In this document: piece after piece, positions 1 to 64,000 of the stretch | Layout of the letters: each line of letters opens with the position of its first letter | Numbering within the stretch: position 1 is the first letter of the stretch | Source: Chryseobacterium balustinum | GTDB taxonomy: Bacteria > Bacteroidota > Bacteroidia > Flavobacteriales > Weeksellaceae | DNA: 64,000 nucleotides | Assembly: GCF_900168205.1 (NCBI RefSeq) | Contig: NZ_FUZE01000001.1 | Location: 682,001-746,000 of the forward strand | Reading direction: 5' to 3' | Translations under genes and position numbers: made by a program | The notes under the pieces: generated by a model | The model's input: the letters and a program-made list of their open reading frames with translations, nothing else | Database searches by the model: none | Told to the model about the DNA's origin: nothing

Positions 1-280
1 AATCAATTTTAAATTCATTAAAAAAATCAGAAGATTGCGTATAGCTTTCCTTAGATTCATTATTTGAATTCGAAATGTTTTCAATCGCTTTCCAGTAAGA
101 AGAGTAGGTTTCATAGTCTGATGGAGAGGTGAAATCATTTAACGGACCTACTGATAAATCATCATGAATACAGTGAATTTTTATTTCATCATCAGGATAA
201 TTTGTTTCAAAATAATGCTTCAGACTACCTTTTGCCGAAATTCCGCTCACTAAATGAATGGCTTTTTTAAAATCAATCAT
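1..280 (-). CDS. DUF1835 domain protein, N-terminal part only
   Basis: This reading frame starts at an ATG at 280 and runs off the left edge of the window, so only about 93 N-terminal residues are visible. The start IDFKKAIHLVSG, followed by GSLKH and then by DDLSVGPLNDF, matches the N-terminal pattern of DUF1835 proteins (hydrophobic strand, small-residue loop, then a D-D-L-S-x-G-P motif). The function of the family is not established. The gene reads leftward, like the two-component genes to its right, but a 69-bp gap separates them and I see no evidence for a shared operon. The identification rests on motif recognition only. Confidence 0.7.
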   Translation of the reverse strand, partial: MIDFKKAIHLVSGISAKGSLKHYFETNYPDDEIKIHCIHDDLSVGPLNDFTSPSDYETYSSYWKAIENISNSNNESKESYTQSSDFFNEFKID

Positions 281-349
281 CGCTGTATTTTTTTAGTTAT
301 TTAATGAAACAATTTTCATGCTGAGAAATAAATGTTTTTTTTGTCAAAT

Positions 350-1036
350 TCAGCTTTCAGGAAACTCAATTTCAAAGCCAATTCCTCTCAGAGATTGGAT
401 TTTTATTTCAGCATCATGCTGAAAATATTTGCGCAGTCGACTGATAAAAACATCAAGGCTTCTTCCTGTAAAATAATCGTTAGTCTCCCAGAGATTATCG
501 AGTATATCGTCTCGCTTGATGGTTTTATGATTGAATTTTAAAAGATAAAGTAAAAGATCTTTTTCGCGAATTGTCAATCTTATTTTCTCTTTGGGATGAG
601 AAAGCAAAAGCTTTTCTGTATCTAAAATATAGCTTCCGATTTTGTATTGAGTGATCGTTTCTGAAGATAAAGTTCTTTTCAGAATATTTTTAATTCTTAA
701 AATTAATTCTTCCGGATCACAAGGTTTTGAGATGTAATCATCTGCTCCGATTTTCAATCCTGTTAAGCGGTCTATTTTCTGATTTTTGGCCGTTAAAAAT
801 AAAAGTGGGAAATCGGGTTTGGCTTTTAAGATCATTTTTGCCAAAGAAAATCCGTCGAGATTAGGCATCATAATATCTAAGATCCCGATATGAAAATGGA
901 GATCTGACTGTAAAATCGGTAAAATATCTTCCGGATCCTGAAACCATGAAACTTCAAAATCTTCAAGCTCGAGATATTGTTTCAGGATCATTCCAAAATC
1001 TGAATCGTCTTCTGCCAGTAAAATCTTAATCTTCAT
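350..1036 (-). CDS. OmpR/PhoB-family response regulator
   Basis: A 228-residue two-domain response regulator. The receiver domain (about 1-120) has the acidic pair EDD at 9-11, the probable phosphoacceptor Asp54 in GILDIMMPNLDG, Thr82 and Lys104 (SKP). The C-terminal half (about 130-228) is a winged-helix DNA-binding domain: LTIREKDLLLYLL, then the recognition region SLDVFISRLRKYF and the wing ending in LRGIGFEIE. Its start overlaps the end of the upstream histidine kinase by 11 bp, so the pair is probably translationally coupled and forms one signalling system. Three TTAAC repeats in the divergent control region (2385-2411) are the obvious candidate binding site. The signal sensed is unknown; the divergent TonB-receptor-like gene is a plausible target. 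Confidence 0.93.
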   Translation of the reverse strand: MKIKILLAEDDSDFGMILKQYLELEDFEVSWFQDPEDILPILQSDLHFHIGILDIMMPNLDGFSLAKMILKAKPDFPLLFLTAKNQKIDRLTGLKIGADDYISKPCDPEELILRIKNILKRTLSSETITQYKIGSYILDTEKLLLSHPKEKIRLTIREKDLLLYLLKFNHKTIKRDDILDNLWETNDYFTGRSLDVFISRLRKYFQHDAEIKIQSLRGIGFEIEFPES

Positions 1037-2345
1037 AAGGAATTGAAATTTTAAAAGTTGTTCCTACATTCACTTCGCTTGTAATCTCAGTTTTCCCATT
1101 ATATTTCTCAACAATTTTTTTAACGAAAAACAATCCCAAACCCAAACCTTTACTGTTGTGAATATTATTGGATTGTATTCTGTAAAATTTCTCAAAAATA
1201 TTTTTCAGTTCGCTTTGTTCCATTCCGTTTCCGTTGTCTGCAACAATGATTTCAAGCTTATTCTGAATAGTTTTCACATCGATTTTAATTTCTGAAGCAC
1301 CATATTTTACACTGTTTTCACAAAGATTTTTGATCACGGTTTCCATCAGTTTTTTGTCAAACGGAAGTTCTTTTGAAACAGAATTATTAAGCTTAAAATC
1401 AGTATTCTTGTAAGTGAAAGCTAAATCCTGAATAAAAAAATCCCAGTTTTCAGGCTTTGTTGCTGATCTTTCTTCAGTAAGATATTCAGGATGAAGTTGA
1501 TGCATCAAGTCTTCCAACCTTGAGATTTGTCTGTCGATCAATGGGAAAATTTCGGTGTTGTATTCTTTTTTTAATGTTTTTGAGGCAATTTTAAGTGTTG
1601 CAATGGGTGTTTTAAATTCATGAGAGATATTGTCTACAACAGTATGCAAAACCTCAACCTGTTTTTGTTGCCGGATTAAATTTTTAATGGTGAAAATATA
1701 TAAAATCAAAACACTCAGTAAAATAGCGATACAGCATAAAGTAAGTAGTGTAAGGTTTTGAAAAACAACAGTATTGATATTTAAAATTTCAAAATCTGTC
1801 TGGCTTCTTACAAAAAAAGAGTCGTCTTTCTCAAGTTGATCGCTTTTATCCGATCTCGAAGTGGAGGAGGTTTCCCATTTTCCAGTATTAGAAATTCCGG
1901 CTTTTGTAATCTTGTTTCGCGTTTCGTATAAAGTGACTGGTTTATCGATCAGGTTTATATTTTTCGGAACATAAACAATTGATAAAAACTGAGTTCTTAC
2001 AGCCACTTTATAGCCTTCTTTCTTAAACTTATGGTCAATATAATCACTTAATTTATCTTGTGTGATTTTTTTGTTTTTTTCAAAATAGTTTAAAAACTCT
2101 TTTTTGCTGATTTTTTTATTGTTGAATTCGGCAAAGATTTTCCTTTGACCTTCGTCACCCAAATTACTTGCACCGCCAAGATTTTCCAGATTATCAATGT
2201 AATCATCAATTCTGTTATGAACATCGCTGTAGACTTCCCGCTTTTTTACCTGAGAAGTTTTGTACATAAAATATACCTGAATACCCAATAATAGCAGGAA
2301 TAAAGCTGCAAAAAGAGAGATAAGATATTTACTTTTAGAAATCAT
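1026..2345 (-). CDS. Membrane sensor histidine kinase (HisKA/HATPase_c)
   Basis: Partner kinase of the response regulator that follows. Counting from the ATG at 2345 (439 residues), it has an N-terminal membrane helix, a periplasmic region of about 170 residues with no recognised domain, and a second membrane helix around 197-220. The dimerisation/phosphoacceptor box NISHEFKTPIATLK follows with His242, then an ATPase domain with the N box NLCENSVKYG, the G1 box DNGNGM and the G2 box GLGLGLFF. The frame is also open from an ATG at 2363, but the sequence there is the promoter-like TATATTTG (2351-2358), so I prefer the internal ATG. With that promoter the mRNA would be almost leaderless. The stop overlaps the regulator start. 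Confidence 0.9.
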   Translation of the reverse strand: MISKSKYLISLFAALFLLLLGIQVYFMYKTSQVKKREVYSDVHNRIDDYIDNLENLGGASNLGDEGQRKIFAEFNNKKISKKEFLNYFEKNKKITQDKLSDYIDHKFKKEGYKVAVRTQFLSIVYVPKNINLIDKPVTLYETRNKITKAGISNTGKWETSSTSRSDKSDQLEKDDSFFVRSQTDFEILNINTVVFQNLTLLTLCCIAILLSVLILYIFTIKNLIRQQKQVEVLHTVVDNISHEFKTPIATLKIASKTLKKEYNTEIFPLIDRQISRLEDLMHQLHPEYLTEERSATKPENWDFFIQDLAFTYKNTDFKLNNSVSKELPFDKKLMETVIKNLCENSVKYGASEIKIDVKTIQNKLEIIVADNGNGMEQSELKNIFEKFYRIQSNNIHNSKGLGLGLFFVKKIVEKYNGKTEITSEVNVGTTFKISIPYED

Positions 2346-2350
2346 TGAAG

Positions 2351-2358
2351 CAAATATA
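2351..2358 (-). promoter_or_regulatory. Bacteroidota -7 box for the histidine kinase operon
   Basis: On the minus strand this reads TATATTTG, an exact match to the TAnnTTTG -7 element known in Bacteroidota. It ends 6 bp before the preferred ATG of the kinase, so transcription should begin within a few bases of the start codon. It overlaps the alternative upstream start codon context, which argues against that start. Confidence 0.6.
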
Positions 2359-2384
2359 TACATTTCGTGAATGCGTTTTTACCA

Positions 2385-2411
2385 TTAACCTCGCATTAAC
2401 CTTCCGTTAAC
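2385..2411. promoter_or_regulatory. Three TTAAC direct repeats, exact 11-bp spacing
   Basis: TTAAC occurs at 2385-2389, 2396-2400 and 2407-2411, one helical turn apart. The first two copies extend to ATTAACC. The block lies between the divergent kinase operon and the barrel gene, just upstream of where RNA polymerase would sit on the kinase promoter. Tandem half-sites one turn apart are typical of OmpR/PhoB-family regulators, so this is the likely site of the neighbouring regulator. That assignment is an inference. Confidence 0.55.
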
Positions 2412-2490
2412 TGAAATTCTCGGTGGCAATATTCAATTTTGTCACAGTAAAATATCAAACTCATTTGAATTAAACTTAAAACTAACTGAA

Positions 2491-4872
2491 ATGTATAAAT
2501 ATCTTCTCTTTCTTCTCTTTCTTGTTTTTCCGGTTTTTATGTTTTCGCAATCGCAGAAAATTTCCGGTACTGTTTTTAATGCTGATAAAGAAAAACTCGA
2601 TTCTGTGAAAGTGGAATTGTATAATCATGAAAATACTTTAATTAAATCTTTTTTTACCGATTCTGAAGGTAGGTTTTTGTTTGATGATCTTTCATCAACA
2701 TCTTTTAAGCTAAAAATTAATAATGAAAAATACCTTTCATTTGAAAAAAATATCGAGGCTGAAAATGAGATCGAAGCTTTAAATATCATTTTAAAAAACA
2801 ATCAGAAAGATATTGAAGCGGTAACGATTACGAAGAAAAAACCATTGGTGAAAAGAAAAGTAGACCGTTTGGAATTTAATGTAGAAAACAGCAATATTTC
2901 TTCACTCAACGCTTGGGAAATTCTTAAAAAAACACCTCAGGTTACCATTAATAATGATGTTTTGGCAGTGAAAGGCGGAACGTCGGTTTTGATAACCATT
3001 AATGATAAAAAAGTAATGATGACTGGCGAAGAGCTCAAAAATTTTCTTGAAAACACACAAGGCGATGACGTGAAATCTGTAGAAGTTATTACCAATCCGC
3101 CTGCAAAATATGAAGCGCAGGGTGGCGCTGTTCTGAATATTGTGATGAAGAAAAATAAAATTGAAGGCTATCGTGGAATTCTTTCTTCAAAATATATTCA
3201 AACCCAATACGCAAAAGGGGTTGCCGGTCTTTCGCAATATTACAAAAAAGATAAACTTTCGGTAATGGGAAGCTATTTTCGAGGAGGAGGAACGTATTAT
3301 CGTGAAGGTACAGATTATGTAAACTATCCTGAAGATGGCACAACCTGGATTAGTACAATGAACCGGAAAGATCAAAATAAAAACCAGAATACAGTAAACT
3401 TTAACGTTGAATATGAAATCGACAGTCTTACAACAGCGAGTCTGAATTATTCCGGATTTTTTGCCCCAAAATCTTACGGAACTTACTTTGTGCCAACTTT
3501 GATTTATAATACCCAGAATGTTGCGGAATCTAATTATACAACGATTAACGATCATCATTCCAGAACAATTAATAATTCATTAAGTTTTCAAATTGATAGA
3601 AAACTAAATAAAAAAAGCAGTCTTTCGTGGATTAATTATTTTACGGCAAATAATTCAAATGCATATCAAAATGTTTTGACCTACTTGAATTTTAAAGATG
3701 AGCAACCGCGAGAAACGAATTTTATGACCAATAATAAAAGCAATGTTCAGCTATATTCTACGCAACTTGATTACCAATGGAAAAACGATAAATTGGAATT
3801 GGAATCGGGTGCAAAATACAGCTTTGTAAAAACAAATAGCTTGCTTGATTTTTCAGATAACGAAAATGGTGAATTTCAATACAGACCGGAAAAAAGTAGC
3901 CTTTTTGACTATAAAGAACACAACTTTGGAATTTATACATCAATGGCTTATAATCTCGGAAAATGGAATTTCAAAGGCGGACTTCGTGCAGAAATGACCG
4001 ATTTGGAAGGCGTGGTTTCTGAACCTTATGAAGTAAATAAAAATAATTATTGGAGCTTTTTCCCGACATTTTTTGCACAATATACCACGGAAAATAAACA
4101 TGAATTTGGATTTTCGTATGGTAAAAGAATCAGCAGACCTTTTTATTCATGGTTAAATCCTGCAAAATCTTATTATAATTTATTCTCTTATTATCAGGGA
4201 GATCCCAAGTTGAAAGCAACCATTATTCACAATTTAAATCTTACCTATTCATTCAAAAACTGGAATTTAGATTTCTACTACCGAAAAGAAATTTTCCCAT
4301 CAATGGAAATTTCTTACCAACAGCATGAAAACAATAATCTGATTTACTATTTTACTAATATTGAAAAAGGTGAAGCTTATGGGGTGAATCTTTACAAAAG
4401 CTTTGAAATAAAACCTTGGTGGAGTTTAATTATTTCTGAAAACCTGGAGCACAACGAAAATTATTTTAAAGGAATAGACGGAGCTTTAAATAAAAACAAA
4501 GTCTGGAACTGGGTTTCAAATGTTTCAACAAGTTTTACTTTAGACAAAAATTCAGACTGGAAGATGGAAGCCGGACACAAATATTATTCGCCGTCAATTC
4601 AAGGGACATTCAAAATTTCCAGTCAATGGTCGGCTTATTTTGTAATGAACAGAAAGTTTTTCAATAAAAAATTAGAAGCTGCATTTATTTTTAATGATAT
4701 TTTCAGATCGACACAGCAAAAAATAAGCACCAAATATGGCAATCAGGATAATTACTTTTTAGATTATCAGGATACACAAGGTTTTACTTTTTCTCTAAAA
4801 TATAATTTTGGAAATCAGTCGGTTAAAAATTCAAAAACAATCAAAAAAGCCGATGAACAGGAAAGATTGTAG
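2491..4872 (+). CDS. Outer-membrane beta-barrel (TonB-receptor-like) protein
   Basis: A 793-residue exported protein. A signal peptide (about 1-19, ending FMFSQSQ) is followed by a carboxypeptidase-regulatory-like beta-sandwich (about 23-100), a short plug-like segment (KRKVDRLEFNVEN, then a region rich in TSVLITIND) and a long C-terminal barrel rich in alternating aromatic strands. This architecture is the 'outer membrane beta-barrel family' related to TonB-dependent receptors, which in Bacteroidota take up metal complexes, peptides or glycans. It has no SusD partner, so glycan uptake is less likely. It is divergent from an OmpR-type two-component system with a shared control region, which suggests regulation by that system. 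The substrate cannot be told from the sequence. Confidence 0.85.
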   Translation: MYKYLLFLLFLVFPVFMFSQSQKISGTVFNADKEKLDSVKVELYNHENTLIKSFFTDSEGRFLFDDLSSTSFKLKINNEKYLSFEKNIEAENEIEALNIILKNNQKDIEAVTITKKKPLVKRKVDRLEFNVENSNISSLNAWEILKKTPQVTINNDVLAVKGGTSVLITINDKKVMMTGEELKNFLENTQGDDVKSVEVITNPPAKYEAQGGAVLNIVMKKNKIEGYRGILSSKYIQTQYAKGVAGLSQYYKKDKLSVMGSYFRGGGTYYREGTDYVNYPEDGTTWISTMNRKDQNKNQNTVNFNVEYEIDSLTTASLNYSGFFAPKSYGTYFVPTLIYNTQNVAESNYTTINDHHSRTINNSLSFQIDRKLNKKSSLSWINYFTANNSNAYQNVLTYLNFKDEQPRETNFMTNNKSNVQLYSTQLDYQWKNDKLELESGAKYSFVKTNSLLDFSDNENGEFQYRPEKSSLFDYKEHNFGIYTSMAYNLGKWNFKGGLRAEMTDLEGVVSEPYEVNKNNYWSFFPTFFAQYTTENKHEFGFSYGKRISRPFYSWLNPAKSYYNLFSYYQGDPKLKATIIHNLNLTYSFKNWNLDFYYRKEIFPSMEISYQQHENNNLIYYFTNIEKGEAYGVNLYKSFEIKPWWSLIISENLEHNENYFKGIDGALNKNKVWNWVSNVSTSFTLDKNSDWKMEAGHKYYSPSIQGTFKISSQWSAYFVMNRKFFNKKLEAAFIFNDIFRSTQQKISTKYGNQDNYFLDYQDTQGFTFSLKYNFGNQSVKNSKTIKKADEQERL

Positions 4873-4953
4873 ATTTATTTGATTAATCTGTTCAATTAAA
4901 AATTTTTAACAGAAAAAAGTGTTGTACAGCAGGGAAATTTCTTTAATTAATGA

Positions 4954-4961
4954 TAGATTTG
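4954..4961 (+). promoter_or_regulatory. -7 box upstream of the FKBP lipoprotein gene
   Basis: TAGATTTG matches TAnnTTTG exactly and lies 44 bp before the ATG at 5006. I see no clear TTTG at the expected -33 position. Confidence 0.45.
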
Positions 4962-5005
4962 CAGCAATTATGTAATTCGTTAATAGCAAATAATAAAATT
5001 ATCAA

Positions 5006-5710
5006 ATGAAAAAACAGACCATTGCATTATTTTGTATCGCAATATTTAGTATTTCGTGCGCTCAGAAAAATGATAAACAAGGCGATAGCAAATATACTGA
5101 TGACCAAAAAGCGTCATATTATATAGGGTTAAATATTGCCCAAAATATGAAACAAGAAGGTTTTAAGGTAGATGCAGATCTTTTGGCGCAGGCTATAAAA
5201 GAAGAAATGAACGGGACAAAGAAGCTGATGCCAGCTGAAGAAATGAACGCTTTTATGCAGGATTTTATGCAGAAGCAAAATGAAAAAAAGCAATCCACTG
5301 CGTTAGCACAGGCAGGTGAAAATAAGAAAAAAGGTCTGGATTTTCTTGCAAAAAATAAAAGCAACCCAAAAGTAAAGACTACAACTTCAGGTTTACAGTA
5401 TGAGGTTTTGCAGGAAGGTGATGGTAAAACAAAACCAAAAGCATCAGACGTTGTACAGGTGAAATATACCGGAAAACTTTTAGATGGAACTGTTTTCGAC
5501 TCTACCGATAAAAATGGTGGTGCTGCAATGGATATTAATCTGGGTAGCGTAATCAAAGGTTGGACAGAAGGTATTCAATTGATGAGCAAAGGATCTAAAT
5601 ACAGATTTTATATTCCTTCAGACCTTGCTTATGGAGATCGTGGAGCAGGAGCTGCAATTCCAGCAGGAGCTACAATTATCTTTGATGTAGAACTGGTAGG
5701 TATAAAATAA
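5006..5710 (+). CDS. FKBP-type peptidyl-prolyl isomerase, lipoprotein (FkpA/Mip-like)
   Basis: A 234-residue prolyl isomerase. The N-terminus has a lipoprotein signal with lipobox SISC (Cys18), so the mature protein is probably anchored in a membrane and faces the periplasm. Residues about 30-120 are helical and charged, as in the dimerisation arm of FkpA/Mip. The C-terminal FKBP domain (about 125-234) carries QVKYTGKLLDGTVFDST, INLGSVIKGWTEGIQLM, FYIPSDLAYGDRG and the final strand IIFDVELVGI. These match the conserved FKBP ligand pocket. It most likely assists folding of exported proteins. It is monocistronic, with its own -7 box and a strong bidirectional terminator behind it. Confidence 0.93.
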   Translation: MKKQTIALFCIAIFSISCAQKNDKQGDSKYTDDQKASYYIGLNIAQNMKQEGFKVDADLLAQAIKEEMNGTKKLMPAEEMNAFMQDFMQKQNEKKQSTALAQAGENKKKGLDFLAKNKSNPKVKTTTSGLQYEVLQEGDGKTKPKASDVVQVKYTGKLLDGTVFDSTDKNGGAAMDINLGSVIKGWTEGIQLMSKGSKYRFYIPSDLAYGDRGAGAAIPAGATIIFDVELVGIK

Positions 5711-5726
5711 ATTTAATCTAATTTTT

Positions 5727-5766
5727 CCAATAAAAAAAGAAGCTGAAAAGCTTCTTTTTTTATTGG
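5727..5766. terminator. Bidirectional terminator, 18-bp perfect stem
   Basis: CCAATAAAAAAAGAAGCT (5727-5744) pairs perfectly with 5749-5766 around a GAAA tetraloop. A and T runs flank the GC part on both sides, so it can terminate both the FKBP gene (+) and the convergent regulator operon (-). Confidence 0.85.
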
Positions 5767-5789
5767 AAAAACTCTGACTAGATCATTAG

Positions 5790-6434
5790 CTATGATTCTG
5801 CAAAACCATTCTTGATCGCAAAAACGGCTAAACCGACTCTTGTTTTAAGGTCAAACTTTTCACAGAGTTGATCACGATAGCTTTCTACAGTTCTTGGGCT
5901 ACAACACATTTTTTCTGCAATTTCTTTATAGCTGAGTTCAGTAACAGTATAAGTAAGAAATTCTTTTTCTCGTTCAGAGATTTTCTTTTTTTTCTCATTA
6001 TTCTTCTCATCACTCATGTTTGAAAAAATAATTTTTGAGGCCCAATCCGGATAAAAGAAACCGTCGCTGCTCAATTTTGTAAGGGCTATTTCCAAATCTT
6101 TTGGATGGGTATTTTTTAATAGATAACCTTTTGCTCCGTTTCTTATCATTTTGATAACACTGTTGTCATCACCCTGCATACTGAGAGCCATTACCTTAAT
6201 GTTTGGATGATTCTCTTTCAGCCATAAAGCGGTTTCAAAACCATTCATAATCGGCATACTGATATCTAAGAGTATAATATCCGGGATTTTTTGTCCATTT
6301 TTAAACTTATCAATCAGGTCTTTCCCGTTTTCGGCCACATCAATGACTTCAAAATCTTCGAAGTTACCGATGATTCCTTCAAGTGCTTTGGCAATCAATA
6401 AATGGTCGTCAACAATTACAATGGTCTTTTTCAT
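5790..6434 (-). CDS. NarL/FixJ-family response regulator
   Basis: A 214-residue regulator. The receiver domain has VDDH at 8-11, phosphoacceptor Asp57 in LLDISMPIMNG and the GAKGYLLKN segment that supplies the conserved Lys. A LuxR-type helix-turn-helix (about 148-210) shows SEREKEFLTYTVTELSYKEIA followed by CCSPRTVESYRDQLCEKF. It starts 2 bp after the histidine kinase stop and is the last gene of a four-gene leftward unit. The kinase has the matching HisKA_3 type, so the two form a cognate pair. The target genes are not evident; no palindromic operator stands out upstream of the unit. Confidence 0.93.
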   Translation of the reverse strand: MKKTIVIVDDHLLIAKALEGIIGNFEDFEVIDVAENGKDLIDKFKNGQKIPDIILLDISMPIMNGFETALWLKENHPNIKVMALSMQGDDNSVIKMIRNGAKGYLLKNTHPKDLEIALTKLSSDGFFYPDWASKIIFSNMSDEKNNEKKKKISEREKEFLTYTVTELSYKEIAEKMCCSPRTVESYRDQLCEKFDLKTRVGLAVFAIKNGFAES

Positions 6435-6436
6435 TG

Positions 6437-7216
6437 CTATTTTTTTAGTTTTATTTCGATCGCTGTACCTTTGTTCTCGTTGCTTTCAAGATTAAACTCA
6501 GCTCCGATGATTGCTGTTCTGTTTTTCATATTGGTAAGCCCAATTCCGTTTGAAAGAATTTTGTCGATATCAAAACCAATTCCGTCATCAGTAATATTTA
6601 ATTCCCAAAGATTTTCTTCGGTAGTATTGAGCTTAATGAAAATATTTTTACATTGCGAATGTTTTATGCTGTTTTGAATAAACTCTTGTGTAATTCTTAA
6701 CAAAACATTTTTATGAACAAAATCGAGATCAAGACATTTAAAATTATGCTCAAAATGAATTTTGCATTTCTTTAATACACACGCATTTTCAACTTCTTCC
6801 TGGATCAAAGTTACGATGTCTTTTTGATCGATGTTATCGTCGGTCAATGTTTTTGAAAGACTTCTTAAATCCTGCAGAGACTGATCGATAATTTGAGAAA
6901 CCATATTTATTCTCTCGCTTTCTTCAATAATTTTATTTTCATAAAGCAGCTGTTGTATATAAAGGCTTGCTAAAGTAAGTTTTTGTCCAATGTTATCATG
7001 TAGTTCTCGTCCGATTTGCTGCATAGTTGCCTGCTGAATTTCGAGCTGGGTAGCTAAAAGTTCTTTTTGATGGATCTCATTTTTAAGCTGAATTTCATTA
7101 AGATACTCTACTTTTCTCTGCTTATATTTCCGAATGTAAATCATTACGGCAACTAGAAATATGACAAAAAAAATATTAAATAAAATAATGGTTAAGTATA
7201 ATTCTGTTTTCCCCAT
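6437..7216 (-). CDS. HisKA_3-type sensor histidine kinase
   Basis: A 259-residue kinase with one N-terminal membrane helix (about 5-27), a coiled-coil-like linker (30-65) and the dimerisation box QIGRELHDNIGQKLTLASL, with phosphoacceptor His73. The C-terminal ATPase domain has NSIKHSQCKNI (N box), ITDDGIGFD (G1) and NGIGLTNMKNR (G2). It has essentially no extracytoplasmic sensor domain, so the signal probably comes through the membrane or through a partner. The gene overlaps the end of the seven-helix membrane protein upstream by 25 bp, which makes that protein the prime candidate for the sensory partner. The response regulator follows after 2 bp. Confidence 0.9.
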   Translation of the reverse strand: MGKTELYLTIILFNIFFVIFLVAVMIYIRKYKQRKVEYLNEIQLKNEIHQKELLATQLEIQQATMQQIGRELHDNIGQKLTLASLYIQQLLYENKIIEESERINMVSQIIDQSLQDLRSLSKTLTDDNIDQKDIVTLIQEEVENACVLKKCKIHFEHNFKCLDLDFVHKNVLLRITQEFIQNSIKHSQCKNIFIKLNTTEENLWELNITDDGIGFDIDKILSNGIGLTNMKNRTAIIGAEFNLESNENKGTAIEIKLKK

Positions 7217-7842
7217 ATGAATGAACTTGCAAATAACAGATACATTATAATTCCCGACAAAAGAAAATAGCTATAATAGAGGCTCCAAATATCCATATGC
7301 TCCAAAAGTTGGAAATAAAATGTCCAAAACGGGAGCGTACCTATATAGAATAAAGTTACGCCAAGATTTATATAAAACATTCTGTTTTTGGTGAAATTAA
7401 GAATATTCTCCGAATTTACTTGCTTATAATATTCCATAATAACCAAAAACATTAAAAGCAGACTTCCAAATGTATAGTTGAAAGAAAAAACATGCTTGTT
7501 TTTTACAAAATAAAGCTCATTTGGGATGAATGCTAAAAGAAATAAAGCAGAAAAAATAAAAAAAAGGTTTTTATTTTTTAGTGATCGATATGCATAAAGC
7601 CAGTAAAAAAATATAAATTCTATTGGGATGACGAAGTAATTGAAAAATAAATTTTTTGGGTAAGAAATATAGTTTTCAGCAAATTTCCCGAATATTTCAC
7701 AACAGAAAATAAAAATAAGGAATATTGAAAAGTATCGATAGTGACTTCCTTTAATTCTTTTAAAGAAAACAATTGATGCAATTGCAGCAAGACCTTCTGC
7801 GAAGATCATGCAACTCTGTAAAAAAAATTGAAAGTCACTCAT
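7192..7842 (-). CDS. Polytopic membrane protein coupled to the histidine kinase
   Basis: A 216-residue protein of unknown family. Hydrophobic stretches suggest about seven membrane helices (roughly 9-28, 38-57, 64-84, 93-111, 121-140, 155-175 and 186-208), with few charged residues apart from short cytoplasmic loops (RSLKNKN, EYYKQVNSEN). The end overlaps the kinase gene by 25 bp, so production of the two is tied. Since the kinase has no sensor domain of its own, this protein may act as its membrane sensor. That role is inference from position only; no catalytic or binding motif is visible. Confidence 0.75.
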   Translation of the reverse strand: MSDFQFFLQSCMIFAEGLAAIASIVFFKRIKGSHYRYFSIFLIFIFCCEIFGKFAENYISYPKNLFFNYFVIPIEFIFFYWLYAYRSLKNKNLFFIFSALFLLAFIPNELYFVKNKHVFSFNYTFGSLLLMFLVIMEYYKQVNSENILNFTKNRMFYINLGVTLFYIGTLPFWTFYFQLLEHMDIWSLYYSYFLLSGIIMYLLFASSFIWGKQNYT

Positions 7843-7850
7843 GGGGTTGA

Positions 7851-8306
7851 TTAATAAGACTCTACTATTGAAGTATTTGGAGGTATTAGAGTTCCATGAT
7901 TTTCGGCTAGTGCAATTCCGGTAACGCTAAGTGCTTTTCCTTCTTCTTGAAAAGGATTGAAATCATAGTGTAAGCCTTCTTTTTCTTTTGTAGGGATCAT
8001 CACCAACGTATGTCTTTTAGCATAGTTGGAAGGAATAGGTTGTGCCGGATCTTCAGGGTATGCTGCATAATAAAATCGGATTCCCAAATCATTACTTTGT
8101 ACATTAGGATCGACTATTTGAGCCTGAGCTTCTATTTCTGCAATAAAATTTTTTAGCGCTGGCAAATCAAACCATACTGAATGTGCATCGTCTATCTTTA
8201 TGTTTTGATTAATACAATTTAGTTGATTGTTTCGGTAATTGTCTACCAAATCTTGAATAAGATCCACAGCAAGTGTATTTGGATTGTTTAAGTTGGTGTT
8301 GGCCAT
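7851..8306 (-). CDS. Hypothetical cytoplasmic protein heading a two-component operon
   Basis: A 151-residue protein without signal peptide or membrane segment. I do not recognise the family. It has a polar N-terminus (NLNNPNTLAVDLIQDLVDNY), a mixed alpha/beta middle (DAHSVWFDLPALKNFIAEIE) and a strand-rich end with HTLVMIPTKEKEGLHYDFNP. It is the first gene of a tightly packed leftward unit: 8 bp to the membrane protein, then the kinase and regulator. Its presence at the head of that unit suggests that it belongs to the same signalling system. No function can be assigned. Confidence 0.7.
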   Translation of the reverse strand: MANTNLNNPNTLAVDLIQDLVDNYRNNQLNCINQNIKIDDAHSVWFDLPALKNFIAEIEAQAQIVDPNVQSNDLGIRFYYAAYPEDPAQPIPSNYAKRHTLVMIPTKEKEGLHYDFNPFQEEGKALSVTGIALAENHGTLIPPNTSIVESY

Positions 8307-8415
8307 TTTCTTAGGTTTTATGGGTGTTTTTACAAATTTGCAAAAAAAACTCCTTACAACCCTCCGTTTTTTTACTGTAAATCCTGTCTTTGCAGTTTAT
8401 TTTTTAATTAAAAAA

Positions 8416-8451
8416 AATAAGTACCACAGAATGAGATCCGTGGTACTTATT
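8416..8451 (-). terminator. Terminator of clpB
   Basis: AATAAGTACCAC (8416-8427) pairs with 8440-8451 around a 12-nt loop. On the minus strand the stem is followed by a run of T, giving a typical intrinsic terminator just behind the clpB stop codon. Confidence 0.8.
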
Positions 8452-8480
8452 AAAAAATAATATATATGAAAAAAAACTAC

Positions 8481-11075
8481 TTATTTTTCAGCAGGTCTGA
8501 AAACCAAACCTGTTTCTTCGAAATAATCAAGCGTAATTCTGTCACCGTCATTCACCGTTCCTGCAAGAATCTCTCTTGATAATTTATTGAGAACTTCCTG
8601 CTGAATCACTCTTTTCAAAGGTCTAGCTCCAAAAACAGGATCATAACCTTTGTTAGTCAAATAATTCAAAGCATCTTGTGTTGCAGTCATAATAATATTT
8701 CTTTTTGCAAGCATATCATTAAATCCTCTCAACTGATACTGAACGATTTTTCCAATTTCTTTTTTTCTTAAAGGTTGGAACAATACGGTCTCATCAATTC
8801 TGTTCAAAAATTCCGGACGAAGCGTTTGTTTCAATAAATCAAAAACTTCAATTTTCGTTTTAGCTACAATTTCGTCTTGGTTTTCTTCCGTGATATTTTC
8901 AAAATTCTCCTGAATAATATGCGAACCTAAATTCGAAGTCATAATAATAATAGAGTTTTTGAAATTCACGACTCTACCTTTATTATCGGTCAATCGTCCA
9001 TCATCCAAAACTTGAAGTAAAGTATTGAAAACATCAGGATGTGCTTTTTCAATTTCATCTAAAAGCACGACTGAATAAGGTCTTCTTCGCACAGCTTCTG
9101 TCAACTGACCGCCTTCATCGTAACCAACATACCCAGGAGGCGCTCCAACCAATCTCGAAACTGAATGACGCTCTTGATATTCACTCATATCGATTCTCGT
9201 CATATTGTTCTCGTCATCGAATAAAAATTCAGCCAAAGCTTTTGCCAGCTCAGTTTTACCAACACCGGTTGTTCCTAAAAACAAGAAACTTCCGATTGGT
9301 TTTTTCTCGTCACTTAAGCCTGCTCTGTTTCTTCGGATGGCGTCTGCAACTGCTGTAATCGCTTCTTCCTGACCGACCACTCTGTGATGAAGTTCAGTTT
9401 CAAGATGTAATAACTTTTCTCTTTCGGATTGAAGCAATTTGGTAACAGGAATTCCTGTCCATTTTCCAATCACTTCTGAGATATTATCAGCCGTAACTTC
9501 TTCTTTAATTAATTCATTCTGATGGTTTTGCATCTCCAATTCAAGTTTCTGCAAAGCATCTTCCTTCTCCTTAATTTTCCCGTACTGTATTTCAGCAACT
9601 TTTGCGTAATCTCCAGCTCTTGAAGCTCTTTCCGCTTCGTGTTTCAGAGATTCTATATCTTTTTTAATCTGTGTTAAATCCTCAGATTTTTGTTTTTCTT
9701 TCAGCCATTTAGCATTAATTTCGTTTCTCTGCTCAGAGATTTTCGAGATGTCTTCTTTTAAATGGTCAATTTTCGTTTGATTGCCTTCTCTTGAAATGGC
9801 AGCCAATTCAATTTCCATCTGCATCAATTTTCTGTCTAAAACATCCAATTCTTCAGGTTTTGAATTGATTTCCATTCTCAACTTTGCTGAAGCTTCATCA
9901 ATCAAATCGATTGCTTTATCCGGTAAAAAACGGTCCGAAATATATCTTTGAGACATTTCCACCGCCGCAATAATCGCCTCATCTTTGATTCTTACTTTAT
10001 GATGTGCTTCATATTTATCTTTAATTCCACGAAGAATAGAGATTGCAGATTCTGTATCTGGTTCTTCCACCATCACTTTCTGGAAACGTCTTTCTAATGC
10101 TTTATCTTTTTCAAAATACTTTTGATATTCATTTAAAGTGGTTGCACCGATCGCTCTTAATTCTCCTCTTGCCAAAGCAGGTTTCAGAATATTGGCTGCA
10201 TCCATCGCTCCTTCACCACCGCCGGCTCCCACCAAAGTATGGATCTCGTCGATGAAAAGAATGATTTGTCCGTCAGATTTTATTACTTCATTTACAACGG
10301 ATTTTAATCTTTCTTCAAATTCTCCTTTATATTTTGCACCGGCAATCAATGCTCCCATATCCAATGAATACAAAGTTTTATCCATCAGGTTTTCAGGAAT
10401 ATCTCCACTGATAATTCTATGTGCAATGCCTTCTGCGATTGCTGTTTTACCAACTCCGGGTTCACCAATCAGAATAGGGTTGTTTTTTGTTCTTCTCGAA
10501 AGAATCTGTAAAACTCTCCTGATTTCTTCATCACGCCCGATTACAGGATCTAATTTTCCTTCTGCTGCTAATTCGTTGAAGTTTTTTGCATATTTTTTTA
10601 AGGATTGATACGTCTCTTCTGAGCTTGCAGATGTTGCAGTACTTCCTTTTCTTAATTCTTTAATTCCGCCTTCCAAAAGACTTTTGGTCACGCCCATATC
10701 TTTCAGCATTTTCGAAACTTCTGAACTGGTTTCTAAAAGGGAAAGCCATAAATGTTCAATCGTTACAAATTCATCACCCATCTTTTTAGCAATGTTCGGA
10801 GCGTCAAGCAAAACTTTGTTTGCGGATTGTGAAAGATAAATATTTCCTCCTTGTACTTTTGGAAGTTTTTCTAAATTTTCACGGTTGCGCTCTCTTACCA
10901 AATTAGCATCTGCTTCAGATTTTTTTAATAAGAAAGGCGATATATTTTCATCAACCTGAAAAATTCCTTCCAATAAATGTTGAGGTTCTATGCTTTGGTT
11001 ACCAAATTCCATGGCTACTTGTTGAGCAGCTTGGATGGCTTCCTGAGATTTTACGGTATATTGATTTAAGTTCAT
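8481..11075 (-). CDS. clpB: ATP-dependent disaggregase ClpB
   Basis: An 864-residue Hsp100 chaperone of normal length. The N-terminal Clp_N repeats (1-145, MNLNQYTVKSQEAIQAAQQ) are followed by AAA+ domain 1 with Walker A GEPGVGKT at 204-211 and Walker B IILFIDEIHTL. The long coiled-coil M domain (about 400-530) marks ClpB rather than ClpA or ClpC. AAA+ domain 2 carries Walker A GTTGVGKT (about 605-615), then LLDEIEKAHPDVFN and the C-terminal domain with GYDPVFGARPLKRVIQ. With DnaK it pulls proteins out of aggregates after heat stress. It is monocistronic, with its own terminator. I saw no CIRCE-like heat-shock operator in the 400-bp upstream region. Confidence 0.98.
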   Translation of the reverse strand: MNLNQYTVKSQEAIQAAQQVAMEFGNQSIEPQHLLEGIFQVDENISPFLLKKSEADANLVRERNRENLEKLPKVQGGNIYLSQSANKVLLDAPNIAKKMGDEFVTIEHLWLSLLETSSEVSKMLKDMGVTKSLLEGGIKELRKGSTATSASSEETYQSLKKYAKNFNELAAEGKLDPVIGRDEEIRRVLQILSRRTKNNPILIGEPGVGKTAIAEGIAHRIISGDIPENLMDKTLYSLDMGALIAGAKYKGEFEERLKSVVNEVIKSDGQIILFIDEIHTLVGAGGGEGAMDAANILKPALARGELRAIGATTLNEYQKYFEKDKALERRFQKVMVEEPDTESAISILRGIKDKYEAHHKVRIKDEAIIAAVEMSQRYISDRFLPDKAIDLIDEASAKLRMEINSKPEELDVLDRKLMQMEIELAAISREGNQTKIDHLKEDISKISEQRNEINAKWLKEKQKSEDLTQIKKDIESLKHEAERASRAGDYAKVAEIQYGKIKEKEDALQKLELEMQNHQNELIKEEVTADNISEVIGKWTGIPVTKLLQSEREKLLHLETELHHRVVGQEEAITAVADAIRRNRAGLSDEKKPIGSFLFLGTTGVGKTELAKALAEFLFDDENNMTRIDMSEYQERHSVSRLVGAPPGYVGYDEGGQLTEAVRRRPYSVVLLDEIEKAHPDVFNTLLQVLDDGRLTDNKGRVVNFKNSIIIMTSNLGSHIIQENFENITEENQDEIVAKTKIEVFDLLKQTLRPEFLNRIDETVLFQPLRKKEIGKIVQYQLRGFNDMLAKRNIIMTATQDALNYLTNKGYDPVFGARPLKRVIQQEVLNKLSREILAGTVNDGDRITLDYFEETGLVFRPAEK

Positions 11076-11125
11076 ATTTTATGTATTTTTTGGTTTTTAT
11101 TATTTTGCTGTATTTACAGATTTTA

Positions 11126-11196
11126 GACATCAGATTTCAGACCATAAAGACTTGAATAAATATTATTTTTTTAAATCTAATCTAAAGTCTGATGTC
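11126..11196. repeat. Imperfect inverted repeat between clpB and tetR
   Basis: GACATCAGATTTCAGA (11126-11141) is mirrored by TCTAAAGTCTGATGTC (11181-11196), 14 of 16 positions pairing. The AT-rich arms and their position resemble the other palindromic intergenic elements in this window. It could form a long hairpin; there is no T run fitting a simple terminator. Confidence 0.5.
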
Positions 11197-11429
11197 CTTC
11201 AATCTGATTCAATCATTTAATTCGAAAAGTATATCTCAAAAACTGTTCAATTATTAAATTTTCAAAAATAACGGACAAAATTTCCGAAATATTCATTTTT
11301 AAGTCTGTTTTGAGAAGACAAAATTTCCGATTTCAAAGGATCAACTGAAAGTTAGGGAAATATATTTCAACAAAAAGTGGAAAATAGAGTGTTTTAAAAT
11401 TTAGTAAGATTGTATTAAATGATTACATG

Positions 11430-11465
11430 AAAATCAGAATATTAAAATCAGAATAATTACTTTTG
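11430..11465 (+). promoter_or_regulatory. tetR promoter with 12-bp direct repeat
   Basis: TACTTTTG (11458-11465) matches the TAnnTTTG -7 element and lies 10 bp before the ATG at 11476, so the mRNA has a leader of only a few bases. Directly upstream AAAATCAGAATA occurs twice (11430-11441 and 11444-11455, 14-bp period), covering the space between the -33 and -7 elements. That is a good position for a repressor site. Confidence 0.5.
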
Positions 11466-11475
11466 CACTCAACCT

Positions 11476-12051
11476 ATGGAGTTAAAAGAAAAACAGATCA
11501 AAATACTCGAAGTCGCAGTAGAACTTTTCAAAGAGAAAGGGTATATGGGCAGCTCGGTAAGGGATCTTGCCACGAAACTAAATATAAAAGCGGCATCATT
11601 ATATGCACACATCCGTTCTAAAGAAGAGATTCTTGAGTGGATTTGCTTTGGGGTTGCGCATGAGTTTTTTGAAGAGCTTCAGGAAGTAAAAAATACACAA
11701 GTCTCTCCGAAGGAAAAGCTTAATTTATTTTTAGATAAACATTTGTCGGTTGTTCTTAAAAACCGCGACGTTACACATATTTACTCTAATGAATGGAAGC
11801 ATTTGGAAGAAAGATTGCCTGAATTTATTGAATTAAGAAAAAATTACCAGCAAGAAGTAGAAGAACTAATTTCTGAAATTTATCAGGCTGAAAACTGGGA
11901 ACTAAAATCTTCTGCTTTTACTACAAGATTTATTCTTCATACCCTGAATAATTCTTATTTCTGGTTTAAAAGAAATATAGAATCAACGTCTGAAATTACC
12001 GATGAAATAAGGGATAAACTGCTTTTTGGTCTCTTGGGACATCAAAAATAA
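11476..12051 (+). CDS. TetR/AcrR-family transcriptional regulator
   Basis: A 191-residue regulator. The N-terminal helix-turn-helix (about 5-55) shows QIKILEVAVELFKEKGY, SVRDLATKLNIKAASLYAHI and RSKEEILEWI, the standard TetR DNA-binding signature. The C-terminal all-helical part (60-191) is the ligand-binding and dimer domain and gives no hint of ligand. The gene stands alone in front of a flavin-dependent oxidoreductase (77 bp to that gene's promoter region), which has its own promoter and may be a target. A 12-bp direct repeat inside its own promoter suggests autoregulation. Confidence 0.93.
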   Translation: MELKEKQIKILEVAVELFKEKGYMGSSVRDLATKLNIKAASLYAHIRSKEEILEWICFGVAHEFFEELQEVKNTQVSPKEKLNLFLDKHLSVVLKNRDVTHIYSNEWKHLEERLPEFIELRKNYQQEVEELISEIYQAENWELKSSAFTTRFILHTLNNSYFWFKRNIESTSEITDEIRDKLLFGLLGHQK

Positions 12052-12123
12052 TTTAAAAATCAGCAAGAATTTTTAAACTTGTCAATCTTATCATTCATCA
12101 ATGTTTTTGAATTTTCGTTCCAT

Positions 12124-12131
12124 TACTTTTG
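12124..12131 (+). promoter_or_regulatory. -7 box of the flavin-dependent oxidoreductase gene
   Basis: TACTTTTG matches TAnnTTTG. It contains the TTG at 12129 from which the reading frame is formally open, which excludes that TTG as a start codon. The ATG at 12153 then has a leader of about 15-20 bases. Confidence 0.6.
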
Positions 12132-12152
12132 TCTTATCTAAAAATCAAAAAT

Positions 12153-13172
12153 ATGGAATTAGGAATAGGAATGTTTGGCGACTTGGCTTTTGACCAAACT
12201 ACCGGAAAATATAGAAACGCAGGAATTAAAATCAGAGAAATTCTTGAGCAGGTAAAATTGATGGATGAGCTGGGAATTGATGTCTTTGCAATGGGAGAAC
12301 ATCACCGTGCAGATTACGCAGTTTCTTCTCCTGAAATCGTTTTAGCAGCAGCGGCAAGTATTACAAAAAATATAAAATTAGCGAGTGGAGTAACTGTTTT
12401 AAGTTCGTCTGAACCGGTTAAAGTCTACGAAGATTTTGCAACATTAGATTTAATTTCTGATGGAAGAGCTGAAATCTTTGTTGGTCGAGGAAGTTTCATT
12501 GAATCTTTTCCGCTTTACGGATATTCACTGAACGATTATGAAGAACTTTTTGATGAAAAATTAGAATTATTACTTAAAATAAATTCTGAAGAAAACGTTT
12601 CATGGTCTGGGAGATTGCGTGCACCAATGCAGAATCAAACTGTTTATCCGAGAGCAAAAAATAATGGAAAAATTCCAATTTGGAGAGCGGTTGGCGGAAC
12701 TCCGCAATCGGTTTTAAGTGCTGCACAATTAGGAATGCCTTTAGTAGTTGCTATTATTGGAGGAATGCCAATTCAGTTTAAAAATTTAATAGAATTCTAC
12801 AAACAGGAGTATCTTAAAGCAGGACATGATGAAGCTGAAATGCAGATTGCCATTCATTCACATACTTTTGTAAGTGACGAAAAGGAAGTTGTAGACGGAT
12901 ATTTTCACAATTATAAATCTCAGATGGATAGAATCGGCTCGTCCCGAGGTTGGTCTCCTTATACCAAAATGCAATATGAAGGTGGAAGAGCCAAAGACGG
13001 TGCTTTATTTATCGGAAATACTAATGAAGTTGCCGATAAAATCAATTATATGAAAGAAATTTTTGGAATCACAAGATTTATAGGTCATATGGATATTGGC
13101 GATCCTGCGAATGATGTAATGATGAAATCTATTGAGCTATTTGGTGAAAAAACGGCGCCACAAGTAAGATAA
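12153..13172 (+). CDS. LLM-class flavin-dependent oxidoreductase
   Basis: A 339-residue luciferase-like monooxygenase. The start MELGIGMFGD, the segment DVFAMGEHHRADYAVSSPEI and the barrel segment LASGVTVLSSSEPVKVYEDF match the bacterial-luciferase-like TIM barrel. The region GRAEIFVGRGSFIESFPLYG is the typical phosphate/flavin-binding part, and VGGTPQSV follows later. Such enzymes use reduced FMN or F420 supplied by a partner reductase; the substrate cannot be predicted. The frame opens at a TTG at 12129, but that codon sits in the -7 box, so I use the ATG at 12153. The upstream TetR gene may control it. A strong bidirectional terminator follows. Confidence 0.9.
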   Translation: MELGIGMFGDLAFDQTTGKYRNAGIKIREILEQVKLMDELGIDVFAMGEHHRADYAVSSPEIVLAAAASITKNIKLASGVTVLSSSEPVKVYEDFATLDLISDGRAEIFVGRGSFIESFPLYGYSLNDYEELFDEKLELLLKINSEENVSWSGRLRAPMQNQTVYPRAKNNGKIPIWRAVGGTPQSVLSAAQLGMPLVVAIIGGMPIQFKNLIEFYKQEYLKAGHDEAEMQIAIHSHTFVSDEKEVVDGYFHNYKSQMDRIGSSRGWSPYTKMQYEGGRAKDGALFIGNTNEVADKINYMKEIFGITRFIGHMDIGDPANDVMMKSIELFGEKTAPQVR

Positions 13173-13175
13173 AAT

Positions 13176-13211
13176 AAAAGCCTCCATTGAAATATTTCAA
13201 CGGAGGCTTTT
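13176..13211. terminator. Bidirectional terminator
   Basis: AAAAGCCTCC followed by TTGAAA pairs with TTTCAA and GGAGGCTTTT, with one A-C mismatch. It lies between the oxidoreductase (+) and the convergent STM3941-type gene (-) and has A and T runs on both sides. Confidence 0.85.
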
Positions 13212-13215
13212 AAAT

Positions 13216-13662
13216 TTAAACCCTATCAAACTTGGCTTTATATTCATTCAAAAGATCAGCAAGATTTTTAGCAGACATTCCGTAAGTATCAGGAAATGCT
13301 CCGGTTTTTCCTTTCATTTTGGAGCTTTCCAGGAGTTTTTCATCGATGGTAAAAGTGACCAATTTATTAACGAATATCAATTTAGTTTTAAAACCACTCA
13401 CTGCCTGCCAAGGAATAAATGTTGTTCTGAAAAGGTTTTTCATTTCAATTCCTTTTTCATCGATTGTAAGATAAGACGAATTGGGAATTATATTGATTAC
13501 AAAAATAATAAGACAGATTCCAAAAAACACAATATTTAAAACTGCAATGAGCATGTTTTTTTCTAAAAGTGATATTCCCAAGGTGATAAAGCCAATGCTG
13601 ATAAGAATTAGGATGATATTTTTTATTTTTGAAGGCTTCAAGATAAGAGGTAAATTTTGCAT
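13216..13662 (-). CDS. STM3941-family protein
   Basis: A 148-residue protein with two N-terminal membrane helices (about 14-35 and 38-58) and a C-terminal PH-like domain. The pattern NSSYLTIDEKGIEMKNLF, then FIPWQAVSGF, and the end GAFPDTYGMSAKNLADLLNEY is characteristic of the STM3941 family (the PDTYGMS-x-x-x-L-x-x-LLNE end is very conserved). The role of the family is unknown. The gene is monocistronic and convergent with the oxidoreductase gene, with a shared terminator. Confidence 0.8.
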   Translation of the reverse strand: MQNLPLILKPSKIKNIILILISIGFITLGISLLEKNMLIAVLNIVFFGICLIIFVINIIPNSSYLTIDEKGIEMKNLFRTTFIPWQAVSGFKTKLIFVNKLVTFTIDEKLLESSKMKGKTGAFPDTYGMSAKNLADLLNEYKAKFDRV

Positions 13663-13776
13663 GATAATTTTTAATGGTTCAAATGTAAATAAAAAATGAA
13701 AATCTTTGATTTTCTACTGATGTGTTCTAAAATATTTTCAAAATATTAAAACTAAAACGACTTAAGTGTCAAAAAA

Positions 13777-16700
13777 TTAAGCAATCTCAATTAAACTTCC
13801 TCTTTCCTCGTCTTTTGTAATATTCAGCGAAACCGGAATTTTTTCTTTCAGTTCTTCAACGTGCGAAATAATCCCCACGATTCTGTTTTCTTTCTGCAGA
13901 TTCATCAGTGTTTCAAAAACGATATTTACCGATTCCAGATCTTGGGTTCCGAAGCCTTCATCGATGAAAAAGAAGTTTTTCTCAGACTGCGCATGGGTTT
14001 GTACACTTTCTGCCAATGCCAAAGCAAGACTTAGAGAAACCTGAAAAGATTGTCCGCCAGATAAAGTTTTTACACTTCTGCTTCGGCCTTCATTCAGGTA
14101 ATCGATGATTTCAAAATCATGATTTTCGTTCAGTTGCAAACTCAGTTGGTTTCGTGTCATTCGATGAAAACGAACATTCGCATGGTCGCATAATTGACGA
14201 AGATAAATAGATGAAATATACTGCACAAAACCAGCTCCTTTAAAGAGATTGGTCATGATTTTTAGATTTTCGCCACGTTTTTGAAGATGCGCTAAATCTT
14301 TTAAAAGATCTTCTTTTTTCTTAAATTCTTTTTCCAGTCTCTCAATTTCGGTGACAATTTTTACGACAGAATCATTGGCGATTTTTAAATCATTTTCAAA
14401 GCTTTTTAGCTGGTTTTCAAGGGTTAAAAACTCTTCCTGATCGAAAGAGAGATCTTTTAGTTTGGTTTCAAATTCAAGTATGCTGTTTTTTAAAATCTCA
14501 AAAGTAATTCTGAATTGCTGAATTTTATTTCTTGTTTCCTGAACATTAATTTCCAGTACGAGAATTTCCTGAATTTCTTCTAAAGTATTGAATTCCTGTT
14601 CTGATAAAGCTTTTTTAATCAGATTTTTATTTTCTGAAATTTCTTTTTCAAGTTCAGAGATTCGTTTTTCCAGCTGATTGGCGATTGTTTTTTGTTCAGC
14701 TAATTTTGGCGAAATTTCTTCTTTTTCCTTATTTAATTTTTGATAATTCTCTTCAGTTTCAAGATTCGATTGTAATAATTTATTGTAGATTTCTTCGGTT
14801 TCAGCGATTGGTTTTTTTTCGTAATCAACCCATTGTAAAAGTTTTAAATTAGCCTCATTTGTTTTGATTTGCTCTTCTTTTTTCGCTTCATCAAGTTTGA
14901 ATTTTTCTAAAGCTTTATTGTAATTATCAAGATTTTCTCGCTCTTTCTCCAGGTTTTTTTGTTCCAGACCGATTTGCTGATTGAGTTCATCGATCTGTTT
15001 TTCAATAGTAAAAGATTGCTGTCGTTTTTCTTCAAAATCATTTTGATTTTCTGCATTAAATTCTTTCCAATTAAAGTTTTTTAAATGCTCTTCAATGTTG
15101 ATTTGAATCTGCTTTAAACTCTCTTCTTCCGATTTTAATTGTTCTTCGAAAATCTTTTTGCGGTCAAGAATTTTTTCTATTTCTAAAGATTGTTTTTGAA
15201 TCTGATCTTTTTGAATTTCAATTTGCTCAATCTTTTTCTGAATTTCGTTTAATTCAGAATTCACATCATCAAATTCTACAATATTCGGATGTTCTAAAGC
15301 ACCACAAAGTGGACACGATTCTCCGTCGTGTAATTCGGTGGCAAAATGAGACAGTTTTTGCTGAACTTCCAATTGATTTCGTTTGTCAGAAAGTACTTTT
15401 TTCTGATTTTCTAAATTTTCAGTCTGAATTTTAAAATCATTTCTAAAAGTTTCAGGATTGATGTTGAAAGGTTTTAACTCCTCAGAGATTCTGGTAATTT
15501 CAGCTTTTTTAGTATTGGTCTTTTCAAATTGTATTTGATTGGTTTCAACTAATTTTTTCTTTTCAGAAAACCAGTTTCCGACATGTAATAATAAACTGGA
15601 ATCTAATTTTTTAGGTTTTAAAAGTTCTGCATTTTTAGAAAATTCTACAATTTTTTGCTGAATTAATTTTTGATTCTCTTCAACTTCTTTTACTTTTTCC
15701 GAACCTTTTTTTGTTCGTTCTTTTAAGGTCTCAATTTCTCCGGAAAATCTCTGCATTTGTAAGATCAAACCCAAATCATTTTCTTGAATTTTAGACTGAT
15801 TTAATGCTTCATATTGAGGTTGAATTGCCGAAAGTTTAATTTTTATATCTTCAAACCGAATTTCAGTTTCCTGTACAATTTTAAGTTGGTCTTCTTTATG
15901 TTCCTGTTGATCTGAAATTTCTTTTGCAAGCTTATTTCTTTCGGAAATCAATGGCGTGAAGATTCTGAAAATTTTGTCGAATAATTCAGTTTTTGCTTCT
16001 AAAATATCGATTTCAGTTTTCTGTTGATTCAGTTTTTCAAACTCAGTTTTTTTATGATTAAAAACTTCAAAATCTTCTTTCAGACCTTTTAGTTTTAGAT
16101 ACTTTTCTTCTGTTTTTTTGAATGTTTTTTGTATTTCATCAAATTTCTGTTGTTCCAGTTTTAAATATTCTTTTTGAGCTGAAATCTGCTCTTCATTCAC
16201 TTCTTCAAAACCTTTTAATTGACCTTCTAATTGGTCGAGTTCAGATTTGTTTTTAGCATTTAAAGCTGATACATTATTCTGCAGATCAAAACGCTGAAGG
16301 CTGAAAATTTCCTTCATCATATTGGTCCTGTCGGTAGCGCCAAGTTCCAGAAATTCTTTGAACTGGCCTTGTGGAATGATAATAGTTCGCTTAAAATTGG
16401 CATAGCTCAAACCAATGAGTTTTTCAGCATTAGAATGTTCTAAAGGAATCCAGTTCTCATTTTTCCATTCGTAGAAAGTGACGGTCGGAGTTTTTACATC
16501 TTCAAAATTTTTAGAATTACGTTTAAACTCTCTTGTAGCACGGAATTTTTTGTTTTCAAAATTGATGAAATCAAACTCAATGTAAGATTTATTCGATTTC
16601 AAATTCATCATATTATAGGCACGCTTGTCTCTGGAATTGAGGCGCTCCGTTTCGCCGTACAAAGCAAACGAAATGGCTTCCAAAATAGAAGATTTCCCGG

Positions 16701-16815
16701 AACCAACCGAACCAAAAATGCCGAAAAGACCAGCTTGCGTAAGGTTTTCAAAATCGATCTTCTGACGTTCCTGATAAGAATAAAGACCTTCTAAAGTCAA
16801 TTGAATTGGAATCAT
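13777..16815 (-). CDS. sbcC: Exonuclease SbcCD ATPase subunit SbcC
   Basis: A 1012-residue SMC-like ATPase of normal length. The N-terminal Walker A is GSVGSGKSSILEAISFALYG. Two long coiled-coil arms flank the zinc-hook motif CPLC (Cys501 and Cys504). The C-terminal ABC half has the signature TLSGGQSFQVSLSLALALAE and Walker B FFFIDEGFGT. With SbcD it opens DNA hairpins and trims protein-blocked ends, and it helps to remove long palindromes at replication forks. sbcD lies upstream in the same direction, but a 171-bp gap with a large palindrome separates them, which is unusual for this pair. Confidence 0.97.
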   Translation of the reverse strand: MIPIQLTLEGLYSYQERQKIDFENLTQAGLFGIFGSVGSGKSSILEAISFALYGETERLNSRDKRAYNMMNLKSNKSYIEFDFINFENKKFRATREFKRNSKNFEDVKTPTVTFYEWKNENWIPLEHSNAEKLIGLSYANFKRTIIIPQGQFKEFLELGATDRTNMMKEIFSLQRFDLQNNVSALNAKNKSELDQLEGQLKGFEEVNEEQISAQKEYLKLEQQKFDEIQKTFKKTEEKYLKLKGLKEDFEVFNHKKTEFEKLNQQKTEIDILEAKTELFDKIFRIFTPLISERNKLAKEISDQQEHKEDQLKIVQETEIRFEDIKIKLSAIQPQYEALNQSKIQENDLGLILQMQRFSGEIETLKERTKKGSEKVKEVEENQKLIQQKIVEFSKNAELLKPKKLDSSLLLHVGNWFSEKKKLVETNQIQFEKTNTKKAEITRISEELKPFNINPETFRNDFKIQTENLENQKKVLSDKRNQLEVQQKLSHFATELHDGESCPLCGALEHPNIVEFDDVNSELNEIQKKIEQIEIQKDQIQKQSLEIEKILDRKKIFEEQLKSEEESLKQIQINIEEHLKNFNWKEFNAENQNDFEEKRQQSFTIEKQIDELNQQIGLEQKNLEKERENLDNYNKALEKFKLDEAKKEEQIKTNEANLKLLQWVDYEKKPIAETEEIYNKLLQSNLETEENYQKLNKEKEEISPKLAEQKTIANQLEKRISELEKEISENKNLIKKALSEQEFNTLEEIQEILVLEINVQETRNKIQQFRITFEILKNSILEFETKLKDLSFDQEEFLTLENQLKSFENDLKIANDSVVKIVTEIERLEKEFKKKEDLLKDLAHLQKRGENLKIMTNLFKGAGFVQYISSIYLRQLCDHANVRFHRMTRNQLSLQLNENHDFEIIDYLNEGRSRSVKTLSGGQSFQVSLSLALALAESVQTHAQSEKNFFFIDEGFGTQDLESVNIVFETLMNLQKENRIVGIISHVEELKEKIPVSLNITKDEERGSLIEIA

Positions 16816-16851
16816 AATAATAAATTAAGAACTAAAAAAGATTGTAATTTG

Positions 16852-16973
16852 AACCGTTAAGTACATTTAAGAAGTTGAGAATAATTAAGTCTTTGCAAGC
16901 AAAGTAAAGACTTGTGTCTTAAGAAATTTATTTCTCTTAAAAAACTTAACTTCTTGAATCCATCTTAATGGTT
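16852..16973. repeat. Long imperfect palindrome between sbcD and sbcC
   Basis: The left arm starts AACCGTTAAG and ends TTAAGAAGTTGAG (16852-16879). The right arm (16945-16973) reads the same way on the other strand as AACCATTAAG...TCAAGAAGTTAAG. Inside is a second palindrome, AAGTCTTT (16887-16894) with AAAGACTT (16906-16913). The 122-bp unit can fold into a branched hairpin in the untranslated spacer. It looks like a mobile or dispersed intergenic element and is not a simple terminator. Confidence 0.6.
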
Positions 16974-16986
16974 TAATAAAATTAAA

Positions 16987-18198
16987 TTATTTATCAGAAC
17001 TAACAATTTCGTTAAATAAATTAATGAGTTCTTCATTGGCTTCCTGACCGTTATTTTTAGATTTAAAATAATCATTGAATAAAGTTTGAATATCCTGGCT
17101 TAGATTGATTTCGCTTAATTGATTTTCATTAAAATTCTGATTTTTAACTTTCGGAATGAGATGTACAATTCCATTATGTGATTGATAAATAAGTTTTCTT
17201 TCTTCCGCAGTGAGGAAAGTTTCGCTTTCTAAGGTCAGCTCAACCAAAGAATTTGGGTTTTCCTGAAGCCAAGTAATGGTTGTTTCGATAGAATCAAAAG
17301 TTCTCCTGAATAGTTTTTTACCGTTTTGTAACGCTATTTTTTCAAATGAAACGTTTTTATTAGGTTCTGCTTTAATAATGGAAATATATTTGGTTTGTCC
17401 GGCTTCGCTAAAGCTGTAACACAAAGGCGAAGATGAATAAACAACAGGTTTTTCATCAGTCCCGATATTTTGAAAACTATGCAAATGTCCTAAAGCTGTA
17501 TATTGAATTTGACAAGGAATAATATCTGAAAAGACAAGGTCTGCATTTCCAATTTTGATGGGTTTTTCACCTTCCGGTTCTTCCAAGATCGGAGCGTCTT
17601 TTTTGTTCATATATAAATGCGTTATCAAAAGGTTGATACCATTTTCATTACAAAATTCATCGGCAGTTTTTCTCCAGTTTTTGGCTAAAACTCTATTAAG
17701 TTCTTCTTCTTTGTTTTCCCCAAAATATTCTTTCAAACGAATTTCATTGGCATAAGGAGTATGCAAAATCCGAACAGGGAAATTTTGATTTTTAAATTCT
17801 AATTCAATAAACCCTTCGGCTGATTTTGAAATTTTAAAATGTTCAAGCTCAAAAGGATGAACTTTAGCTTTTGGGTGTCCGATTAAAATAATTCCGCATT
17901 CGCGCGCTAAAGGATCGGGCGCGTCAATCAAACTTGGCGAATCGTGATTGCCGGAAATTGCAATGACTGGACGTTTCCCGTTTAATGATAAACGTTTTAA
18001 AGTTTTATAAAAAAGTTCTGTCGCTTCTACACTCGGATTGAAATTATCAAACAAATCTCCGGCAACCAAAACTAGATCAACATTTTGTTCATCGGCAATC
18101 TGAACAATTTCGTTCATCACCAAAACCTGTTCTTCCAATCGTGAAAAACGGTCGAGACGTTTACCCAAATGCCAATCGGCGGTGTGGAGGATTTTCAT
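16987..18198 (-). CDS. sbcD: Exonuclease SbcCD nuclease subunit SbcD
   Basis: A 403-residue Mre11-type calcineurin-like nuclease. The phosphoesterase motifs are all present: HTADWHLGKR near the N-terminus, LVAGDLFDNFNP, AISGNHDSPS, LITHLYMN and TALGHLHSFQ. The metal-binding Asp, His and Asn residues are in their usual places. The C-terminal capping region (about 280-403) matches SbcD length. It pairs with SbcC encoded downstream. The ATG overlaps the stop codon of a 50-codon upstream ORF in an ATGA arrangement, so the two are translationally coupled. Confidence 0.96.
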   Translation of the reverse strand: MKILHTADWHLGKRLDRFSRLEEQVLVMNEIVQIADEQNVDLVLVAGDLFDNFNPSVEATELFYKTLKRLSLNGKRPVIAISGNHDSPSLIDAPDPLARECGIILIGHPKAKVHPFELEHFKISKSAEGFIELEFKNQNFPVRILHTPYANEIRLKEYFGENKEEELNRVLAKNWRKTADEFCNENGINLLITHLYMNKKDAPILEEPEGEKPIKIGNADLVFSDIIPCQIQYTALGHLHSFQNIGTDEKPVVYSSSPLCYSFSEAGQTKYISIIKAEPNKNVSFEKIALQNGKKLFRRTFDSIETTITWLQENPNSLVELTLESETFLTAEERKLIYQSHNGIVHLIPKVKNQNFNENQLSEINLSQDIQTLFNDYFKSKNNGQEANEELINLFNEIVSSDK

Positions 18199-18347
18199 AG
18201 TTTGTTATCGGCTTCTTTTGCTTTAAAATCTTCTCGAATTTGTTTTAAACGTGCTTTTCTTTCTGCTTCTGCATTTTGTATTTTACGCTTTTTCTGATCG
18301 ATTGTCTTTTTATTTTTTTTCCTGTTCGCTTCGTTATTCTTGCTCAT
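18195..18347 (-). CDS. Small, very basic 50-residue protein coupled to sbcD
   Basis: An ATG at 18347 opens a 50-codon frame whose stop TGA overlaps the sbcD ATG (sequence ATGA). The product begins MSKNNEANRKKNKKTIDQK and continues with alternating Lys/Arg and Glu to the end ADNKL, consistent with one long charged helix. It has no signal peptide and no membrane segment. I do not recognise the family. The 4-bp coupling and the steady helical amino-acid pattern support real translation. It may be an SbcCD accessory protein or simply a leader that times sbcD translation. The function is unknown. Confidence 0.65.
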   Translation of the reverse strand: MSKNNEANRKKNKKTIDQKKRKIQNAEAERKARLKQIREDFKAKEADNKL

Positions 18348-18466
18348 GTTTTTTTCGGAATGAGTGATTTTTATAAGTGAGAAATACCTTCATCAAAAAT
18401 ACTAAAGATTAAGAGTATAAACAATTTTAGTATTAAGTCTGATAAAATATTTAATTTTACTGCGTT

Positions 18467-18718
18467 ATGGAAGAAAAATCAAAAGATCCTTTACACGGAA
18501 AACGTCTCGATGCCATTCTTGAAGAGCTGGTAGAATATTATCAGGGTTTTGGGGAATTGGGGAAACAAATCAATATCAAATGCTTTACAGATAATCCTAG
18601 CATTAATTCTTCATTGAAGTTTTTGCGAAAAACAGATTGGGCAAGAGCAAAAGTAGAGAGTTTGTATTTGTATGTTTTAAGACAGAAAAAAAGAGAAGAA
18701 TCAAAAAACAGGAAGTAG
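18467..18718 (+). CDS. VF530-family (DUF2132) DNA-binding protein
   Basis: An 83-residue protein. DPLHGKRLDAILEELVEYY, then INIKCFTDNPSINSSLKFLR and TDWARAKVESLYL match the VF530/DUF2132 family almost end to end. A structure from this family in Vibrio fischeri shows a small helical fold, and DNA binding has been proposed. The last residues (RQKKREESKNRK) are an extra basic tail that would fit nucleic-acid contact. The gene lies divergent from the sbcD unit. Its stop precedes the slyD-like gene's promoter by about 55 bp. Confidence 0.85.
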   Translation: MEEKSKDPLHGKRLDAILEELVEYYQGFGELGKQINIKCFTDNPSINSSLKFLRKTDWARAKVESLYLYVLRQKKREESKNRK

Positions 18719-18773
18719 TATGGTTAAGATTATTCTTTACATGGATTTCCTTAATCAATTCTTTCAAAAACAG

Positions 18774-18807
18774 TATATTTGTGCCGTTAATCGTGATAAA
18801 AATCACG
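18774..18807 (+). promoter_or_regulatory. SlyD-like gene promoter and palindromic leader site
   Basis: TATATTTG (18774-18781) is an exact TAnnTTTG -7 box. Just downstream lies the perfect palindrome CGTGAT-AAAA-ATCACG (18792-18807), ending 13 bp before the ATG at 18821. The TGAT-N4-ATCA core resembles sites of CRP/FNR-family regulators. It could instead be a small hairpin in the mRNA leader. Confidence 0.5.
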
Positions 18808-18820
18808 CAAAAAAAGAAAT

Positions 18821-19321
18821 ATGACTATTGATAACAATCATGTGGTAGCTGTAAAGTACATTCTTCACACTATCGAAGAGGATGGAAGCAAAATCCTTGT
18901 AGAAGAAACAACTGCAGAAAATCCGCTTACATTTTTATACGGTATGGGAATGATGATCCCAAAATTTGAACAAAATATCCTTGGATTGAAAGCTGGTGAT
19001 ACTGCTGCTTTTGTAATTCAGCCTGAGGAAGCGTATGGTGAAAAACAAGAAGATGCGATTGCACAATTGCCGATCGATATGTTCGGAGAAGCGGGTATTC
19101 CTCCTGTAGGAGCTATCTTGCCTCTTTCTGATAATGATGGGAATAATTTCCAGGCTTTTGTGGTAGAAGTTACGCCAGAAGTTGTTATCGCAGACCTTAA
19201 TCATCCAATGGCTGGTAAAGTTTTAGATTTCCAAGTTGAAATCGTGAATACACGTCCTGCAACGGAAGAAGAATTGTCTCACGGTCACGCTCATGGAATT
19301 GACGGGAACGAGGCTCACTAA
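18821..19321 (+). CDS. SlyD-like FKBP-type peptidyl-prolyl isomerase
   Basis: A 166-residue cytoplasmic isomerase. It has the split FKBP domain of SlyD: VAVKYILHTIEEDG at the N-terminus, PLTFLYGMGMMIPKFEQNILGL, and EEAYGEKQEDAIAQLP leading into the inserted flap domain. The chaperone-like insert (about 75-125) is followed by the last strand and the tail ELSHGHAHGIDGNEAH. The tail has three His residues but is far less metal-binding than that of E. coli SlyD. There is no signal peptide. It likely speeds proline-limited folding of new proteins. The gene is monocistronic, with a clear terminator. Confidence 0.92.
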   Translation: MTIDNNHVVAVKYILHTIEEDGSKILVEETTAENPLTFLYGMGMMIPKFEQNILGLKAGDTAAFVIQPEEAYGEKQEDAIAQLPIDMFGEAGIPPVGAILPLSDNDGNNFQAFVVEVTPEVVIADLNHPMAGKVLDFQVEIVNTRPATEEELSHGHAHGIDGNEAH

Positions 19322-19341
19322 AAATATTTACATACAATATG

Positions 19342-19369
19342 AAATGTCCGGTTTTTTAATCGGACATTT
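19342..19369 (+). terminator. Terminator behind the SlyD-like gene
   Basis: AAATGTCCG (19342-19350) pairs with CGGACATTT (19361-19369) around a 10-nt loop, followed by further T residues. Confidence 0.8.
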
Positions 19370-19439
19370 TTTGATTAAAACGTAAAAGTTTTTTTTAACA
19401 CATTAGATACATTAGTTTAGTTTTAATACTTGAAAATAT

Positions 19440-19568
19440 TTTAGAGCATATAAGCTGAAAATCAAAGATTTTTAAAATTTAGCGTTTTTCAATTTTATCT
19501 TTGATAAAATCTTTGCGCCTTAAAATATAATTAAAGTAAATTCTTTTGCGTCTTTGCGATTTACCAAC
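19440..19568 (-). repeat. Dispersed CGCAAAG-type intergenic element, copy 1
   Basis: Read on the minus strand from 19568 this begins GTTGGTAAATCGCAAAG and continues with ACGCAAA, TTTTAAGGCGCAA and GATTTTATCAAAGATAAAATT. The same words in the same order and spacing occur at 48699-48790. The copy ends 3 bp before the YchJ stop codon. It carries no open reading frame of note. Confidence 0.65.
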
Positions 19569-19571
19569 AAA

Positions 19572-19949
19572 TTAGTCTAAAAATTCTCCGTTCACATAAA
19601 ACCAGCGGTTTTGTATCGTTTTAAATGTTGATAACTCGTGATGCATTTGTTTTTGCCCATCTTCATCAGTATAATATGCTTTGAATTCTACTTTATTCAT
19701 CGAAGGGTTATTCACAATTTCCAATTTCGTCCATTCATTGATTTCTCCCCATTCCTGCAAATCTTTTGTATTGTGGAATTGCCTTTTGCCGGGAGAAGTT
19801 GTTTCCATTAAATATTTTCCATTGGGAATGGCAAATGCCGAAAATCTTGAGCGCATTAATACTTCTGCAGTTGGAGCGTATTTTTCTCCGGTATGGTAAG
19901 GTTTGCAACATTCTTCATAGGTTTTTCCGGAGCAGCAAGGACAGTTCAT
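19572..19949 (-). CDS. YchJ family protein
   Basis: A 125-residue protein of the YchJ/UPF0225 family. It begins with a SEC-C-type metal-binding motif, CPCCSGKTYEECCKPYH, followed by AEVLMRSRFSAFAIPN, LMETTSPGKR and a nuclear-transport-factor-2-like fold (VEFKAYYTD, FVNGEFLD). The cysteine motif probably binds zinc. The cellular role of YchJ is not established. The gene is convergent with the SlyD-like gene and separated from it by a terminator and a dispersed repeat. Confidence 0.9.
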   Translation of the reverse strand: MNCPCCSGKTYEECCKPYHTGEKYAPTAEVLMRSRFSAFAIPNGKYLMETTSPGKRQFHNTKDLQEWGEINEWTKLEIVNNPSMNKVEFKAYYTDEDGQKQMHHELSTFKTIQNRWFYVNGEFLD

Positions 19950-20085
19950 TCTTATATTTTTTTGACGTACAAAAGTCGCAAAAGTTTTGGAATGTAGGTT
20001 TAAAATTTAATTTTCATTTAATTCATTAAAAAGCAGGAAGATTATTAAATAATAATTAAAATAAGATGAAATTTATAAAACTTAT

Positions 20086-20115
20086 TTTGTTCTTAGAGAG
20101 ATATTAATATTTTTG
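20086..20115 (+). promoter_or_regulatory. Complete Bacteroidota promoter (-33 and -7)
   Basis: TTTG (20086-20089) and TATTTTTG (20108-20115) are separated by 18 bp, close to the known spacing of Bacteroidota housekeeping promoters. The ATG of the thioredoxin-like gene follows 30 bp downstream. Confidence 0.6.
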
Positions 20116-20145
20116 TGATACTTTACAAGTGTAAATACTTTATCG

Positions 20146-21432
20146 ATGAAAAAAAATATCTTCATTTTACTTTTCGGATTTTTCAATTTATTCTCGGCGC
20201 AAAATGGTTATGAGATCAGTATCAAAACCAAAGGAATTGCGAAAGATGTAATGTATCTTAAAATATTTAACGGTACTGTTTCAGATTCTTATGCGGTAGA
20301 TTCTGCAAAAATCAGCGGGAAAACGCCGGTTGCAAAATTTGTTCAAAAACAGAAAGTGTTAGGAGGAATCTATAAATTAGAATTAAAATCTAATAAATCA
20401 GCCTTAAATATTTTGGTCAACAATGGGGCGAAAATATCATTTAACCTTGAAGGAAGTGAACTTTTAGGACTTATGGCTGAACAAGAGCCCAATATTGGTT
20501 TCCTCACTTACGAAAGACAATCAGGAAATATTGAGAAAAAATTAGAGTTTCTTAAAAGTGTTCAAAAAAAATATCCAAGTCCCACGCTTGATCTTTACAC
20601 AAAACTGGAAGAGAATAAGAATATAAAAATACCGGAAAGTTTAGATGAAAGAAAAAAAATACAGGCAAATTTTCTGTCAGATGTAGATCTCAACGACAGA
20701 AGAATTCAAATACTTCCCAACTCGTATCAGTTTTTGAACAAGTATTTTAATATTCTGCCAATTGATAATGAAAACTATAAAATCGGTGTAGATCGACTTC
20801 TGAAAGGACAAAACTGTGATTCTAAAAATTATCTGTTTTATCTGAAATGGATTTTTAAAAACCTAGAATATTACAGTCAGAAAGGAATGAATGATGCGTA
20901 TAAATATACATTCAATACCTATCTGAATGATATGAAATGCGTCAATAAAAATGAGACATTCTATAAAAGTATTGCTTCAAAACTTTCTGCTTTGAAAGCT
21001 GTACCGATAGGAAGTACTATTACAAATACAGAGATGCAAAAATTAGATAAAACAATGTTAAACCTTTCTGATATTTATACGAAATCGAAATATACTTTTG
21101 TAATGTTTTACGATCCGGATTGTGTGCATTGTCAGGAAGAAACGCCAGGAATTGCAACTTATATAGCAAGTCTTCAAAATTCTGGTGTAGATATCCAATC
21201 GGTTTCTTATCTGAATACGCCTGATGATAAAAAATGGCAGGGTTTTATACAGGAAAAAGGTTTACAAAACTGGATCAACGTGAAGAGTAAAAATAACGAC
21301 CGCACTTATGTGGAAAAACTGGAAATCTCTTCTAATCCTAATTTTTTATTATTAGATTCTCAAGGTAAAGTTTTGTTGAAAAAATATAACCAACAGGAAA
21401 TTGCAAAGATTTTAATGTCATTAAAAAACTAA
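20146..21432 (+). CDS. Exported TlpA-like thioredoxin-fold protein
   Basis: A 428-residue exported protein. The signal peptide ends near FNLFSAQN (about residue 19). The N-terminal part (20-120) resembles the DUF4369-type beta domain common in Bacteroidota TlpA homologues. A helical middle follows, and then a C-terminal thioredoxin fold (about 285-428) with the motif DCVHC (Cys326 and Cys329), the cis-Pro loop SSNPNFLLLD and a final strand. The CxxC pair indicates periplasmic thiol-disulfide exchange. The redox partner is not visible nearby. The gene has its own promoter and a strong terminator. Confidence 0.85.
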   Translation: MKKNIFILLFGFFNLFSAQNGYEISIKTKGIAKDVMYLKIFNGTVSDSYAVDSAKISGKTPVAKFVQKQKVLGGIYKLELKSNKSALNILVNNGAKISFNLEGSELLGLMAEQEPNIGFLTYERQSGNIEKKLEFLKSVQKKYPSPTLDLYTKLEENKNIKIPESLDERKKIQANFLSDVDLNDRRIQILPNSYQFLNKYFNILPIDNENYKIGVDRLLKGQNCDSKNYLFYLKWIFKNLEYYSQKGMNDAYKYTFNTYLNDMKCVNKNETFYKSIASKLSALKAVPIGSTITNTEMQKLDKTMLNLSDIYTKSKYTFVMFYDPDCVHCQEETPGIATYIASLQNSGVDIQSVSYLNTPDDKKWQGFIQEKGLQNWINVKSKNNDRTYVEKLEISSNPNFLLLDSQGKVLLKKYNQQEIAKILMSLKN

Positions 21433-21464
21433 ATGAATTATTTTAATAGGAATTGTTCCAACAA

Positions 21465-21495
21465 AAAAAGCATCCAAAAAAAATGGATGCTTTTT
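21465..21495. terminator. Bidirectional terminator
   Basis: AAAAAGCATCCA (21465-21476) pairs with TGGATGCTTTTT (21484-21495) around a loop of seven A. It serves the thioredoxin-like gene (+) and the convergent M3 peptidase gene (-). Confidence 0.85.
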
Positions 21496-21499
21496 AAAT

Positions 21500-23647
21500 T
21501 TATTTAATAAAACCTCTGTTTCTCAACAACGGCTTAATGTCTGGGTCGTGTCCTGTGAAATCTCTGAATGCCTGATTAAGATCTACAGAATTTCCTACAG
21601 AAAGAATATATTTTCTGAAACGGTCACCATTTTCTCTTGTAAGACCGCCATTATTTTTAATCCATTCCCAAGCATCATTATCTAAAGTTTCAGACCATAA
21701 ATAAGCGTAATATCCAGCAGAATATCCACCGCCCCAAATGTGTGCAAAATATGGTGTGTGATATCTCGGAGGAACAGTAGCTAAAGTAAATCCGTGATTA
21801 TTTAATGATTGTTTTTCGAAATCTAAAACCGGAAGCAATTGACTTTCATTGGTTACCGAATGCCAATCCATATCCAAAGCAGCAGCAGAAACCAATTCGG
21901 TCGTCATATATCCTTGGTTAAAGGTTGATGCTTTTTTGATTTTATCAACCAAAGCCTGTGGAATAGGTTGCTTGGTTTCGTAATGAAGTGCATAATTTTT
22001 CAAAACAACAGGATCTAAAGCCCAGTGTTCGTTGATTTGAGAAGGGAATTCCACAAAATCTCTCGGTACATTTGTTCCTGAAAGGGAAGGGTATTTCTGA
22101 CTTGCAAACATTCCGTGGATAGAGTGACCAAACTCATGGAAAATTGTTGAAACATCATCATAACTAATTAAAGAAGGCTTTCCTGGAGCCGGTTTCTGAT
22201 AATTATAACAGTTTACAATTACAGGTTTTGTTCCCAATAAATACGATTGCTCAACGTAGTTGCTCATCCAGGCTCCACCGCTTTTAGAATCTCTTGTGTA
22301 GAAATCAAGATAATAGATTGCGATAGATTTTCCGTCATGATCGAAAACTTCATAAGTTACAACATCAGGATGATAAACAGGAAGATCTGTTCTTTTCTTA
22401 AAAGTTAATCCATAAAATTTTTCGGCAGCGAAGAAAACTCCTTTTTCCAAAACGGTTGTAATTTCAAAATAAGGTTTGATTTGGTTTTCATCTAAATCAA
22501 ATTTTGCTTTTCTTACTTGTTCAGCATAGAAATTCCAGTCCCAAGGTTCTACTTTGAAACCTCCTTTTTGCTGATCGATTAAATCCTGAATGTCTTTTGC
22601 TTCACGTCCTGCCGTTTCTACAGCAGGGGTTGCAATTTGATTCATCAACTTTACGGCAGCTTCAGGGTTTTTAGCCATCTGATCCTGAAGTTTCCATTCT
22701 GCGAAACTTTTTTTGCCTAAGATTTGAGCTTTTTTAAGTCTTAATTTGGCTAATTTTTCAATCGTTTCTCTCGTATCATTGGCATCACCTTTTTCGGCTC
22801 TTTGCCAAGATGCTTTGAATAATTTTTCTCTTGTTGCCCTATTAGTAAGATTTTGTAAAAGAGGTTGCTGAGTTGTGTTTTGTAAAGCCAAAAGATATTT
22901 CCCTGGCTGTCCTGCTGTCTTTGCATCGCTTGCTGCTGCAGAAATTTCGTCAGCGGAAAGTCCGTCTAATTCTTTAGCATCAGAAAAGAAAACGCCTCCT
23001 TGTTTTCTCGCTTCCAATAATTTGTTGGAATATTGAGTAGCAAGTGAAGCCAATTCCTGGTTGACCTGCTTTAATTTTTCTTTGTCAGCAGAAGAAAGAT
23101 TCGCTCCTGCGATTTCGAAATTTTGTTTGTAAAACTGTACTAATCTTTTGCTTTCAGAATCTAAACCGTTTTCTGTGATTGATTTAATTCTTTTATAAAG
23201 ATTTTCATTGAGGAACATTTTATCAGAATGTGCTGCAAAAATTGGCGCATACTCTTCATCAAGAGCCTGTAAAGTAGGATTAGTATTCGCACTTGTTAGG
23301 TTTGAAAATGTGATAACGGTTCTTTTCAAAACTTCACCGCTTTTTTCTAATGCCACAATGGTGTTTTCAAAAGTTGCAGCTTCGCTATTGTTGGCGATTT
23401 TCAGAATTTCGGCATCGTGTTGTTTTAATCCAAATTCGAATGCCGGTTTGAAATGTTCATTTTTAATTTTATCAAACTCGGGAGCTTCATACTGAAGTTT
23501 GCTTTTCTTCATAAAAGGATTTGAAGATAGAGAAGCATCAGGAACAGGAATTTCCTGTTTTATGTCGTTTGTTTTCATTGTGGTACAAGAATAATTGAAT
23601 GCTAAAGCAGAAATTAACAATACTGATGAAATATTTTTCATGGGCAA
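21500..23647 (-). CDS. M3-family metallopeptidase (Dcp-like), lipoprotein
   Basis: A 715-residue zinc peptidase of the M3 (thimet/Dcp) family. The active-site motif FHEFGHSIHGMF puts the catalytic HExxH at 504-508. The third zinc ligand should lie in the downstream helix (VEFPSQINEHW). The C-terminal part, with GGYSAGYYAYLWSE and the final DFTGHDPD, fits peptidyl-dipeptidase Dcp. The N-terminus has a lipobox (NYSC, Cys about 21), so the enzyme is membrane-anchored outside the cytoplasm and should trim small peptides there. An internal ATG at 23641 is an equally good start (second Met). Confidence 0.92.
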   Translation of the reverse strand: MPMKNISSVLLISALAFNYSCTTMKTNDIKQEIPVPDASLSSNPFMKKSKLQYEAPEFDKIKNEHFKPAFEFGLKQHDAEILKIANNSEAATFENTIVALEKSGEVLKRTVITFSNLTSANTNPTLQALDEEYAPIFAAHSDKMFLNENLYKRIKSITENGLDSESKRLVQFYKQNFEIAGANLSSADKEKLKQVNQELASLATQYSNKLLEARKQGGVFFSDAKELDGLSADEISAAASDAKTAGQPGKYLLALQNTTQQPLLQNLTNRATREKLFKASWQRAEKGDANDTRETIEKLAKLRLKKAQILGKKSFAEWKLQDQMAKNPEAAVKLMNQIATPAVETAGREAKDIQDLIDQQKGGFKVEPWDWNFYAEQVRKAKFDLDENQIKPYFEITTVLEKGVFFAAEKFYGLTFKKRTDLPVYHPDVVTYEVFDHDGKSIAIYYLDFYTRDSKSGGAWMSNYVEQSYLLGTKPVIVNCYNYQKPAPGKPSLISYDDVSTIFHEFGHSIHGMFASQKYPSLSGTNVPRDFVEFPSQINEHWALDPVVLKNYALHYETKQPIPQALVDKIKKASTFNQGYMTTELVSAAALDMDWHSVTNESQLLPVLDFEKQSLNNHGFTLATVPPRYHTPYFAHIWGGGYSAGYYAYLWSETLDNDAWEWIKNNGGLTRENGDRFRKYILSVGNSVDLNQAFRDFTGHDPDIKPLLRNRGFIK

Positions 23648-23785
23648 ATGTTTATTATTTTAAGGGTTATATTAGAATCTCTTTTGATTTTAAAAATTGT
23701 TTTATTGTCAATTGTAAGAGATTTCATAATTTAGTTGTTATTAAAGTATAAAGATATTAAAAACTAAACTTCTAAACATTAAAAC

Positions 23786-24595
23786 ATGAAATACACAGCA
23801 ATTTTACTTTTTTCAGGACTACTGATTGTCTCTTCTTGCAAAAAAAATGAGAACAGAGAAGGGAAATCAACTTGGTTACCCGACGTTACCAATAAAGACC
23901 ACGGATCTTTAAAACAAAAAGAATTTAAAGGAGATTTTAATGAAATTGAAGTTTCTCAGGCTATTGAAGCTGAGATTATTAAGTCTGATGTTGAAAGAGT
24001 AGTAATTTCTGCCCCTGCAAATATTATTGATGAAGTTTTGGTGGATAACAGTGGTGGCGAGCTTCATATTCACTACAAAACCGGAGTGCGTGTGATGAAT
24101 ACGAATAATGTGAAAGCTAAAATTTATGCTAAAGATTTTAAAAAACTTGAAGCCAACTCTGCGGCTATAATTATTGTTAGAGATCAGTTCACTCAGGAGA
24201 AAACGGATATTGAAATTTCTAGTGCAGCTCATATTTCCGGAAAACTTGAAGCGAATGATATGGAGATTGATGCGGGAAGCAGTGCTACTTTCAAAGGGCA
24301 AATCTGGGCAGTAAATCTTAGTATTGAAGCTTCTTCAGCAGCAGATGTTACGATTTCAGGGAAAGCTAAAAATGCAAATCTTACTTCATCGTCGGGAAGT
24401 GGTATTTCTGCAAAAGATGTGGTTGCAGAGAATGTGAAAGCCGAATCTTCAAGTGGAGCGAGTATAGAAATCGGAGTTTCTTCAAAATTTGAAGGTCATG
24501 CATCTTCAGGGGGAAGCGTAAAAGGTATCAAAAAAGGAAATGTAACGATTGTAAGCAAAGAAGAAAGCAGTGGTGGAAGCGTAGATGTGCAATAA
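23786..24595 (+). CDS. Head GIN domain (DUF2807) lipoprotein
   Basis: A 269-residue lipoprotein (lipobox VSSC, Cys18). After a short linker, residues about 45-260 form a repetitive beta-helix-like region rich in Ser, Gly and Ala with a regular I/V-x-A/S pattern: FNEIEVSQAIEAEII, LEANSAAIIIV, IEISSAAHISG and SSSGASIEIG. This is the 'GIN' or putative auto-transporter adhesin head domain DUF2807, common in Bacteroidota. The role of such domains is not settled; cell-surface binding has been suggested. The gene ends one base before the convergent antiporter stop, with no terminator visible between them. Confidence 0.85.
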   Translation: MKYTAILLFSGLLIVSSCKKNENREGKSTWLPDVTNKDHGSLKQKEFKGDFNEIEVSQAIEAEIIKSDVERVVISAPANIIDEVLVDNSGGELHIHYKTGVRVMNTNNVKAKIYAKDFKKLEANSAAIIIVRDQFTQEKTDIEISSAAHISGKLEANDMEIDAGSSATFKGQIWAVNLSIEASSAADVTISGKAKNANLTSSSGSGISAKDVVAENVKAESSSGASIEIGVSSKFEGHASSGGSVKGIKKGNVTIVSKEESSGGSVDVQ

Positions 24596-24596
24596 T

Positions 24597-26480
24597 TTAT
24601 TCCGGGGTTTCTTCATCATCGTCTTCATCTGTTGATGAGGTTTCCCAATCTCTATTTTCAAAATTTAAATTATCATAAGCCAACAAATCCTCCTCTCGCT
24701 GGAGGATTTCTTTTGTAGTAAAAAGACGGATGTCTTCATCGTCTTTTGATTTTGCCAGTTTTCGGATCGATGCTTTATCGATTGCCATAAATCTCTGCCC
24801 AAGACGGCGTGCTGCATACTTTCGCATTCCGGTTTCCTGTAAAACATCAACGGCCATGTCAACTGCGGTACCTAAAGTTTCGCGGTAAATATTATCAATT
24901 CCGTTGTCTAAATAAGCATACGCATCGATCCTGTTTTTGGCGCGGACAAATATTTTTACATCAGGATATTGCTCACGAACCAATTCTGCAACAAATCGAT
25001 TATCGTCGGGATCGTCAAGGCATAAAACTAGGATTTCTGCCTCTTCAATTCCTGCTGCTCTCAAAACGGGAATTCTTGTCGCATCTCCGTAATAAACTTT
25101 AAAACCATAACTTCTCAATAATTTTACCCTGTCAGAATCTCTGTCGAGAACGGTTGCCGATATTTTATTGGCTTTCAGAAGTCTTCCTACAGTGCTTCCA
25201 AAATGACCAAAACCTACAATGATAATTTTTTTCTGTGAAATATTGTTGTCGAGAATATCGAAAGCTGACTTTGCTTCCGGAACCTCTTTGATGAATTTTG
25301 GAGTAATCAGTCTGTCATTAATGATTAAAAGAATAGGGGTAATGCACATTGTGATTGCAGTGACCGCCATCATTTGCGCATTCATTTTTGCATCAAAAAG
25401 ATAAAGATCGGAGGCGTAATTTATTAATACAAAAGCAAATTCTCCAACCTGAGAAAGTGCAAAAGCATAGAATAGACTTTGCGGAGTATCAATTTTAAAG
25501 AATTTTCCAATTGCAAAAAGTACAAAGAATTTCACCGCTAAAACTACAAGAACTGTACTAAAAATGAAAACAGGATCCTGAGCAATCACATTAAAATTCA
25601 TTGTAGAGCCAACACTTACAAAAAACACGGCGAGAAGAAGGCCTTTGAATGGATCGATATGGGCTTCCAATTCGTGGCGGAATTCACTATTTGCCAACAT
25701 TACGCCTGCTAAAAATGCTCCTAAAGCCGGAGACAATCCAATCGCAACCATTAATTCTGAAACTCCTATCACCAAAAATAGGGAAGAAGCGGTTAATAAT
25801 TCCGACATTCCTGCTTTTGAAACGTATCTTAAAAAGGGTACAAAAACATATCGTCCCAATAAAATTAAAATAACAACTCCGAAAATTACGGTTCCAGCCT
25901 GAAGCCATTCCGGAAGTTTCTGAATTAAGATCTGAACTTCATTATCATGATGCCGCGCTTTATAATTGGCAATGATTGGTAAAATCGCCAAAATAGGGAT
26001 GACAGCAATATCCTGAAATAAAAGTGTAGAAAAAGAGGCTTCGCCGGCTGTGGTTTTAAGATTGTTTTTTTCCTGTAAAGTCTGTAATACAATTGCGGTG
26101 GACGATAGTGCAAAACACATAGCAATGGTAATGGCTCTGTCGACTTTCCAGCCAGCCAAAAAAAAGATCAGGAAAAGTATTGAAATGGTAAGAGCCATCT
26201 GCGTAAGACCGAGCCCAACGATTTTCTTCCGCATTTCCCAGAATTTCCTGGGTTCCAATTCTAATCCTACCAAAAAAAGAAGCATGATAACTCCAAATTC
26301 ACTGGCGTGCATAATGTTGTCTACATCATGTCCTGTAAGTCTTAAAACATACGGCCCGATGATAATTCCACCTAAAATATAACCAATCACCGAGCTTAAC
26401 CCTAGCTTTCTTGCGAGCGGAACCATGATAATGGCAACGCCCAAAAAGAGTAAGGTGTTCATCGCTAAGCTAGATTCCAT
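24597..26480 (-). CDS. Monovalent cation:proton antiporter-2 (KefB/KefC-like)
   Basis: A 627-residue transporter. About twelve membrane helices occupy residues 5-385, with the CPA2 signatures LLFLVGLELEPRKFW, SSTAIVLQTL and SPALGAFLAGVML. A cytosolic TrkA-N/RCK domain follows, with the nucleotide-binding motif IIIVGFGHFGSTVGRLL (about 418) and an acidic C-terminal tail. KefB/KefC proteins let K+ out in exchange for protons when electrophiles are sensed. The gene begins one base after the stop of a KefF-like flavoprotein gene, the usual partner. Whether it responds to glutathione adducts, as in E. coli, is unknown here. Confidence 0.93.
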   Translation of the reverse strand: MESSLAMNTLLFLGVAIIMVPLARKLGLSSVIGYILGGIIIGPYVLRLTGHDVDNIMHASEFGVIMLLFLVGLELEPRKFWEMRKKIVGLGLTQMALTISILFLIFFLAGWKVDRAITIAMCFALSSTAIVLQTLQEKNNLKTTAGEASFSTLLFQDIAVIPILAILPIIANYKARHHDNEVQILIQKLPEWLQAGTVIFGVVILILLGRYVFVPFLRYVSKAGMSELLTASSLFLVIGVSELMVAIGLSPALGAFLAGVMLANSEFRHELEAHIDPFKGLLLAVFFVSVGSTMNFNVIAQDPVFIFSTVLVVLAVKFFVLFAIGKFFKIDTPQSLFYAFALSQVGEFAFVLINYASDLYLFDAKMNAQMMAVTAITMCITPILLIINDRLITPKFIKEVPEAKSAFDILDNNISQKKIIIVGFGHFGSTVGRLLKANKISATVLDRDSDRVKLLRSYGFKVYYGDATRIPVLRAAGIEEAEILVLCLDDPDDNRFVAELVREQYPDVKIFVRAKNRIDAYAYLDNGIDNIYRETLGTAVDMAVDVLQETGMRKYAARRLGQRFMAIDKASIRKLAKSKDDEDIRLFTTKEILQREEDLLAYDNLNFENRDWETSSTDEDDDEETPE

Positions 26481-26481
26481 A

Positions 26482-27003
26482 TTATTGATTTAAGGTTTCT
26501 ACAAATTTCTTTTTCTGTAAAATGATTTCTTTTTTTGACAGTTTATTGGCTTCGTAAACGATGGTAATGTCTTTGATATTGGCATTAAAAACGCTTAGAG
26601 AAACAATCAGTCCGCTAATCAATTCGTCGATGGTATATTTGTAAGTTCCTTCTTTTGAAAAAGATCTTTCTTTTCCGCCGGTGGTTACAACGATATACAC
26701 TTCTTTGTTTTCCAGAGGATTATTTTCGCCTTCTTTAATCCAGTTTCTGTCGAATACTTCGTCAATCCACAATTTTAGTAAAGGAGGAATTCCGAACCAA
26801 ATAATAGGAAACTGAAAAATAAAACGGTCATATTGCTGAAGCCTTTTCCGTTCTCTGAAAGCTGCAATATGAAAATCGGGATATTCTTCGTACAAATCAC
26901 GAAGAGTAAAATGCTGATGCCGAACATAGAAATTGATTAACTCTACATTTGAGTTTGAATGTTCCAGATAAGGATGGGCAAAAACCACCAGCGTTTTTTT
27001 CAT
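26482..27003 (-). CDS. NAD(P)H-dependent oxidoreductase, KefF/KefG-like
   Basis: A 173-residue flavodoxin-fold protein. LVVFAHPYLEHSNSNVELI is the FMN phosphate loop. YDRFIFQFPIIWFGIPPLLK is the typical central segment of the NQO1/MdaB/KefF family, and VVTTGGKERSFSKEGTYKYT follows. These proteins reduce quinones and, as KefF or KefG, bind and activate the K+ efflux antiporter. The stop codon is immediately followed by the antiporter gene, which strongly supports that role. It should act at the inner face of the membrane. Confidence 0.88.
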   Translation of the reverse strand: MKKTLVVFAHPYLEHSNSNVELINFYVRHQHFTLRDLYEEYPDFHIAAFRERKRLQQYDRFIFQFPIIWFGIPPLLKLWIDEVFDRNWIKEGENNPLENKEVYIVVTTGGKERSFSKEGTYKYTIDELISGLIVSLSVFNANIKDITIVYEANKLSKKEIILQKKKFVETLNQ

Positions 27004-27209
27004 AGACCCCGTTTTCAGTAAAAATAATGAAAATTGAGTGAAATATGAATAATTATAATAAGTTTAATTAAATTTTAATTGAGAAAAAGAGAATTAAAGA
27101 TTAGAATTAAAAATTATTTTCCGTGGGTAAGCTTAATTACTTTTCCTTCTTGGGAGCTGATAATGATAAGAAAAGTTTCATGTGACGGAAGTTTCATACT
27201 TTATTTTTT

Positions 27210-28013
27210 TTACCATCCACCAGAAGCTCCGCCACCGCCAAAACTTCCGCCACCGCCGAATCCTCCAAAACCGCCACCGCCACGAGAACTTCCGCCACCG
27301 AATCCGCCTCCAAAACTTCCCGGGAAAGGGAATGGGAAAAATCCGCCTGGATAATTTCTTCGTCCTCTTCGACTTATAGTAATGTCGCCATCATCATCGT
27401 TTCCACCACCTCGATTTCCGAAAAAGATAGCGAGGATAATGAAAATAACGAAAGCAATAACGAGTAGCTTTGTAACACTTATGTCTCCAGATTTATTCTT
27501 GTTAGCAATCGGTTTAAATTTTCCCTGAACCGCTTCCATGATGGCATTGGTTCCCCCATTAATGCCTTCGTACCATTTTCCCTGTCTGAAATTGGGAGTA
27601 ACGATATAATCTAAAATTTGTCCGGCAACTGAGGCTGTTAAATACTGCTCAACTGCTCTTCCTTGCTGAATCGACATCGTTCTGTCATCTTTAGCAATCA
27701 GAAAAACAACTCCGTTGTCTACATCTTTTTGGCCGATTCCCCATTTTTCCCCAAACATCGTTGCCAAATAATTAACATCTTCACCTTTTGTGGATGGAAT
27801 GATAATAATTTCAATCTGCGTTGAGGTAGAATCTGCGAATTTGATGAGTTTATTATTCAGTTCATTTTTTTCCTGCGCTGTAAGTAAATTTGCCTCGTCA
27901 TAAACAGGGTATAAAACTGCAGGTTTTTCAGGAATAGTGTACTGTGCTGATAAAAAACCATAACAGCAAATGAAAATGAGTGTAAAAACTATTTTAAGAG
28001 AATGTAATCTCAT
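27210..28013 (-). CDS. TPM domain protein with Gly-rich tail (exported)
   Basis: A 267-residue protein. The signal peptide ends near GFLSAQYT, and a TPM domain (about 30-160) follows with VLYPVYDEANLLTAQEKNEL, then IIIPSTKGEDVNYLATMFGEKWGIG and FLIAKDDRTMSI. A membrane helix (about 185-205) comes next, and the extreme C-terminus is made of Gly, Ser and Phe repeats ending GGGGASGGW. TPM proteins are linked to photosystem II repair in plants. In bacteria they travel with LemA and their role is open. It overlaps the preceding cytoplasmic TPM gene by 20 bp and is the third gene of the lemA operon. Confidence 0.88.
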   Translation of the reverse strand: MRLHSLKIVFTLIFICCYGFLSAQYTIPEKPAVLYPVYDEANLLTAQEKNELNNKLIKFADSTSTQIEIIIIPSTKGEDVNYLATMFGEKWGIGQKDVDNGVVFLIAKDDRTMSIQQGRAVEQYLTASVAGQILDYIVTPNFRQGKWYEGINGGTNAIMEAVQGKFKPIANKNKSGDISVTKLLVIAFVIFIILAIFFGNRGGGNDDDGDITISRRGRRNYPGGFFPFPFPGSFGGGFGGGSSRGGGGFGGFGGGGSFGGGGASGGW

Positions 28014-28422
28014 TGGGTAATTCGTTGTGATTTTCTCCTTTTATTGGAAAATGTTTTTTTAATTCTAAACCGGTTTCCAGAATTCCACTTTTTAAAGCCT
28101 GATAAAAATGACCTTTTGCAAACTCTGACGTAATATAATCATGCAGATAATCCCAATAAGACTGATGTACTTTTTCGTGGATTCCTGTATCACCGATAAT
28201 CGTTAAGTATTTTTTCTCAAAATTAACATGAAAAAGCACCGCATTTTTTTCTACAGTTTTATCTTTACACAATTCTTTAAATACCTCGAAAGCAGTTGCC
28301 GCAATCTGATTATTTGATGTAGAATCAATGTGTACACGAATTTCTCCGGTAGAATGCTGCTCTGCCGATTGGATGGCTTCTACAAGAGAAGTAATCTGCT
28401 TATCTGTTAAAAAACGATTCAT
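27994..28422 (-). CDS. TPM domain protein (cytoplasmic)
   Basis: A 142-residue TPM-domain protein without signal peptide. FLTDKQITSLVEAIQSAEQH, then TGEIRVHIDS, VLFHVNFEKKYLTIIGDTGI and YLHDYITSEFAKGHF match the TPM fold. It starts on the last base of the LemA stop codon (TAATG) and overlaps the next TPM gene by 20 bp, so the three genes are translationally coupled. The pairing of one exported and one cytoplasmic TPM protein with LemA is a common Bacteroidota arrangement. The biochemical role is unknown. Confidence 0.87.
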   Translation of the reverse strand: MNRFLTDKQITSLVEAIQSAEQHSTGEIRVHIDSTSNNQIAATAFEVFKELCKDKTVEKNAVLFHVNFEKKYLTIIGDTGIHEKVHQSYWDYLHDYITSEFAKGHFYQALKSGILETGLELKKHFPIKGENHNELPNEITFS

Positions 28423-29030
28423 TATTCTGTAAATACGCTTGGTGCATTTTCAGTTCCGGTTTGTGCTTTAAATAAAGGTTTTTCTTTGAAATTGGTAAAG
28501 TTTGCCAAAATATTATTAGGGAACTGTTTAATCGAAATATTATAATCTCTCGCAGCATCGTTGTAATATACTGTTTCTGTTCTGATGCTGTTTTCTATGG
28601 CAATATATTCTCTTTGGAAATTGATGTATTGCTGATCTGCTTTCAGATTCGGGTAAGATTCTACCACGGCCATTAATCGGCTCAATGCTCCGGAAAGTTC
28701 ACCTTGTGCAGCCTGGAATTTCGCCATATCTTCTTCCGTTAAATTAGTAGGGTTGATATTAATAGAAGTTGCTTTTGAACGAGCTTCGACAACTCTCGTT
28801 AATGTTTCCTGTTCAAATTTTGAATATGATTTTACCGTTCTTTCCAAATTAGGAATTAAGTTGGCTCTTTTCTGATATACCGTTTGTACATTAGACCATT
28901 TTGCATCAACTTTTTGTTCCTGTGCTACAAAATTGTTGTAACCGTTTTTTCCCCAGAAAAAAAGTACTCCAACGATAATAAGAAGAGCAATGCCGATGGT
29001 TCCGGCGCTCAGACAGCCTTTATTTTTCAT
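28422..29030 (-). CDS. LemA family protein
   Basis: A 202-residue protein with one N-terminal membrane helix (about 8-26) and a long alpha-helical domain. The family signature is clear: NNFVAQEQKVDAKWSNVQTV, QKRANLIPNLERTVKSY, LSRLMAVVESYPNLKADQQY and EIAVENSIR-type helix residues (here IAIENSIRTETVYYN). It ends with YNISIKQFPNNILANF. LemA proteins sit in the membrane with the helical bundle outside the cytoplasm; the function is not defined. It is the first gene of the lemA-TPM-TPM operon and divergent from folA. Confidence 0.93.
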   Translation of the reverse strand: MKNKGCLSAGTIGIALLIIVGVLFFWGKNGYNNFVAQEQKVDAKWSNVQTVYQKRANLIPNLERTVKSYSKFEQETLTRVVEARSKATSININPTNLTEEDMAKFQAAQGELSGALSRLMAVVESYPNLKADQQYINFQREYIAIENSIRTETVYYNDAARDYNISIKQFPNNILANFTNFKEKPLFKAQTGTENAPSVFTE

Positions 29031-29064
29031 ATGTGAATTTTTAATGTTTTAAATAGTCATATGC

Positions 29065-29113
29065 AATCGCCCATCTTTATGAATGTATTTTTGAAAATTT
29101 TGAAATGGCGATT
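29065..29113. promoter_or_regulatory. Inverted repeat between lemA and folA
   Basis: AATCGCCCAT (29065-29074) is mirrored by ATGGCGATT (29105-29113) with one base missing. The arms are GC-rich against an AT-rich background and lie in the divergent control region. They could be an operator or a DNA hairpin; I cannot tell which. Confidence 0.35.
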
Positions 29114-29169
29114 TCCTAGTTTTAATTTTTAATTATTTTTTGTGCTAACCAAATATACAAATTAAGTGC

Positions 29170-29177
29170 TAATTTTG
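29170..29177 (+). promoter_or_regulatory. -7 box of folA
   Basis: TAATTTTG matches TAnnTTTG and lies 15 bp before the folA ATG. Confidence 0.5.
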
Positions 29178-29192
29178 CAGAAAATTTATTGA

Positions 29193-29684
29193 ATGACAAC
29201 AATTGTGGTGGCAATGGGAGAGAAAAACGAGATTGGTTCTGGTAATCAGTTATTGTGGCACCTTCCGAAAGATCTAAAACATTTTAAAGACTTAACTTCG
29301 GGACACCCGATCATCATGGGGAGAAAAACCTATGAAAGCATAGGGAAAGCGCTTCCCAACCGTACCAATATTGTTGTTTCAAGAAAGAAAAACTGGTTTC
29401 AGGAAGGGGTTTTAATTGTTGGAAGCCTTAAAGAAGCTGTAAAATTTGCAAAGAAAATTGATGAGAACATCTTCATCATCGGAGGCGGAAATGTTTACGA
29501 ACAAACCATGGAAATTGCAGACCGTCTTGAAGTAACTTTGGTAAAAGCAACTTTGGAAGCCGATACCTATTTCCCAAAAATCAACGAAAAGATTTGGAAA
29601 AAAACTGGAGAAATCTGTCATGAAAAAGACGAAAAAAATCAATACGATTTCTGCTTTCAGACGTATGAAAAGGTTAATGGTTAA
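29193..29684 (+). CDS. folA: Dihydrofolate reductase
   Basis: A 163-residue enzyme of normal length. The motifs are standard: VVAMGEKNEIGSGNQLLWHLPKDLKHFK (N-terminal strand, Met20-type loop and the substrate-binding acidic residue), HPIIMGRKTYESIG, LPNRTNIVVSRKKN and IFIIGGGNVYEQTM. It reduces dihydrofolate to tetrahydrofolate with NADPH, for thymidylate and purine synthesis. It is the target of trimethoprim; the binding residues look typical. The last residues and stop codon (KVNG, then TAA) lie inside the left arm of an intergenic palindromic repeat. Confidence 0.96.
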   Translation: MTTIVVAMGEKNEIGSGNQLLWHLPKDLKHFKDLTSGHPIIMGRKTYESIGKALPNRTNIVVSRKKNWFQEGVLIVGSLKEAVKFAKKIDENIFIIGGGNVYEQTMEIADRLEVTLVKATLEADTYFPKINEKIWKKTGEICHEKDEKNQYDFCFQTYEKVNG

Positions 29685-29761
29685 TAGTTGTAGGTTGATA
29701 GATTTTTAATGTGTGGAAATTTAATTAGAAACCGTCCTCTATCAACTAAAAACTAACAACC
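29672..29761. repeat. Palindromic element overlapping the folA stop codon
   Basis: The left arm GGTTAATGGTTAATAGTTG plus TAGGTTGATAG (29672-29701) is mirrored, with mismatches, by the right arm ATCAACTAAAAACTAACAACC (29741-29761). The left arm encodes the last codons and stop of folA. A related sequence lies at 48977-49020. Confidence 0.5.
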
Positions 29762-29769
29762 AAATTTCC

Positions 29770-29777
29770 TATCTTTG
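29770..29777 (+). promoter_or_regulatory. -7 box of the TPR membrane protein gene
   Basis: TATCTTTG matches TAnnTTTG and lies 18 bp before the ATG at 29796. Confidence 0.5.
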
Positions 29778-29795
29778 CACTTCTAAAATTTAATA

Positions 29796-30362
29796 ATGAA
29801 TAAGTACATAAAAGTCATAGTTGCAGCACTTCTGATTATCGGAGGTCTTTATATGATGTTTTTCACAAGGAATTTAGGCTGGGGAATTGTGATTTTCCTT
29901 TTGGCTGCATTGCCAATTTTCTTATTTTTTAAGAACGAAAATATCCTTTTAGCTTTTTGGCAGTTGAGAAAACAAGACATGATCAAAGCTTCAAAATTTT
30001 TAAATAATATTAAAGATTATAAAACTGAACTTCATAAAAACCAATACGGATATTACCATTATTTACAAGGTTTAGTTTTGGCTCAGGAACATCCTACACA
30101 AGTAGAGCCTTTGATGAAAAAAGCTTTGGATTATGGTTTGAATATGAAACATGACCGTGCGATGGCAACGCTTAATTTGGCAGCCGGAGCGATTTCTAAA
30201 GGAAGAAGACAGGAAGGGCAAAAACTTTTGGAAGAAGCAAAAAGATTAGACTCTGCAGGGATGATGGCTGATCAGATCAAAATGCTGAAAGACCAGTTGA
30301 AAATGCCAACCATGCAAAAGCATATGCACAATCCTAATATGAGAAATAGAGGGAAGTTTTAA
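29796..30362 (+). CDS. Membrane protein with TPR-like C-terminal helices
   Basis: A 188-residue protein. Two membrane helices lie at the N-terminus (about 5-24 and 28-47), with the short loop FFTRNLGWG between them. The rest is helical and cytoplasmic or periplasmic. YYHYLQGLVLAQEHPTQVEP and DRAMATLNLAAGAISKGR look like tetratricopeptide-type helix pairs. The C-terminus is basic and Met/Asn-rich. I know similar proteins in Flavobacteriia only as uncharacterised. The gene is single, with its own -7 box and a bidirectional terminator. Confidence 0.7.
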   Translation: MNKYIKVIVAALLIIGGLYMMFFTRNLGWGIVIFLLAALPIFLFFKNENILLAFWQLRKQDMIKASKFLNNIKDYKTELHKNQYGYYHYLQGLVLAQEHPTQVEPLMKKALDYGLNMKHDRAMATLNLAAGAISKGRRQEGQKLLEEAKRLDSAGMMADQIKMLKDQLKMPTMQKHMHNPNMRNRGKF

Positions 30363-30380
30363 TAACATATAAAATAATAA

Positions 30381-30412
30381 AAAATGCACTAATTGATTTT
30401 AGTGCATTTTTT
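30381..30412. terminator. Bidirectional terminator
   Basis: AAAAATGCACTA (30381-30392) pairs with TAGTGCATTTTT (30401-30412) around ATTGATTT. It lies between the TPR protein gene and the disrupted lipoprotein gene on the other strand. Confidence 0.85.
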
Positions 30413-30534
30413 ATTTTTTGGACGGAGGTGGAGGAGGAGGTTCTGGCGTTTCAAAGAATTTATCATTGGGATAAAGTCTTTTTCTAATTAAAGAGAGTTT
30501 ATCCAATTTCGTGAACTTATCATCTAAACCGTCA
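30412..30534 (-). pseudogene. Detached 3' end of the lipoprotein gene at 30535
   Basis: Past the stop codon at 30535 the minus strand still reads as protein, but in shifted frame. Removing one base from the A6 run at about 30554-30560 gives QRQYFNDDGLDDKFTKLDK and then LSLIRK. Adding one base back near the A4 run at about 30479-30484 gives RLYPNDKFFETPEPPPPPPS and a stop at 30412. The two shifts cancel, so both ends lie in the original frame. Codon usage and the proline tail look like real coding sequence. This is either two homopolymer sequencing errors or a decaying gene. Confidence 0.55.
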
Positions 30535-30945
30535 TCATTGAAATATTGTCTTTGATTTTTTATTAGGATAATAAACTGTTACCAAGGATGAACCATATTT
30601 CCGTTTAGCTTTATTTTCGTTTTTTAAATATTTAAAATAATTTTCAAAAGAAAAAGAATTGTTGGGTTTAAAAGGATAAATGATTTTGGGCAAAGTTTGT
30701 TGCTTCTTTTCAAATGAGCTTATTTCGGAATGGGTTTCTAAATATAAGGTGTCATTTTCTTTTAAGAAATTATATCTTTCAGATGCAGCAAACATACATG
30801 CTGAAAGATTAACATAAACCTCCAAGGTATCTCCATTTTCCATTTTTTCTGAAAATTGATAGAGATCTTTTTCAAGATCAAATTTACTTTCATTGTTACA
30901 AGAAAATAATATGAATAAAGCGAATAGGAAGAGTGCTTTTTTCAC
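30535..30945 (-). CDS. Small lipoprotein, probably truncated by a frameshift
   Basis: The uninterrupted frame gives 136 residues. The lipobox LFSC (Cys16) makes it a lipoprotein. The body has a strand-rich pattern (KMENGDTLEVYVNLSACMF, DTLYLETHSEI) and no recognised domain. The frame ends at KSKTIFQ, but the following sequence encodes a convincing continuation to 30412 if two compensating single-base shifts in A runs are allowed. The intact product would be about 177 residues and end in a run of prolines. The gene follows the TRIC gene by 5 bp, so the two may share a transcript. Function unknown. Confidence 0.6.
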   Translation of the reverse strand: MKKALFLFALFILFSCNNESKFDLEKDLYQFSEKMENGDTLEVYVNLSACMFAASERYNFLKENDTLYLETHSEISSFEKKQQTLPKIIYPFKPNNSFSFENYFKYLKNENKAKRKYGSSLVTVYYPNKKSKTIFQ

Positions 30946-30950
30946 AAAGT

Positions 30951-31583
30951 TTACATCTCAGAATTATTCTCATAGCCATAAAATTTAGGCATTTGCCAAT
31001 GGTATTTTACAGCCAATGTTCTAATGGCAACAATCAATAAAATAGTGAAAATTTGGATAATTGTATAAGACAGACTCGTAAAAGTGGTCAATAGCAAAAA
31101 TATCGCTCCACCAATAATACAGGCGCTTGCATAAATTTCTTTTCTGAAAATTAAAGGAATTCGATTGAGTAAAATATCCCGGATAATTCCGCCGAAACAG
31201 CCGGTGATGGTTCCAAGTCCGATGCAAATTAAAGGATGGATGTCTGCGTTTAATCCTTTCTGGACACCGATGATGGTAAATAATCCCAGTCCGAAACTAT
31301 CGAAAATAAATAAAGTTACTTTAAAATTTTTCTCAATAGATTTAAATATCATCGAAAAAATGCAGGTTACCAAAATCACTCCACACAGCAGGAGATCGTG
31401 CATCCAAAAGACAGGAATGTCGAGCAATAAATCTCTCACCGTTCCACCACCAACTGAAGTAACGAAGGCAATAATCAAAACTCCGAACGGATCTAATCTT
31501 TTCTGCATTGCTGCAAAACTTCCCGACATCGAAAATGATATCGTACCGAGAATTTCTATTGCAAAATTGATTTGTTCGTGCAT
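30951..31583 (-). CDS. TRIC-type cation channel family protein (UPF0126)
   Basis: A 210-residue membrane protein with about seven helices. Two internally repeated motifs, GGGTVRDLLLDIPVFW and GCFGGIIRDILLNRIPLIF, are the hallmark of the UPF0126/TRIC family (a G-G-x-x-R-D motif in each half). Prokaryotic TRIC homologues are trimeric channels for monovalent cations such as K+. The N-terminus (ILGTISFSMSGSFAAMQKRLDPFG) also matches. It sits between coaD and a small lipoprotein gene, reading in the same direction. Confidence 0.9.
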   Translation of the reverse strand: MHEQINFAIEILGTISFSMSGSFAAMQKRLDPFGVLIIAFVTSVGGGTVRDLLLDIPVFWMHDLLLCGVILVTCIFSMIFKSIEKNFKVTLFIFDSFGLGLFTIIGVQKGLNADIHPLICIGLGTITGCFGGIIRDILLNRIPLIFRKEIYASACIIGGAIFLLLTTFTSLSYTIIQIFTILLIVAIRTLAVKYHWQMPKFYGYENNSEM

Positions 31584-31601
31584 CTTTGATAAATGATTTT
31601 C

Positions 31602-31660
31602 GATAAATGATAAAAGATTGAATGTCTGAAATCATTAATCTCTTATCATCTATCATTTAT
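31602..31660. repeat. Palindromic AT-rich element overlapping the coaD stop
   Basis: GATAAATGATAAAAGATTG (from 31602) is mirrored by CATTAATCTCTTATCATC and TATCATTTAT (31633-31660), with a few mismatches. The right arm contains the coaD stop codon (31657-31659). The word GATAAATGAT also occurs once more just to the left (31588). Confidence 0.5.
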
Positions 31661-32121
31661 TTCTCAACTCTTACCGCTTCAGGAACCAAAAGTTCATATT
31701 CGCCACCGTGATTGATGATTTCTCTTACGATGCTGCTGCTGATGAATGATTTTCCAGAGGAAGTCAAGAGGAAAACAGTTTCCAGTTTTTTGTGGGCTAA
31801 CGTGCGATTGGTATGAGCAATTGCTTTTTCAAATTCGAAATCGGCAGGATTTCTTAAGCCTCTTAAAATAAATTGAGCATTTTTTTCAAAACAATAATCA
31901 ACGGTTAAGCCTTCAAAATAATCAACTTCTACATTAGGAAATTCTGCGACCGAATTTTGTATGAATTCCATTCTTTTTTCAATGGGAAACATATATTTTT
32001 TTTGAGAATTTTGACCAATGGCAATAATTACTTTGTCGAAAAGCGCCGCTGCTCTTTCGATAATATCATAATGTCCTAAAGTAATCGGGTCAAAAGAACC
32101 CGGAAAAACAGCAATTTTCAT
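31657..32121 (-). CDS. coaD: Phosphopantetheine adenylyltransferase
   Basis: A 154-residue enzyme. MKIAVFPGSFDPITLGHYDI is the N-terminal T/HxGH-type nucleotidyltransferase motif. Further signatures are DKVIIAIGQNSQKKYMF, FILRGLRNPADFEFE and the end of the active site FLTSSGKSFISSSIVREI. It makes dephospho-CoA, the fourth step of coenzyme A synthesis. The frame also opens at a TTG at 32127, but the ATG at 32121 gives the usual CoaD N-terminus. It reads in the same direction as ddl upstream, with a palindromic spacer between them. Confidence 0.96.
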   Translation of the reverse strand: MKIAVFPGSFDPITLGHYDIIERAAALFDKVIIAIGQNSQKKYMFPIEKRMEFIQNSVAEFPNVEVDYFEGLTVDYCFEKNAQFILRGLRNPADFEFEKAIAHTNRTLAHKKLETVFLLTSSGKSFISSSIVREIINHGGEYELLVPEAVRVEK

Positions 32122-32127
32122 GCGCAA

Positions 32128-32196
32128 ATAAAGTTATAAGTTATGGGTTATCAATTATGAGTTGTTTTTACTCTAATCTCTAACTTCTAATATCTA
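32128..32196. repeat. Palindromic AT-rich element overlapping the ddl stop
   Basis: Repeated words (GTTATAAGTTATGGGTTAT, then AATTATGAGT) on the left are mirrored imperfectly by ACTCTAATCTCTAACTTC and TAATATCTAG on the right. The right arm includes the last codons and the TAG stop of ddl (32194-32196). Confidence 0.45.
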
Positions 32197-33183
32197 GTTT
32201 CTCTTTTGTAAAGCTTTTTCAACCTCATTTCCACAGAGGTCTTTTATTGAAATTCCGTAAATTTTTGCCTGTTGAGGAAGGATACTTGCCGGAGAAAATC
32301 CTGGGTTGGTATTCATTTCAAGCATATAAGGAATTCCATCCATCAAAATAAATTCACTTCTTGAAAAACCACTCATTCCAAGAGAATTGTAAGCTCTTTT
32401 TGCAATTTCTTCTACTCTTTTTGTAGTTTCTGCGTCAATTCTTGCGGGGGTAATTTCTTCTGAAGCGCCTTCATATTTAGCTTCATAGTCGAAAAATTCG
32501 TTTGTAGGAACAATTTCTGTAATACCTAAAACGATGGTTTCACCTTTAAAATCAATAACTCCTACAGAAACTTCCATTCCGTCTAAGAAACTTTCAATTA
32601 AAATTTCATCATCTTCTTTAAAAGCAATTTCGGTTGCAGCAATCAGTTCAGATTTTTGTTTTACTTTAGAAATTCCCAATGAAGAACCCGACTGATTAGG
32701 TTTTACAAACACAGGAAGACTTAAATTATCAATAATTTCGTCAACATTAATATCTTCTCCTTTTCTTAAATAAACACTTTTTGCAGAAGGAATTCCATAT
32801 TTTGAAAGAACGGCTAAAGTATCTTTTTTATTGAAGGTTAATGCGCTTTGGTAGAAATCACAACCTGTATATTTTTGTCCGATAGCGTCCCAATACGCCT
32901 GTAGAATTCCGTTTTCACCGGGTGTTCCGTGAATAATATTAAAGCACGCGTCAAACTTCAATACTTCATTATTATCTAAAGTGACTGAAAAATCACCTTT
33001 GTTTATGGTTTTTTTATTATCATTTTCATCCAGAAAATACCATTCATCTTTCAGAATAATCACTTTATAGACATGATAAAGATCTCTGTCCAAGGAATCA
33101 TATATTAACTGGCCACTTTTTAGAGAAACTTTATATTCGTCAGAATAGCCTCCCATAACTACGGCAACGTGTTTTTTGCTCAT
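32194..33183 (-). CDS. ddl: D-alanine--D-alanine ligase
   Basis: A 329-residue ATP-grasp ligase. MSKKHVAVVMGGYSDEYKVS is the N-terminal substrate motif, followed by CFNIIHGTPGENG, LPVFVKPNQSGSSLGISKV (ATP-grasp lysine and loop), GFSRSEFILM and YMLEMNTNPGFSPASILP. It joins two D-Ala for peptidoglycan. The frame stays open for about 70 codons upstream, through the divergent promoter of the PASTA gene. That extension (KNTLIITTKIINNFI and so on) has no family counterpart, so I start at the ATG at 33183; ATG 33189 is also possible. It is divergent from a PASTA-domain gene, so two cell-wall genes share one control region. Confidence 0.96.
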   Translation of the reverse strand: MSKKHVAVVMGGYSDEYKVSLKSGQLIYDSLDRDLYHVYKVIILKDEWYFLDENDNKKTINKGDFSVTLDNNEVLKFDACFNIIHGTPGENGILQAYWDAIGQKYTGCDFYQSALTFNKKDTLAVLSKYGIPSAKSVYLRKGEDINVDEIIDNLSLPVFVKPNQSGSSLGISKVKQKSELIAATEIAFKEDDEILIESFLDGMEVSVGVIDFKGETIVLGITEIVPTNEFFDYEAKYEGASEEITPARIDAETTKRVEEIAKRAYNSLGMSGFSRSEFILMDGIPYMLEMNTNPGFSPASILPQQAKIYGISIKDLCGNEVEKALQKRN

Positions 33184-33303
33184 ATCCATATTATCAATAA
33201 AGGCAAATTTAAACATTTTATATATTGAAATAAATGAATTTTGATTTTTTTGAAGGCAAAAATGAAATCTGCTAAATAAAAACTTCAATATAAAATTATT
33301 AAT

Positions 33304-33311
33304 TATCTTTG
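33304..33311 (+). promoter_or_regulatory. -7 box of the PASTA protein gene
   Basis: TATCTTTG matches TAnnTTTG, 26 bp before the ATG at 33338. It lies inside the formal upstream extension of the ddl frame, which supports the shorter ddl start. Confidence 0.55.
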
Positions 33312-33337
33312 TCGTTATTATTAAAGTATTTTTAAGT

Positions 33338-34378
33338 ATGCTTAAATCACTTTTCAACTGGAAAGTTTTACTGAATTTATTAGTAGCCATCGGTATTTTT
33401 ATAGGATTGGTATGGCTTACTTTCCGTTGGTTGGAGTATCACACCAATCATGGGCAGGAAATCCCTGTTCCTAATGTTATCAACAAATCAGTGCACGACG
33501 CTGTAAAAATTTTAGAAGATACAGGACTTGACTATGAAGTTGATAGTGCAGCTTACAATCCTAAATACAGACCGCTTCAGGTTCTGAAGGTTTATCCTTC
33601 TCCTGGATCTCGTGTGAAAGATGGAAGAGCTATTCAACTAATGGTAAATCCTAAAAGCTGGGCTCCGGTTGCAGTTCCTGATGTTATTAATAAATATTCG
33701 GGATTGGCTTTCCAGAGATTAGAGCAGGTAGGTCTTAAGGTTGCAGATACTATTTATGAACCGAGCATTCAGAAAGATGCTGTTTTAAGAATTTTATTTA
33801 AAGGAAATTCTATAAAACCAGGAACTAAAATCCCAAGATTCTCGGTGATCGATGTTGTGGTAGGATCTGGTCCTATGCGAAATATTGCCATTCCTAATGT
33901 TGTAGGATTAACGGTGAAAGATGCAAAAGCTTTGATTGCAAGAAATCTTTTTGAAGTTGGTCTTGTAGATCATGAAGATGGTGGAAATGATGATTCAGAT
34001 ATTGTGTATTATCAAGATCCGGCATCGGGAGATGCGCGAGATCAGGGAATGCAGATTGATCTTTGGGCAAGTAAAAAAACACCTGCCGAACTGCGTGGAA
34101 AAATAGAAATACTTAACTCTACTTACCGTATGAGAGTAGATACTACTTTGCCTCCGGTGAGATATGATGAAGTACCTAATTTCCAGGATCCACCACCGAT
34201 GAATGATCCTGTTCCGGCTCCTGCACCTCAGAAAAAGGAAGCTCCTAAAACTGAGACGGCAAAACCAACCGGAACTTCAGCAAAACCTACAACTACTGGA
34301 GATAAACCAAAACCTGCTGCATCGACGACAACTCCTGCAACAGAAAAGCCTAAAGCTAAAAAGGTAATTATAAATTAA
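33338..34378 (+). CDS. Membrane-anchored PASTA-domain protein
   Basis: A 346-residue protein. One N-terminal membrane helix (about 13-33) is followed by three PASTA domains (about 42-110, 113-183 and 187-255): PVPNVINKSVHDAVKILED, VAVPDVINKYSGLAFQRLEQ and AIPNVVGLTVKDAKALIARN. The C-terminal 90 residues are Pro, Lys, Thr and Ala-rich and probably disordered. PASTA domains bind peptidoglycan or beta-lactams in Ser/Thr kinases and PBPs. Here no kinase or transpeptidase domain is attached, so it is a stand-alone wall-binding protein. It is divergent from ddl. A hairpin terminator separates it from the pseudouridine synthase gene. Confidence 0.9.
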   Translation: MLKSLFNWKVLLNLLVAIGIFIGLVWLTFRWLEYHTNHGQEIPVPNVINKSVHDAVKILEDTGLDYEVDSAAYNPKYRPLQVLKVYPSPGSRVKDGRAIQLMVNPKSWAPVAVPDVINKYSGLAFQRLEQVGLKVADTIYEPSIQKDAVLRILFKGNSIKPGTKIPRFSVIDVVVGSGPMRNIAIPNVVGLTVKDAKALIARNLFEVGLVDHEDGGNDDSDIVYYQDPASGDARDQGMQIDLWASKKTPAELRGKIEILNSTYRMRVDTTLPPVRYDEVPNFQDPPPMNDPVPAPAPQKKEAPKTETAKPTGTSAKPTTTGDKPKPAASTTTPATEKPKAKKVIIN

Positions 34379-34401
34379 TTTTTAATTTAATATAAAAAAA
34401 T

Positions 34402-34432
34402 AAGGCTTCAACTTTAATTATGTTGAAGCCTT
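34402..34432 (+). terminator. Terminator behind the PASTA gene
   Basis: AAGGCTTCAAC (34402-34412) pairs with GTTGAAGCCTT (34422-34432) and is followed by TTATATA. It lies only 16 bp before the next ATG (34449), so the downstream gene must either depend on readthrough or start inside this region. Confidence 0.75.
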
Positions 34433-34448
34433 TTATATAGATAAAGCA

Positions 34449-35516
34449 ATGACAGAAGATAACGAGGATTTTTTAGACGAAGAATTTTTAGATGCCAATA
34501 ACAGTGTTGACATTGATGATGAAAATAAAGGTCTGTATGAGCATCTTAATATTACGGTTGATGGTAATCAGGAACCTTTAAGAATAGATAAATTTTTATT
34601 TAATTTCAGACAAAATTCTTCCAGAAACAAAATTTCGCAGACTTGCCGTGCCGGAAATGTAGTGGTTAACGGAAATCCTGTAAAGCAGAATTATAGAGTA
34701 AAACCTGGAGATCAGATTTCTGTTTTGCTAACTCATCCACCTCGTGAAAATACGATTATTCCACAAGATATTCCTATTAACATAGTATATGAAGATGATG
34801 ATTTGGTTGTGGTAGATAAAGAGCCGGGAATGGTGGTGCATCCGGGATTTGGAAACTGGGATAAAACTTTGGTGAATGCTTTAGCTTTTCATTTTCAGAA
34901 AAATGGTCAGAAATCAGATTTAGACAGGGTAGGTTTGGTTCACAGAATTGATAAAGATACATCAGGGCTTTTGGTGATTGCCAAAAATGAATATGCTTTA
35001 AGCTTTCTTGCTAAACAATTTTTCGAAAGAAAAACCAAGCGTCTGTATTGGGCTTTTGTCTGGGGCAATGTGAAGGACGATGAAGGTACCATTACGGGGC
35101 ACATCGGAAGGCACCCTAAAAACAGGATGCAGATGTACACTTATGTTGACGGAAGCCAAGGAAAGCATGCTGTTACCCATTATAAAGTTTTAGAGCGCTT
35201 CAGATACATGACTTGGGTAGAATGTAAGCTTGAAACCGGAAGAACCCATCAAATTAGGGCACATTTTAAACATATCGGCCATACTTTGTTTAATGACGAG
35301 AGATATGAAGGGAATATCGCCTTGAGAGGAGTGAATCTCCCTAAGTATAAGCACTTTATAAAAAATGTATTTGATGTTTTACCTAGACATGCACTTCATG
35401 CACACACTTTAGGGTTTATACATCCAACCACGAAAAAGGAATTGTATTTTGAGAGCCCAATGCCTCAAGATATGACGGATGCTGTAAAAAAATGGAGAAA
35501 TTATTTAGAAAACTAA
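34449..35516 (+). CDS. RluA-family 23S rRNA pseudouridine synthase (RluD-like)
   Basis: A 355-residue enzyme. An acidic N-terminal extension (1-30, rich in Asp and Glu) precedes an S4 RNA-binding domain (about 38-98, RIDKFLFNFRQNSSRNKISQ) and the RluA catalytic domain. The catalytic Asp168 lies in VHRIDKDTSGLLVIAKN. KLETGRTHQIRAHFKHIGHT and RHALHAHTLGF are the other family motifs. It is likely to modify 23S rRNA helix 69 if it is a true RluD orthologue; the specificity is inferred from overall similarity. The acidic leader is longer than in E. coli RluD. Confidence 0.92.
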   Translation: MTEDNEDFLDEEFLDANNSVDIDDENKGLYEHLNITVDGNQEPLRIDKFLFNFRQNSSRNKISQTCRAGNVVVNGNPVKQNYRVKPGDQISVLLTHPPRENTIIPQDIPINIVYEDDDLVVVDKEPGMVVHPGFGNWDKTLVNALAFHFQKNGQKSDLDRVGLVHRIDKDTSGLLVIAKNEYALSFLAKQFFERKTKRLYWAFVWGNVKDDEGTITGHIGRHPKNRMQMYTYVDGSQGKHAVTHYKVLERFRYMTWVECKLETGRTHQIRAHFKHIGHTLFNDERYEGNIALRGVNLPKYKHFIKNVFDVLPRHALHAHTLGFIHPTTKKELYFESPMPQDMTDAVKKWRNYLEN

Positions 35517-35536
35517 AAATATATTGAGATTTTTTT

Positions 35537-35544
35537 TATATTTG
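35537..35544 (+). promoter_or_regulatory. -7 box of the PorP/SprF gene
   Basis: TATATTTG matches TAnnTTTG. The predicted transcription start is near 35550, so the TTG at 35550 cannot be a start codon and the ATG at 35568 is used. Confidence 0.6.
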
Positions 35545-35567
35545 TTGAATTGAAATCAAGATTTGTT

Positions 35568-36518
35568 ATGAGAAAACTATATGCTATCGTATGTTTAGCT
35601 CTTTTGTCGAATGCATACAAAGCACAAGAATCACTACCATACTATCAACAATATCTTTTGGATGGTGAGTTCCTGTTCAACCCTGCACAATACGGTAAAA
35701 CAGACTACGTACAACTTAACCTAAACTATCAACAACAATTTTCAAAATTCAGCGAGTCTCCAAACGTGCAGTCTGTGGGGATCAACGCTAATATTTTTGA
35801 CAGAGTAGGAGCGGGTATTTCCGTTTTCAGAGATAGCAACGGTCCTATTTCAGCTGGAGGTATTACAGCTGGTGCATCTTATTTCATCCCACTAAGTAGT
35901 GAAGGGGAGAGAAAAGATCAGTTTTCTTTTGGTACAAGTGTTAACTTCTACAATATGAATTTTGATTACTCAAAAATCAATACAGAAGACGGTTATGATC
36001 CATTGTTACAAGGTAACGAAAGTAATATCTTTATGGCGTATGCAAACTTCGGTCTAGCAGCTACATATAGAGGGATTTTCGGGGGTGTTTCGGTGAACGA
36101 TATCGCATTAAGCAATGACGAATCTATCGTAAACAATTACGAGCCTTCTCCAATCAAATTTTTCTTAAACTTAGGATACGACTGGAAGATTGCAGACAAT
36201 ATTGCAATTAGTCCTTCAGTTTTGGTTAACTTAAATACCAATTCTACAAGAATGACAGACTTCAACTTGATGGCTACATTCTCTAACGATATCAATGCAT
36301 TCTCTTTTGGAGTAAGCTACAGAGCTGTTCAAAACAGATTTGATAATCAGGAATTAAGTGTTTCACCTATTGTAAAAGTAAGATTCAACAAATTTATGAT
36401 TGGTGCTACTTATAACCTTGGAATGTCTGATATTCAGACTTATGGAGGAAATAGCTTTATGCTGGGTCTTGGTTATAACTTCGATAACTTTATTAATCAT
36501 AGAGGATTTAGATATTAA
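35568..36518 (+). CDS. PorP/SprF-family type IX secretion membrane protein
   Basis: A 316-residue outer-membrane protein. The signal peptide is MRKLYAIVCLALLSNAYKA. The mature start QESLPYYQQYLLDGEFLFNPA is the PorP/SprF signature (periplasm-facing N-terminus with a conserved F-N-P-A). The rest is a barrel with GAGISVFRDSNGPISAGGIT, ATYRGIFGGVSVNDIAL and the terminal strand LGLGYNFDN. Family members sit next to the SprB-type adhesins or T9SS core and help export or anchor surface proteins; this one stands alone. The codons look optimised (many Tyr TAC and Asn AAC), which suggests high expression. That last point is a visual impression. Confidence 0.92.
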   Translation: MRKLYAIVCLALLSNAYKAQESLPYYQQYLLDGEFLFNPAQYGKTDYVQLNLNYQQQFSKFSESPNVQSVGINANIFDRVGAGISVFRDSNGPISAGGITAGASYFIPLSSEGERKDQFSFGTSVNFYNMNFDYSKINTEDGYDPLLQGNESNIFMAYANFGLAATYRGIFGGVSVNDIALSNDESIVNNYEPSPIKFFLNLGYDWKIADNIAISPSVLVNLNTNSTRMTDFNLMATFSNDINAFSFGVSYRAVQNRFDNQELSVSPIVKVRFNKFMIGATYNLGMSDIQTYGGNSFMLGLGYNFDNFINHRGFRY

Positions 36519-36541
36519 TCAATTTAATTTAAATAAATTTG

Positions 36542-36569
36542 AGCTCTGAAATTTTTCAGGGCTTTTTTT
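36542..36569 (+). terminator. Terminator that runs into the hemW start codon
   Basis: AGCTCTGAAA (36542-36551) pairs with TTTCAGGGCT (36554-36563) with one G-T pair. The T run that follows (36563-36569) ends directly at the hemW ATG (36570). Confidence 0.75.
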
Positions 36570-37694
36570 ATGATTTACATTCACATCCCTTTCTGCAAAC
36601 AAAAATGCAGCTATTGCAATTTTCATTTTTCCACTTCTTTGAATTTTAAAGATGAAATGCTGGATGCGATGAAAAAGGAAATTTTCCTTAGAAAAGACGA
36701 ACTTCAGAATAAAAACTTAAAATCTCTCTACTTTGGTGGAGGAACACCTTCTGTACTTTCTGCGGATGAAATTAAGTCTTTAATTGATGAAGTTTTAAAA
36801 CATTTTAGTTTTAATAATGATATTGAAATTACTTTAGAAGCTAATCCCGATGATTTAAATGCTCAGTTTTTAAAAGGATTGTCAAGTTCTCCGGTTAATC
36901 GGCTTTCTATCGGAACACAGAGTTTTTTTGATGAAGATTTGAAACTGATGAATCGTGCGCATAATGCATCCGAAGCAGAAGGTTCAATTAAAAGAGCGCA
37001 GGATTTCGGATTTGAAAATTTAAGTATTGATTTAATTTACGGTTCACCAACTTCCAATCTGGAGATCTGGAAGGAGAATTTAAATAAAACCATTGCGCTT
37101 GAAATTCCACATATTTCGTCTTATGCTTTAACGGTAGAGCCGAAAACGACTTTAGAAAATTGGGTTTCGAAAGGGAAAGTTTTAAAACCCAAAGAAGAAG
37201 AGCAGAACCGGGAGTTTTATTACATGATCGATTTTCTAAAAGATCATGGTTTTGATCATTATGAAGTATCCAATTTTGCAAAAGAAGGGTTTTATTCAAG
37301 ACACAATTCTGCGTATTGGAAATATCAGGAATATTTGGGGATTGGTCCTTCCGCACATTCTTACAACGGAAATGATGTAAGAAGTTGGAATGTTGCCAAC
37401 AATCAACAATACATCAAAAAATTAAATTCAAATATTTTAGCCAAAGAAACCGAAATTCTTTCACAGCAAGATCAGTTTAATGAAATGATTATGATCGGTT
37501 TAAGAACGATTTGGGGGATAGATTTAGATAGTTTAAATCAAAAATTTTCTGAAAATATTTTAGACAAATTTAATAAAGAGATTCAATATAAAATAGAAGA
37601 AGGTATTTTGAAAATTGAAAATAAACACCTTAAAATTCCTGAAAAACATTGGTTTATGGCAGACGGAATCGCTTCTGATTTGTTTCAGGTTTAA
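36570..37694 (+). CDS. hemW: Radical SAM heme chaperone HemW
   Basis: A 374-residue radical SAM protein. The 4Fe-4S motif is IPFCKQKCSYCNFHF with Cys9, Cys13 and Cys16, as in HemW, lacking the extra fourth Cys of true HemN. LYFGGGTPSVLSADEI, ITLEANPDDLN, RLSIGTQSFFDEDLK and SIDLIYGSPTSN follow, and the C-terminal HemN-type domain contains HNSAYWKYQEYLGIGPSAHSY. HemW hands heme to respiratory proteins. The ATG abuts the U tract of the preceding terminator, which leaves no room for a leader of its own. Translation must depend on readthrough or on a promoter within the PorP gene end. Confidence 0.94.
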   Translation: MIYIHIPFCKQKCSYCNFHFSTSLNFKDEMLDAMKKEIFLRKDELQNKNLKSLYFGGGTPSVLSADEIKSLIDEVLKHFSFNNDIEITLEANPDDLNAQFLKGLSSSPVNRLSIGTQSFFDEDLKLMNRAHNASEAEGSIKRAQDFGFENLSIDLIYGSPTSNLEIWKENLNKTIALEIPHISSYALTVEPKTTLENWVSKGKVLKPKEEEQNREFYYMIDFLKDHGFDHYEVSNFAKEGFYSRHNSAYWKYQEYLGIGPSAHSYNGNDVRSWNVANNQQYIKKLNSNILAKETEILSQQDQFNEMIMIGLRTIWGIDLDSLNQKFSENILDKFNKEIQYKIEEGILKIENKHLKIPEKHWFMADGIASDLFQV

Positions 37695-37733
37695 AAATCT
37701 AAAATCTAAAATCAAAAATTTAAAATCTTTAAG

Positions 37734-37741
37734 TATTTTTG
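37734..37741 (+). promoter_or_regulatory. -7 box of murI
   Basis: TATTTTTG matches TAnnTTTG, 18 bp before the TTG start at 37760. Upstream (37693-37730) is a run of near-repeats of AAAATCTAAAATC. Confidence 0.5.
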
Positions 37742-37759
37742 TATTAAATTTCGCATCGT

Positions 37760-38590
37760 TTGAAAACTAAAAAACAAAACTATTCGCATCTTTCGCCAAA
37801 GCAGCCTATCGGGATTTTTGATAGTGGAGTGGGAGGTTTAACGGTTGCTAAAGAAATAAAAAGACTTCTTCCAAATGAAGATATTATTTATTTTGGGGAC
37901 ACAAAGCACCTTCCTTACGGTGAAAAGTCTAAAGAAGCGATTATAGAATATTCTACGAAAATTTCTAATTTCCTTTTAGAGCAAAACTGTAAAGCCATTG
38001 TAATTGCCTGTAATACGGCTACAGCAAATGCATTGAAGGAGGTGATGAATTCAGTTGCAGGAAAAGTTCCTGTAATTGATGTTATTAATCCTGTTGCTGA
38101 AAAAGTGGCGTATGAACTTCATAATAATGTAGGGGTTATTGCAACCAAAGCGACGGTAAATTCTGGTTTGTACAAGAAAAGCATCCGTAAGCATAATAAG
38201 TTTATTAAAGTGGATGAATTGGCGACTCCGCTTTTGGTTCCTGCGATTGAAGAAGGTTTTAAAAACCATCCGATTACACATTCTATCATTTATAATTATC
38301 TGAGTAATGCCAAATTGAAAAATATTGAAACACTGATTTTAGGTTGTACCCATTATCCTCTTTTGATTGACGAAATCAAACAATATTACGGAAACCGCGT
38401 TCGTGTAATAGATTCACCGAATATTGTAGCGAATCATTTGACGATTATTTTAGATAAATATCATCTTTTGAATGATAATAATCCGAAGCCGAATTATAAA
38501 TTTTACCTTTCTGATATTACCAAAAATTTTGAAAAGATATCTAAAAAATTCTTTGGTAAAACAATAGACTTAGAACTGAAAGTATTATAA
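37760..38590 (+). CDS. murI: Glutamate racemase
   Basis: A 276-residue racemase that supplies D-glutamate for peptidoglycan. PIGIFDSGVGGLTVAKEIKR, IYFGDTKHLPYGEKS, AIVIACNTATANALKE (catalytic Cys of the first half) and LILGCTHYPLLIDEI (catalytic Cys of the second half) are all present. The frame starts with TTG and there is no ATG before the first motif. In this case the TTG lies 18 bp past the -7 box, where a start codon can be, so the TTG start is credible. A terminator follows. Confidence 0.95.
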   Translation: MKTKKQNYSHLSPKQPIGIFDSGVGGLTVAKEIKRLLPNEDIIYFGDTKHLPYGEKSKEAIIEYSTKISNFLLEQNCKAIVIACNTATANALKEVMNSVAGKVPVIDVINPVAEKVAYELHNNVGVIATKATVNSGLYKKSIRKHNKFIKVDELATPLLVPAIEEGFKNHPITHSIIYNYLSNAKLKNIETLILGCTHYPLLIDEIKQYYGNRVRVIDSPNIVANHLTIILDKYHLLNDNNPKPNYKFYLSDITKNFEKISKKFFGKTIDLELKVL

Positions 38591-38592
38591 CA

Positions 38593-38620
38593 AAAAGGAC
38601 TCAATTTGAGTCTTTTTTTT
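38593..38620 (+). terminator. Terminator of murI
   Basis: AAAAGGACTC pairs with GAGTCTTTTT around AATTT, followed by a T run to 38620. Confidence 0.8.
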
Positions 38621-38708
38621 TGTATTCGTATTAACGTTATTTTCAGCTATTTATTTACATGTAAAACTCGAACGTAGGAAAGCCAAGTGAAATTTAACTT
38701 ATTAGATT

Positions 38709-39293
38709 TTAAAAATCAGTTAGATTACTATCTTGAGGCATCGCCCAAGAATTTTTCATATTATATTTATTAAAATCATTATCTGTAATAATTTTAAATT
38801 TGAAAATATATTTAACTTTTACCCCATAAAATTTTGCAGGTTTCCATTTATTGAATTCTCTGGAGAATACAACTTTTCTTATTTGTCTGAATATATTCTT
38901 ATCGAGTAATTTATTTGCATACAACTTTACGGGTTTACCTTGTTCATCAATTACAAGCGAAAAAATGTTTTCTCCACCTTTAGTTTTTGCGTTTACTTTT
39001 ATTTTTTCAATTAATTTATTTTTAAAACGTATAGTCGCACTGTCAAATATAGGATATTCCAAAATTCGGTCATCTATGAAAGAATAGCCATTGTTACCAA
39101 CATTTTTTAAACTGTCGATCATCTTTAATGATTTCGCAACTTGGTCAGATTCTTTTTTATATTCTAAATATCCTTGTTTGTCAAAAATGAACTTCCCTTT
39201 TTCAATTACAAACCTTACCTCAAAATCAGTCTGTTGACTATATAAAAAAGCTGAAATAAGCAGTAGTAAAAATGAAATACTTTTTTTTAGCAT
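38709..39293 (-). CDS. Exported protein with TonB-C-like domain
   Basis: A 194-residue protein when started at the ATG at 39293, which gives the clean signal peptide MLKKSISFLLLLISAFLYSQ. The frame is open from an ATG at 39329, but that adds a polar stretch in front of the signal. The C-terminal half (about 95-180) has the pattern of a TonB C-terminal domain: a strand with ENIFSLVIDEQGKPVKLYA, the helix region FRQIRKVVFSREFNKWKPA and the strand GVKVKYIFKFKI. It lacks the Pro-rich linker of true TonB. The function is unknown; a periplasmic role is inferred. Confidence 0.65.
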   Translation of the reverse strand: MLKKSISFLLLLISAFLYSQQTDFEVRFVIEKGKFIFDKQGYLEYKKESDQVAKSLKMIDSLKNVGNNGYSFIDDRILEYPIFDSATIRFKNKLIEKIKVNAKTKGGENIFSLVIDEQGKPVKLYANKLLDKNIFRQIRKVVFSREFNKWKPAKFYGVKVKYIFKFKIITDNDFNKYNMKNSWAMPQDSNLTDF

Positions 39294-39495
39294 TAATAAA
39301 TTCTGAGTTAAAACTCTATTGTTTTTCATTGTTGGTGGAGAAAGGAGTGATTTAGAATTACTTTTACAAATTATTTAAAAAATGAAGAGTATAAAAAATT
39401 GTTGAGCAAACTAAATTGCTAGCATTGAAAAGTAATGACTGATTAAGAAATAGTTGATTAAATTTTAATTTATAGAATATTTTATTATAAAAATA

Positions 39496-39518
39496 AAAAA
39501 GACTCAATCGAGCCTTTT
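39496..39518 (-). terminator. Terminator of the rsmD gene
   Basis: On the minus strand AAAAGGCTC pairs with GAGTCTTTT (one G-T pair) around GATT, followed by T residues. It lies a few bases behind the rsmD stop codon. Confidence 0.75.
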
Positions 39519-39520
39519 GT

Positions 39521-40108
39521 TTATTCTGTAGTATCGTTGATTTCTGTTTCAACTTGCGGATTAGGTTCGTAAAAACTAAAACTTACATTTCCGTATTTTC
39601 TGGTGAATTTATAATTCGGATGATCTAGGTTTAATCTGCTTTGGTGCTCTACAATTAGAATTCCGTTAGGTTTTAGGTATTTGTTGTTTAAAACTAAAGA
39701 AAGCAATTCATGGTATTTTTTTTCTTCGGTTTCAAACGGAGCATCTGCAAAAACAATCTCGTAAGATTTATTATTTCTAAACTTTTTTAGCCAGTCAAAA
39801 ACATCACCACGTTGCGTACTCACTTGTAAGCTCATGTCTAATTCTGATGCTGTTGAGTTGATAAAAGAAGTATGTTTAGGATTCATTTCTACCGAAGTCA
39901 CGTCTTGACAACCTCTCGACGCAAATTCAAAAGTAATAGACCCAATTCCTGCGAAAAGATCAAGAACTGAAATCGACTGCATATCGTAAGTGTTTTCCAA
40001 AATGCTGAAAAGGGCTTCTTTAGCAAAATCGGTGGTTGGTCTTACATCAAAGTTTTTGGGAGCGGCTATTTTTTTGGCTTTCCATTTACCGGAAATTATT
40101 CTGTACAT
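39521..40108 (-). CDS. rsmD: 16S rRNA (guanine966-N2)-methyltransferase RsmD
   Basis: A 195-residue SAM-dependent methyltransferase. YRIISGKWKAKKIAAPKN and VRPTTDFAKEALFSILEN are the RsmD N-terminal signature. VLDLFAGIGSITFEFASRGC binds SAM, and the catalytic motif IV reads FADAPFETEEKKYHELL. In E. coli this motif is D-P-P-F; here the second position is Ala. It modifies G966 of 16S rRNA. It follows a DUF3822 gene, a standard Bacteroidota neighbour. Further upstream are Smr and phosphoesterase genes in the same direction. Confidence 0.92.
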   Translation of the reverse strand: MYRIISGKWKAKKIAAPKNFDVRPTTDFAKEALFSILENTYDMQSISVLDLFAGIGSITFEFASRGCQDVTSVEMNPKHTSFINSTASELDMSLQVSTQRGDVFDWLKKFRNNKSYEIVFADAPFETEEKKYHELLSLVLNNKYLKPNGILIVEHQSRLNLDHPNYKFTRKYGNVSFSFYEPNPQVETEINDTTE

Positions 40109-40179
40109 TTTTTTTAGGTTTTAGATAAGAGGTGAAAGGCAGCAGTAGAAACTAAATCTTAAAATCTGCAACCTATAAC

Positions 40180-40896
40180 CTAATTAAGGATGAAATTCTT
40201 ATTTGGGATATTATCAAAAACAACTTTCAGATTCTTTACAAATTTCTGAAGTTCAGAGATGAATGTTTCGTTTTCTGTAGTTTCGCCATATACATAAAAA
40301 TTGGTGTCGTTGATTCCAAAACCAATTTTACTTAAGGTAAACATTACAAAATAAAGAAAATCTACTTCCGAATTGACATCCAGATTGTTGTATAAAATTA
40401 TTTTTTTATTCGAAATCGCAAAAAACTCACATTGATTGTGATAAAGATTAATATGAATTTCTTTATTATTTTTATTATTAATTGAGTTTAAAAACTTTTC
40501 TCCCGAAAAATTAAACTTTATAGGGATTGAAAGGTCTTTTATTTTCTGATAAAATTCTCTGGGAAAGGTATAGTAAAACTGTAGCTTAAATTTTTTGTTT
40601 ACAGAAAGCATCAGTTCTTCATTTTCTTTATCTACAGGTGCATTAAAAGCAATGAGGTCATATCCCGAATCGTGACTTTCAAAACCCTCAGGCATTAATG
40701 TGAAATGATTCAGTGCAGACACCACAGAAACTTCATCATATCTTTGTTTAATTAAGATATCTTCTAGCTTTCCTGCGATAAAATTCTTCGGAGATTCTTC
40801 ATCTACGAAATAAGACTTTTCCTCCAAAACACTTTTGTTTTTGATAATTTGGTAGACGAGTCCGTCTTTGGTAAAAAGTAAATTTAGTACGCTCAT
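40180..40896 (-). CDS. DUF3822 family protein
   Basis: A 238-residue protein of a Bacteroidota-specific family that normally precedes rsmD, as here. It starts MSVLNLLFTKDGLVYQIIKN and contains VSVVSALNHFTLMPEGFESH, FKLQFYYTFPREFYQKIKD and HINLYHNQCEFFAISNKKII, consistent with an actin-like ATPase-type fold (duplicated RNase-H-like strands), although no clear nucleotide motif is visible. There is no signal peptide. The function is unknown; the gene pairing hints at rRNA or translation. The spacer to rsmD is a 71-bp AT-rich stretch of the kind seen at other intergenic sites. Confidence 0.82.
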   Translation of the reverse strand: MSVLNLLFTKDGLVYQIIKNKSVLEEKSYFVDEESPKNFIAGKLEDILIKQRYDEVSVVSALNHFTLMPEGFESHDSGYDLIAFNAPVDKENEELMLSVNKKFKLQFYYTFPREFYQKIKDLSIPIKFNFSGEKFLNSINNKNNKEIHINLYHNQCEFFAISNKKIILYNNLDVNSEVDFLYFVMFTLSKIGFGINDTNFYVYGETTENETFISELQKFVKNLKVVFDNIPNKNFILN

Positions 40897-40914
40897 ATTA
40901 CAATTGTTGCAAAT

Positions 40915-41409
40915 TTAGTGAAATTCTACCATTACCGCACCCGATTGATGATGAAGTATTTCCTTATTGTAAAAATCCAGACCTGTTTGACTTTCAAGAA
41001 CGTCAAAAACCATGCGTTGCAAAGTGCCATCACCAATTCCGTGTACAATTTCGAGCCTTTTAAGATGATTTTTTCTGCAAAAACTGATGGTTTGAATTAA
41101 TTTTTCTTTCTGAAGAAATAATCTTTCGAAACTATCGTAATCATAAGGGTTTTTAACAAGATTTTCAAAATGCAAATCTAGAATTAGAGGATTTTTATCA
41201 TGCTTTTTAGAAATTATTTTTTTCGGTTCTGCTTTTTTTATGATTTTAATATTTTCATAGATTTCAGCATCTTTCGGAACCAGTTTTTCTTTCGGATATT
41301 GGTATGTGAAACCGTATTCGTCTTTAAAAACCACAATATTTCCATTCACCGAAGTAATCACTCCGCTTAAATCTTCATCTACCACCGAAACTTTATTGCC
41401 AATTTTCAT
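40915..41409 (-). CDS. Smr-domain protein
   Basis: A 164-residue protein. The N-terminal 50 residues form a small beta domain (GNKVSVVDEDLSGVITSVNG, FTYQYPKEKLVP) like the KOW or Tudor-like domain of the DUF2027/MutS2-type Smr proteins. The C-terminal Smr domain (about 75-164) has ILDLHFENLV (L-D-L-H motif), FCRKNHLKRLEIVHGIGDGT (H-G-x-G-x-G/T) and the end SGAVMVEFH. Smr domains nick DNA or cleave RNA on stalled ribosomes. The exact substrate of this short form is unknown. Confidence 0.85.
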   Translation of the reverse strand: MKIGNKVSVVDEDLSGVITSVNGNIVVFKDEYGFTYQYPKEKLVPKDAEIYENIKIIKKAEPKKIISKKHDKNPLILDLHFENLVKNPYDYDSFERLFLQKEKLIQTISFCRKNHLKRLEIVHGIGDGTLQRMVFDVLESQTGLDFYNKEILHHQSGAVMVEFH

Positions 41410-41411
41410 AT

Positions 41412-41506
41412 GTTTTAAACACTAATCTGCACAAATTTTTAGCACGAATTTTCACAATTTTCTAGTGTTATTAGTGAAAAATATTCGTGATATTTGTGTT
41501 TTAAAA
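41412..41506. repeat. Palindromic element with CACGAAT/CACTAAT words
   Basis: The left arm reads GTTTTAAACACTAATC, CACAAAT, CACGAAT and TTTTCAC. The right arm read from the other strand is TTTTAAAACACAAATATCAC, CACGAAT and TTTTCACTAATAACAC. These words (CACGAATT, CACTAATT) recur in intergenic regions of many Flavobacteriia, as I recall; only one copy is seen here. Confidence 0.5.
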
Positions 41507-42004
41507 TTAAACTTTTGGTCCTAATTCAATCACTGCCAAATCTTTTATTTCTTCTCCATCAATTACAAACTGCATCATCGTTCTCATTTTATGCCAACCT
41601 TGTTTTCCGCAGGCTCCGGGATTCAGATGCAGCAATTTATTTTTGTCATCATACATTGCTTTTAAAATATGAGAATGTCCTGAAATAAATAATTTTGGAG
41701 CTTTTTCTGAAATCTCTTTCTTAGCTAAAGGCGTATATTTTCCGGGATAACCACCAATATGAATCATTAGAACTTCTACATTCTCACAAAAAAAGCGATT
41801 TACTTCAGGAAATTCAGAACGGATTTTTGTTCCGTCGATATTTCCGTAAACCCCTTTTAAAGGTTTAATTTTTTCAAGCTGTTCGATAATTTCAAAGCTT
41901 CCAAAATCTCCGCAGTGCCAGATTTCATCAGCTTGTTTTGCATAATCTAAAATTCGGTCATCAATATAGGAATGAGAATCTGAGAGGAGAAGTATTTTGG
42001 TCAT
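41507..42004 (-). CDS. Metallophosphoesterase, YfcE/MJ0936 family
   Basis: A 165-residue calcineurin-like phosphoesterase. The motifs are ILLLSDSHSYIDDRIL (Asp8 and His10), DEIWHCGDFGSFEII, GVYGNIDGTK, VLMIHIGGYPGKY and LFISGHSHILK. All metal ligands of the minimal YfcE-type enzymes are present. Such enzymes hydrolyse phosphodiesters in vitro, and the natural substrate is unclear. The ATG follows the stop codon of the small exported protein directly (TAAATG), so the two are co-translated. Confidence 0.92.
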   Translation of the reverse strand: MTKILLLSDSHSYIDDRILDYAKQADEIWHCGDFGSFEIIEQLEKIKPLKGVYGNIDGTKIRSEFPEVNRFFCENVEVLMIHIGGYPGKYTPLAKKEISEKAPKLFISGHSHILKAMYDDKNKLLHLNPGACGKQGWHKMRTMMQFVIDGEEIKDLAVIELGPKV

Positions 42005-42454
42005 TTATCTTATTGTTCTTTCAGTAATGTTTTGATCGTATTTTTCTTTGAAAATTGCAAGACAATCAGGATTTATTTCTCCATCATTTGTAAGTACTCT
42101 TTCTTTCAAAAGCCATTTTATAAGTTTTTCCATAGACTTTTTAGAATTCATAAAACTTGCAATTTTATAAAAATCATTAGATTCTACTTTTACTTTTTCG
42201 GTCAGAAAATTCAGTACATAATAATCATCATCTTGATATCTTGATGTTTCATTATTCATCTGCCTGTAAAGCAATATTTCATCGTCACTTTTCAAATTGT
42301 AAAATGAATATTCAACCATATTGATTTTTTCTGCTTTCAAGATCTGTTTTCCGTCAAGCAAAACTTTGTCATCTTTAATCTCGACTTCCTGAGTAAAATA
42401 AAAATTAAAGCTCAGTACTAATAATGAGAACGTCAATAATTTTTTTATAATCAT
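42005..42454 (-). CDS. Small exported protein of unknown function
   Basis: A 149-residue protein when started at the ATG at 42454. The signal peptide is IIKKLLTFSLLVLSFNFYFT, followed by a beta-rich N-terminal part (QEVEIKDDKVLLDGKQILKA) and a helical C-terminus (FMNSKKSMEKLIKWLLKER). I do not recognise the family. The frame formally opens at a TTG (42475), but this TTG is the end of a TATATTTG -7 box on the minus strand, so the ATG is the real start. It heads the phosphoesterase transcript. Confidence 0.72.
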   Translation of the reverse strand: MIIKKLLTFSLLVLSFNFYFTQEVEIKDDKVLLDGKQILKAEKINMVEYSFYNLKSDDEILLYRQMNNETSRYQDDDYYVLNFLTEKVKVESNDFYKIASFMNSKKSMEKLIKWLLKERVLTNDGEINPDCLAIFKEKYDQNITERTIR

Positions 42455-42472
42455 TTTAATGTTTATTTTTTG

Positions 42473-42480
42473 CAAATATA
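42473..42480 (-). promoter_or_regulatory. -7 box of the exported protein/phosphoesterase unit
   Basis: TATATTTG on the minus strand, an exact TAnnTTTG match, 18 bp before the ATG at 42454. Confidence 0.55.
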
Positions 42481-42579
42481 AAAATGCTAATTGTTATAAT
42501 CAGTTTTTTTATAGTAGCAATTTATTTTTATTAAATTTTAAGTATTGATGAAATGAGAATTTAATTATACTGAATTGAT

Positions 42580-42587
42580 TAAATTTG
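42580..42587 (+). promoter_or_regulatory. -7 box of the serine hydrolase gene
   Basis: TAAATTTG matches TAnnTTTG and lies 16 bp before the ATG at 42604. Confidence 0.5.
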
Positions 42588-42603
42588 GGAAAATTTAAAA
42601 ATA

Positions 42604-44145
42604 ATGAAGCATAACTTATCTTTATTCTTTCTTTTAGTTTCTTTCATCTCTTTTGCACAGGTTGAAGAGAAAAAATTGGACGAACTCATTCAGAATACTT
42701 TAAAAACTTTTGATGTTCCCGGAATGTCTGTTGGTGTTATCAAAGACGGTAAAATGATTTACTCAAAAGGTTTTGGAGTACGTTCGTTAACAACGAAACA
42801 ACCAATGGATGACACAACTTTGGTGGGTATTGCTTCTAATTCTAAAGCTTTCACTTGTGTTGCTTTGGCAATTTTAGCTGATGAAGGAAAACTGAACTGG
42901 GACGATAAAGTTTCAAAATATATTCCTGAATTTCAAATGTATGACCCGTATGTTTCTCAAAATGTAACGATTAAGGATTTGATTACGCACAGAGCTGGAT
43001 TAGGTTTGGGACAGGGAGATTTGATGTTTTTTCCAGAAGGTGGAAATCTTACGGTGAATGATATTGTGCATAATGTAAGATATTTAAAGCCCGAAAATCC
43101 TTTCAGAACGACTTTAGATTACAATAACATCATGTTTATTGTTGCCGGAGAAGTTATTACCAGAATTTCAGGGTTAAGTTGGGCAGATTTTATCGAGCAA
43201 AGAATTATGAAGCCGGTAGGAATGAATTCAAGCTTCGGAAGTTACAACAGAGCAAAAGCAGTTGCTAATAAAATTGATGCGCATGCTCCGGTTGATGGAA
43301 AAGCAATTGCAGTTCCTCATGATTGGAATGAAACGGGAAATGCCGCAGGTGGGATTATGAGTAATATTAAAGATATGACGATTTGGGCAGAATTTCTTTT
43401 AAATGGATTCACAACGAAAGACGGCAAAAAATTAGTTACAGATAAAAATATTCAACAGCTTTGGAGTTTACAGATTCCTGATAGAGTGGCAATGAAAAAT
43501 CCTTACGATACAAGTTTTTACGGATACGGTTTAGGCTGGTTTTTAAGTGATGTGAAAGGTCATAAACAAGTACAACATACCGGTGGATTGATTGGAACAG
43601 TAACTCAGTTCACTTTAATCCCGGATATGAAATTAGGAATTGTGGTTTTAACGAATCAACAGTCTGGAGCAGCTTTCAACACAATTACCAATACGGTGAA
43701 AGATTCTTATTTAGGAATTGCCGATAGAAATTGGCTGAAAACCTACGGTGACAGAATGCAGAAAGTAGAAGCTGAATACAATAAACAAAAGAAAGAAGCT
43801 TTTGCAAAGTCTGATGCTTTCAAAAAAGATAAAAATCTTCAGCCTAAAGCTGAGCAGTTTGTAGGAAAATACAATGACCAATGGTTTGGTGATGTAGAAA
43901 TTGCTCAACAGGGAAATACTTACAGAATTTCTTGTAAAAATTCCCCAAGATTAAAAGGTGAATTGCTTCCTTTTTCAAACAATACTTTTATCATCAAATG
44001 GGACGACAGAAGCTATGATGCCGATGCTTATCTTATTTTTAGTTATGATGAAAACGGAAAAGCAGAATCTGCAAAAATGAAAGCGATTTCAGATATTACA
44101 GATTTTAGTTTTGATTTTGATGATCTTGATTTGAAAAGGAAATAA
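42604..44145 (+). CDS. Exported beta-lactamase-fold serine hydrolase with DUF3471 domain
   Basis: A 513-residue exported enzyme. The signal peptide ends near ISFAQVEE. The beta-lactamase/PBP-like domain (about 25-375) has the SxxK motif SNSK (Ser78 and Lys81), the Tyr motif LDYNNIMF and the third motif HTGGLIGTVTQF, in which H-T-G replaces K-T-G as in class C-like esterases. The C-terminal part (about 405-505, FVGKYNDQWFGDVEIAQ) is a DUF3471 lipocalin-like domain. Such proteins are usually D-aminopeptidases or esterases rather than true beta-lactamases. The substrate is unknown. The gene is monocistronic with its own terminator. Confidence 0.9.
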   Translation: MKHNLSLFFLLVSFISFAQVEEKKLDELIQNTLKTFDVPGMSVGVIKDGKMIYSKGFGVRSLTTKQPMDDTTLVGIASNSKAFTCVALAILADEGKLNWDDKVSKYIPEFQMYDPYVSQNVTIKDLITHRAGLGLGQGDLMFFPEGGNLTVNDIVHNVRYLKPENPFRTTLDYNNIMFIVAGEVITRISGLSWADFIEQRIMKPVGMNSSFGSYNRAKAVANKIDAHAPVDGKAIAVPHDWNETGNAAGGIMSNIKDMTIWAEFLLNGFTTKDGKKLVTDKNIQQLWSLQIPDRVAMKNPYDTSFYGYGLGWFLSDVKGHKQVQHTGGLIGTVTQFTLIPDMKLGIVVLTNQQSGAAFNTITNTVKDSYLGIADRNWLKTYGDRMQKVEAEYNKQKKEAFAKSDAFKKDKNLQPKAEQFVGKYNDQWFGDVEIAQQGNTYRISCKNSPRLKGELLPFSNNTFIIKWDDRSYDADAYLIFSYDENGKAESAKMKAISDITDFSFDFDDLDLKRK

Positions 44146-44163
44146 TCAACATAGAAATATTAC

Positions 44164-44190
44164 AAAGAGGCTGCGAAAAACAGCCTCTTT
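44164..44190. terminator. Bidirectional terminator
   Basis: AAAGAGGCTG (44164-44173) pairs with CAGCCTCTTT (44181-44190) around CGAAAAA, between two convergent genes. Confidence 0.85.
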
Positions 44191-44204
44191 TATTTTTAAT
44201 TCAA

Positions 44205-45263
44205 TTATTTTTTTATGAATTTCGTAGTAGTTTCTCCTGTTTTCAGAATGTAATTTCCTGAAGAAAGATGGTTTACGTTGATGGAGTTTCTTTCTAATAT
44301 ACCTGAATTTACTACTCTGCCCGTCATATCAAATATTTTGTATTCTTTTGAGTTTGAATTGTAAACATTTAGTTTGTCAGTTGCAGGATTTGGATAAACT
44401 TTCAAACTTTTACTACCCGTTGCATTTAATTCTGAAACAGATAAAGTTGCTAAGTCGACTTTATATACTGCGTTGGCAAAGAAATCTGTAATATACATCA
44501 TGTTATTATGCATTAACAATCCAGAAGGGTAACTTAACAGGCTTGATGTTACTGCGTCAGAAACCGTAGGATTTGTAACTGAAGTACTGATCTTTGAAAT
44601 TTTTGAAGCTCCAGCTTCTGCAACATATAATTGTTTTCCATGTGAGGCAAGACCTGAAGGATAGCTTAATCCTTGAGCGACAACTTCACTGGTCGCAGAA
44701 CTGTTGTTCATGTCAAATCTTACAATTTTTCCTTCAAATCTCTCGGAAATATAAAGTTGATCGCCAACAAGCTCAATTTCAAAAGGACTTGAAGCATTGG
44801 TAACTGTTGTTGGTAGAGGAGAAGCTTGGGTGACATCTATTTTGATGACTCTGTTTTCCCCTTCAAGGGCTACGTACAGTTCGTTTCCAATAAACTCAAG
44901 ACCAATAGGACTGTCTATGTTTGATATTACAGTTTCAGGAGCAATACCTGTGTTTGAAAGGTCAATTTTAGAAATTTTGTTACCTCCGAATTCTGAAATA
45001 TAAAGTTGATTATCTTTTATCGCTAATCCATAAGGTCTGTTTACTCCCGTTGCTATATCAACTGGAGAAGTATTTGGATTGGTAAGATCAAATTTCACAA
45101 CTTTGTCTGAATAATAATAACCAATATACAAGTCATTACCATCTGTGATCATAGGATTGGGAGTTGTTAAATTGTCTTGGAATACGCTTATTGAAGCTTG
45201 AGAATAAACATTGCTTCCCAATAATAAAAAGAAAGCAAACAGTAAATAAATTTGTCTGTACAT
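44205..45263 (-). CDS. Secreted beta-propeller protein with T9SS sorting domain
   Basis: A 352-residue secreted protein. The signal peptide ends LLLGSNVYSQA. Residues about 30-270 form a propeller of near-repeats: LYIGYYYSDKVVKFDLTN, LYISEFGGNKISKIDLSN, LYVALEGENRVIKIDVTQ, LYISERFEGKIVRFDMNN and LYVAEAGASKISKI, one blade about every 42 residues. The last 75 residues are a type A T9SS sorting domain (VYPNPATDKLNVYN, then FDMTGRVV and a basic end TKFIKK). It should cross the outer membrane by type IX secretion and be attached or released there. The ligand is unknown. Confidence 0.9.
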   Translation of the reverse strand: MYRQIYLLFAFFLLLGSNVYSQASISVFQDNLTTPNPMITDGNDLYIGYYYSDKVVKFDLTNPNTSPVDIATGVNRPYGLAIKDNQLYISEFGGNKISKIDLSNTGIAPETVISNIDSPIGLEFIGNELYVALEGENRVIKIDVTQASPLPTTVTNASSPFEIELVGDQLYISERFEGKIVRFDMNNSSATSEVVAQGLSYPSGLASHGKQLYVAEAGASKISKISTSVTNPTVSDAVTSSLLSYPSGLLMHNNMMYITDFFANAVYKVDLATLSVSELNATGSKSLKVYPNPATDKLNVYNSNSKEYKIFDMTGRVVNSGILERNSINVNHLSSGNYILKTGETTTKFIKK

Positions 45264-45490
45264 AATAATAGAGTTTTAAGCTTTGTTTTATTTAGAATAA
45301 ATAAAATTTAGACAAATTTAATTGTTTTATCCACAAAGGAAAAATGCGCATTCGGTTGCATTTAAAGAAAGAGAAATAACAAAATAAAAATGTTGTTATT
45401 AATCAGTTTTTAAAAAATAAATATAAAATAAACTCAATAATTTTGGGTTCCCATCCAGTTTTAGAATAAAAGATGGGAGCAGGATAAAAA

Positions 45491-46381
45491 CTATTTTAAA
45501 ATTTTAAAATCAGTTTCTGCTCTTAAAAATTCACTATTAAGATTTTGCTTTTCGAAAAAATCTCTTAACTCAGTCAAACGTTTTTGATTATCATATTTTA
45601 AACTTGAATTCAACTTTTGTTGGCAAAGAGAGCAGGCTCTTGCAAAATGAGAATCTGTCTCGGTAAGATTATTGGTTCCATCCATTACGCAATTTGCATT
45701 CAGGCAATGGCTTATTCCAAACATATGACCAATTTCGTGCGAACTTATTTTCAGTAATCTTTCAAGGCTTTTATTAAAGTTTGATTCTGTTAAATTTCCA
45801 TCGTAAAATCTGAACATCGAAGTTACACCAACTCCATTTTCGTAGGAAGCAAGCCCGAAAACATAATTCCATTCAGGACTTGGAAAAAGGTCTTTTTCCG
45901 TAATTCCCATTAAAACAACGGCATCTTTAGGTTTTTTCTTTATTAAAATACTGTCTAATAGATAAGTCGCCAAAATTTGTTCTTGATTATTGCTTCTAAT
46001 TCTTTTGGCCGATTTTGGAAAAATAGTATTAGATAAAGTGGGCAAGATCTTAGTTTCCAACTGAAAGTATTTGGCTAAATATTGTTTCGTTAACTCAATT
46101 TGTTTTTTCTGCAGGATATTAAATTCACCGATGGGCTGAAGGTAAATTATGTTCTTTCCTTCTTCCGGTTTTATCTTTTTTAATTTTTGAAAGTCTTGAA
46201 ATGTCTGAAAACTTTCTTTTTTATTGTATCTCCATTCTTCTTGTGTAGGATTTTTTAATGCTTCGTCATTAAATGCAATCTTTTCAAAATAAGATAATTC
46301 TTTCTTTTGACATGAAAAAAGAAAGATGAGAAGAGGTAAATAAATTAGATTTATAAACGAATTAAATTTTCCCGGGCTCAT
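45491..46381 (-). CDS. Archaemetzincin-type zinc protease, lipoprotein
   Basis: A 296-residue protein from the ATG at 46381; the frame is open further upstream, but that part is the overlapping SixA gene read in another frame. The signal ends in the lipobox LFSC. The zinc motif HEIGHMFGISHC (His215, Glu216, His219, His225 and Cys226), then CVM and a later CSLC, fits the archaemetzincin pattern HExxHxxGx3Cx4CxMx(16-17)CxxC, in which the four Cys bind a second zinc. It is therefore an archaemetzincin, here anchored in a membrane. The start overlaps the SixA stop by 20 bp, so they are coupled. The substrate is unknown. Confidence 0.85.
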   Translation of the reverse strand: MSPGKFNSFINLIYLPLLIFLFSCQKKELSYFEKIAFNDEALKNPTQEEWRYNKKESFQTFQDFQKLKKIKPEEGKNIIYLQPIGEFNILQKKQIELTKQYLAKYFQLETKILPTLSNTIFPKSAKRIRSNNQEQILATYLLDSILIKKKPKDAVVLMGITEKDLFPSPEWNYVFGLASYENGVGVTSMFRFYDGNLTESNFNKSLERLLKISSHEIGHMFGISHCLNANCVMDGTNNLTETDSHFARACSLCQQKLNSSLKYDNQKRLTELRDFFEKQNLNSEFLRAETDFKILK

Positions 46382-46838
46382 AAAAGAAAAGAAGCTTTTT
46401 ATTGGCTCCATCAAATTGCGACCAAGAATCGCAATCAATTTGAAAGCCTGCAACACCGCAAGTCGGAAAATGAAAAATATCCTCAGAAATAGAATTTGCA
46501 AAATTGGAAATGCCATTGTTATGGGAGAAAAACGCAACAGAATTCAAATCGTCATTTAAATCATAAATAACAGATTCAAAATTACTTTCAGAAGGATTGT
46601 AAAGTTTTTCGTCGGTTCCAAAAGTTAGATTATAGGTTTGATTAAAAATTTTACAGGTTGATAAAGCTCTTACTGCAGGGCTTGAAACGAAATAATCAAT
46701 ACCGATACTGTTATTTTTCAAAAATTTAGACATTTTCAGGGCATCTAGCAAACCTTTGTCTGCCAAAGGTCTGTCGAAGTCGCTAGTTTCTTCAGGCCAG
46801 TCACTTTTTGCATGTCTTACGAGGATGAGTTGCTTCAT
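46362..46838 (-). CDS. SixA-like histidine phosphatase
   Basis: A 158-residue phosphatase of the RHG family, from the ATG at 46838, which gives MKQLILVRHAKSDWPEETSD; an upstream ATG at 46871 adds a non-conserved leader. The catalytic motif is RHAKS (Arg8 and His9). DYFVSSPAVRALSTCKIFNQ and VAFFSHNNGISNFANSI provide the second histidine. Such short enzymes dephosphorylate phosphohistidine proteins (SixA) or small phosphoesters. It overlaps the archaemetzincin gene downstream by 20 bp and is divergent from ruvX. Confidence 0.9.
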   Translation of the reverse strand: MKQLILVRHAKSDWPEETSDFDRPLADKGLLDALKMSKFLKNNSIGIDYFVSSPAVRALSTCKIFNQTYNLTFGTDEKLYNPSESNFESVIYDLNDDLNSVAFFSHNNGISNFANSISEDIFHFPTCGVAGFQIDCDSWSQFDGANKKLLFFYEPGKI

Positions 46839-46938
46839 AGTCTTGAGTTTGGATAAGATAAAATTAAACAAAAATTAACGGATAAAAAACATGATTTATA
46901 AAAAAAACTGTGTTAGGAATATAATGAGTAAAATTTCT

Positions 46939-46946
46939 TAAATTTG
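46939..46946 (+). promoter_or_regulatory. -7 box of ruvX
   Basis: TAAATTTG matches TAnnTTTG and ends 7 bp before the ruvX ATG (46954). The transcript must be leaderless or nearly so. Confidence 0.55.
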
Positions 46947-46953
46947 CAGACTT

Positions 46954-47370
46954 ATGGGACAGATCATTGCTATAGACTACGGAAAAGCACGTTGTGGCGT
47001 TGCAGCAACCGATGATATGAAGATTATCGCAAGTGGTCTTGATACTGTGGAAACACGTTTTCTGATGGATTTTTTGAAAAAATACGTCGTTGAAAACCGT
47101 GTGGAAGAAGTTGTAGTAGGTCTGCCAACAGACTTGAAGGGAAATGCTTCAGAAGTGGAAACCGATATTTTAGGGTTTATAGAAAACTTTAAAAAAGAAT
47201 TTCCGCAGATTGAAGTTCATCGTTTTGATGAAAGGTTTACCTCAAAAATGGCTTCGTTTTTTATTTCGCAAAGTGGGAAAAGCAAAAAACAAAGACAACA
47301 AAAAGGATTAATAGATAAAGTAAGTGCAACCATCATATTGCAGAATTTTTTAGAACAAAGAACAAGATGA
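46954..47370 (+). CDS. ruvX: Holliday junction resolvase RuvX (YqgF)
   Basis: A 138-residue YqgF/RuvX protein. IIAIDYGKARCGVAATDD carries the first catalytic Asp. VVGLPTDLKGNASEVETDI and EVHRFDERFTSKMA supply the other acidic residues, and KGLIDKVSATIILQNFLE is the conserved C-terminal helix with the last Asp. YqgF proteins process the 5' end of 16S pre-rRNA or resolve Holliday junctions. The stop overlaps the peptide deformylase start by 4 bp (ATGA). The leader is very short. Confidence 0.93.
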   Translation: MGQIIAIDYGKARCGVAATDDMKIIASGLDTVETRFLMDFLKKYVVENRVEEVVVGLPTDLKGNASEVETDILGFIENFKKEFPQIEVHRFDERFTSKMASFFISQSGKSKKQRQQKGLIDKVSATIILQNFLEQRTR

Positions 47371-47939
47371 TTTTACCAATAAGAGCTTTTGGAGATCCTG
47401 TATTGAGAAAAACAGGAAAAGATATAGATAAAAATTATCCGGATCTGCAACAACTGATCGATAATATGTTTGAAACGATGTACGAGGCAAACGGTATTGG
47501 TTTGGCGGCACCTCAGATTGGTTTAGATATAAGAATGTTTATTGTAGATGTTACGCCTTTGGCGGAAGATGAAGATTACGAAGATATTGCTGAAGAGTTG
47601 AAAGATTTTAAAAAAGTTTTCATCAATGCTCAAATTCTTGAAGAATCTGGCGAAGAATGGAAGTTTAACGAAGGCTGTCTTTCTATTCCTGATGTGAGAG
47701 AAGATGTGAAAAGAAAAAGCACAATCTTAATCGAATATTATGACGAAAATTTTGTGAAGCATACCGAAACTTTTTCCGATATTAGAGCCCGCGTAATTCA
47801 GCACGAATATGATCATATTGAAGGTACCCTTTTTACCGATCATTTAAGCCCGCTGAAGAAAAAGCTGGTAAAAGGAAAACTTACAAAAATTACTCAAGGA
47901 GAAGTATCTATTGGCTACAAAATGAGATTTCCAAAATAA
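47367..47939 (+). CDS. def: Peptide deformylase
   Basis: A 190-residue metalloenzyme that removes the formyl group from new proteins. The three family motifs are present: GIGLAAPQIG, EGCLSIP (metal-binding Cys) and QHEYDHIEGTLF (HExxH type). The N-terminus LPIRAFGDPVLRKTGKDID is typical. It contains the short acidic insertion LAEDEDYEDIAEE, seen in Bacteroidota deformylases. It is translationally coupled to ruvX. A DUF5606 gene follows in the same direction after 67 bp. Confidence 0.96.
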   Translation: MILPIRAFGDPVLRKTGKDIDKNYPDLQQLIDNMFETMYEANGIGLAAPQIGLDIRMFIVDVTPLAEDEDYEDIAEELKDFKKVFINAQILEESGEEWKFNEGCLSIPDVREDVKRKSTILIEYYDENFVKHTETFSDIRARVIQHEYDHIEGTLFTDHLSPLKKKLVKGKLTKITQGEVSIGYKMRFPK

Positions 47940-48006
47940 TTTAAACTAAGAAATATATTATTATAAAAAGCGTTATAGCTTTTACTGAAATTAAAAAAAT
48001 AAAATT

Positions 48007-48570
48007 ATGCTGTTAGAAAAAATAATTTCAATCTCTGGGAAACCAGGTCTTTACAAATTGGTATCGCAGTTGAAAAACGGATTCATCATTGAAGAAGTTA
48101 CTACCAAAAAGAAAGTGAGCATCGGTAATTCAAGCCAGGTAAGCTTGTTAGATAATATCGCAATGTTTACTTTTGATAAAGAAGTTCCTTTGTTTGAGGT
48201 TTTTGAAAATATTGCTAAAAACTACGATTACAAAGAAACGATCAATCATAAATCTTCAGAAGCTGAATTGGCTGAATTTATGGTTGCATCTCTTCCAAAC
48301 TACGATACAGAAAGAGTTTACAATTCTGATATTAAGAAATTGGCTCAATGGTACAATATCCTTCACAAAGCGGGATACATCACTCCAGAAAGTTTTGTAA
48401 AAGCAGAACCGGAAACTGTAGAAGGTGAAAGCGCTGAAGGTGATATCACTGCAGACAAAGCGGCTCCGAAAAAAGCGGCTCCAAAAGCAGACAAACCTGC
48501 AACTCCAAAAGTAAAAGCAAGTACAGGAGCTAAAGCAGCTACGAAAAGTACACACAGAAAAATGGGATAA
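48007..48570 (+). CDS. DUF5606 domain protein
   Basis: A 187-residue cytoplasmic protein. Residues 1-135 match the Bacteroidota family DUF5606: LLEKIISISGKPGLYKLVSQ, FIIEEVTTKKKVSIGNSSQV and VYNSDIKKLAQWYNILHKAG. The last 50 residues are low-complexity Ala, Lys, Pro and Glu with KKAAPKADKPATPKVKA, probably disordered and basic. The role is unknown; the position behind def suggests an expressed housekeeping gene. A terminator follows at 48593. Confidence 0.82.
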   Translation: MLLEKIISISGKPGLYKLVSQLKNGFIIEEVTTKKKVSIGNSSQVSLLDNIAMFTFDKEVPLFEVFENIAKNYDYKETINHKSSEAELAEFMVASLPNYDTERVYNSDIKKLAQWYNILHKAGYITPESFVKAEPETVEGESAEGDITADKAAPKKAAPKADKPATPKVKASTGAKAATKSTHRKMG

Positions 48571-48592
48571 TTTAGTTTATCTTAATTTATAT

Positions 48593-48623
48593 AAAACCTT
48601 GTCAGCAATGATGAGGTTTTTTT
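48593..48623 (+). terminator. Terminator of the DUF5606 gene
   Basis: AAAACCT pairs with AGGTTTT, with an inner TCA/TGA pair around GCAA, followed by a run of T. Confidence 0.7.
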
Positions 48624-48698
48624 TGTTTTTAAATATTGGTTGCAAATATTTTGGTGTTTCGCTTGATGAATGTACATATTCTAATTATTGGGTTTAAA

Positions 48699-48867
48699 GT
48701 TGGACAATCGCAAAGGCGCAAAGTTTAATTTATAAACATTGATTTTTAAGGCGCAAGGATTTTATCAGAGATAAAATTTAATAGTTCAGTTTATAAAGTT
48801 TACTGAAAATCTTAGATTTTCTTACGCCTTATCAATATAAAACTTTGCGACTTTGCTATTGTCCAAC
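48699..48867. repeat. Dispersed CGCAAAG-type element, copy 2, 169-bp palindrome
   Basis: The first 28 bases (starting GTTGGACAATCGCAAAGG) and the last 28 bases are inverted repeats with 26 matches. Nested inside are AAGGCGCAAG and CTTACGCCTT, again inverted. The left half shares its words and their order with the copy at 19440-19568. There is no reading frame of interest, so this looks like a non-coding mobile or MITE-like element. Confidence 0.7.
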
Positions 48868-48976
48868 ATTTCTTTAAAAACAAAAGAACATTAATCCGTA
48901 AATTTGCTGTATCGTAATTTTTAATATCAGCTAAATTTTTGTAACATTTAGTACTATATTTTTATTTTTTGAATTT

Positions 48977-49020
48977 TCGTCCATCAACTAGCAACTAAAA
49001 ACCATCAACTATTAACAACT
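48977..49020. repeat. Short-word repeat in front of mazG
   Basis: The words CATCAACTA, AACTAAAAACC and CATCAACTATTAACAAC follow one another up to the mazG ATG. They resemble the right arm of the element behind folA (29741-29761), which reads ATCAACTAAAAACTAACAAC. Confidence 0.45.
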
Positions 49021-49021
49021 T

Positions 49022-49789
49022 ATGAATACCAGACAAGAAAAACTCGAAGCTTTCGGAAGACTTTTAGATATTATGGATGACCTTCGTGAAAAATGTCCGT
49101 GGGATCAGAAACAGACACTTCAGACGCTTCGTCATTTGACGTTAGAAGAAACATACGAACTTTCGGATGCGCTTTTGCAGGAAGATCTTACCGAAATTAA
49201 AAAAGAACTTGGCGATGTGCTTCTGCATCTGGTTTTTTATGCTAAAATAGGTTCAGAAAAAGAAAGCTTTGATATTGCTGATGTTATCAATTCATTAAAT
49301 GAAAAACTCATTTTCCGTCATCCTCATATTTATGGAGATGTAGAAGTGAAAGATGAAGAAGAAGTAAAACAGAATTGGGAAAAACTAAAACTGAAAGAAG
49401 GTAACAAATCTATTTTGGGTGGTGTTCCTAAAGGATTACCAAGTATGGTAAAAGCCTATAGAATTCAGGATAAAGTAAAAGGAATTGGCTTTGAATTTCA
49501 TGATGCTGAAGATGCCTGGAAAAAAGTGGATGAAGAAATCAATGAGTTTCATGCAGAAACCGATTCAGAAAAAAAAGAGCAGGAATTGGGCGACGTATTT
49601 TTCTCTTTAATCAATTATGCAAGAATTTCAGGTTTAAATCCTGACTCGGCTTTAGAAAGAACTAATCTGAAATTTATTTCAAGATTTCAGAAAATGGAAC
49701 AGTTTGCAACTGAGGCAAATTTAAAATTAGCTGATATAACTTTGGAAGAAATGGATGTTCTCTGGGAAAAAGCAAAACGTTTTGAATAA
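49022..49789 (+). CDS. mazG: Nucleoside triphosphate pyrophosphohydrolase MazG
   Basis: A 255-residue enzyme with two MazG domains. The first (about 20-120) has CPWDQKQTLQTLRHLTLEET (the E-E-x-x-E helix) and KKELGDVLLHLVFYAKIG. The second (about 150-250) has IGFEFHDAEDAWKKVDEEIN and KKEQELGDVFFSLINYARIS. It converts dNTPs and NTPs to monophosphates and clears damaged nucleotides. The stop codon is directly followed by the ATG of the FUSC gene (TAAATG), so the two are co-expressed. Confidence 0.95.
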   Translation: MNTRQEKLEAFGRLLDIMDDLREKCPWDQKQTLQTLRHLTLEETYELSDALLQEDLTEIKKELGDVLLHLVFYAKIGSEKESFDIADVINSLNEKLIFRHPHIYGDVEVKDEEEVKQNWEKLKLKEGNKSILGGVPKGLPSMVKAYRIQDKVKGIGFEFHDAEDAWKKVDEEINEFHAETDSEKKEQELGDVFFSLINYARISGLNPDSALERTNLKFISRFQKMEQFATEANLKLADITLEEMDVLWEKAKRFE

Positions 49790-50869
49790 ATGAAAGTCGA
49801 TCATCCTGTAAGAAACCGGTTTCAATATCTTATTGAAATGAAGAAAACCGAGCGAAAATGGCATTTCCCGTTTTTGGCTGCATTGTGCATTGGTATTCCG
49901 CTTTTGTTAGGCTGGTTTTCAGGAAAGCCAAATTACGGAAGTCTTTCGAGTTTGGGAGCGTTAACGATATTGTATTTTACCACAGCACCAATCAGTCAGC
50001 GAATGATTCATTTGGCGGTTTGTGCTTTCGGCATCATATTTTCGTTTACCATCAGCCTATTTTTTAGTTTTAATATTTATACAGCGGCATTATCTTTCGG
50101 GATTGTTTCTTTTCTGTCACATTTTATTACTTCTTATTTTAAAATTCCGCCACCGGGAAATTTTTTCTTTATTATGTTGGCGGCGATGGCAAGTACCTAT
50201 CAGTTTGATTTGGAAATGATTCCTATAAGAGTTGGTTTGGTAACAATGGGCGCTATTTTGTCGTGTTCATTGGCTTTTCTTTATTCTGTTTTTGTTGAAA
50301 AAAGTGAAGTGGTAAATGTTCCCCGAAGAGTTTTTAAGAAAAAAAGATATACGAAATTTGTTGAAAGTACAATCATAGGCGTAATTATGATGCTGACTTT
50401 AATTGTCGGTCATCTTTTAAAATTTCAAAATACATATTGGATTTCAATTTCAACAGTAGCGATTATTCAGGGCAGAAATTTCGAACATGTCCGACAAAGA
50501 AATATGCACCGTATCTTCGGAACTTTCATTGGTTTGGGTTTAGCATGGCTGATCCTGCTTTTTGACCCCGAAAAAATTGTCATGATAGGAATTATTGTAG
50601 TTTTACAGTTCGTTGTAGAATTAATGATTGTAAGGAATTATGGTTTTGCCGTTGTATTTATTACACCGCTCACTTTACTTTTAATAGAAGTGGGAAGTAC
50701 TGTTCATCATGAGGTTGAAAACTTAATGGAGGCAAGATTACTCGACACTATTATTGGAAGTTTAATGGGATTGGCTGCAGGATTTTTTCTCCATCACCAA
50801 CAAATGATTAATCAATTGGAGAAAAATATCAGGTACTCTTTCTTTCAGTTTAAAAAATTAAAAAAATAA
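49790..50869 (+). CDS. FUSC-family membrane protein (aromatic acid exporter-like)
   Basis: A 359-residue inner-membrane protein. It has two blocks of membrane helices (about 25-170 and 190-340) in the FUSC arrangement, with the conserved segment TYWISISTVAIIQGRNFEHVRQRNMHRIFGTFIG at about 213-246 (the R-x-x-x-R-x-x-G-T motif) typical of FUSC and AaeB-type exporters. It lacks the large soluble C-terminal domain of full-length AaeB. The substrate is unknown. It is sandwiched between mazG (no gap) and a lipoprotein gene (4 bp). Confidence 0.87.
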   Translation: MKVDHPVRNRFQYLIEMKKTERKWHFPFLAALCIGIPLLLGWFSGKPNYGSLSSLGALTILYFTTAPISQRMIHLAVCAFGIIFSFTISLFFSFNIYTAALSFGIVSFLSHFITSYFKIPPPGNFFFIMLAAMASTYQFDLEMIPIRVGLVTMGAILSCSLAFLYSVFVEKSEVVNVPRRVFKKKRYTKFVESTIIGVIMMLTLIVGHLLKFQNTYWISISTVAIIQGRNFEHVRQRNMHRIFGTFIGLGLAWLILLFDPEKIVMIGIIVVLQFVVELMIVRNYGFAVVFITPLTLLLIEVGSTVHHEVENLMEARLLDTIIGSLMGLAAGFFLHHQQMINQLEKNIRYSFFQFKKLKK

Positions 50870-50873
50870 AATT

Positions 50874-51743
50874 ATGCGTATTCTCGTTGTATTTGCTTTT
50901 ATGCTAATGAGCTGCAATCCGAAAGCTCAGGATTCGGTAACAAAATCGCAGGAAGATTTAAAAACAGAATTTTCACTTCCCAAAAAGCTGAAAGAAGTTT
51001 CAGGAATTGCTCTTTCACAAGACCAGAAAATCATTTGGGCGATTGAAGATGCAGGAAATAAAAATGTAGTGTACGGACTCAACCGACAAGGAGAATTGGT
51101 TAATGACGTGCTTGTAGAAAATGCTGAAAATACTGACTGGGAAGACATTACAAAAGATGCTGCCGGAAATATTTACATTGGCGATTTTGGGAATAATGAA
51201 AACGACAGACAAAATCTTTCCATCTTAAAATTAGATCTGAAAAGTGATTCTCAGAAATCGACAAAGGTCATTCAGACGACTAAATTCCATTATGAAGGAC
51301 AGACTGAATTTCCTCCTAAAAAATCTAATTTACTGTACGATTGCGAGGCATTTGTAGAAAAAGACGGAAGTTTTTATTTGTTTACAAAGAACAGAAGCAA
51401 AGGTTTTGACGGAACTTTCTTAGTTTTCCAGATCCCGAATAAAGAAGGTGATTTTGAAGCAAAATTAATTGGAAAACTAAAGCTTGAAGGAGGTTACAAT
51501 GATGCTGCCATTACATCGGCTGCAATTAATTCTAAAAATGAAATTGTGCTTTTAACGCATAAAAACATTCATGTACTTTCAGGATTTACGGCAAATGATT
51601 TTAACTCAGCTAAAATTCAGAAAATGCCTTTAAACCATAATTCACAAAAAGAAGCTGTCGTTTTTGTTGATGATAAAACCTTGCTGATTGCCGATGAAAA
51701 GGACAAAAAAGAAGGTGGGAATGTATATAAATTTACTTTGTAG
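50874..51743 (+). CDS. Lipoprotein with propeller-like domain
   Basis: A 289-residue lipoprotein with lipobox LMSC (Cys14). The mature part resembles a six-bladed propeller of the SdiA-regulated/NHL type: LKEVSGIALSQDQKIIWAIE, WEDITKDAAGNIYIGDFGNN, DAAITSAAINSKNEIVLLTH and AVVFVDDKTLLIADEKDKKE. The repeated sequence D-x-E/x-D-x-G-N-x-I-Y/W is in line with sensor-type propellers. The function is unknown. It is the third gene after mazG and FUSC and starts 4 bp after FUSC, so a link to envelope export is possible. Confidence 0.78.
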   Translation: MRILVVFAFMLMSCNPKAQDSVTKSQEDLKTEFSLPKKLKEVSGIALSQDQKIIWAIEDAGNKNVVYGLNRQGELVNDVLVENAENTDWEDITKDAAGNIYIGDFGNNENDRQNLSILKLDLKSDSQKSTKVIQTTKFHYEGQTEFPPKKSNLLYDCEAFVEKDGSFYLFTKNRSKGFDGTFLVFQIPNKEGDFEAKLIGKLKLEGGYNDAAITSAAINSKNEIVLLTHKNIHVLSGFTANDFNSAKIQKMPLNHNSQKEAVVFVDDKTLLIADEKDKKEGGNVYKFTL

Positions 51744-51766
51744 TTTTTAAATAAAAACTATTTTTG
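51737..51766 (+). promoter_or_regulatory. Promoter of the lipoprotein gene at 51784
   Basis: TTTG (51737-51740) and TATTTTTG (51759-51766) with an 18-bp spacer. The -33 element overlaps the stop codon of the preceding gene. Confidence 0.6.
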
Positions 51767-51783
51767 TACTCTTAAAATTAACC

Positions 51784-52596
51784 ATGAAAAAATTTTTTTA
51801 TTTTTTATTCATTTTAGGAATAATTTCGTGCGCAAATTCGGATGATATTCTTGAAAATCAACAAGTTTTACAAGATTTAGAACCAAATAAAGCATTTGTG
51901 AATTATATGGAGTTTCCTAAATTAGCATTACTTTATCCATCGTGGTATTATACTTTTAATTATCAAAACGGAAATCTAACAAAAATGACGGGTAAATTAG
52001 TAAACGGAGGAACGTTATCTTCGCCTGATATTTTTTATCCTGACTCATTTATTTCTTTATCATACAATAATAATCAAGTAGAAGTTAAAGATTCAGAATC
52101 TCCATATACGAAAACAGTTTATACGATGGAGAATAGTAGGCCTAAAAAATCAGAATATTATCAATATTATGTGGACATTGGAGAACAATTAGAGATAACA
52201 AAAACATATATGTATGAAGCAAATACTATAGCTGTTTACGAAAACTTTTATAATGGAAATAAGGAAATTTATACCACGTATTTTTTTGATTCAAATAAAA
52301 ATCTGATAAAAAGTGAAAAATTAGAAAAAACTTATGGAGTGAATAATAGATTGAAAATAACTAATTATTCTGACTTTGATAATGCTAAAAACCCATTCAA
52401 AAAAATGTTTTTGATTAATGATAATTTATACGAAAAAAGCTTGTCTGCCAATAACTTTAGAGCAATAGAATCAATCATTCAATACTTACCGAATCCACTT
52501 AATGGTAATGTTCAACTTCCTCCAGGAAAAGAAAGTGCCAATTGGACCTATCAATACGATTCAAACGGACAAGTATTACTATACCATCCTTTATAA
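51784..52596 (+). CDS. Lipoprotein of unknown function
   Basis: A 270-residue lipoprotein (lipobox IISC, Cys16). The mature part is strand-rich and Tyr/Asn-rich, with units such as WYYTFNYQNGNLTKMTG, FISLSYNNNQVEVKD and WTYQYDSNGQVLLYHPL. These look like YD/RHS-type or DUF4595-like beta strands, a pattern of many Bacteroidota surface lipoproteins. No catalytic motif is visible. It has its own promoter and a clear terminator. It may be surface-exposed, but there is no lipoprotein export signal that I can define. Confidence 0.7.
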   Translation: MKKFFYFLFILGIISCANSDDILENQQVLQDLEPNKAFVNYMEFPKLALLYPSWYYTFNYQNGNLTKMTGKLVNGGTLSSPDIFYPDSFISLSYNNNQVEVKDSESPYTKTVYTMENSRPKKSEYYQYYVDIGEQLEITKTYMYEANTIAVYENFYNGNKEIYTTYFFDSNKNLIKSEKLEKTYGVNNRLKITNYSDFDNAKNPFKKMFLINDNLYEKSLSANNFRAIESIIQYLPNPLNGNVQLPPGKESANWTYQYDSNGQVLLYHPL

Positions 52597-52602
52597 AATA
52601 AG

Positions 52603-52625
52603 ATCCGCAGAAATTCTCTGCGGAT
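52603..52625 (+). terminator. Terminator behind the lipoprotein gene
   Basis: ATCCGCAGA (52603-52611) pairs with TCTGCGGAT (52617-52625) around AATTC and is followed by a T run. It can also serve the convergent gene. Confidence 0.85.
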
Positions 52626-52665
52626 TTTTTATGATTTATTTTTTAGAATTTAGAAAAAAGCGTCT

Positions 52666-55600
52666 TTAGAAACTCAAACCTACACCACCGGAAATTCTTC
52701 CACCATCTTCACCTGTAAAGTAATCGATTCTTGCAGAGAAAGACTCCAGCATATTCATCCAAAAACCACCACCGACTCCCTGATGCCATTTGTTTGATTG
52801 TTCTCTATCCATCCACACTCTTCCTACGTCATATCCTACTAAAATTCCCATATTGACAGGCACGATATTGTTTTTTACTCTTCCAAAATCCCAACGAACT
52901 TCTGCATTGTTGATAAGATATGATTTTCCGGCAAATCTTTCGTTTCTGTAGGCGCGCATTCCGTTGTTTCCACCAATCGCGGCCGCCTGATAAAATTCAA
53001 AATTATTATTGCTGATGACCATGGCATTGGTAGAGTTAGCAAAAACAAATTTACCTTTCTTATCAATTCTGTGGAAAAGGCTCATGCTTCCCTGAAAACT
53101 TGCAAAATTTCTTTCAAGTTCTTGTAAATTAGCTTTCCAGCCTGCATTTAAAATTAATTCTAACCCTAAAGTAGGGAAGGCATTATTATCAAAGTTTTTA
53201 AAACTAAAAGTATAGTTGGCGCCTCCAAACTGTTGATGGTCGAAAACTTCAGGTCTTACATCTGGTGAAACTACAGCAAAACGGTCATCATTTTTCTGTA
53301 GTTTAGAGTTTTCAAAAGTCAACTGGAACTGATGTTTCAGATTGAGCCAGCTTGTTTTTGAAATCGAAGGCGCAAATTTGCTCTGTGAGATTCTTACACG
53401 ATTGTAATCTTTGTCAACAGCATCTTTGTCGTATTGCGTTTCGTTTCCAAATCCAAAAAATGTTCTTGCAAAATGTGGAGTGGTGTGTGTAGCATCAATT
53501 CCTGCATCCCAACCGAAAATTGCTTTTTTAAAGACGCCTTTATATCCTAAATTAAATCCTCCTGTTGCGGTGTATAAATTAGCACTGAAACTATGTTTTT
53601 GAGTAAAACGGTCACGAATGAAATTATTGACCGTGAAATTAGCTACAAGTCCCAAAATAACTCCGTCATCAGGATTGTAATTTGCCATTGGATAGCCCGC
53701 AAAGAAATTATATTTAGGATGTTTCCAGTTGTAGGTGTTGACATCATAATCATCGGTTATATGTTTTGTGGCTCCTTTTGTTTCGTAAGTGTTTTTCTGA
53801 GATTTAAAATCATAAATCTTTACGTTTCTTCCGTTGGATACATTATAAACATCGTGGTTATAACCTCCAATTAATCTAATATTTGTCTTTGATTTTCCAT
53901 CACCTGAAACTTCGTAAATATCGTCATCATCCAATCCGTAAACCCAAAGTTCTTTGGTCTTTTTTCCGTCGTAAGTTTTTTCAAAAACCAATTCTTCGGT
54001 TTTATCTTTATTAATTTTGTATTGCTTTACATCAACTGAGTTTCCATTTTTTACAATGACAAACTTGTCTGGGCTGAGAGTACCTACCAACGGAACTTTT
54101 TCCTGAAGAATGTGATAGTATTCAACTGCAGAAGATTCTATTTTGTCTTTTCTGAGTTTCAGTTTTCTCTGTATATCGGCAATCGTTTCATCCTGAACTT
54201 CTTTCGGAAGATTTTTAAAAGCAACATCAATATCTGCATCTGTAAGGTGTGTCTGGATGTATTTTGCCTGCTCGCTCCAGTTCTGTTCGGTAGAACCTTT
54301 CAGGAAAATTAAATCTAATGGATAAGGTTCCATATTGACCCAACGTACATTTTTTATTTCATCTTTAAAAGATTTCATGTGACGAATCATCGGGATGTTC
54401 ATAATAAAAGTAAATGCAGCGCCATCATAAGTACTGAAAGCCTGATCTCTGTCTCTAGGGATCGGTTTGTAAATAACCTTATTTCCTGTTTTATATTCTG
54501 CCCATTTCCATTGATCTTCATGTCTGTCCCAATCTCCAATCAGCATATCAAAAATTCTTGCTCTGATGTATAAATCCTGCTCGACGGAATATTTACTGTC
54601 CTTCCGCATATTTTTCAAAACATCTGACGTAGAAACAATATCTGAAGCATTATCAAGCGACTGCAAAGTTTTAGGATCGGAAGAAAAACGCTCTTCAATC
54701 ATGTATAATTCGTCACCATAATTTTTGTTGTAGCGACCCAAAGATTTTTGTTTTGGGATGTAATATAATTCTGGATTGCTGTGAAAAATATCCAGCTTAT
54801 CGATCATATTATTGACTGCAAATCCAGTGAAAGGATGATTGGTCGTGTAAAAATCGAGTAAGAATCTTTCAGGGAAAGTATTGTTTAATTCGTTTCCGAA
54901 ATCGTTTTTCTTAAAAGCTTGTGCATTGAGAAAACGAACCGCACTTTTTTTGATTCCGCGCATTACAAATTCCTGTCCGTCATTGGTTTTCAGCCGAAGA
55001 CTGTTCGACTGGTTTCCGCCGCCTTCTCTAAAAGGAGAATAACCGGGATTCATATCCGAAAGATCTTTTGTTTTTGCTTCGATCGGAAGTGCATAATATT
55101 TTCGGTAATGATCTCCCCAAAGCCAACGGTAAATTTTCCCTTTTTTAGTCAGTTTATCAGCGTAAACAGTGGTTGTGTATTTTGCAGGAAGCGAGCTTGG
55201 GAAATTATTTTCAAATACCTGAGGCTGAGGAATTACTGAAATCTGAGTTAGTTTTTTAAGCTCATTATTTTTTGTTGAAAAATATTCTACATCCGAACTC
55301 AAATCTTTTCTGAGATTTAAAACAGCAAAGCCACTTCCGCCGTAAGAAAAATCGGTTTTGTTGACAATCGTAGCAGGATCTGTTTTTGAACCGGCTCCAC
55401 TGATGATTTGTCTGATATTGTTGTCTGCATGATACTGCAGATTATGATCGTGTCCCGATACGAAAATCACATTTTCTTTATCTTGAACAATACTTTTTAG
55501 TCTGTTGGCAAAATCTGCATAATGTCTGTTGTTGATGTCTTCCATGCTTGCTCCGGAAGAACTTCTCAATGTTGTAAGCACAGTGGCAACTCCAGGAATA

Positions 55601-56379
55601 GGAACTTTTCCATTAAAAGCTGAAAGATGAGATTTTGCGGAATTAAATCCGGCATGAACGCCTGAACTGATTACCGGATGATGTAACGCAACAATAATTC
55701 TTTTATCCTGATTTTTTGTAATTAAATCTTTGAATTCGGTATAAAAATCGTCTCTGGTTTTAATATCACAACCTTTATTGATTCCGGGATATTTGTCCCA
55801 ATTAACTAAAGCCCATTCAGAATCGATAATGATAAGTTTGATGTCTTTGGTTAAATTAATATCATCAATCGGACATGAATTTTTAGGCAAAAAAGATTTT
55901 TTATCATTCAGATATGTTTTCACGAAATCTTCCTGAGCTTTTAGACCATCTAAACCGTGATACCAATCATGATTTCCGGGAATAACCAGCGTTTTACCTT
56001 TGAAATTTTTGGTAATTGCGAGTTGGTTTTCCATTTTTTCTTTTGCCAGAGGATAGTCTTTGTCACTTTCTTTCGGCATTCCGAGAGGATAAATGTTGTC
56101 GCCTAAAAATATAAGCATCGAATTGCTGTTGGCAGAATCTATCTTATTTTTAAGAAAGTTCAACGTTTGCTGCGCCTGAATTTCTTCTGAATTTCCGGCA
56201 TCGCCCACCAAGAAAACCTGAAAATCACTATCTATTTTTGATTCAGATTGCGATACCTCACGTAAGTTTTTACCCTTTTTTACGTTGTAGGTAGCACAAG
56301 ACAAAAGAAGTCCCGAAAGCAGAACAGTTTTTCCTGCCGGTGATATTTTTTTTAAATAAGATTTAAAGGATAAATTCAT
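52666..56379 (-). CDS. Metallophosphoesterase fused to a BamA-like beta barrel
   Basis: A 1237-residue protein. The N-terminus has a lipobox-like LLSC (Cys28). Residues about 52-360 are a calcineurin-like phosphatase: LVGDAGNSEE, IFLGDNIYPLG, VIPGNHDWYHG, VALHHPVISSG and VSGHDHNLQYH. A middle region (about 400-800) has the conserved stretches MLIGDWDRHEDQWKWAEY (616-620 region) and IPRDRDQAFS, which resemble a kinase-like active site. The last 370 residues are outer-membrane barrel strands ending GGRISGGVGLSF, as in BamA/TamA or surface-antigen families. It is probably an outer-membrane protein with an enzymatic domain. The gene is divergent from the HD-PycTM gene with only 26 bp between start codons. 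Confidence 0.88.
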   Translation of the reverse strand: MNLSFKSYLKKISPAGKTVLLSGLLLSCATYNVKKGKNLREVSQSESKIDSDFQVFLVGDAGNSEEIQAQQTLNFLKNKIDSANSNSMLIFLGDNIYPLGMPKESDKDYPLAKEKMENQLAITKNFKGKTLVIPGNHDWYHGLDGLKAQEDFVKTYLNDKKSFLPKNSCPIDDINLTKDIKLIIIDSEWALVNWDKYPGINKGCDIKTRDDFYTEFKDLITKNQDKRIIVALHHPVISSGVHAGFNSAKSHLSAFNGKVPIPGVATVLTTLRSSSGASMEDINNRHYADFANRLKSIVQDKENVIFVSGHDHNLQYHADNNIRQIISGAGSKTDPATIVNKTDFSYGGSGFAVLNLRKDLSSDVEYFSTKNNELKKLTQISVIPQPQVFENNFPSSLPAKYTTTVYADKLTKKGKIYRWLWGDHYRKYYALPIEAKTKDLSDMNPGYSPFREGGGNQSNSLRLKTNDGQEFVMRGIKKSAVRFLNAQAFKKNDFGNELNNTFPERFLLDFYTTNHPFTGFAVNNMIDKLDIFHSNPELYYIPKQKSLGRYNKNYGDELYMIEERFSSDPKTLQSLDNASDIVSTSDVLKNMRKDSKYSVEQDLYIRARIFDMLIGDWDRHEDQWKWAEYKTGNKVIYKPIPRDRDQAFSTYDGAAFTFIMNIPMIRHMKSFKDEIKNVRWVNMEPYPLDLIFLKGSTEQNWSEQAKYIQTHLTDADIDVAFKNLPKEVQDETIADIQRKLKLRKDKIESSAVEYYHILQEKVPLVGTLSPDKFVIVKNGNSVDVKQYKINKDKTEELVFEKTYDGKKTKELWVYGLDDDDIYEVSGDGKSKTNIRLIGGYNHDVYNVSNGRNVKIYDFKSQKNTYETKGATKHITDDYDVNTYNWKHPKYNFFAGYPMANYNPDDGVILGLVANFTVNNFIRDRFTQKHSFSANLYTATGGFNLGYKGVFKKAIFGWDAGIDATHTTPHFARTFFGFGNETQYDKDAVDKDYNRVRISQSKFAPSISKTSWLNLKHQFQLTFENSKLQKNDDRFAVVSPDVRPEVFDHQQFGGANYTFSFKNFDNNAFPTLGLELILNAGWKANLQELERNFASFQGSMSLFHRIDKKGKFVFANSTNAMVISNNNFEFYQAAAIGGNNGMRAYRNERFAGKSYLINNAEVRWDFGRVKNNIVPVNMGILVGYDVGRVWMDREQSNKWHQGVGGGFWMNMLESFSARIDYFTGEDGGRISGGVGLSF

Positions 56380-56405
56380 ACATTTACATTAAGAAAAATT
56401 CTGTG

Positions 56406-57578
56406 ATGAGCATCTTAGACAAAGCTAAAAATTATGTTGAAAACTTATTCAAAGATAAACTATCTTCAGTTTACTTTTATCATAATTTTATCCATACCAC
56501 ATACGCCGTTCAGAAAGCAGATGAAATCATAAAACATACCAATTTGTCTGAAATTGACAGAGAAAAAGTACTGCTTGCGTTGTGGTTTCATGATGTTGGT
56601 TTTACAGACTGTAATGCTGAAGGTCATGAAGCAAGAAGTTCTGCCATTATGAAAGATTTTCTTAGAAAAGATAATTTTTCGGATGAATATATTGAAGAAG
56701 TTTCTAAATTGATTCTTTCTACTGAAAAATACCATCAACCTCAGGGTTTTTTAGAGGAAATTATGAAAGATGCAGACTTCAGTCATTTTGCAAGTCCGTT
56801 TTACAATGATTCTGCAGAAGCTTTGCGTAAAGAATGGGAACTGACAGGAGGAATGTGTTTTTCTAATGATGAATGGAATGAGATGAATGTAGATTTTCTT
56901 AAAAATAAGCATAAATATTTTACAGATTATGCCAAAGAAAACTGGGAGCCACTCAAATTGAAAAATGTAAAAAAATTGGAAAAGAAGATGGATAAAATGG
57001 ACAAAGAGGAGAAACCCAAAAAAGAAAATTCAGAAAAAAAAGATCAGAAATCTGATAGAAGTGTAGATACGCTTTTCAGAGTTACCTTAAATAATCATAC
57101 AAGACTGAGTGATATTGCAGACAGCAAGGCGAATATTTTACTTTCAGTGAATGCAATTATTATTTCGGTATGTTTGTCTGTATTGGTTCCAAAATTAGAT
57201 GCACCTAAAAACACCCATCTTATCATTCCAACTTTTTTCTTGTTGATATCGAGTGTATTGACCATTATCTTCGCCATTCTTTCTACAAAACCAAATGTGA
57301 CGAAGACAACTTTTACCGATCAGGATATTAAAGACCGTAAAGTAAACCTTTTGTTTTTCGGTAATTTCCATCAAATGGAATTTAATCATTATCTGAATTC
57401 TATGCATGATCTCATCAAAGACAGAGATTATATCTACGATTCTATGGTGAAAGATCTTTATTATCTTGGGAAAGTTTTAGACAGAAAATATAAGTTGCTT
57501 TCTATTACTTATAAAATTTTTATGGCAGGAATTGTGATTTCTGTACTGTCTTTTGCGTACGCTTTTCTTTCGCTTTAA
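56406..57578 (+). CDS. HD domain fused to Pycsar-type effector domain (PycTM, DUF5706)
   Basis: A 390-residue protein from the ATG at 56406 (the GTG 3 bp upstream is also open). The N-terminal HD phosphohydrolase domain (about 1-180) shows YFYHNFIHTTYAV (first His), LALWFHDVGF (His-Asp pair at 62-63), GHEARSS and IMKDADFSHF. A Lys/Glu-rich linker (about 185-220) follows, then the DUF5706 domain: TLNNHTRLSDIADSKANIL, two membrane helices (about 243-298) and a third near the C-terminus. DUF5706 is the membrane effector of Pycsar anti-phage systems, in which a cyclase makes cCMP or cUMP. No cyclase gene is present here. The bestrophin gene follows after 17 bp. Confidence 0.85.
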   Translation: MSILDKAKNYVENLFKDKLSSVYFYHNFIHTTYAVQKADEIIKHTNLSEIDREKVLLALWFHDVGFTDCNAEGHEARSSAIMKDFLRKDNFSDEYIEEVSKLILSTEKYHQPQGFLEEIMKDADFSHFASPFYNDSAEALRKEWELTGGMCFSNDEWNEMNVDFLKNKHKYFTDYAKENWEPLKLKNVKKLEKKMDKMDKEEKPKKENSEKKDQKSDRSVDTLFRVTLNNHTRLSDIADSKANILLSVNAIIISVCLSVLVPKLDAPKNTHLIIPTFFLLISSVLTIIFAILSTKPNVTKTTFTDQDIKDRKVNLLFFGNFHQMEFNHYLNSMHDLIKDRDYIYDSMVKDLYYLGKVLDRKYKLLSITYKIFMAGIVISVLSFAYAFLSL

Positions 57579-57595
57579 TTAAAACTTCACAAAAC

Positions 57596-58510
57596 ATGAT
57601 TGTAAGACAGCGAACCCACTGGCTGAAAATGTTATTTATATGGAGAGGTTCTGTACTAAAGAAAATAATTACCCAACTTTTCATCATTACCATTTTCTCT
57701 GTAGCGGTATATTATTTTAACGGAAAAATTTATGATTACAAAGTTAAGCTCAATCCTACTGTTTTTACATTGATAGGTTTGGCTTTAGCCATTTTCATGG
57801 GCTTTTGCAATACCGCAAGTTATGACCGTTTTTGGGAAGGGAGAAAACTTTGGGGACTGCTGGTCATTGAAACCCGATCTTTAACAAGACAAATCTTATC
57901 TTTTATACCTAATGTTTCAAAAGAAGAAAAACAGGAAATTGTAAAGCTTATTTCTGCATTTTGTTGGTCTTTAAACTATCAATTAAGAGATAAATCGGAA
58001 ACAAAACCTATTCAACATTTACTTTCTGAAGAGCAGTTTCGTCAGATACAGGGTAAAAAATTTATTCCTAATATTGTTTTGGGCTTTATTTCAGATTGGC
58101 TGAATGCGCAAAATAAAAAAGGAAATATAGATACGATTGTTTTGACTTCTATGAATCATCAATTAAATCAGTTTTCTAATATTTCCGGAGGTTGTGAGAG
58201 GATTTACAATACGCCGCTTCCATTTGCTTACAGTGTTTTGCTTCATCGTACCGTTTATTTATACTGTTTTTGGTTGCCTTTCGGATTACTCGACAGCTTA
58301 GATTGGATGATGCCGTTGATTGTTTTGCTGATCAGCTATACTTTTATTGCTTTAGACGCAATTATTCAGGAAATCGCGGAACCTTTTGGTGAGGAAGAAA
58401 ATGATTTGGCGCTAAACAGTATTTGCAGAACGATTGAATTTTCTATTTTTGAGCAGGCAGAAATTCCGCAAGGAGAACTAAAAAAGCCTGATTCCTATTT
58501 TGTAGATTAG
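57596..58510 (+). CDS. Bestrophin-family anion channel
   Basis: A 304-residue membrane protein of the bestrophin (UPF0187) family. VRQRTHWLKMLFIWRGSVLK, ALAIFMGFCNTASYDRFWEG, WGLLVIETRSLTRQIL and the later PFGLLDSLDWMMPLIVLLIS contain the channel-forming helices. The segment ALDAIIQEIAEPFGEEENDL is the hallmark E-P-F-G-x-x-x-x-D-L motif. Bacterial bestrophins form pentameric channels; some conduct cations. It starts 17 bp after the HD-PycTM gene, so the two probably form one operon. It ends one base before the convergent GAF gene, without a terminator. Confidence 0.92.
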   Translation: MIVRQRTHWLKMLFIWRGSVLKKIITQLFIITIFSVAVYYFNGKIYDYKVKLNPTVFTLIGLALAIFMGFCNTASYDRFWEGRKLWGLLVIETRSLTRQILSFIPNVSKEEKQEIVKLISAFCWSLNYQLRDKSETKPIQHLLSEEQFRQIQGKKFIPNIVLGFISDWLNAQNKKGNIDTIVLTSMNHQLNQFSNISGGCERIYNTPLPFAYSVLLHRTVYLYCFWLPFGLLDSLDWMMPLIVLLISYTFIALDAIIQEIAEPFGEEENDLALNSICRTIEFSIFEQAEIPQGELKKPDSYFVD

Positions 58511-58511
58511 T

Positions 58512-60815
58512 TTACGCTAAAGAAACTCTCATGGCAAGCAACCCTGTAATTCCCTGTAGATCTTCAACTCTTAAAAGTTCAACATCAGATTTTAAAATAT
58601 TTTGTTTCTGAAGTTTATTGATGTATTGTAGATATTCACGTTGATTTTCCAATCCGAAATATACAATGGTAATTTTTCCGGGGCAGGTAATTCTTTCGGT
58701 AGAATCTTTGATATGGGCTTTTTCCAATCTTTTTTTGATGATCTCAAAATTAGAATTAAATGCACCGTCTACATCAAAACGTTTTTCATCCATTCGGAAA
58801 CGGATATCTATTTTTTCATTATATACAAAAATCAAAGAAGCAATATCGAGCGGAACCGGAAGATCTTTTTTGAATAAACGAAACTCATGTTCCATTGCAC
58901 AAAGTGTTTCCAGCTGCCAATATCTTAATTCATTAACGATTTTCGAAGAATAGGGTAGTTCTGGAGCAATACTTGGACCGATGTAAAGATTGTGCTCAAC
59001 ACCATCCGACTTAAACCTTTCGAAATAATGCGGGAAAATTTCCTGTGCGGCCACCTGTTTTTGGTCTAAAATATCGGCCAGTTTACGGTTGAGAAGCGTA
59101 ATAGAATCATCTAGATTTTTTCTGTTGGCATAAAAAAGATCATTCTGCGTAAAAACCTGACTAAAGTAACCTTTGATTTTATCTTTAATGTTTTCATCAC
59201 TTTTCACCTCAAGCTGACCCTGCAGGTAAGGATGGATTTCTTCCCGTAAAAGTCTTTGGAAGCGTTGTTCTGTATCTGCTTTTATTTCATTATTCAATTC
59301 ATTTTCAAAAACATCCAATGCCAAGGAATACTTTTCAGATTCTGAGGAATTCAGTGTTGTCATACCTCCCTGAAGTCCGTCTATTTGCTGATTGAGATCT
59401 TCCAGCATCAGATTAAAACGCTTGTCTGATGAAGCACGAATGTCTGAAAAACTAAACAAAGGAGTGAGATTTTTAAATGAAATCTCTTTTAAAGTATATA
59501 TTTTTTTTGCTAAATAAGCATTGAAGTAACGCTCTGCTTCATTCCTGAATTTCCAGATGACGCTGTCATGAATCGTTGTATATTCACGCTGAATGATCGC
59601 TTCAATCTGATTATTTCTTTCATACGAAAATCTGCTGAGTGAGAAAATAATCATATCGGCAACAAACTCGAGTTTTTTGAGTTTTAAGCCATTCAAACTA
59701 TTGGCTATAGGCGAAGTAAACTCCATCATTGCTAATAGCTCATTGTCTTTCATAATCGGAATGACCATGAAGCTATTGATGTTATTATCTTTTAAAATAC
59801 TGAAAGAAGGGAGTTTTTTAATCTCATCATCAAGCTTGTCGACGTTAGAAACTACGACAGGCTTTGAGTTGTAACTAATGTTTTCAAAAGCAGTTTTCCT
59901 TACCTCTTCGTCAAAGGTATTGATCCAAAAATCGAGAAGATAATTGGTGAAAACATTCTCATAAATAGGTAGCTTTTCGAGCCTTTTGTTTTTAGTATTA
60001 AAGAGCATCAAACCAAAATTGAGCTCGGCAACATCAAAATAGGATTTAAATATTTCTTTTAAATTTTCATCAGGTGACGGATTTTCCAAGTCAATTTTAA
60101 TCATGCTCGACTTCAAATCAGATAATGCTACTTCTGAAGTACAGTCGATGAGAGAAATAATGCTGAATCCGTTTAAAATCCACGATTCCGGTTGGAAGTG
60201 TTTTTTCCAAAGCTGTACATCATCTAAATTTTCAAGCAGGATATCTAAAATATCATCCGGCGGAATTTTGGTTCCTTCAGCAGGATAAACATCGCTGAAA
60301 TCTGAATTGACCGTGATTTTATAATGCTTCATAATTCCCTGTTTATCGGGAATGTCGTAATAAAATGGGATGGTAACTTTAATATCTTTTTTAAGGTAAG
60401 TCTGCAAAATCAGGCAACAGCAAAAGACGTAATATTCGTCATCACTGATGTCTCTGAACTCGATTTCAAAATCTTTTCCTGCGTCATTTAAAATATTCTG
60501 AAATCTTTCGGTATAATTGAACGTAAGATTGGTAAGCGGAATTCCTGCGGCTTTAATTTCATTTCTCGTTAAACCGGTAGGGAAGAGGTCTGCCAATAAA
60601 AGTCTGATGAGGTCTTTGTGCTTTTCAAACACCGAAAGATCCTGAAAACCGTCTCTTAATTCTTTGAAATTTTTGGTTTTCTCAATCAAAGATTCTGCAT
60701 AATTGGCGCGATACTCTAAACGATCATTGTACCGAATATGCTCCAACACATCCAAATATTTTTTGAACGATATAAAAACCTGAAACGGACTTTCTTTCTT
60801 GTAGAGATTTGCCAA
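58512..60815 (-). CDS. Large GAF-domain protein
   Basis: A 767-residue cytoplasmic protein. A GAF-like domain lies near the middle (about 265-410): LMLFNTKNKRLEKLPIYENV, FSILKDNNINSFMVIPIMKD and LAMMEFTSPIANSLNGLKLK fit the strand order of GAF folds. A long helical part follows (420-600, with many Lys and Glu), and then a C-terminal alpha/beta part (LYIGPSIAPELPYSSKIVNE and so on). No kinase, cyclase, EAL or HTH domain is visible, so the output is unclear. It is convergent with the bestrophin gene. GAF domains often bind cyclic nucleotides, which is of interest next to an HD-PycTM protein. Confidence 0.78.
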   Translation of the reverse strand: MANLYKKESPFQVFISFKKYLDVLEHIRYNDRLEYRANYAESLIEKTKNFKELRDGFQDLSVFEKHKDLIRLLLADLFPTGLTRNEIKAAGIPLTNLTFNYTERFQNILNDAGKDFEIEFRDISDDEYYVFCCCLILQTYLKKDIKVTIPFYYDIPDKQGIMKHYKITVNSDFSDVYPAEGTKIPPDDILDILLENLDDVQLWKKHFQPESWILNGFSIISLIDCTSEVALSDLKSSMIKIDLENPSPDENLKEIFKSYFDVAELNFGLMLFNTKNKRLEKLPIYENVFTNYLLDFWINTFDEEVRKTAFENISYNSKPVVVSNVDKLDDEIKKLPSFSILKDNNINSFMVIPIMKDNELLAMMEFTSPIANSLNGLKLKKLEFVADMIIFSLSRFSYERNNQIEAIIQREYTTIHDSVIWKFRNEAERYFNAYLAKKIYTLKEISFKNLTPLFSFSDIRASSDKRFNLMLEDLNQQIDGLQGGMTTLNSSESEKYSLALDVFENELNNEIKADTEQRFQRLLREEIHPYLQGQLEVKSDENIKDKIKGYFSQVFTQNDLFYANRKNLDDSITLLNRKLADILDQKQVAAQEIFPHYFERFKSDGVEHNLYIGPSIAPELPYSSKIVNELRYWQLETLCAMEHEFRLFKKDLPVPLDIASLIFVYNEKIDIRFRMDEKRFDVDGAFNSNFEIIKKRLEKAHIKDSTERITCPGKITIVYFGLENQREYLQYINKLQKQNILKSDVELLRVEDLQGITGLLAMRVSLA

Positions 60816-60982
60816 AATGTAAGAAAAATTGTGAGGGTAAAGGTATGAAAAGTATGAGGGAATTAGCTGTTATAGGTGTTTAAATTTGTATAAGAGACTG
60901 GCTTTTTTGTTGTGTTGGATATTTTTATGGTTGTGTTGATAATCTTATAAAGTTTTTGTTTCCATATACAAAATGGTTTTTT

Positions 60983-61060
60983 TTTAATACAAAACCCACT
61001 GCAATTGAGCTGGGTTTATTTTTATATGCTCAAAAGTCGGGAGACTTTGCACAGCGGGGA
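60983..61060. repeat. Terminator plus GCTCAAA-hairpin module, copy 1
   Basis: AAACCCA (60992-60998) pairs with TGGGTTT (61011-61017). After a short T-rich spacer comes GCTCAAAAGTCGGGAGACTT and then TGCACAGCGGGG (61028-61060), in which AAAGTC and GACTTT pair around GGGA. The same layout repeats about 140 bp to the right. Confidence 0.6.
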
Positions 61061-61120
61061 TTGATGTTTTTATTGTCGTTATAGAAGTGGAGGAAAGCTA
61101 TATACAAAAATAGAATGCTT

Positions 61121-61200
61121 TTTAACACAAAAGCCTCACATTTTGCGAGGCTTTATTTGAATTATTAGCTCAAAGTCAGGAGACTTTGCGTAGCGGGACT
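61121..61200. repeat. Terminator plus GCTCAAA-hairpin module, copy 2
   Basis: AAAGCCTC (61130-61137) pairs with GAGGCTTT (61147-61154). Then follows GCTCAAAGTCAGGAGACTTT and GCGTAGCGGGAC (61168-61200), in which CAAAGTC and GACTTTG pair perfectly around AGGA. It lies directly behind the stop codon of the gene at 61206. The terminators differ in sequence while the GCTCAAA hairpin is conserved. Confidence 0.65.
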
Positions 61201-61205
61201 TTATT

Positions 61206-61565
61206 TTATGGTGATGGCAATTTTAAATCTTGATCCTCATAATTAAGTCTCTCAACTTTATTTGGATTTTTAATTAAAAGCTCTAAAGATCCTTTGGGTT
61301 TTAGTATTGAATCTTGTATTTCTATCTTGTTTTCCCAATCTCTATATATGATTATACTATCTTTTTTTCCATACACGATATATGGTATACCATGATTTTC
61401 AAAATCAATTGTTTTTTTATAAACTATTGATTTTATTTCTCGATTTCTCATTTCATCTAAAAAACTTCTGTTATTACGATTTTTGGAAGAAAAAATAAAA
61501 TTATATAAAATTACCACACCGATAATAATTAGAATTATTATTAGATTTTTGTTCCTTTTTGACAT
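61206..61565 (-). CDS. Small membrane-anchored protein (immunity-like)
   Basis: A 119-residue protein. One N-terminal membrane helix (about 9-26, NLIIILIIIGVVILYNFIF) is followed by an extracytoplasmic beta domain: REIKSIVYKKTIDFENHG, then KDSIIIYRDWENKIEIQDSI and KPKGSLELLIKNPNK. I do not recognise the family. A truncated paralogue lies upstream at 61784-62149 and shares KIEI-x-DSI-x-K-x-KGSL. Both follow an orphan reading-frame tip, the arrangement expected of immunity genes in a polymorphic toxin locus. That role is inferred. Confidence 0.65.
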   Translation of the reverse strand: MSKRNKNLIIILIIIGVVILYNFIFSSKNRNNRSFLDEMRNREIKSIVYKKTIDFENHGIPYIVYGKKDSIIIYRDWENKIEIQDSILKPKGSLELLIKNPNKVERLNYEDQDLKLPSP

Positions 61566-61592
61566 ATTCTAATTATTTTATGGTTTAAAAAC

Positions 61593-61778
61593 TTAGTGTT
61601 TGTTCTGGAAAATGCAGCTCCAAAAGTAGGTTTTGATAATCCATATGAAACTCTCAAGGTAGATAGAATACCCACCATCATATTGTCCCCATTCTTGACT
61701 TTTCGTATTATCTACTCCAAAAAATCTTGCAGAACTAGAAGATCCTCCCCCTGAAAAAGCTCCACCAAATCCGGAATT
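61593..61778 (-). pseudogene. Orphan reading-frame tip, Gly/Ser-rich
   Basis: On the minus strand an open stretch without start codon begins right after a TAG and reads NSGFGGAFSGGGSSSSARFF, then GVDNTKSQEWGQYDGG, and stops at 61593. It lies 27 bp before the start of the immunity-like gene. It looks like the detached C-terminal end of a larger protein, perhaps a former toxin tip. No family is recognised. Confidence 0.45.
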
Positions 61779-61783
61779 CTATT

Positions 61784-62149
61784 TTAAAAATTAGTTGTTA
61801 ATATTTCTTCTTCATACTTTTCGTAGTCTAAAGTATCTATTTTTTTACTGTTCTTAATTATAATCTTCAAAGAACCCTTTGATTTTATAATAGAATCTCC
61901 AATTTCTATTTTTTCATCCCATCCTGTATGAGTAGGTAAACTATCTCTTTCAAACACGACATATGTAGCTCCGTGATTATCATAATCAGTACTTTTACGA
62001 ATAACAACTGATTTAATTTTTTTACTTTTAATTTTTCTATATAATAAACTATTTAAAGTATCATAATTTAATGGTCGATTATAATAATAGATAAAAATTA
62101 AACATATAATACTTAAAACAATGTCTAAGTTGGTTTGAAGACGTACACC
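61784..62149 (-). pseudogene. 5'-truncated paralogue of the immunity-like gene
   Basis: The frame is open from 62149 to a stop at 61784 but has no ATG, GTG or TTG near its beginning. It reads through a membrane helix (IVLSIICLIFIYYYN), then KKIKSVVIRKSTDYDNHGAT, GWDEKIEIGDSIIKSKGSL and KIIIKNSKKIDTLDYEKYE. It aligns along its whole length with the protein at 61206-61565, including the helix, the N/D-HG turn and KIEI-x-DSI. It is most likely a decayed duplicate that has lost its start. Confidence 0.6.
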
Positions 62150-62235
62150 TCAGCAATTCCTTTTTCGTTTACCCTTGCCCAATAAGATTTCGGTATTCCA
62201 GTGTTATTAAAAATAGTAACTTCAAAATTTATTTT
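62125..62235 (-). pseudogene. Orphan reading-frame tip ending YVFKPT
   Basis: After the lipoprotein stop, another frame reads KINFEVTIFNNTGIPKSYW and ARVNEKGIAEVYVFKPT and stops at 62125. There is no start codon. Its strand-rich, functional-looking sequence suggests the C-terminus of a displaced protein. It overlaps the start of the truncated immunity-like paralogue. The family is not recognised. Confidence 0.45.
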
Positions 62236-62810
62236 CCACTTCTTAATGAATCTAAAAATTCAGGTGTAACAGTTTCCATTTTAACTTTTCCAATTGCTTT
62301 TTGGTCGAGACGGAGTCCCTCAACATCATCTTCAAGATTATGAATATTAGTATAATCAACAGCATACTTATACAAATAAATAAATTGATCTTCTTTTTTA
62401 AATGTAATATATTCATAATTTGTATAATCTCCCTGTCTATAAGATTGTTCAATAGTAAAAAAAGGATGTTTAATTACCATTTTCTCAAGACCTGTATAAG
62501 GAGAATCTTCTTTAGGAATTCTAACAAACTTATCAGAATTAATACTTCCAATTTTAAGATACCCATAATTGTAAAATTCATCTGATTCATCGGAAGAGAA
62601 AAGATAAATTTTTTCTTTATTAAAAGTCCATTCTTTAATGGTTTTTTCTTTGGTAATTATTGTATCAGAAACAGGTTTTTTAAATACAATCTGATTTACG
62701 TTCGCTGTTTTTGACTGTGGTTCTTTATTCTCATTTATTGTATTATTCGAATGTTGCTTGCAACTCCAAAGGCTAAATAATCCTAAAATTATAATTACTA
62801 TATACCTCAT
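62229..62810 (-). CDS. Lipoprotein of unknown function in the toxin-like block
   Basis: A 193-residue lipoprotein (lipobox LWSC, Cys17). The mature protein has a polar linker (SNNTINENKEPQSKTANVNQ) and a mixed domain with KTIKEWTFNKEKIYLFSSD, YGYLKIGSINSDKFVRIPK and YEYITFKKEDQFIYLYKYA. I do not recognise the family. It lies 45 bp after the exported protein at 62856 in the same direction. An envelope-anchored immunity protein is possible but unproven. Confidence 0.65.
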   Translation of the reverse strand: MRYIVIIILGLFSLWSCKQHSNNTINENKEPQSKTANVNQIVFKKPVSDTIITKEKTIKEWTFNKEKIYLFSSDESDEFYNYGYLKIGSINSDKFVRIPKEDSPYTGLEKMVIKHPFFTIEQSYRQGDYTNYEYITFKKEDQFIYLYKYAVDYTNIHNLEDDVEGLRLDQKAIGKVKMETVTPEFLDSLRSGK

Positions 62811-62855
62811 TTATTTTTTTATTATTTATTAATGTTATACGTATTTCATTTATGA

Positions 62856-63491
62856 TTAATGATTTTCAAACCAGTATCTAGTAAACTTTTTACCTCCAAC
62901 AATTCCAAATTTATATGAATCTGGTTCTTCGTCTTTTACATAATCACTTGGTGCTGGACAATCAAAAATATTTGTATCCAATTTAATTATTTCAAGTTTT
63001 CCATTATTATTTATTTGATATAAATAATGAATTTCAAAAAATTCATTTCTATCATTTATTTTATACTTACCAATTGCTAATCCATGTTTTTTGTTTTCTT
63101 TATCTAATTGACAAATTGAATAATCAAATTCTTTCTTTATTCTTAAAGTATCTTTTAATATATCATTTTGAACAACAAATAAATATCGTGTATTCGTGTG
63201 AGGCTTTATTTTTAATAAATTAGCTTTATCACTAGCAATTAATTCAGTAATAGTATTATTACTTTGTTCTATTTTTTGCCATCCTTTTTGAATAAAATAC
63301 TTAGAATTTTCTTTGAAAATTTTCTTAAGTATTTTTGATTCTAAAATAATAAATGTTTCATTTTTAGAGATTTTATCCGAATAACTCTCCAAAGAAAATG
63401 GCTTATTTAGTATACTGTTTTCTTGTCCCTTACAAAAAAAACAAACTAATATTAGTATTATAAAACGAAAGTTATAAATTCCTTTGGTCAT
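62856..63491 (-). CDS. Exported protein overlapping the M23 peptidase gene
   Basis: A 211-residue protein when started at the ATG at 63491, which gives a clean signal sequence (YNFRFIILILVCFFCKGQEN). The formal frame extends further upstream into the M23 gene, without conservation. The mature part is rich in Lys, Asn and Ile: KNETFIILESKILKKIFKEN, ANLLKIKPHTNTRYLFVVQN and RNEFFEIHYLYQINNNG. The start overlaps the M23 stop by 20 bp, so both are co-translated. If the M23 protein attacks peptidoglycan, an exported partner is the expected immunity protein. Function is inferred from context. Confidence 0.65.
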   Translation of the reverse strand: MTKGIYNFRFIILILVCFFCKGQENSILNKPFSLESYSDKISKNETFIILESKILKKIFKENSKYFIQKGWQKIEQSNNTITELIASDKANLLKIKPHTNTRYLFVVQNDILKDTLRIKKEFDYSICQLDKENKKHGLAIGKYKINDRNEFFEIHYLYQINNNGKLEIIKLDTNIFDCPAPSDYVKDEEPDSYKFGIVGGKKFTRYWFENH

Positions 63492-64000
63492 TTTTGGGAG
63501 GATTCCACTTGGTTTTTGTACCATTTTGGTCGTATTTATAATTAACGGCATCATCTTGATCTTTTGTATTATATGAGTTTAGCTTAATAAATCTAGCAGG
63601 ATTAGTTCTTTTTGTTTTTCCTGTTCCGTAAGCATTTTGAACAGTTGCAATTTCTAAATGTAAATGAGGACTCGGAATATCGTTTGCAATACTACCAGAA
63701 ACACCAGAATATCCAATAAGAGTACCTGCAGTAATTTTCCCACTATTTACTACTCTTTTACTCAAGTGCATATAAATAAAATATACGTTGTCGTCTTCTT
63801 TTATATCAATACCTTTTTCTTCTCCTCTTGTAAATTCTAATTGATAATTTATCTTTTTTTCTTGTTCAAGTAAGTCTTTTACATTTTCAATTTTAATTCT
63901 AATTGTTTGACCTGCAGAATTTCCTGGAGTTGATTCTACAACTTCACCATCCAAACATGCATAAACCGGCGTTCCTTCCGATTCACCTTTAATAAATGGC
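63472..64000 (-). CDS. M23-family peptidase (LytM-like), C-terminal part
   Basis: The frame enters from the right edge, so the N-terminus is missing; 175 residues are visible. TPVYACLDGEVVES, then YFIYMHLSKR, GTLIGYSGVSGS and the zinc motif PSPHLHLEIA (HxH) are the M23 LytM pattern. The C-terminus is a polar tail with NPARFIKLNSYNTKDQDD and KTKWNPPKNDQRNL. M23 enzymes cut peptide crosslinks in peptidoglycan. Many Bacteroidota T6SS or Rhs-type effectors carry such a domain at the C-terminus, so this could be an effector. The rest of the protein, outside the window, would decide. Confidence 0.8.
   Translation of the reverse strand, partial: PFIKGESEGTPVYACLDGEVVESTPGNSAGQTIRIKIENVKDLLEQEKKINYQLEFTRGEEKGIDIKEDDNVYFIYMHLSKRVVNSGKITAGTLIGYSGVSGSIANDIPSPHLHLEIATVQNAYGTGKTKRTNPARFIKLNSYNTKDQDDAVNYKYDQNGTKTKWNPPKNDQRNL

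Follow-up and report, generated by a model that had tools for sequence, protein, structure and literature searches.

What does a short palindrome mark when it appears twice at one chromosomal locus, each time beside a different terminator and close to genes that look like immunity genes? We asked this of the window, meaning the whole stretch of 64,000 nucleotides of Chryseobacterium balustinum DNA analysed here. It holds two copies (n = 2) of an imperfect palindrome of ~31 nt, 139 bp apart. An earlier note on this DNA had described two hairpins about 140 bp apart with differing terminators beside them, and both observations were borne out: the copies occupy 61028–61059 and 61168–61197, and the terminator stems read AAACCCA..TGGGTTT (60992–61017) and AAAGCCTC..GAGGCTTT (61130–61154). 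We call the copies REP1 and REP2, after the identity established below.

Two hairpins and their terminators at one locus

The features on either side of the two hairpins are as follows.

58512–60815, minus strand: 767-aa backbone gene, conserved in the genus (a DNA probe matches 173 of 173 genomes), with variable cassettes upstream of its start
60992–61024, no strand assigned: terminator-like hairpin 1 (module A, G055-type allele), from sequence and folding; colinear in G055
61028–61059, plus strand: REP1, GCTCAAAAGTCGGGAGACTTTGCACAGCGGGG; GCTC(A)AAAGTC-GGGA-GACTTTG-CAC and foot AGCGGGG, which points right, towards the immunity-like genes
61064–61125, no strand assigned: further, partial copy of the region upstream of the 767-aa gene, G093 type, beginning ~4 bp past the REP1 foot
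61126–61160, no strand assigned: terminator-like hairpin 2 (module B, G093/G111/G141-type allele), from sequence and folding; a similar module lies at C42 of the same genome
61168–61197, plus strand: REP2, GCTCAAAGTCAGGAGACTTTGCGTAGCGGG; GCT-CAAAGTC-AGGA-GACTTTG-CGT-AGCGGG
61206–61565, minus strand: 119-aa immunity-like orphan gene, probably membrane-anchored, its 3' end facing the REP2 foot; putative function from context
61784–62122, minus strand: remnant related to a 129-aa immunity-like gene of G165 (81% DNA identity to L190 9980–10318)
62229–62810, minus strand: 193-aa lipoprotein-like protein, immunity-like by context; no family match in Pfam or NCBIfam
62856–63554, minus strand: 232-aa protein, immunity-like by context; no family match in Pfam or NCBIfam
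63472–64000, running on past the window (L080 4473–6737), minus strand: 3' portion of the gene for a 754-aa, effector-like protein; it has an M23 peptidase domain and matches chitinase GH19 at a score under the cut-off

In folding, REP2 clearly outdoes its shuffles (z −3.12; 1 of 200 as good); REP1 has one extra A and is slightly decayed (z −2.05; 8 of 200 as good). The REP2 foot ends 8 bp from the stop codon of the 119-aa gene, and in gene direction, on the minus strand, the order is gene stop, hairpin, terminator. REP1 stands directly behind the partial copy of backbone DNA, not behind a gene. Terminator 2 with REP2 resembles a module (79% over ~90 bp) that stands, at C42, behind an Rhs gene with its lipoprotein immunity-like gene. 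The earlier note had read the arrangement as a variable terminator followed by a constant hairpin, one after each cassette. The terminators do differ, but in gene direction the order at REP2 is the reverse, and the recurrence at C42 means that the terminator is not simply variable; likewise, REP2 does follow a gene, whereas REP1 has no gene directly before it.

The product of the 119-aa gene matches FtsH_ext in Pfam below threshold only, and nothing in NCBIfam. The 129-aa gene of G165 follows a long repeat-type (Rhs-like) gene, and the 754-aa M23 peptidase gene of the window lies upstream of two immunity-like genes. Chance origin of the hairpin and plain duplication of a terminator were both ruled out by the pattern counts against reversed-pattern controls given below. 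As a known RNA family the hairpin was also rejected, the four Rfam matches all falling far under gathering scores.

A RAYT-associated REP element

The consensus of 237 distinct sites, 31 nt long, reads GCT-CAAAGTC-RGGA-GACTTTG-CGC-AGCGGGG. Its structure comprises seven pairs, one unpaired position, two pairs, a 4-nt loop and an unpaired foot, whose gene-strand sequence is CCCCGCT. At the position beside the inner stem, 180 of the 237 sites have no pair, mostly T against C. The outermost pair covaries (G-C in 129 sites, C-G in 43, A-T in 14): 202 of 237 sites have a standard pair there, and 2000 shuffles, which ignore relatedness, never gave more than 152. Past the foot, the 237-site consensus holds no conserved sequence. 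The shared pattern with a purine-rich tetraloop that had been described from the window alone is thus a real hairpin, with its parts reassigned: the loop is RGGA, and AGCGGGG is an unpaired foot.

This hairpin is a REP element belonging to a flavobacterial RAYT (TnpA_REP) transposase. In several genomes (e.g. at L041 and L068), inverted pairs of it frame a gene for a 201-aa HUH/Y1 transposase, which matches Pfam Y1_Tnp and NCBIfam NF047646 (REP_Tyr_transpos, REP-associated tyrosine transposase; 96 bits, cut-off 80). Across an alignment of 22 RAYT sequences, N59, H60, H62, W122, Y143, S163 and S164 are invariant and Q123 is present in at least 90%. A PDB sequence search with the RAYT gave no match, and a fold search with a model of modest confidence (mean pLDDT 58) placed 4er8, a RAYT–REP complex, as the best PDB match. 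Among 22 loci with a close RAYT (at least 66% identity), hairpins lie on both sides in 14, on one side in 2 and on neither in 6; at 46–54% identity, none of eight RAYT loci has this hairpin. Conversely, 15 of the 80 loci fetched by the hairpin alone, among the matches listed, encode a RAYT or a piece of one, further genera among them. Genomes with a close RAYT carry a mean of 5.5 hairpin copies (n = 22) against 1.6 in genomes without (n = 146; Mann–Whitney p 8e-6), five genomes with only short RAYT pieces having been set aside, and 88 of the 146 without a close RAYT still hold copies.

Measured against REP definitions, the element is an imperfect palindrome of 20–60 nt able to form a hairpin, an inverted pair of it flanks a RAYT gene, and it is extragenic and repeated in the genome, with 81 of 86 scored sites outside long ORFs. 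The REP and REPtron systems described in PMC2817692, PMC6006769 and PMC8266576 are alike in the imperfect palindrome, the stem mismatch, the unpaired foot and the inverted pairs around a Y1 (HUH) transposase; they are also alike in being extragenic and in part clustered, in occurring in genomes without a RAYT and in the covarying stem. A stem bulge is also present in E. coli REPs and is needed there for activity (PMC8266576). Unlike REPs as these sources present them, the flavobacterial element has the foot CCCGCT (AGCGGGG) instead of the GT[AG]G of the GTAG super-family, reaches few copies per genome, keeps much the same sequence in many genera, and lies at the edges of accessory cassettes. 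High abundance is a usual rather than a strict property of REPs, and at no more than 19 copies per genome (up to 2 mismatches) this element falls short of it; more than 100 copies per genome is given as usual (PMC2817692), and 20–100 or fewer for many families (PMC3733652).

The transposase itself resembles a variant or sister clade of TnpA_REP subclass 2.6 (RAYT group 5), judged by its motifs. PMC6006769 describes this subclass from Bacteroidetes as having atypical, non-GTAG structures on its flanks, of which the genome contains further copies, and the RAYT of this hairpin shares with it NH[LIV]H, WQ, the C-terminal SS, the non-GTAG hairpins and the Bacteroidetes host. It departs in the Y motif, published as YIH[QN]NP, which is YIHLNP in the CAAAGTC clade; YIHQNP occurs at L111, L113 and L115.

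A second family of REPs, alike in the foot but different in the stem (GCACGAGC..GCTCGCGCYAGCGGGG), accompanies a second RAYT clade (L055, L112, L116). When we searched generically for any stem joined to this foot, most matches (51) were of the family studied here and other stems came up 1–4 times each, with three matches in control regions and none in reversed sequence; a pattern dedicated to the second family matched 22 times in 643 kb and 0 times in 324 kb of control regions. At L055 (836–5010, G015), two long RAYT copies of the second clade and two short remnants lie within ~4 kb. L068 (4509–9093, G037) holds two close REPtrons and an internally deleted one within 5 kb of an array of toxin- and immunity-like genes, with an in-frame stop in one RAYT copy. 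At L041 (4984–6047, G001), a REPtron has on one side a repeated piece of a toxin-like gene that lies upstream, and on the other the apparent C-terminal end of another toxin-like gene, a position that looks like a displaced toxin tip.

One family across many Flavobacteriia

In the genome of the window (4.86 Mb), the pattern CAAAGTCNNGAGACTTTGCNNAGCGNG occurs five times at up to 3 mismatches and its reversed form not at all. Two of these REPs lie in the window, one at C42 and two at C17. The C17 pair (L078 6720–8860) stands in tandem after a CBASS-type pair of SMODS and S_4TM genes. A search of the same genome for a cognate RAYT found none, the best match being partial at 43% identity. Its own Y1 transposases were rejected as candidates as well, as none of the eight Y1_Tnp matches has the hairpin within ~1.5 kb and the sole RAYT-like one is that partial match. 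Because the hairpin is a REP and the only RAYT-like gene found is such a distant, partial relative, this genome seems to hold orphan REPs.

Within the genus, 113 of 173 genomes carry the pattern at up to 2 mismatches, with 371 copies in all, a maximum of 19 in one genome and 0 in reversed controls. At family level (up to 1 mismatch), it was found in 89 of 246 genomes and 8 of 33 genera. A contig scan recovered at least 116 stretches, with 80 loci listed, and the matches listed include Chryseobacterium, Flavobacterium, Kaistella, Myroides, Aquimarina, Maribacter, Polaribacter, Cloacibacterium and others. The REP family is present across many Flavobacteriia, and its sequence is much alike between genera.

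The foot mostly faces the stop codon of accessory genes

The placement sample covered 40 regions with 94 hairpins, of which 86 had a good foot and 8 were dropped for a poor one. A motif test set 18 of the 86 aside as RAYT-flanking, and ORFs came from a simple caller. Five of the 68 non-RAYT sites lie inside ORFs and 63 are intergenic; in the intergenic sites the foot points towards a stop codon in 53 and towards a start in 10, and towards a stop in 29 of 34 when only the first site per locus is counted. A scatter over random intergenic places, which the earlier note had named as the outcome that would speak against it, was therefore not what we found. Terminator-like hairpins within 90 bp, in either direction, accompany the loop side at 35 of 68 sites and the foot side at 14, and in gene direction only, 21 and 11. 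A strict rule that joins every REP to a terminator was rejected, as our simple detector finds a terminator-like hairpin at only some half of the sites.

Among genes ending at a REP foot, 21 of 27 have no Pfam match, against 6 of 20 random control genes from the same contigs (Fisher p 0.002). This comparison is small: it used 27 of the 32 host genes found and 20 of 34 control genes, four ORFs below 70 aa and the window's own gene (sub-threshold match only) having been left out. Many host genes are also short, and short genes match Pfam less often. The six foot genes with a match are S_4TM (a CBASS effector), AbiJ_NTD4, LRR-TIR, Kelch, DUF6794 and DUF6705. The foot shows no enrichment of genes labelled as immunity or defence (3 of 27, against 2 of 20 controls, Imm51 and HEPN_AbiU2), and the proposal that the hairpin always follows immunity-like genes is rejected as a rule. 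In a wider tally over 36 of the 40 regions, 143 REP-neighbour proteins matched 115 families and 136 control proteins 202 (3 of 139 control proteins were dropped for size). RHS_repeat and TIR_2 appeared in two members each among the REP neighbours, and so did housekeeping families (Cpn60, topoisomerase, glycine cleavage P-protein). From the Pfam and neighbour counts together, REPs follow mostly uncharacterised accessory genes, immunity genes included, without specificity for immunity.

At L065 (4234–6240, G035), REPs lie within larger direct repeats that contain long runs of GATTCAAGATT-like simple repeats. At L066 (4152, 5009 and 5310), another repeated palindrome, GCTGGCGCAAGCGTCCCGCTTGTG, precedes each REP by ~135 bp and is possibly a further REP-like family.

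Homology between species mostly ends at the foot

Between species, homology stops at the REP, mostly at its foot, at the site of the 767-aa gene and at roughly nine other loci. We counted alignments of at least 120 bp between the retrieved loci of different genomes, keeping the longest per site and genome and dropping those that overlap a RAYT; many pairs are counted reciprocally. Of 70 site-by-genome pairs whose alignment reached the REP, the alignment stopped at the foot in 53 and on the loop side in 9; in 8 it ran on through the REP, 7 of them at 100% identity and evidently from the same genome in two collections. An earlier count that kept RAYT-overlapping alignments (328 foot, 11 loop, 10 through) was discarded. 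At control intergenic midpoints in the same regions, 34 of 100 alignments passed through and 55 ended on one side; since controls often lose homology too, part of the breakpoint signal is general variability.

Among the 53 foot-end pairs, 29 come from the 767-aa gene site and relatives of module B, 7 are probably remnants of RAYT elements and 3 fall within one genome. The remaining 14, between genomes, spread over seven loci, several with just 100–150 bp of loop-side homology. Foot-end alignments stop mostly 7–14 bp past the stem, which is the end of the foot; a few stop at the stem itself, among them those with G141, where the foot is missing. No similarity past the foot was found in any of 11 pairs compared.

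At the 767-aa gene site, G000, G055, G093 and G111 carry different genes and have backbone and REP in common up to the foot. The same holds for G037, G064, G093 and G055 at a probable topoisomerase site (the G064 contig ends 29 bp past the foot), and for G043, G119 and G063 at a probable groEL site, where G119 and G063 have a further REP in common before they diverge. These site names draw on Cpn60_TCP1 in two neighbour members, Topoisom_bac in one, and a readable groEL-type C-terminus. The converse also occurs: C42 and an unrelated site in G165 share the REP and an immunity-like gene (98% over 455 bp, 91% over 730 bp) and differ on the loop side, the other break falling ~15 bp from the stem. 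A 392-aa gene at the groEL site stands behind a CAAAGTC-type REP in G043 and, in G047, ~8 nt behind a REP-like hairpin of the second family, with a different stem and a similar foot. A REP is not required for turnover, as the cassettes of G068 and G165 at the 767-aa gene site differ from the others and no REP was found there. In the groEL-site sequences inspected, the far end of the cassettes has no REP.

Two alleles of a locus end in tandem

Through terminator 1 and REP1, G055 and the window run colinear (92.5% over 2061 bp); the homology ends at the REP1 foot (window 61060), and the sequences beyond are unrelated. At the corresponding position G093, G111 and G141 have terminator 2 with a REP, and these run on without a break into the region upstream of their 767-aa gene; the G141 REP lacks the foot, and its contig ends 26 bp past the hairpin. 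Window positions 61064–61196 match G093 at 95.5%. Terminator 1 with REP1 is the G055 form, and terminator 2 with REP2 the G093/G111 form, of the same locus end. The window looks like two cassette ends stacked in tandem and joined at the REP1 foot, so that the alleles of sister species (G055 on one side, G093 and G111 on the other) explain the doubled hairpin. G119 and G063 have the same tandem REP layout. One suggestion of the earlier note, that the hairpins are left over from lost cassettes, fits this arrangement. Its other suggestion, that they mark cassette exchange, holds in part: REPs do mark cassette edges, where alignments mostly end, but they belong to a RAYT and are not sites dedicated to immunity cassettes.

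The C42 copy carries, besides the similar terminator, 80 bp of the upstream region of the 767-aa gene (85% to G068). Beside this REP module lies a stretch (L079 9100–9423), probably a transposase remnant, with matches at numerous places across the genus, frequently two or more in a single genome. Terminator, upstream piece and multi-match remnant together suggest that a cassette end from the 767-aa gene site was moved to C42.

How the joints may arise

The reading that we think probably correct is that REP elements with terminators sit at the 3' edge of accessory cassettes, that they form a shared block where cassettes join the backbone, and that the window stacks two such ends. It builds on the identity of the hairpin as a REP, the orientation of its foot, the loss of homology at the REP and the two tandem alleles. 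A RAYT acting in trans on single-stranded hairpins would, by analogy with its family, have spread the REPs. Copies, often with a terminator, would have come to rest at the 3' edge of cassettes with the gene-strand foot CCCGCT facing the stop codon, and REP plus neighbouring terminator would then act as a short constant block that joins different cassettes to the same chromosomal backbone. Exchange would most simply proceed by homologous recombination or mispairing through that block. In the window, a resident G055-type end (terminator 1, REP1) would have been joined at the REP1 foot to a G093-type end made of the upstream piece of the 767-aa gene, terminator 2, REP2 and the orphan immunity-like genes. 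Joining at the foot by a RAYT is possible within this reading, and a role in the 3' UTR may coexist. Counting against it are the low copy number (five here, at most 19 per genome), the lack of a cognate RAYT among the genes found in this genome, the absence of enrichment for immunity genes and the housekeeping neighbours. Mobilisation by the RAYT and the route of recombination are inferred, and the joints may be RAYT-driven or homology-driven.

A more active role, which we consider unlikely, would have the RAYT cleave at the foot and join incoming single-stranded cassettes, so that REPs would be attachment sites, integron-like in effect. The stops at the end of the foot, 7–14 bp past the stem, would suit such cleavage, as would the 392-aa-gene cassette behind differently stemmed hairpins in G043 and G047, the REP and immunity-like gene common to C42 and the unrelated G165 site, and the stacked REP and cassette layouts of the window, G119 and G063. 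It sits poorly with a genome in which no cognate RAYT was found, with the lack of conserved sequence past the foot and with the far cassette ends that carry no REP in the groEL-site sequences inspected; PMC6006769 also says that REPtrons do not appear to transpose as a unit. REPs could instead be nothing but 3'-UTR hairpins that protect mRNA 3' ends or help termination, with cassettes turning over by other routes and homology ending with the gene. The position behind stop codons, often before a terminator (loop side 35 of 68, foot side 14 of 68), agrees with this, toxin–immunity genes turn over fast anyway, and cassettes differ in G068 and G165 with no REP in sight. We nonetheless find it doubtful, because it leaves unexplained both the same REP in species whose genes differ up to the foot and the partial second copy of backbone joined at the REP1 foot.

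Integron cassettes carry a palindromic attC site behind each cassette, and the arrays at L060, L061 and L325, in which every gene is followed by the same palindrome, resemble that layout. Here the palindrome belongs to a RAYT, which inverted pairs of it flank, and the attC/attI core motif was not seen in the 237-site consensus; that the hairpin is an attC-like site, or the end of another mobile element without a RAYT, is accordingly highly improbable. Orphan Rhs tip–immunity arrays contain, in tandem, Rhs core fragments, displaced tips and immunity genes. L325 shows such tandem displaced tips and immunity-like genes, C42 has an Rhs gene with one immunity-like gene, and the window has immunity-like orphans only; the arrays seen here differ in the REP and terminator module at the 3' border of units.

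Meaning for accessory genes in Flavobacteriia

It is conceivable, though we would not expect it, that a transposase-born palindrome is the standard 3' joint of accessory cassettes in Flavobacteriia, with RAYTs acting at the foot in an integron-like exchange that needs no integrase. If so, immunity, defence and other genes would be inserted behind REPs, several in a row, at fixed places in the chromosome. Among the titles and abstracts that searches of an open-access library brought up, none links REPs or RAYTs to cassette edges.

Pseudomonas also has a REP/RAYT system, and PMC3390384 places many strain-specific genes in REP deserts and names homologous-recombination sites as one proposed role of REPs. 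The placement described here is the opposite: one REP family lies at joints where accessory genes, some of them for immunity or defence, differ between species. The old proposal that REPs serve recombination thus becomes directly testable, and the thinly described RAYTs of Bacteroidetes (subclass 2.6) gain a defined substrate. The foot side of these REPs is, in turn, a handle for finding uncharacterised accessory genes.
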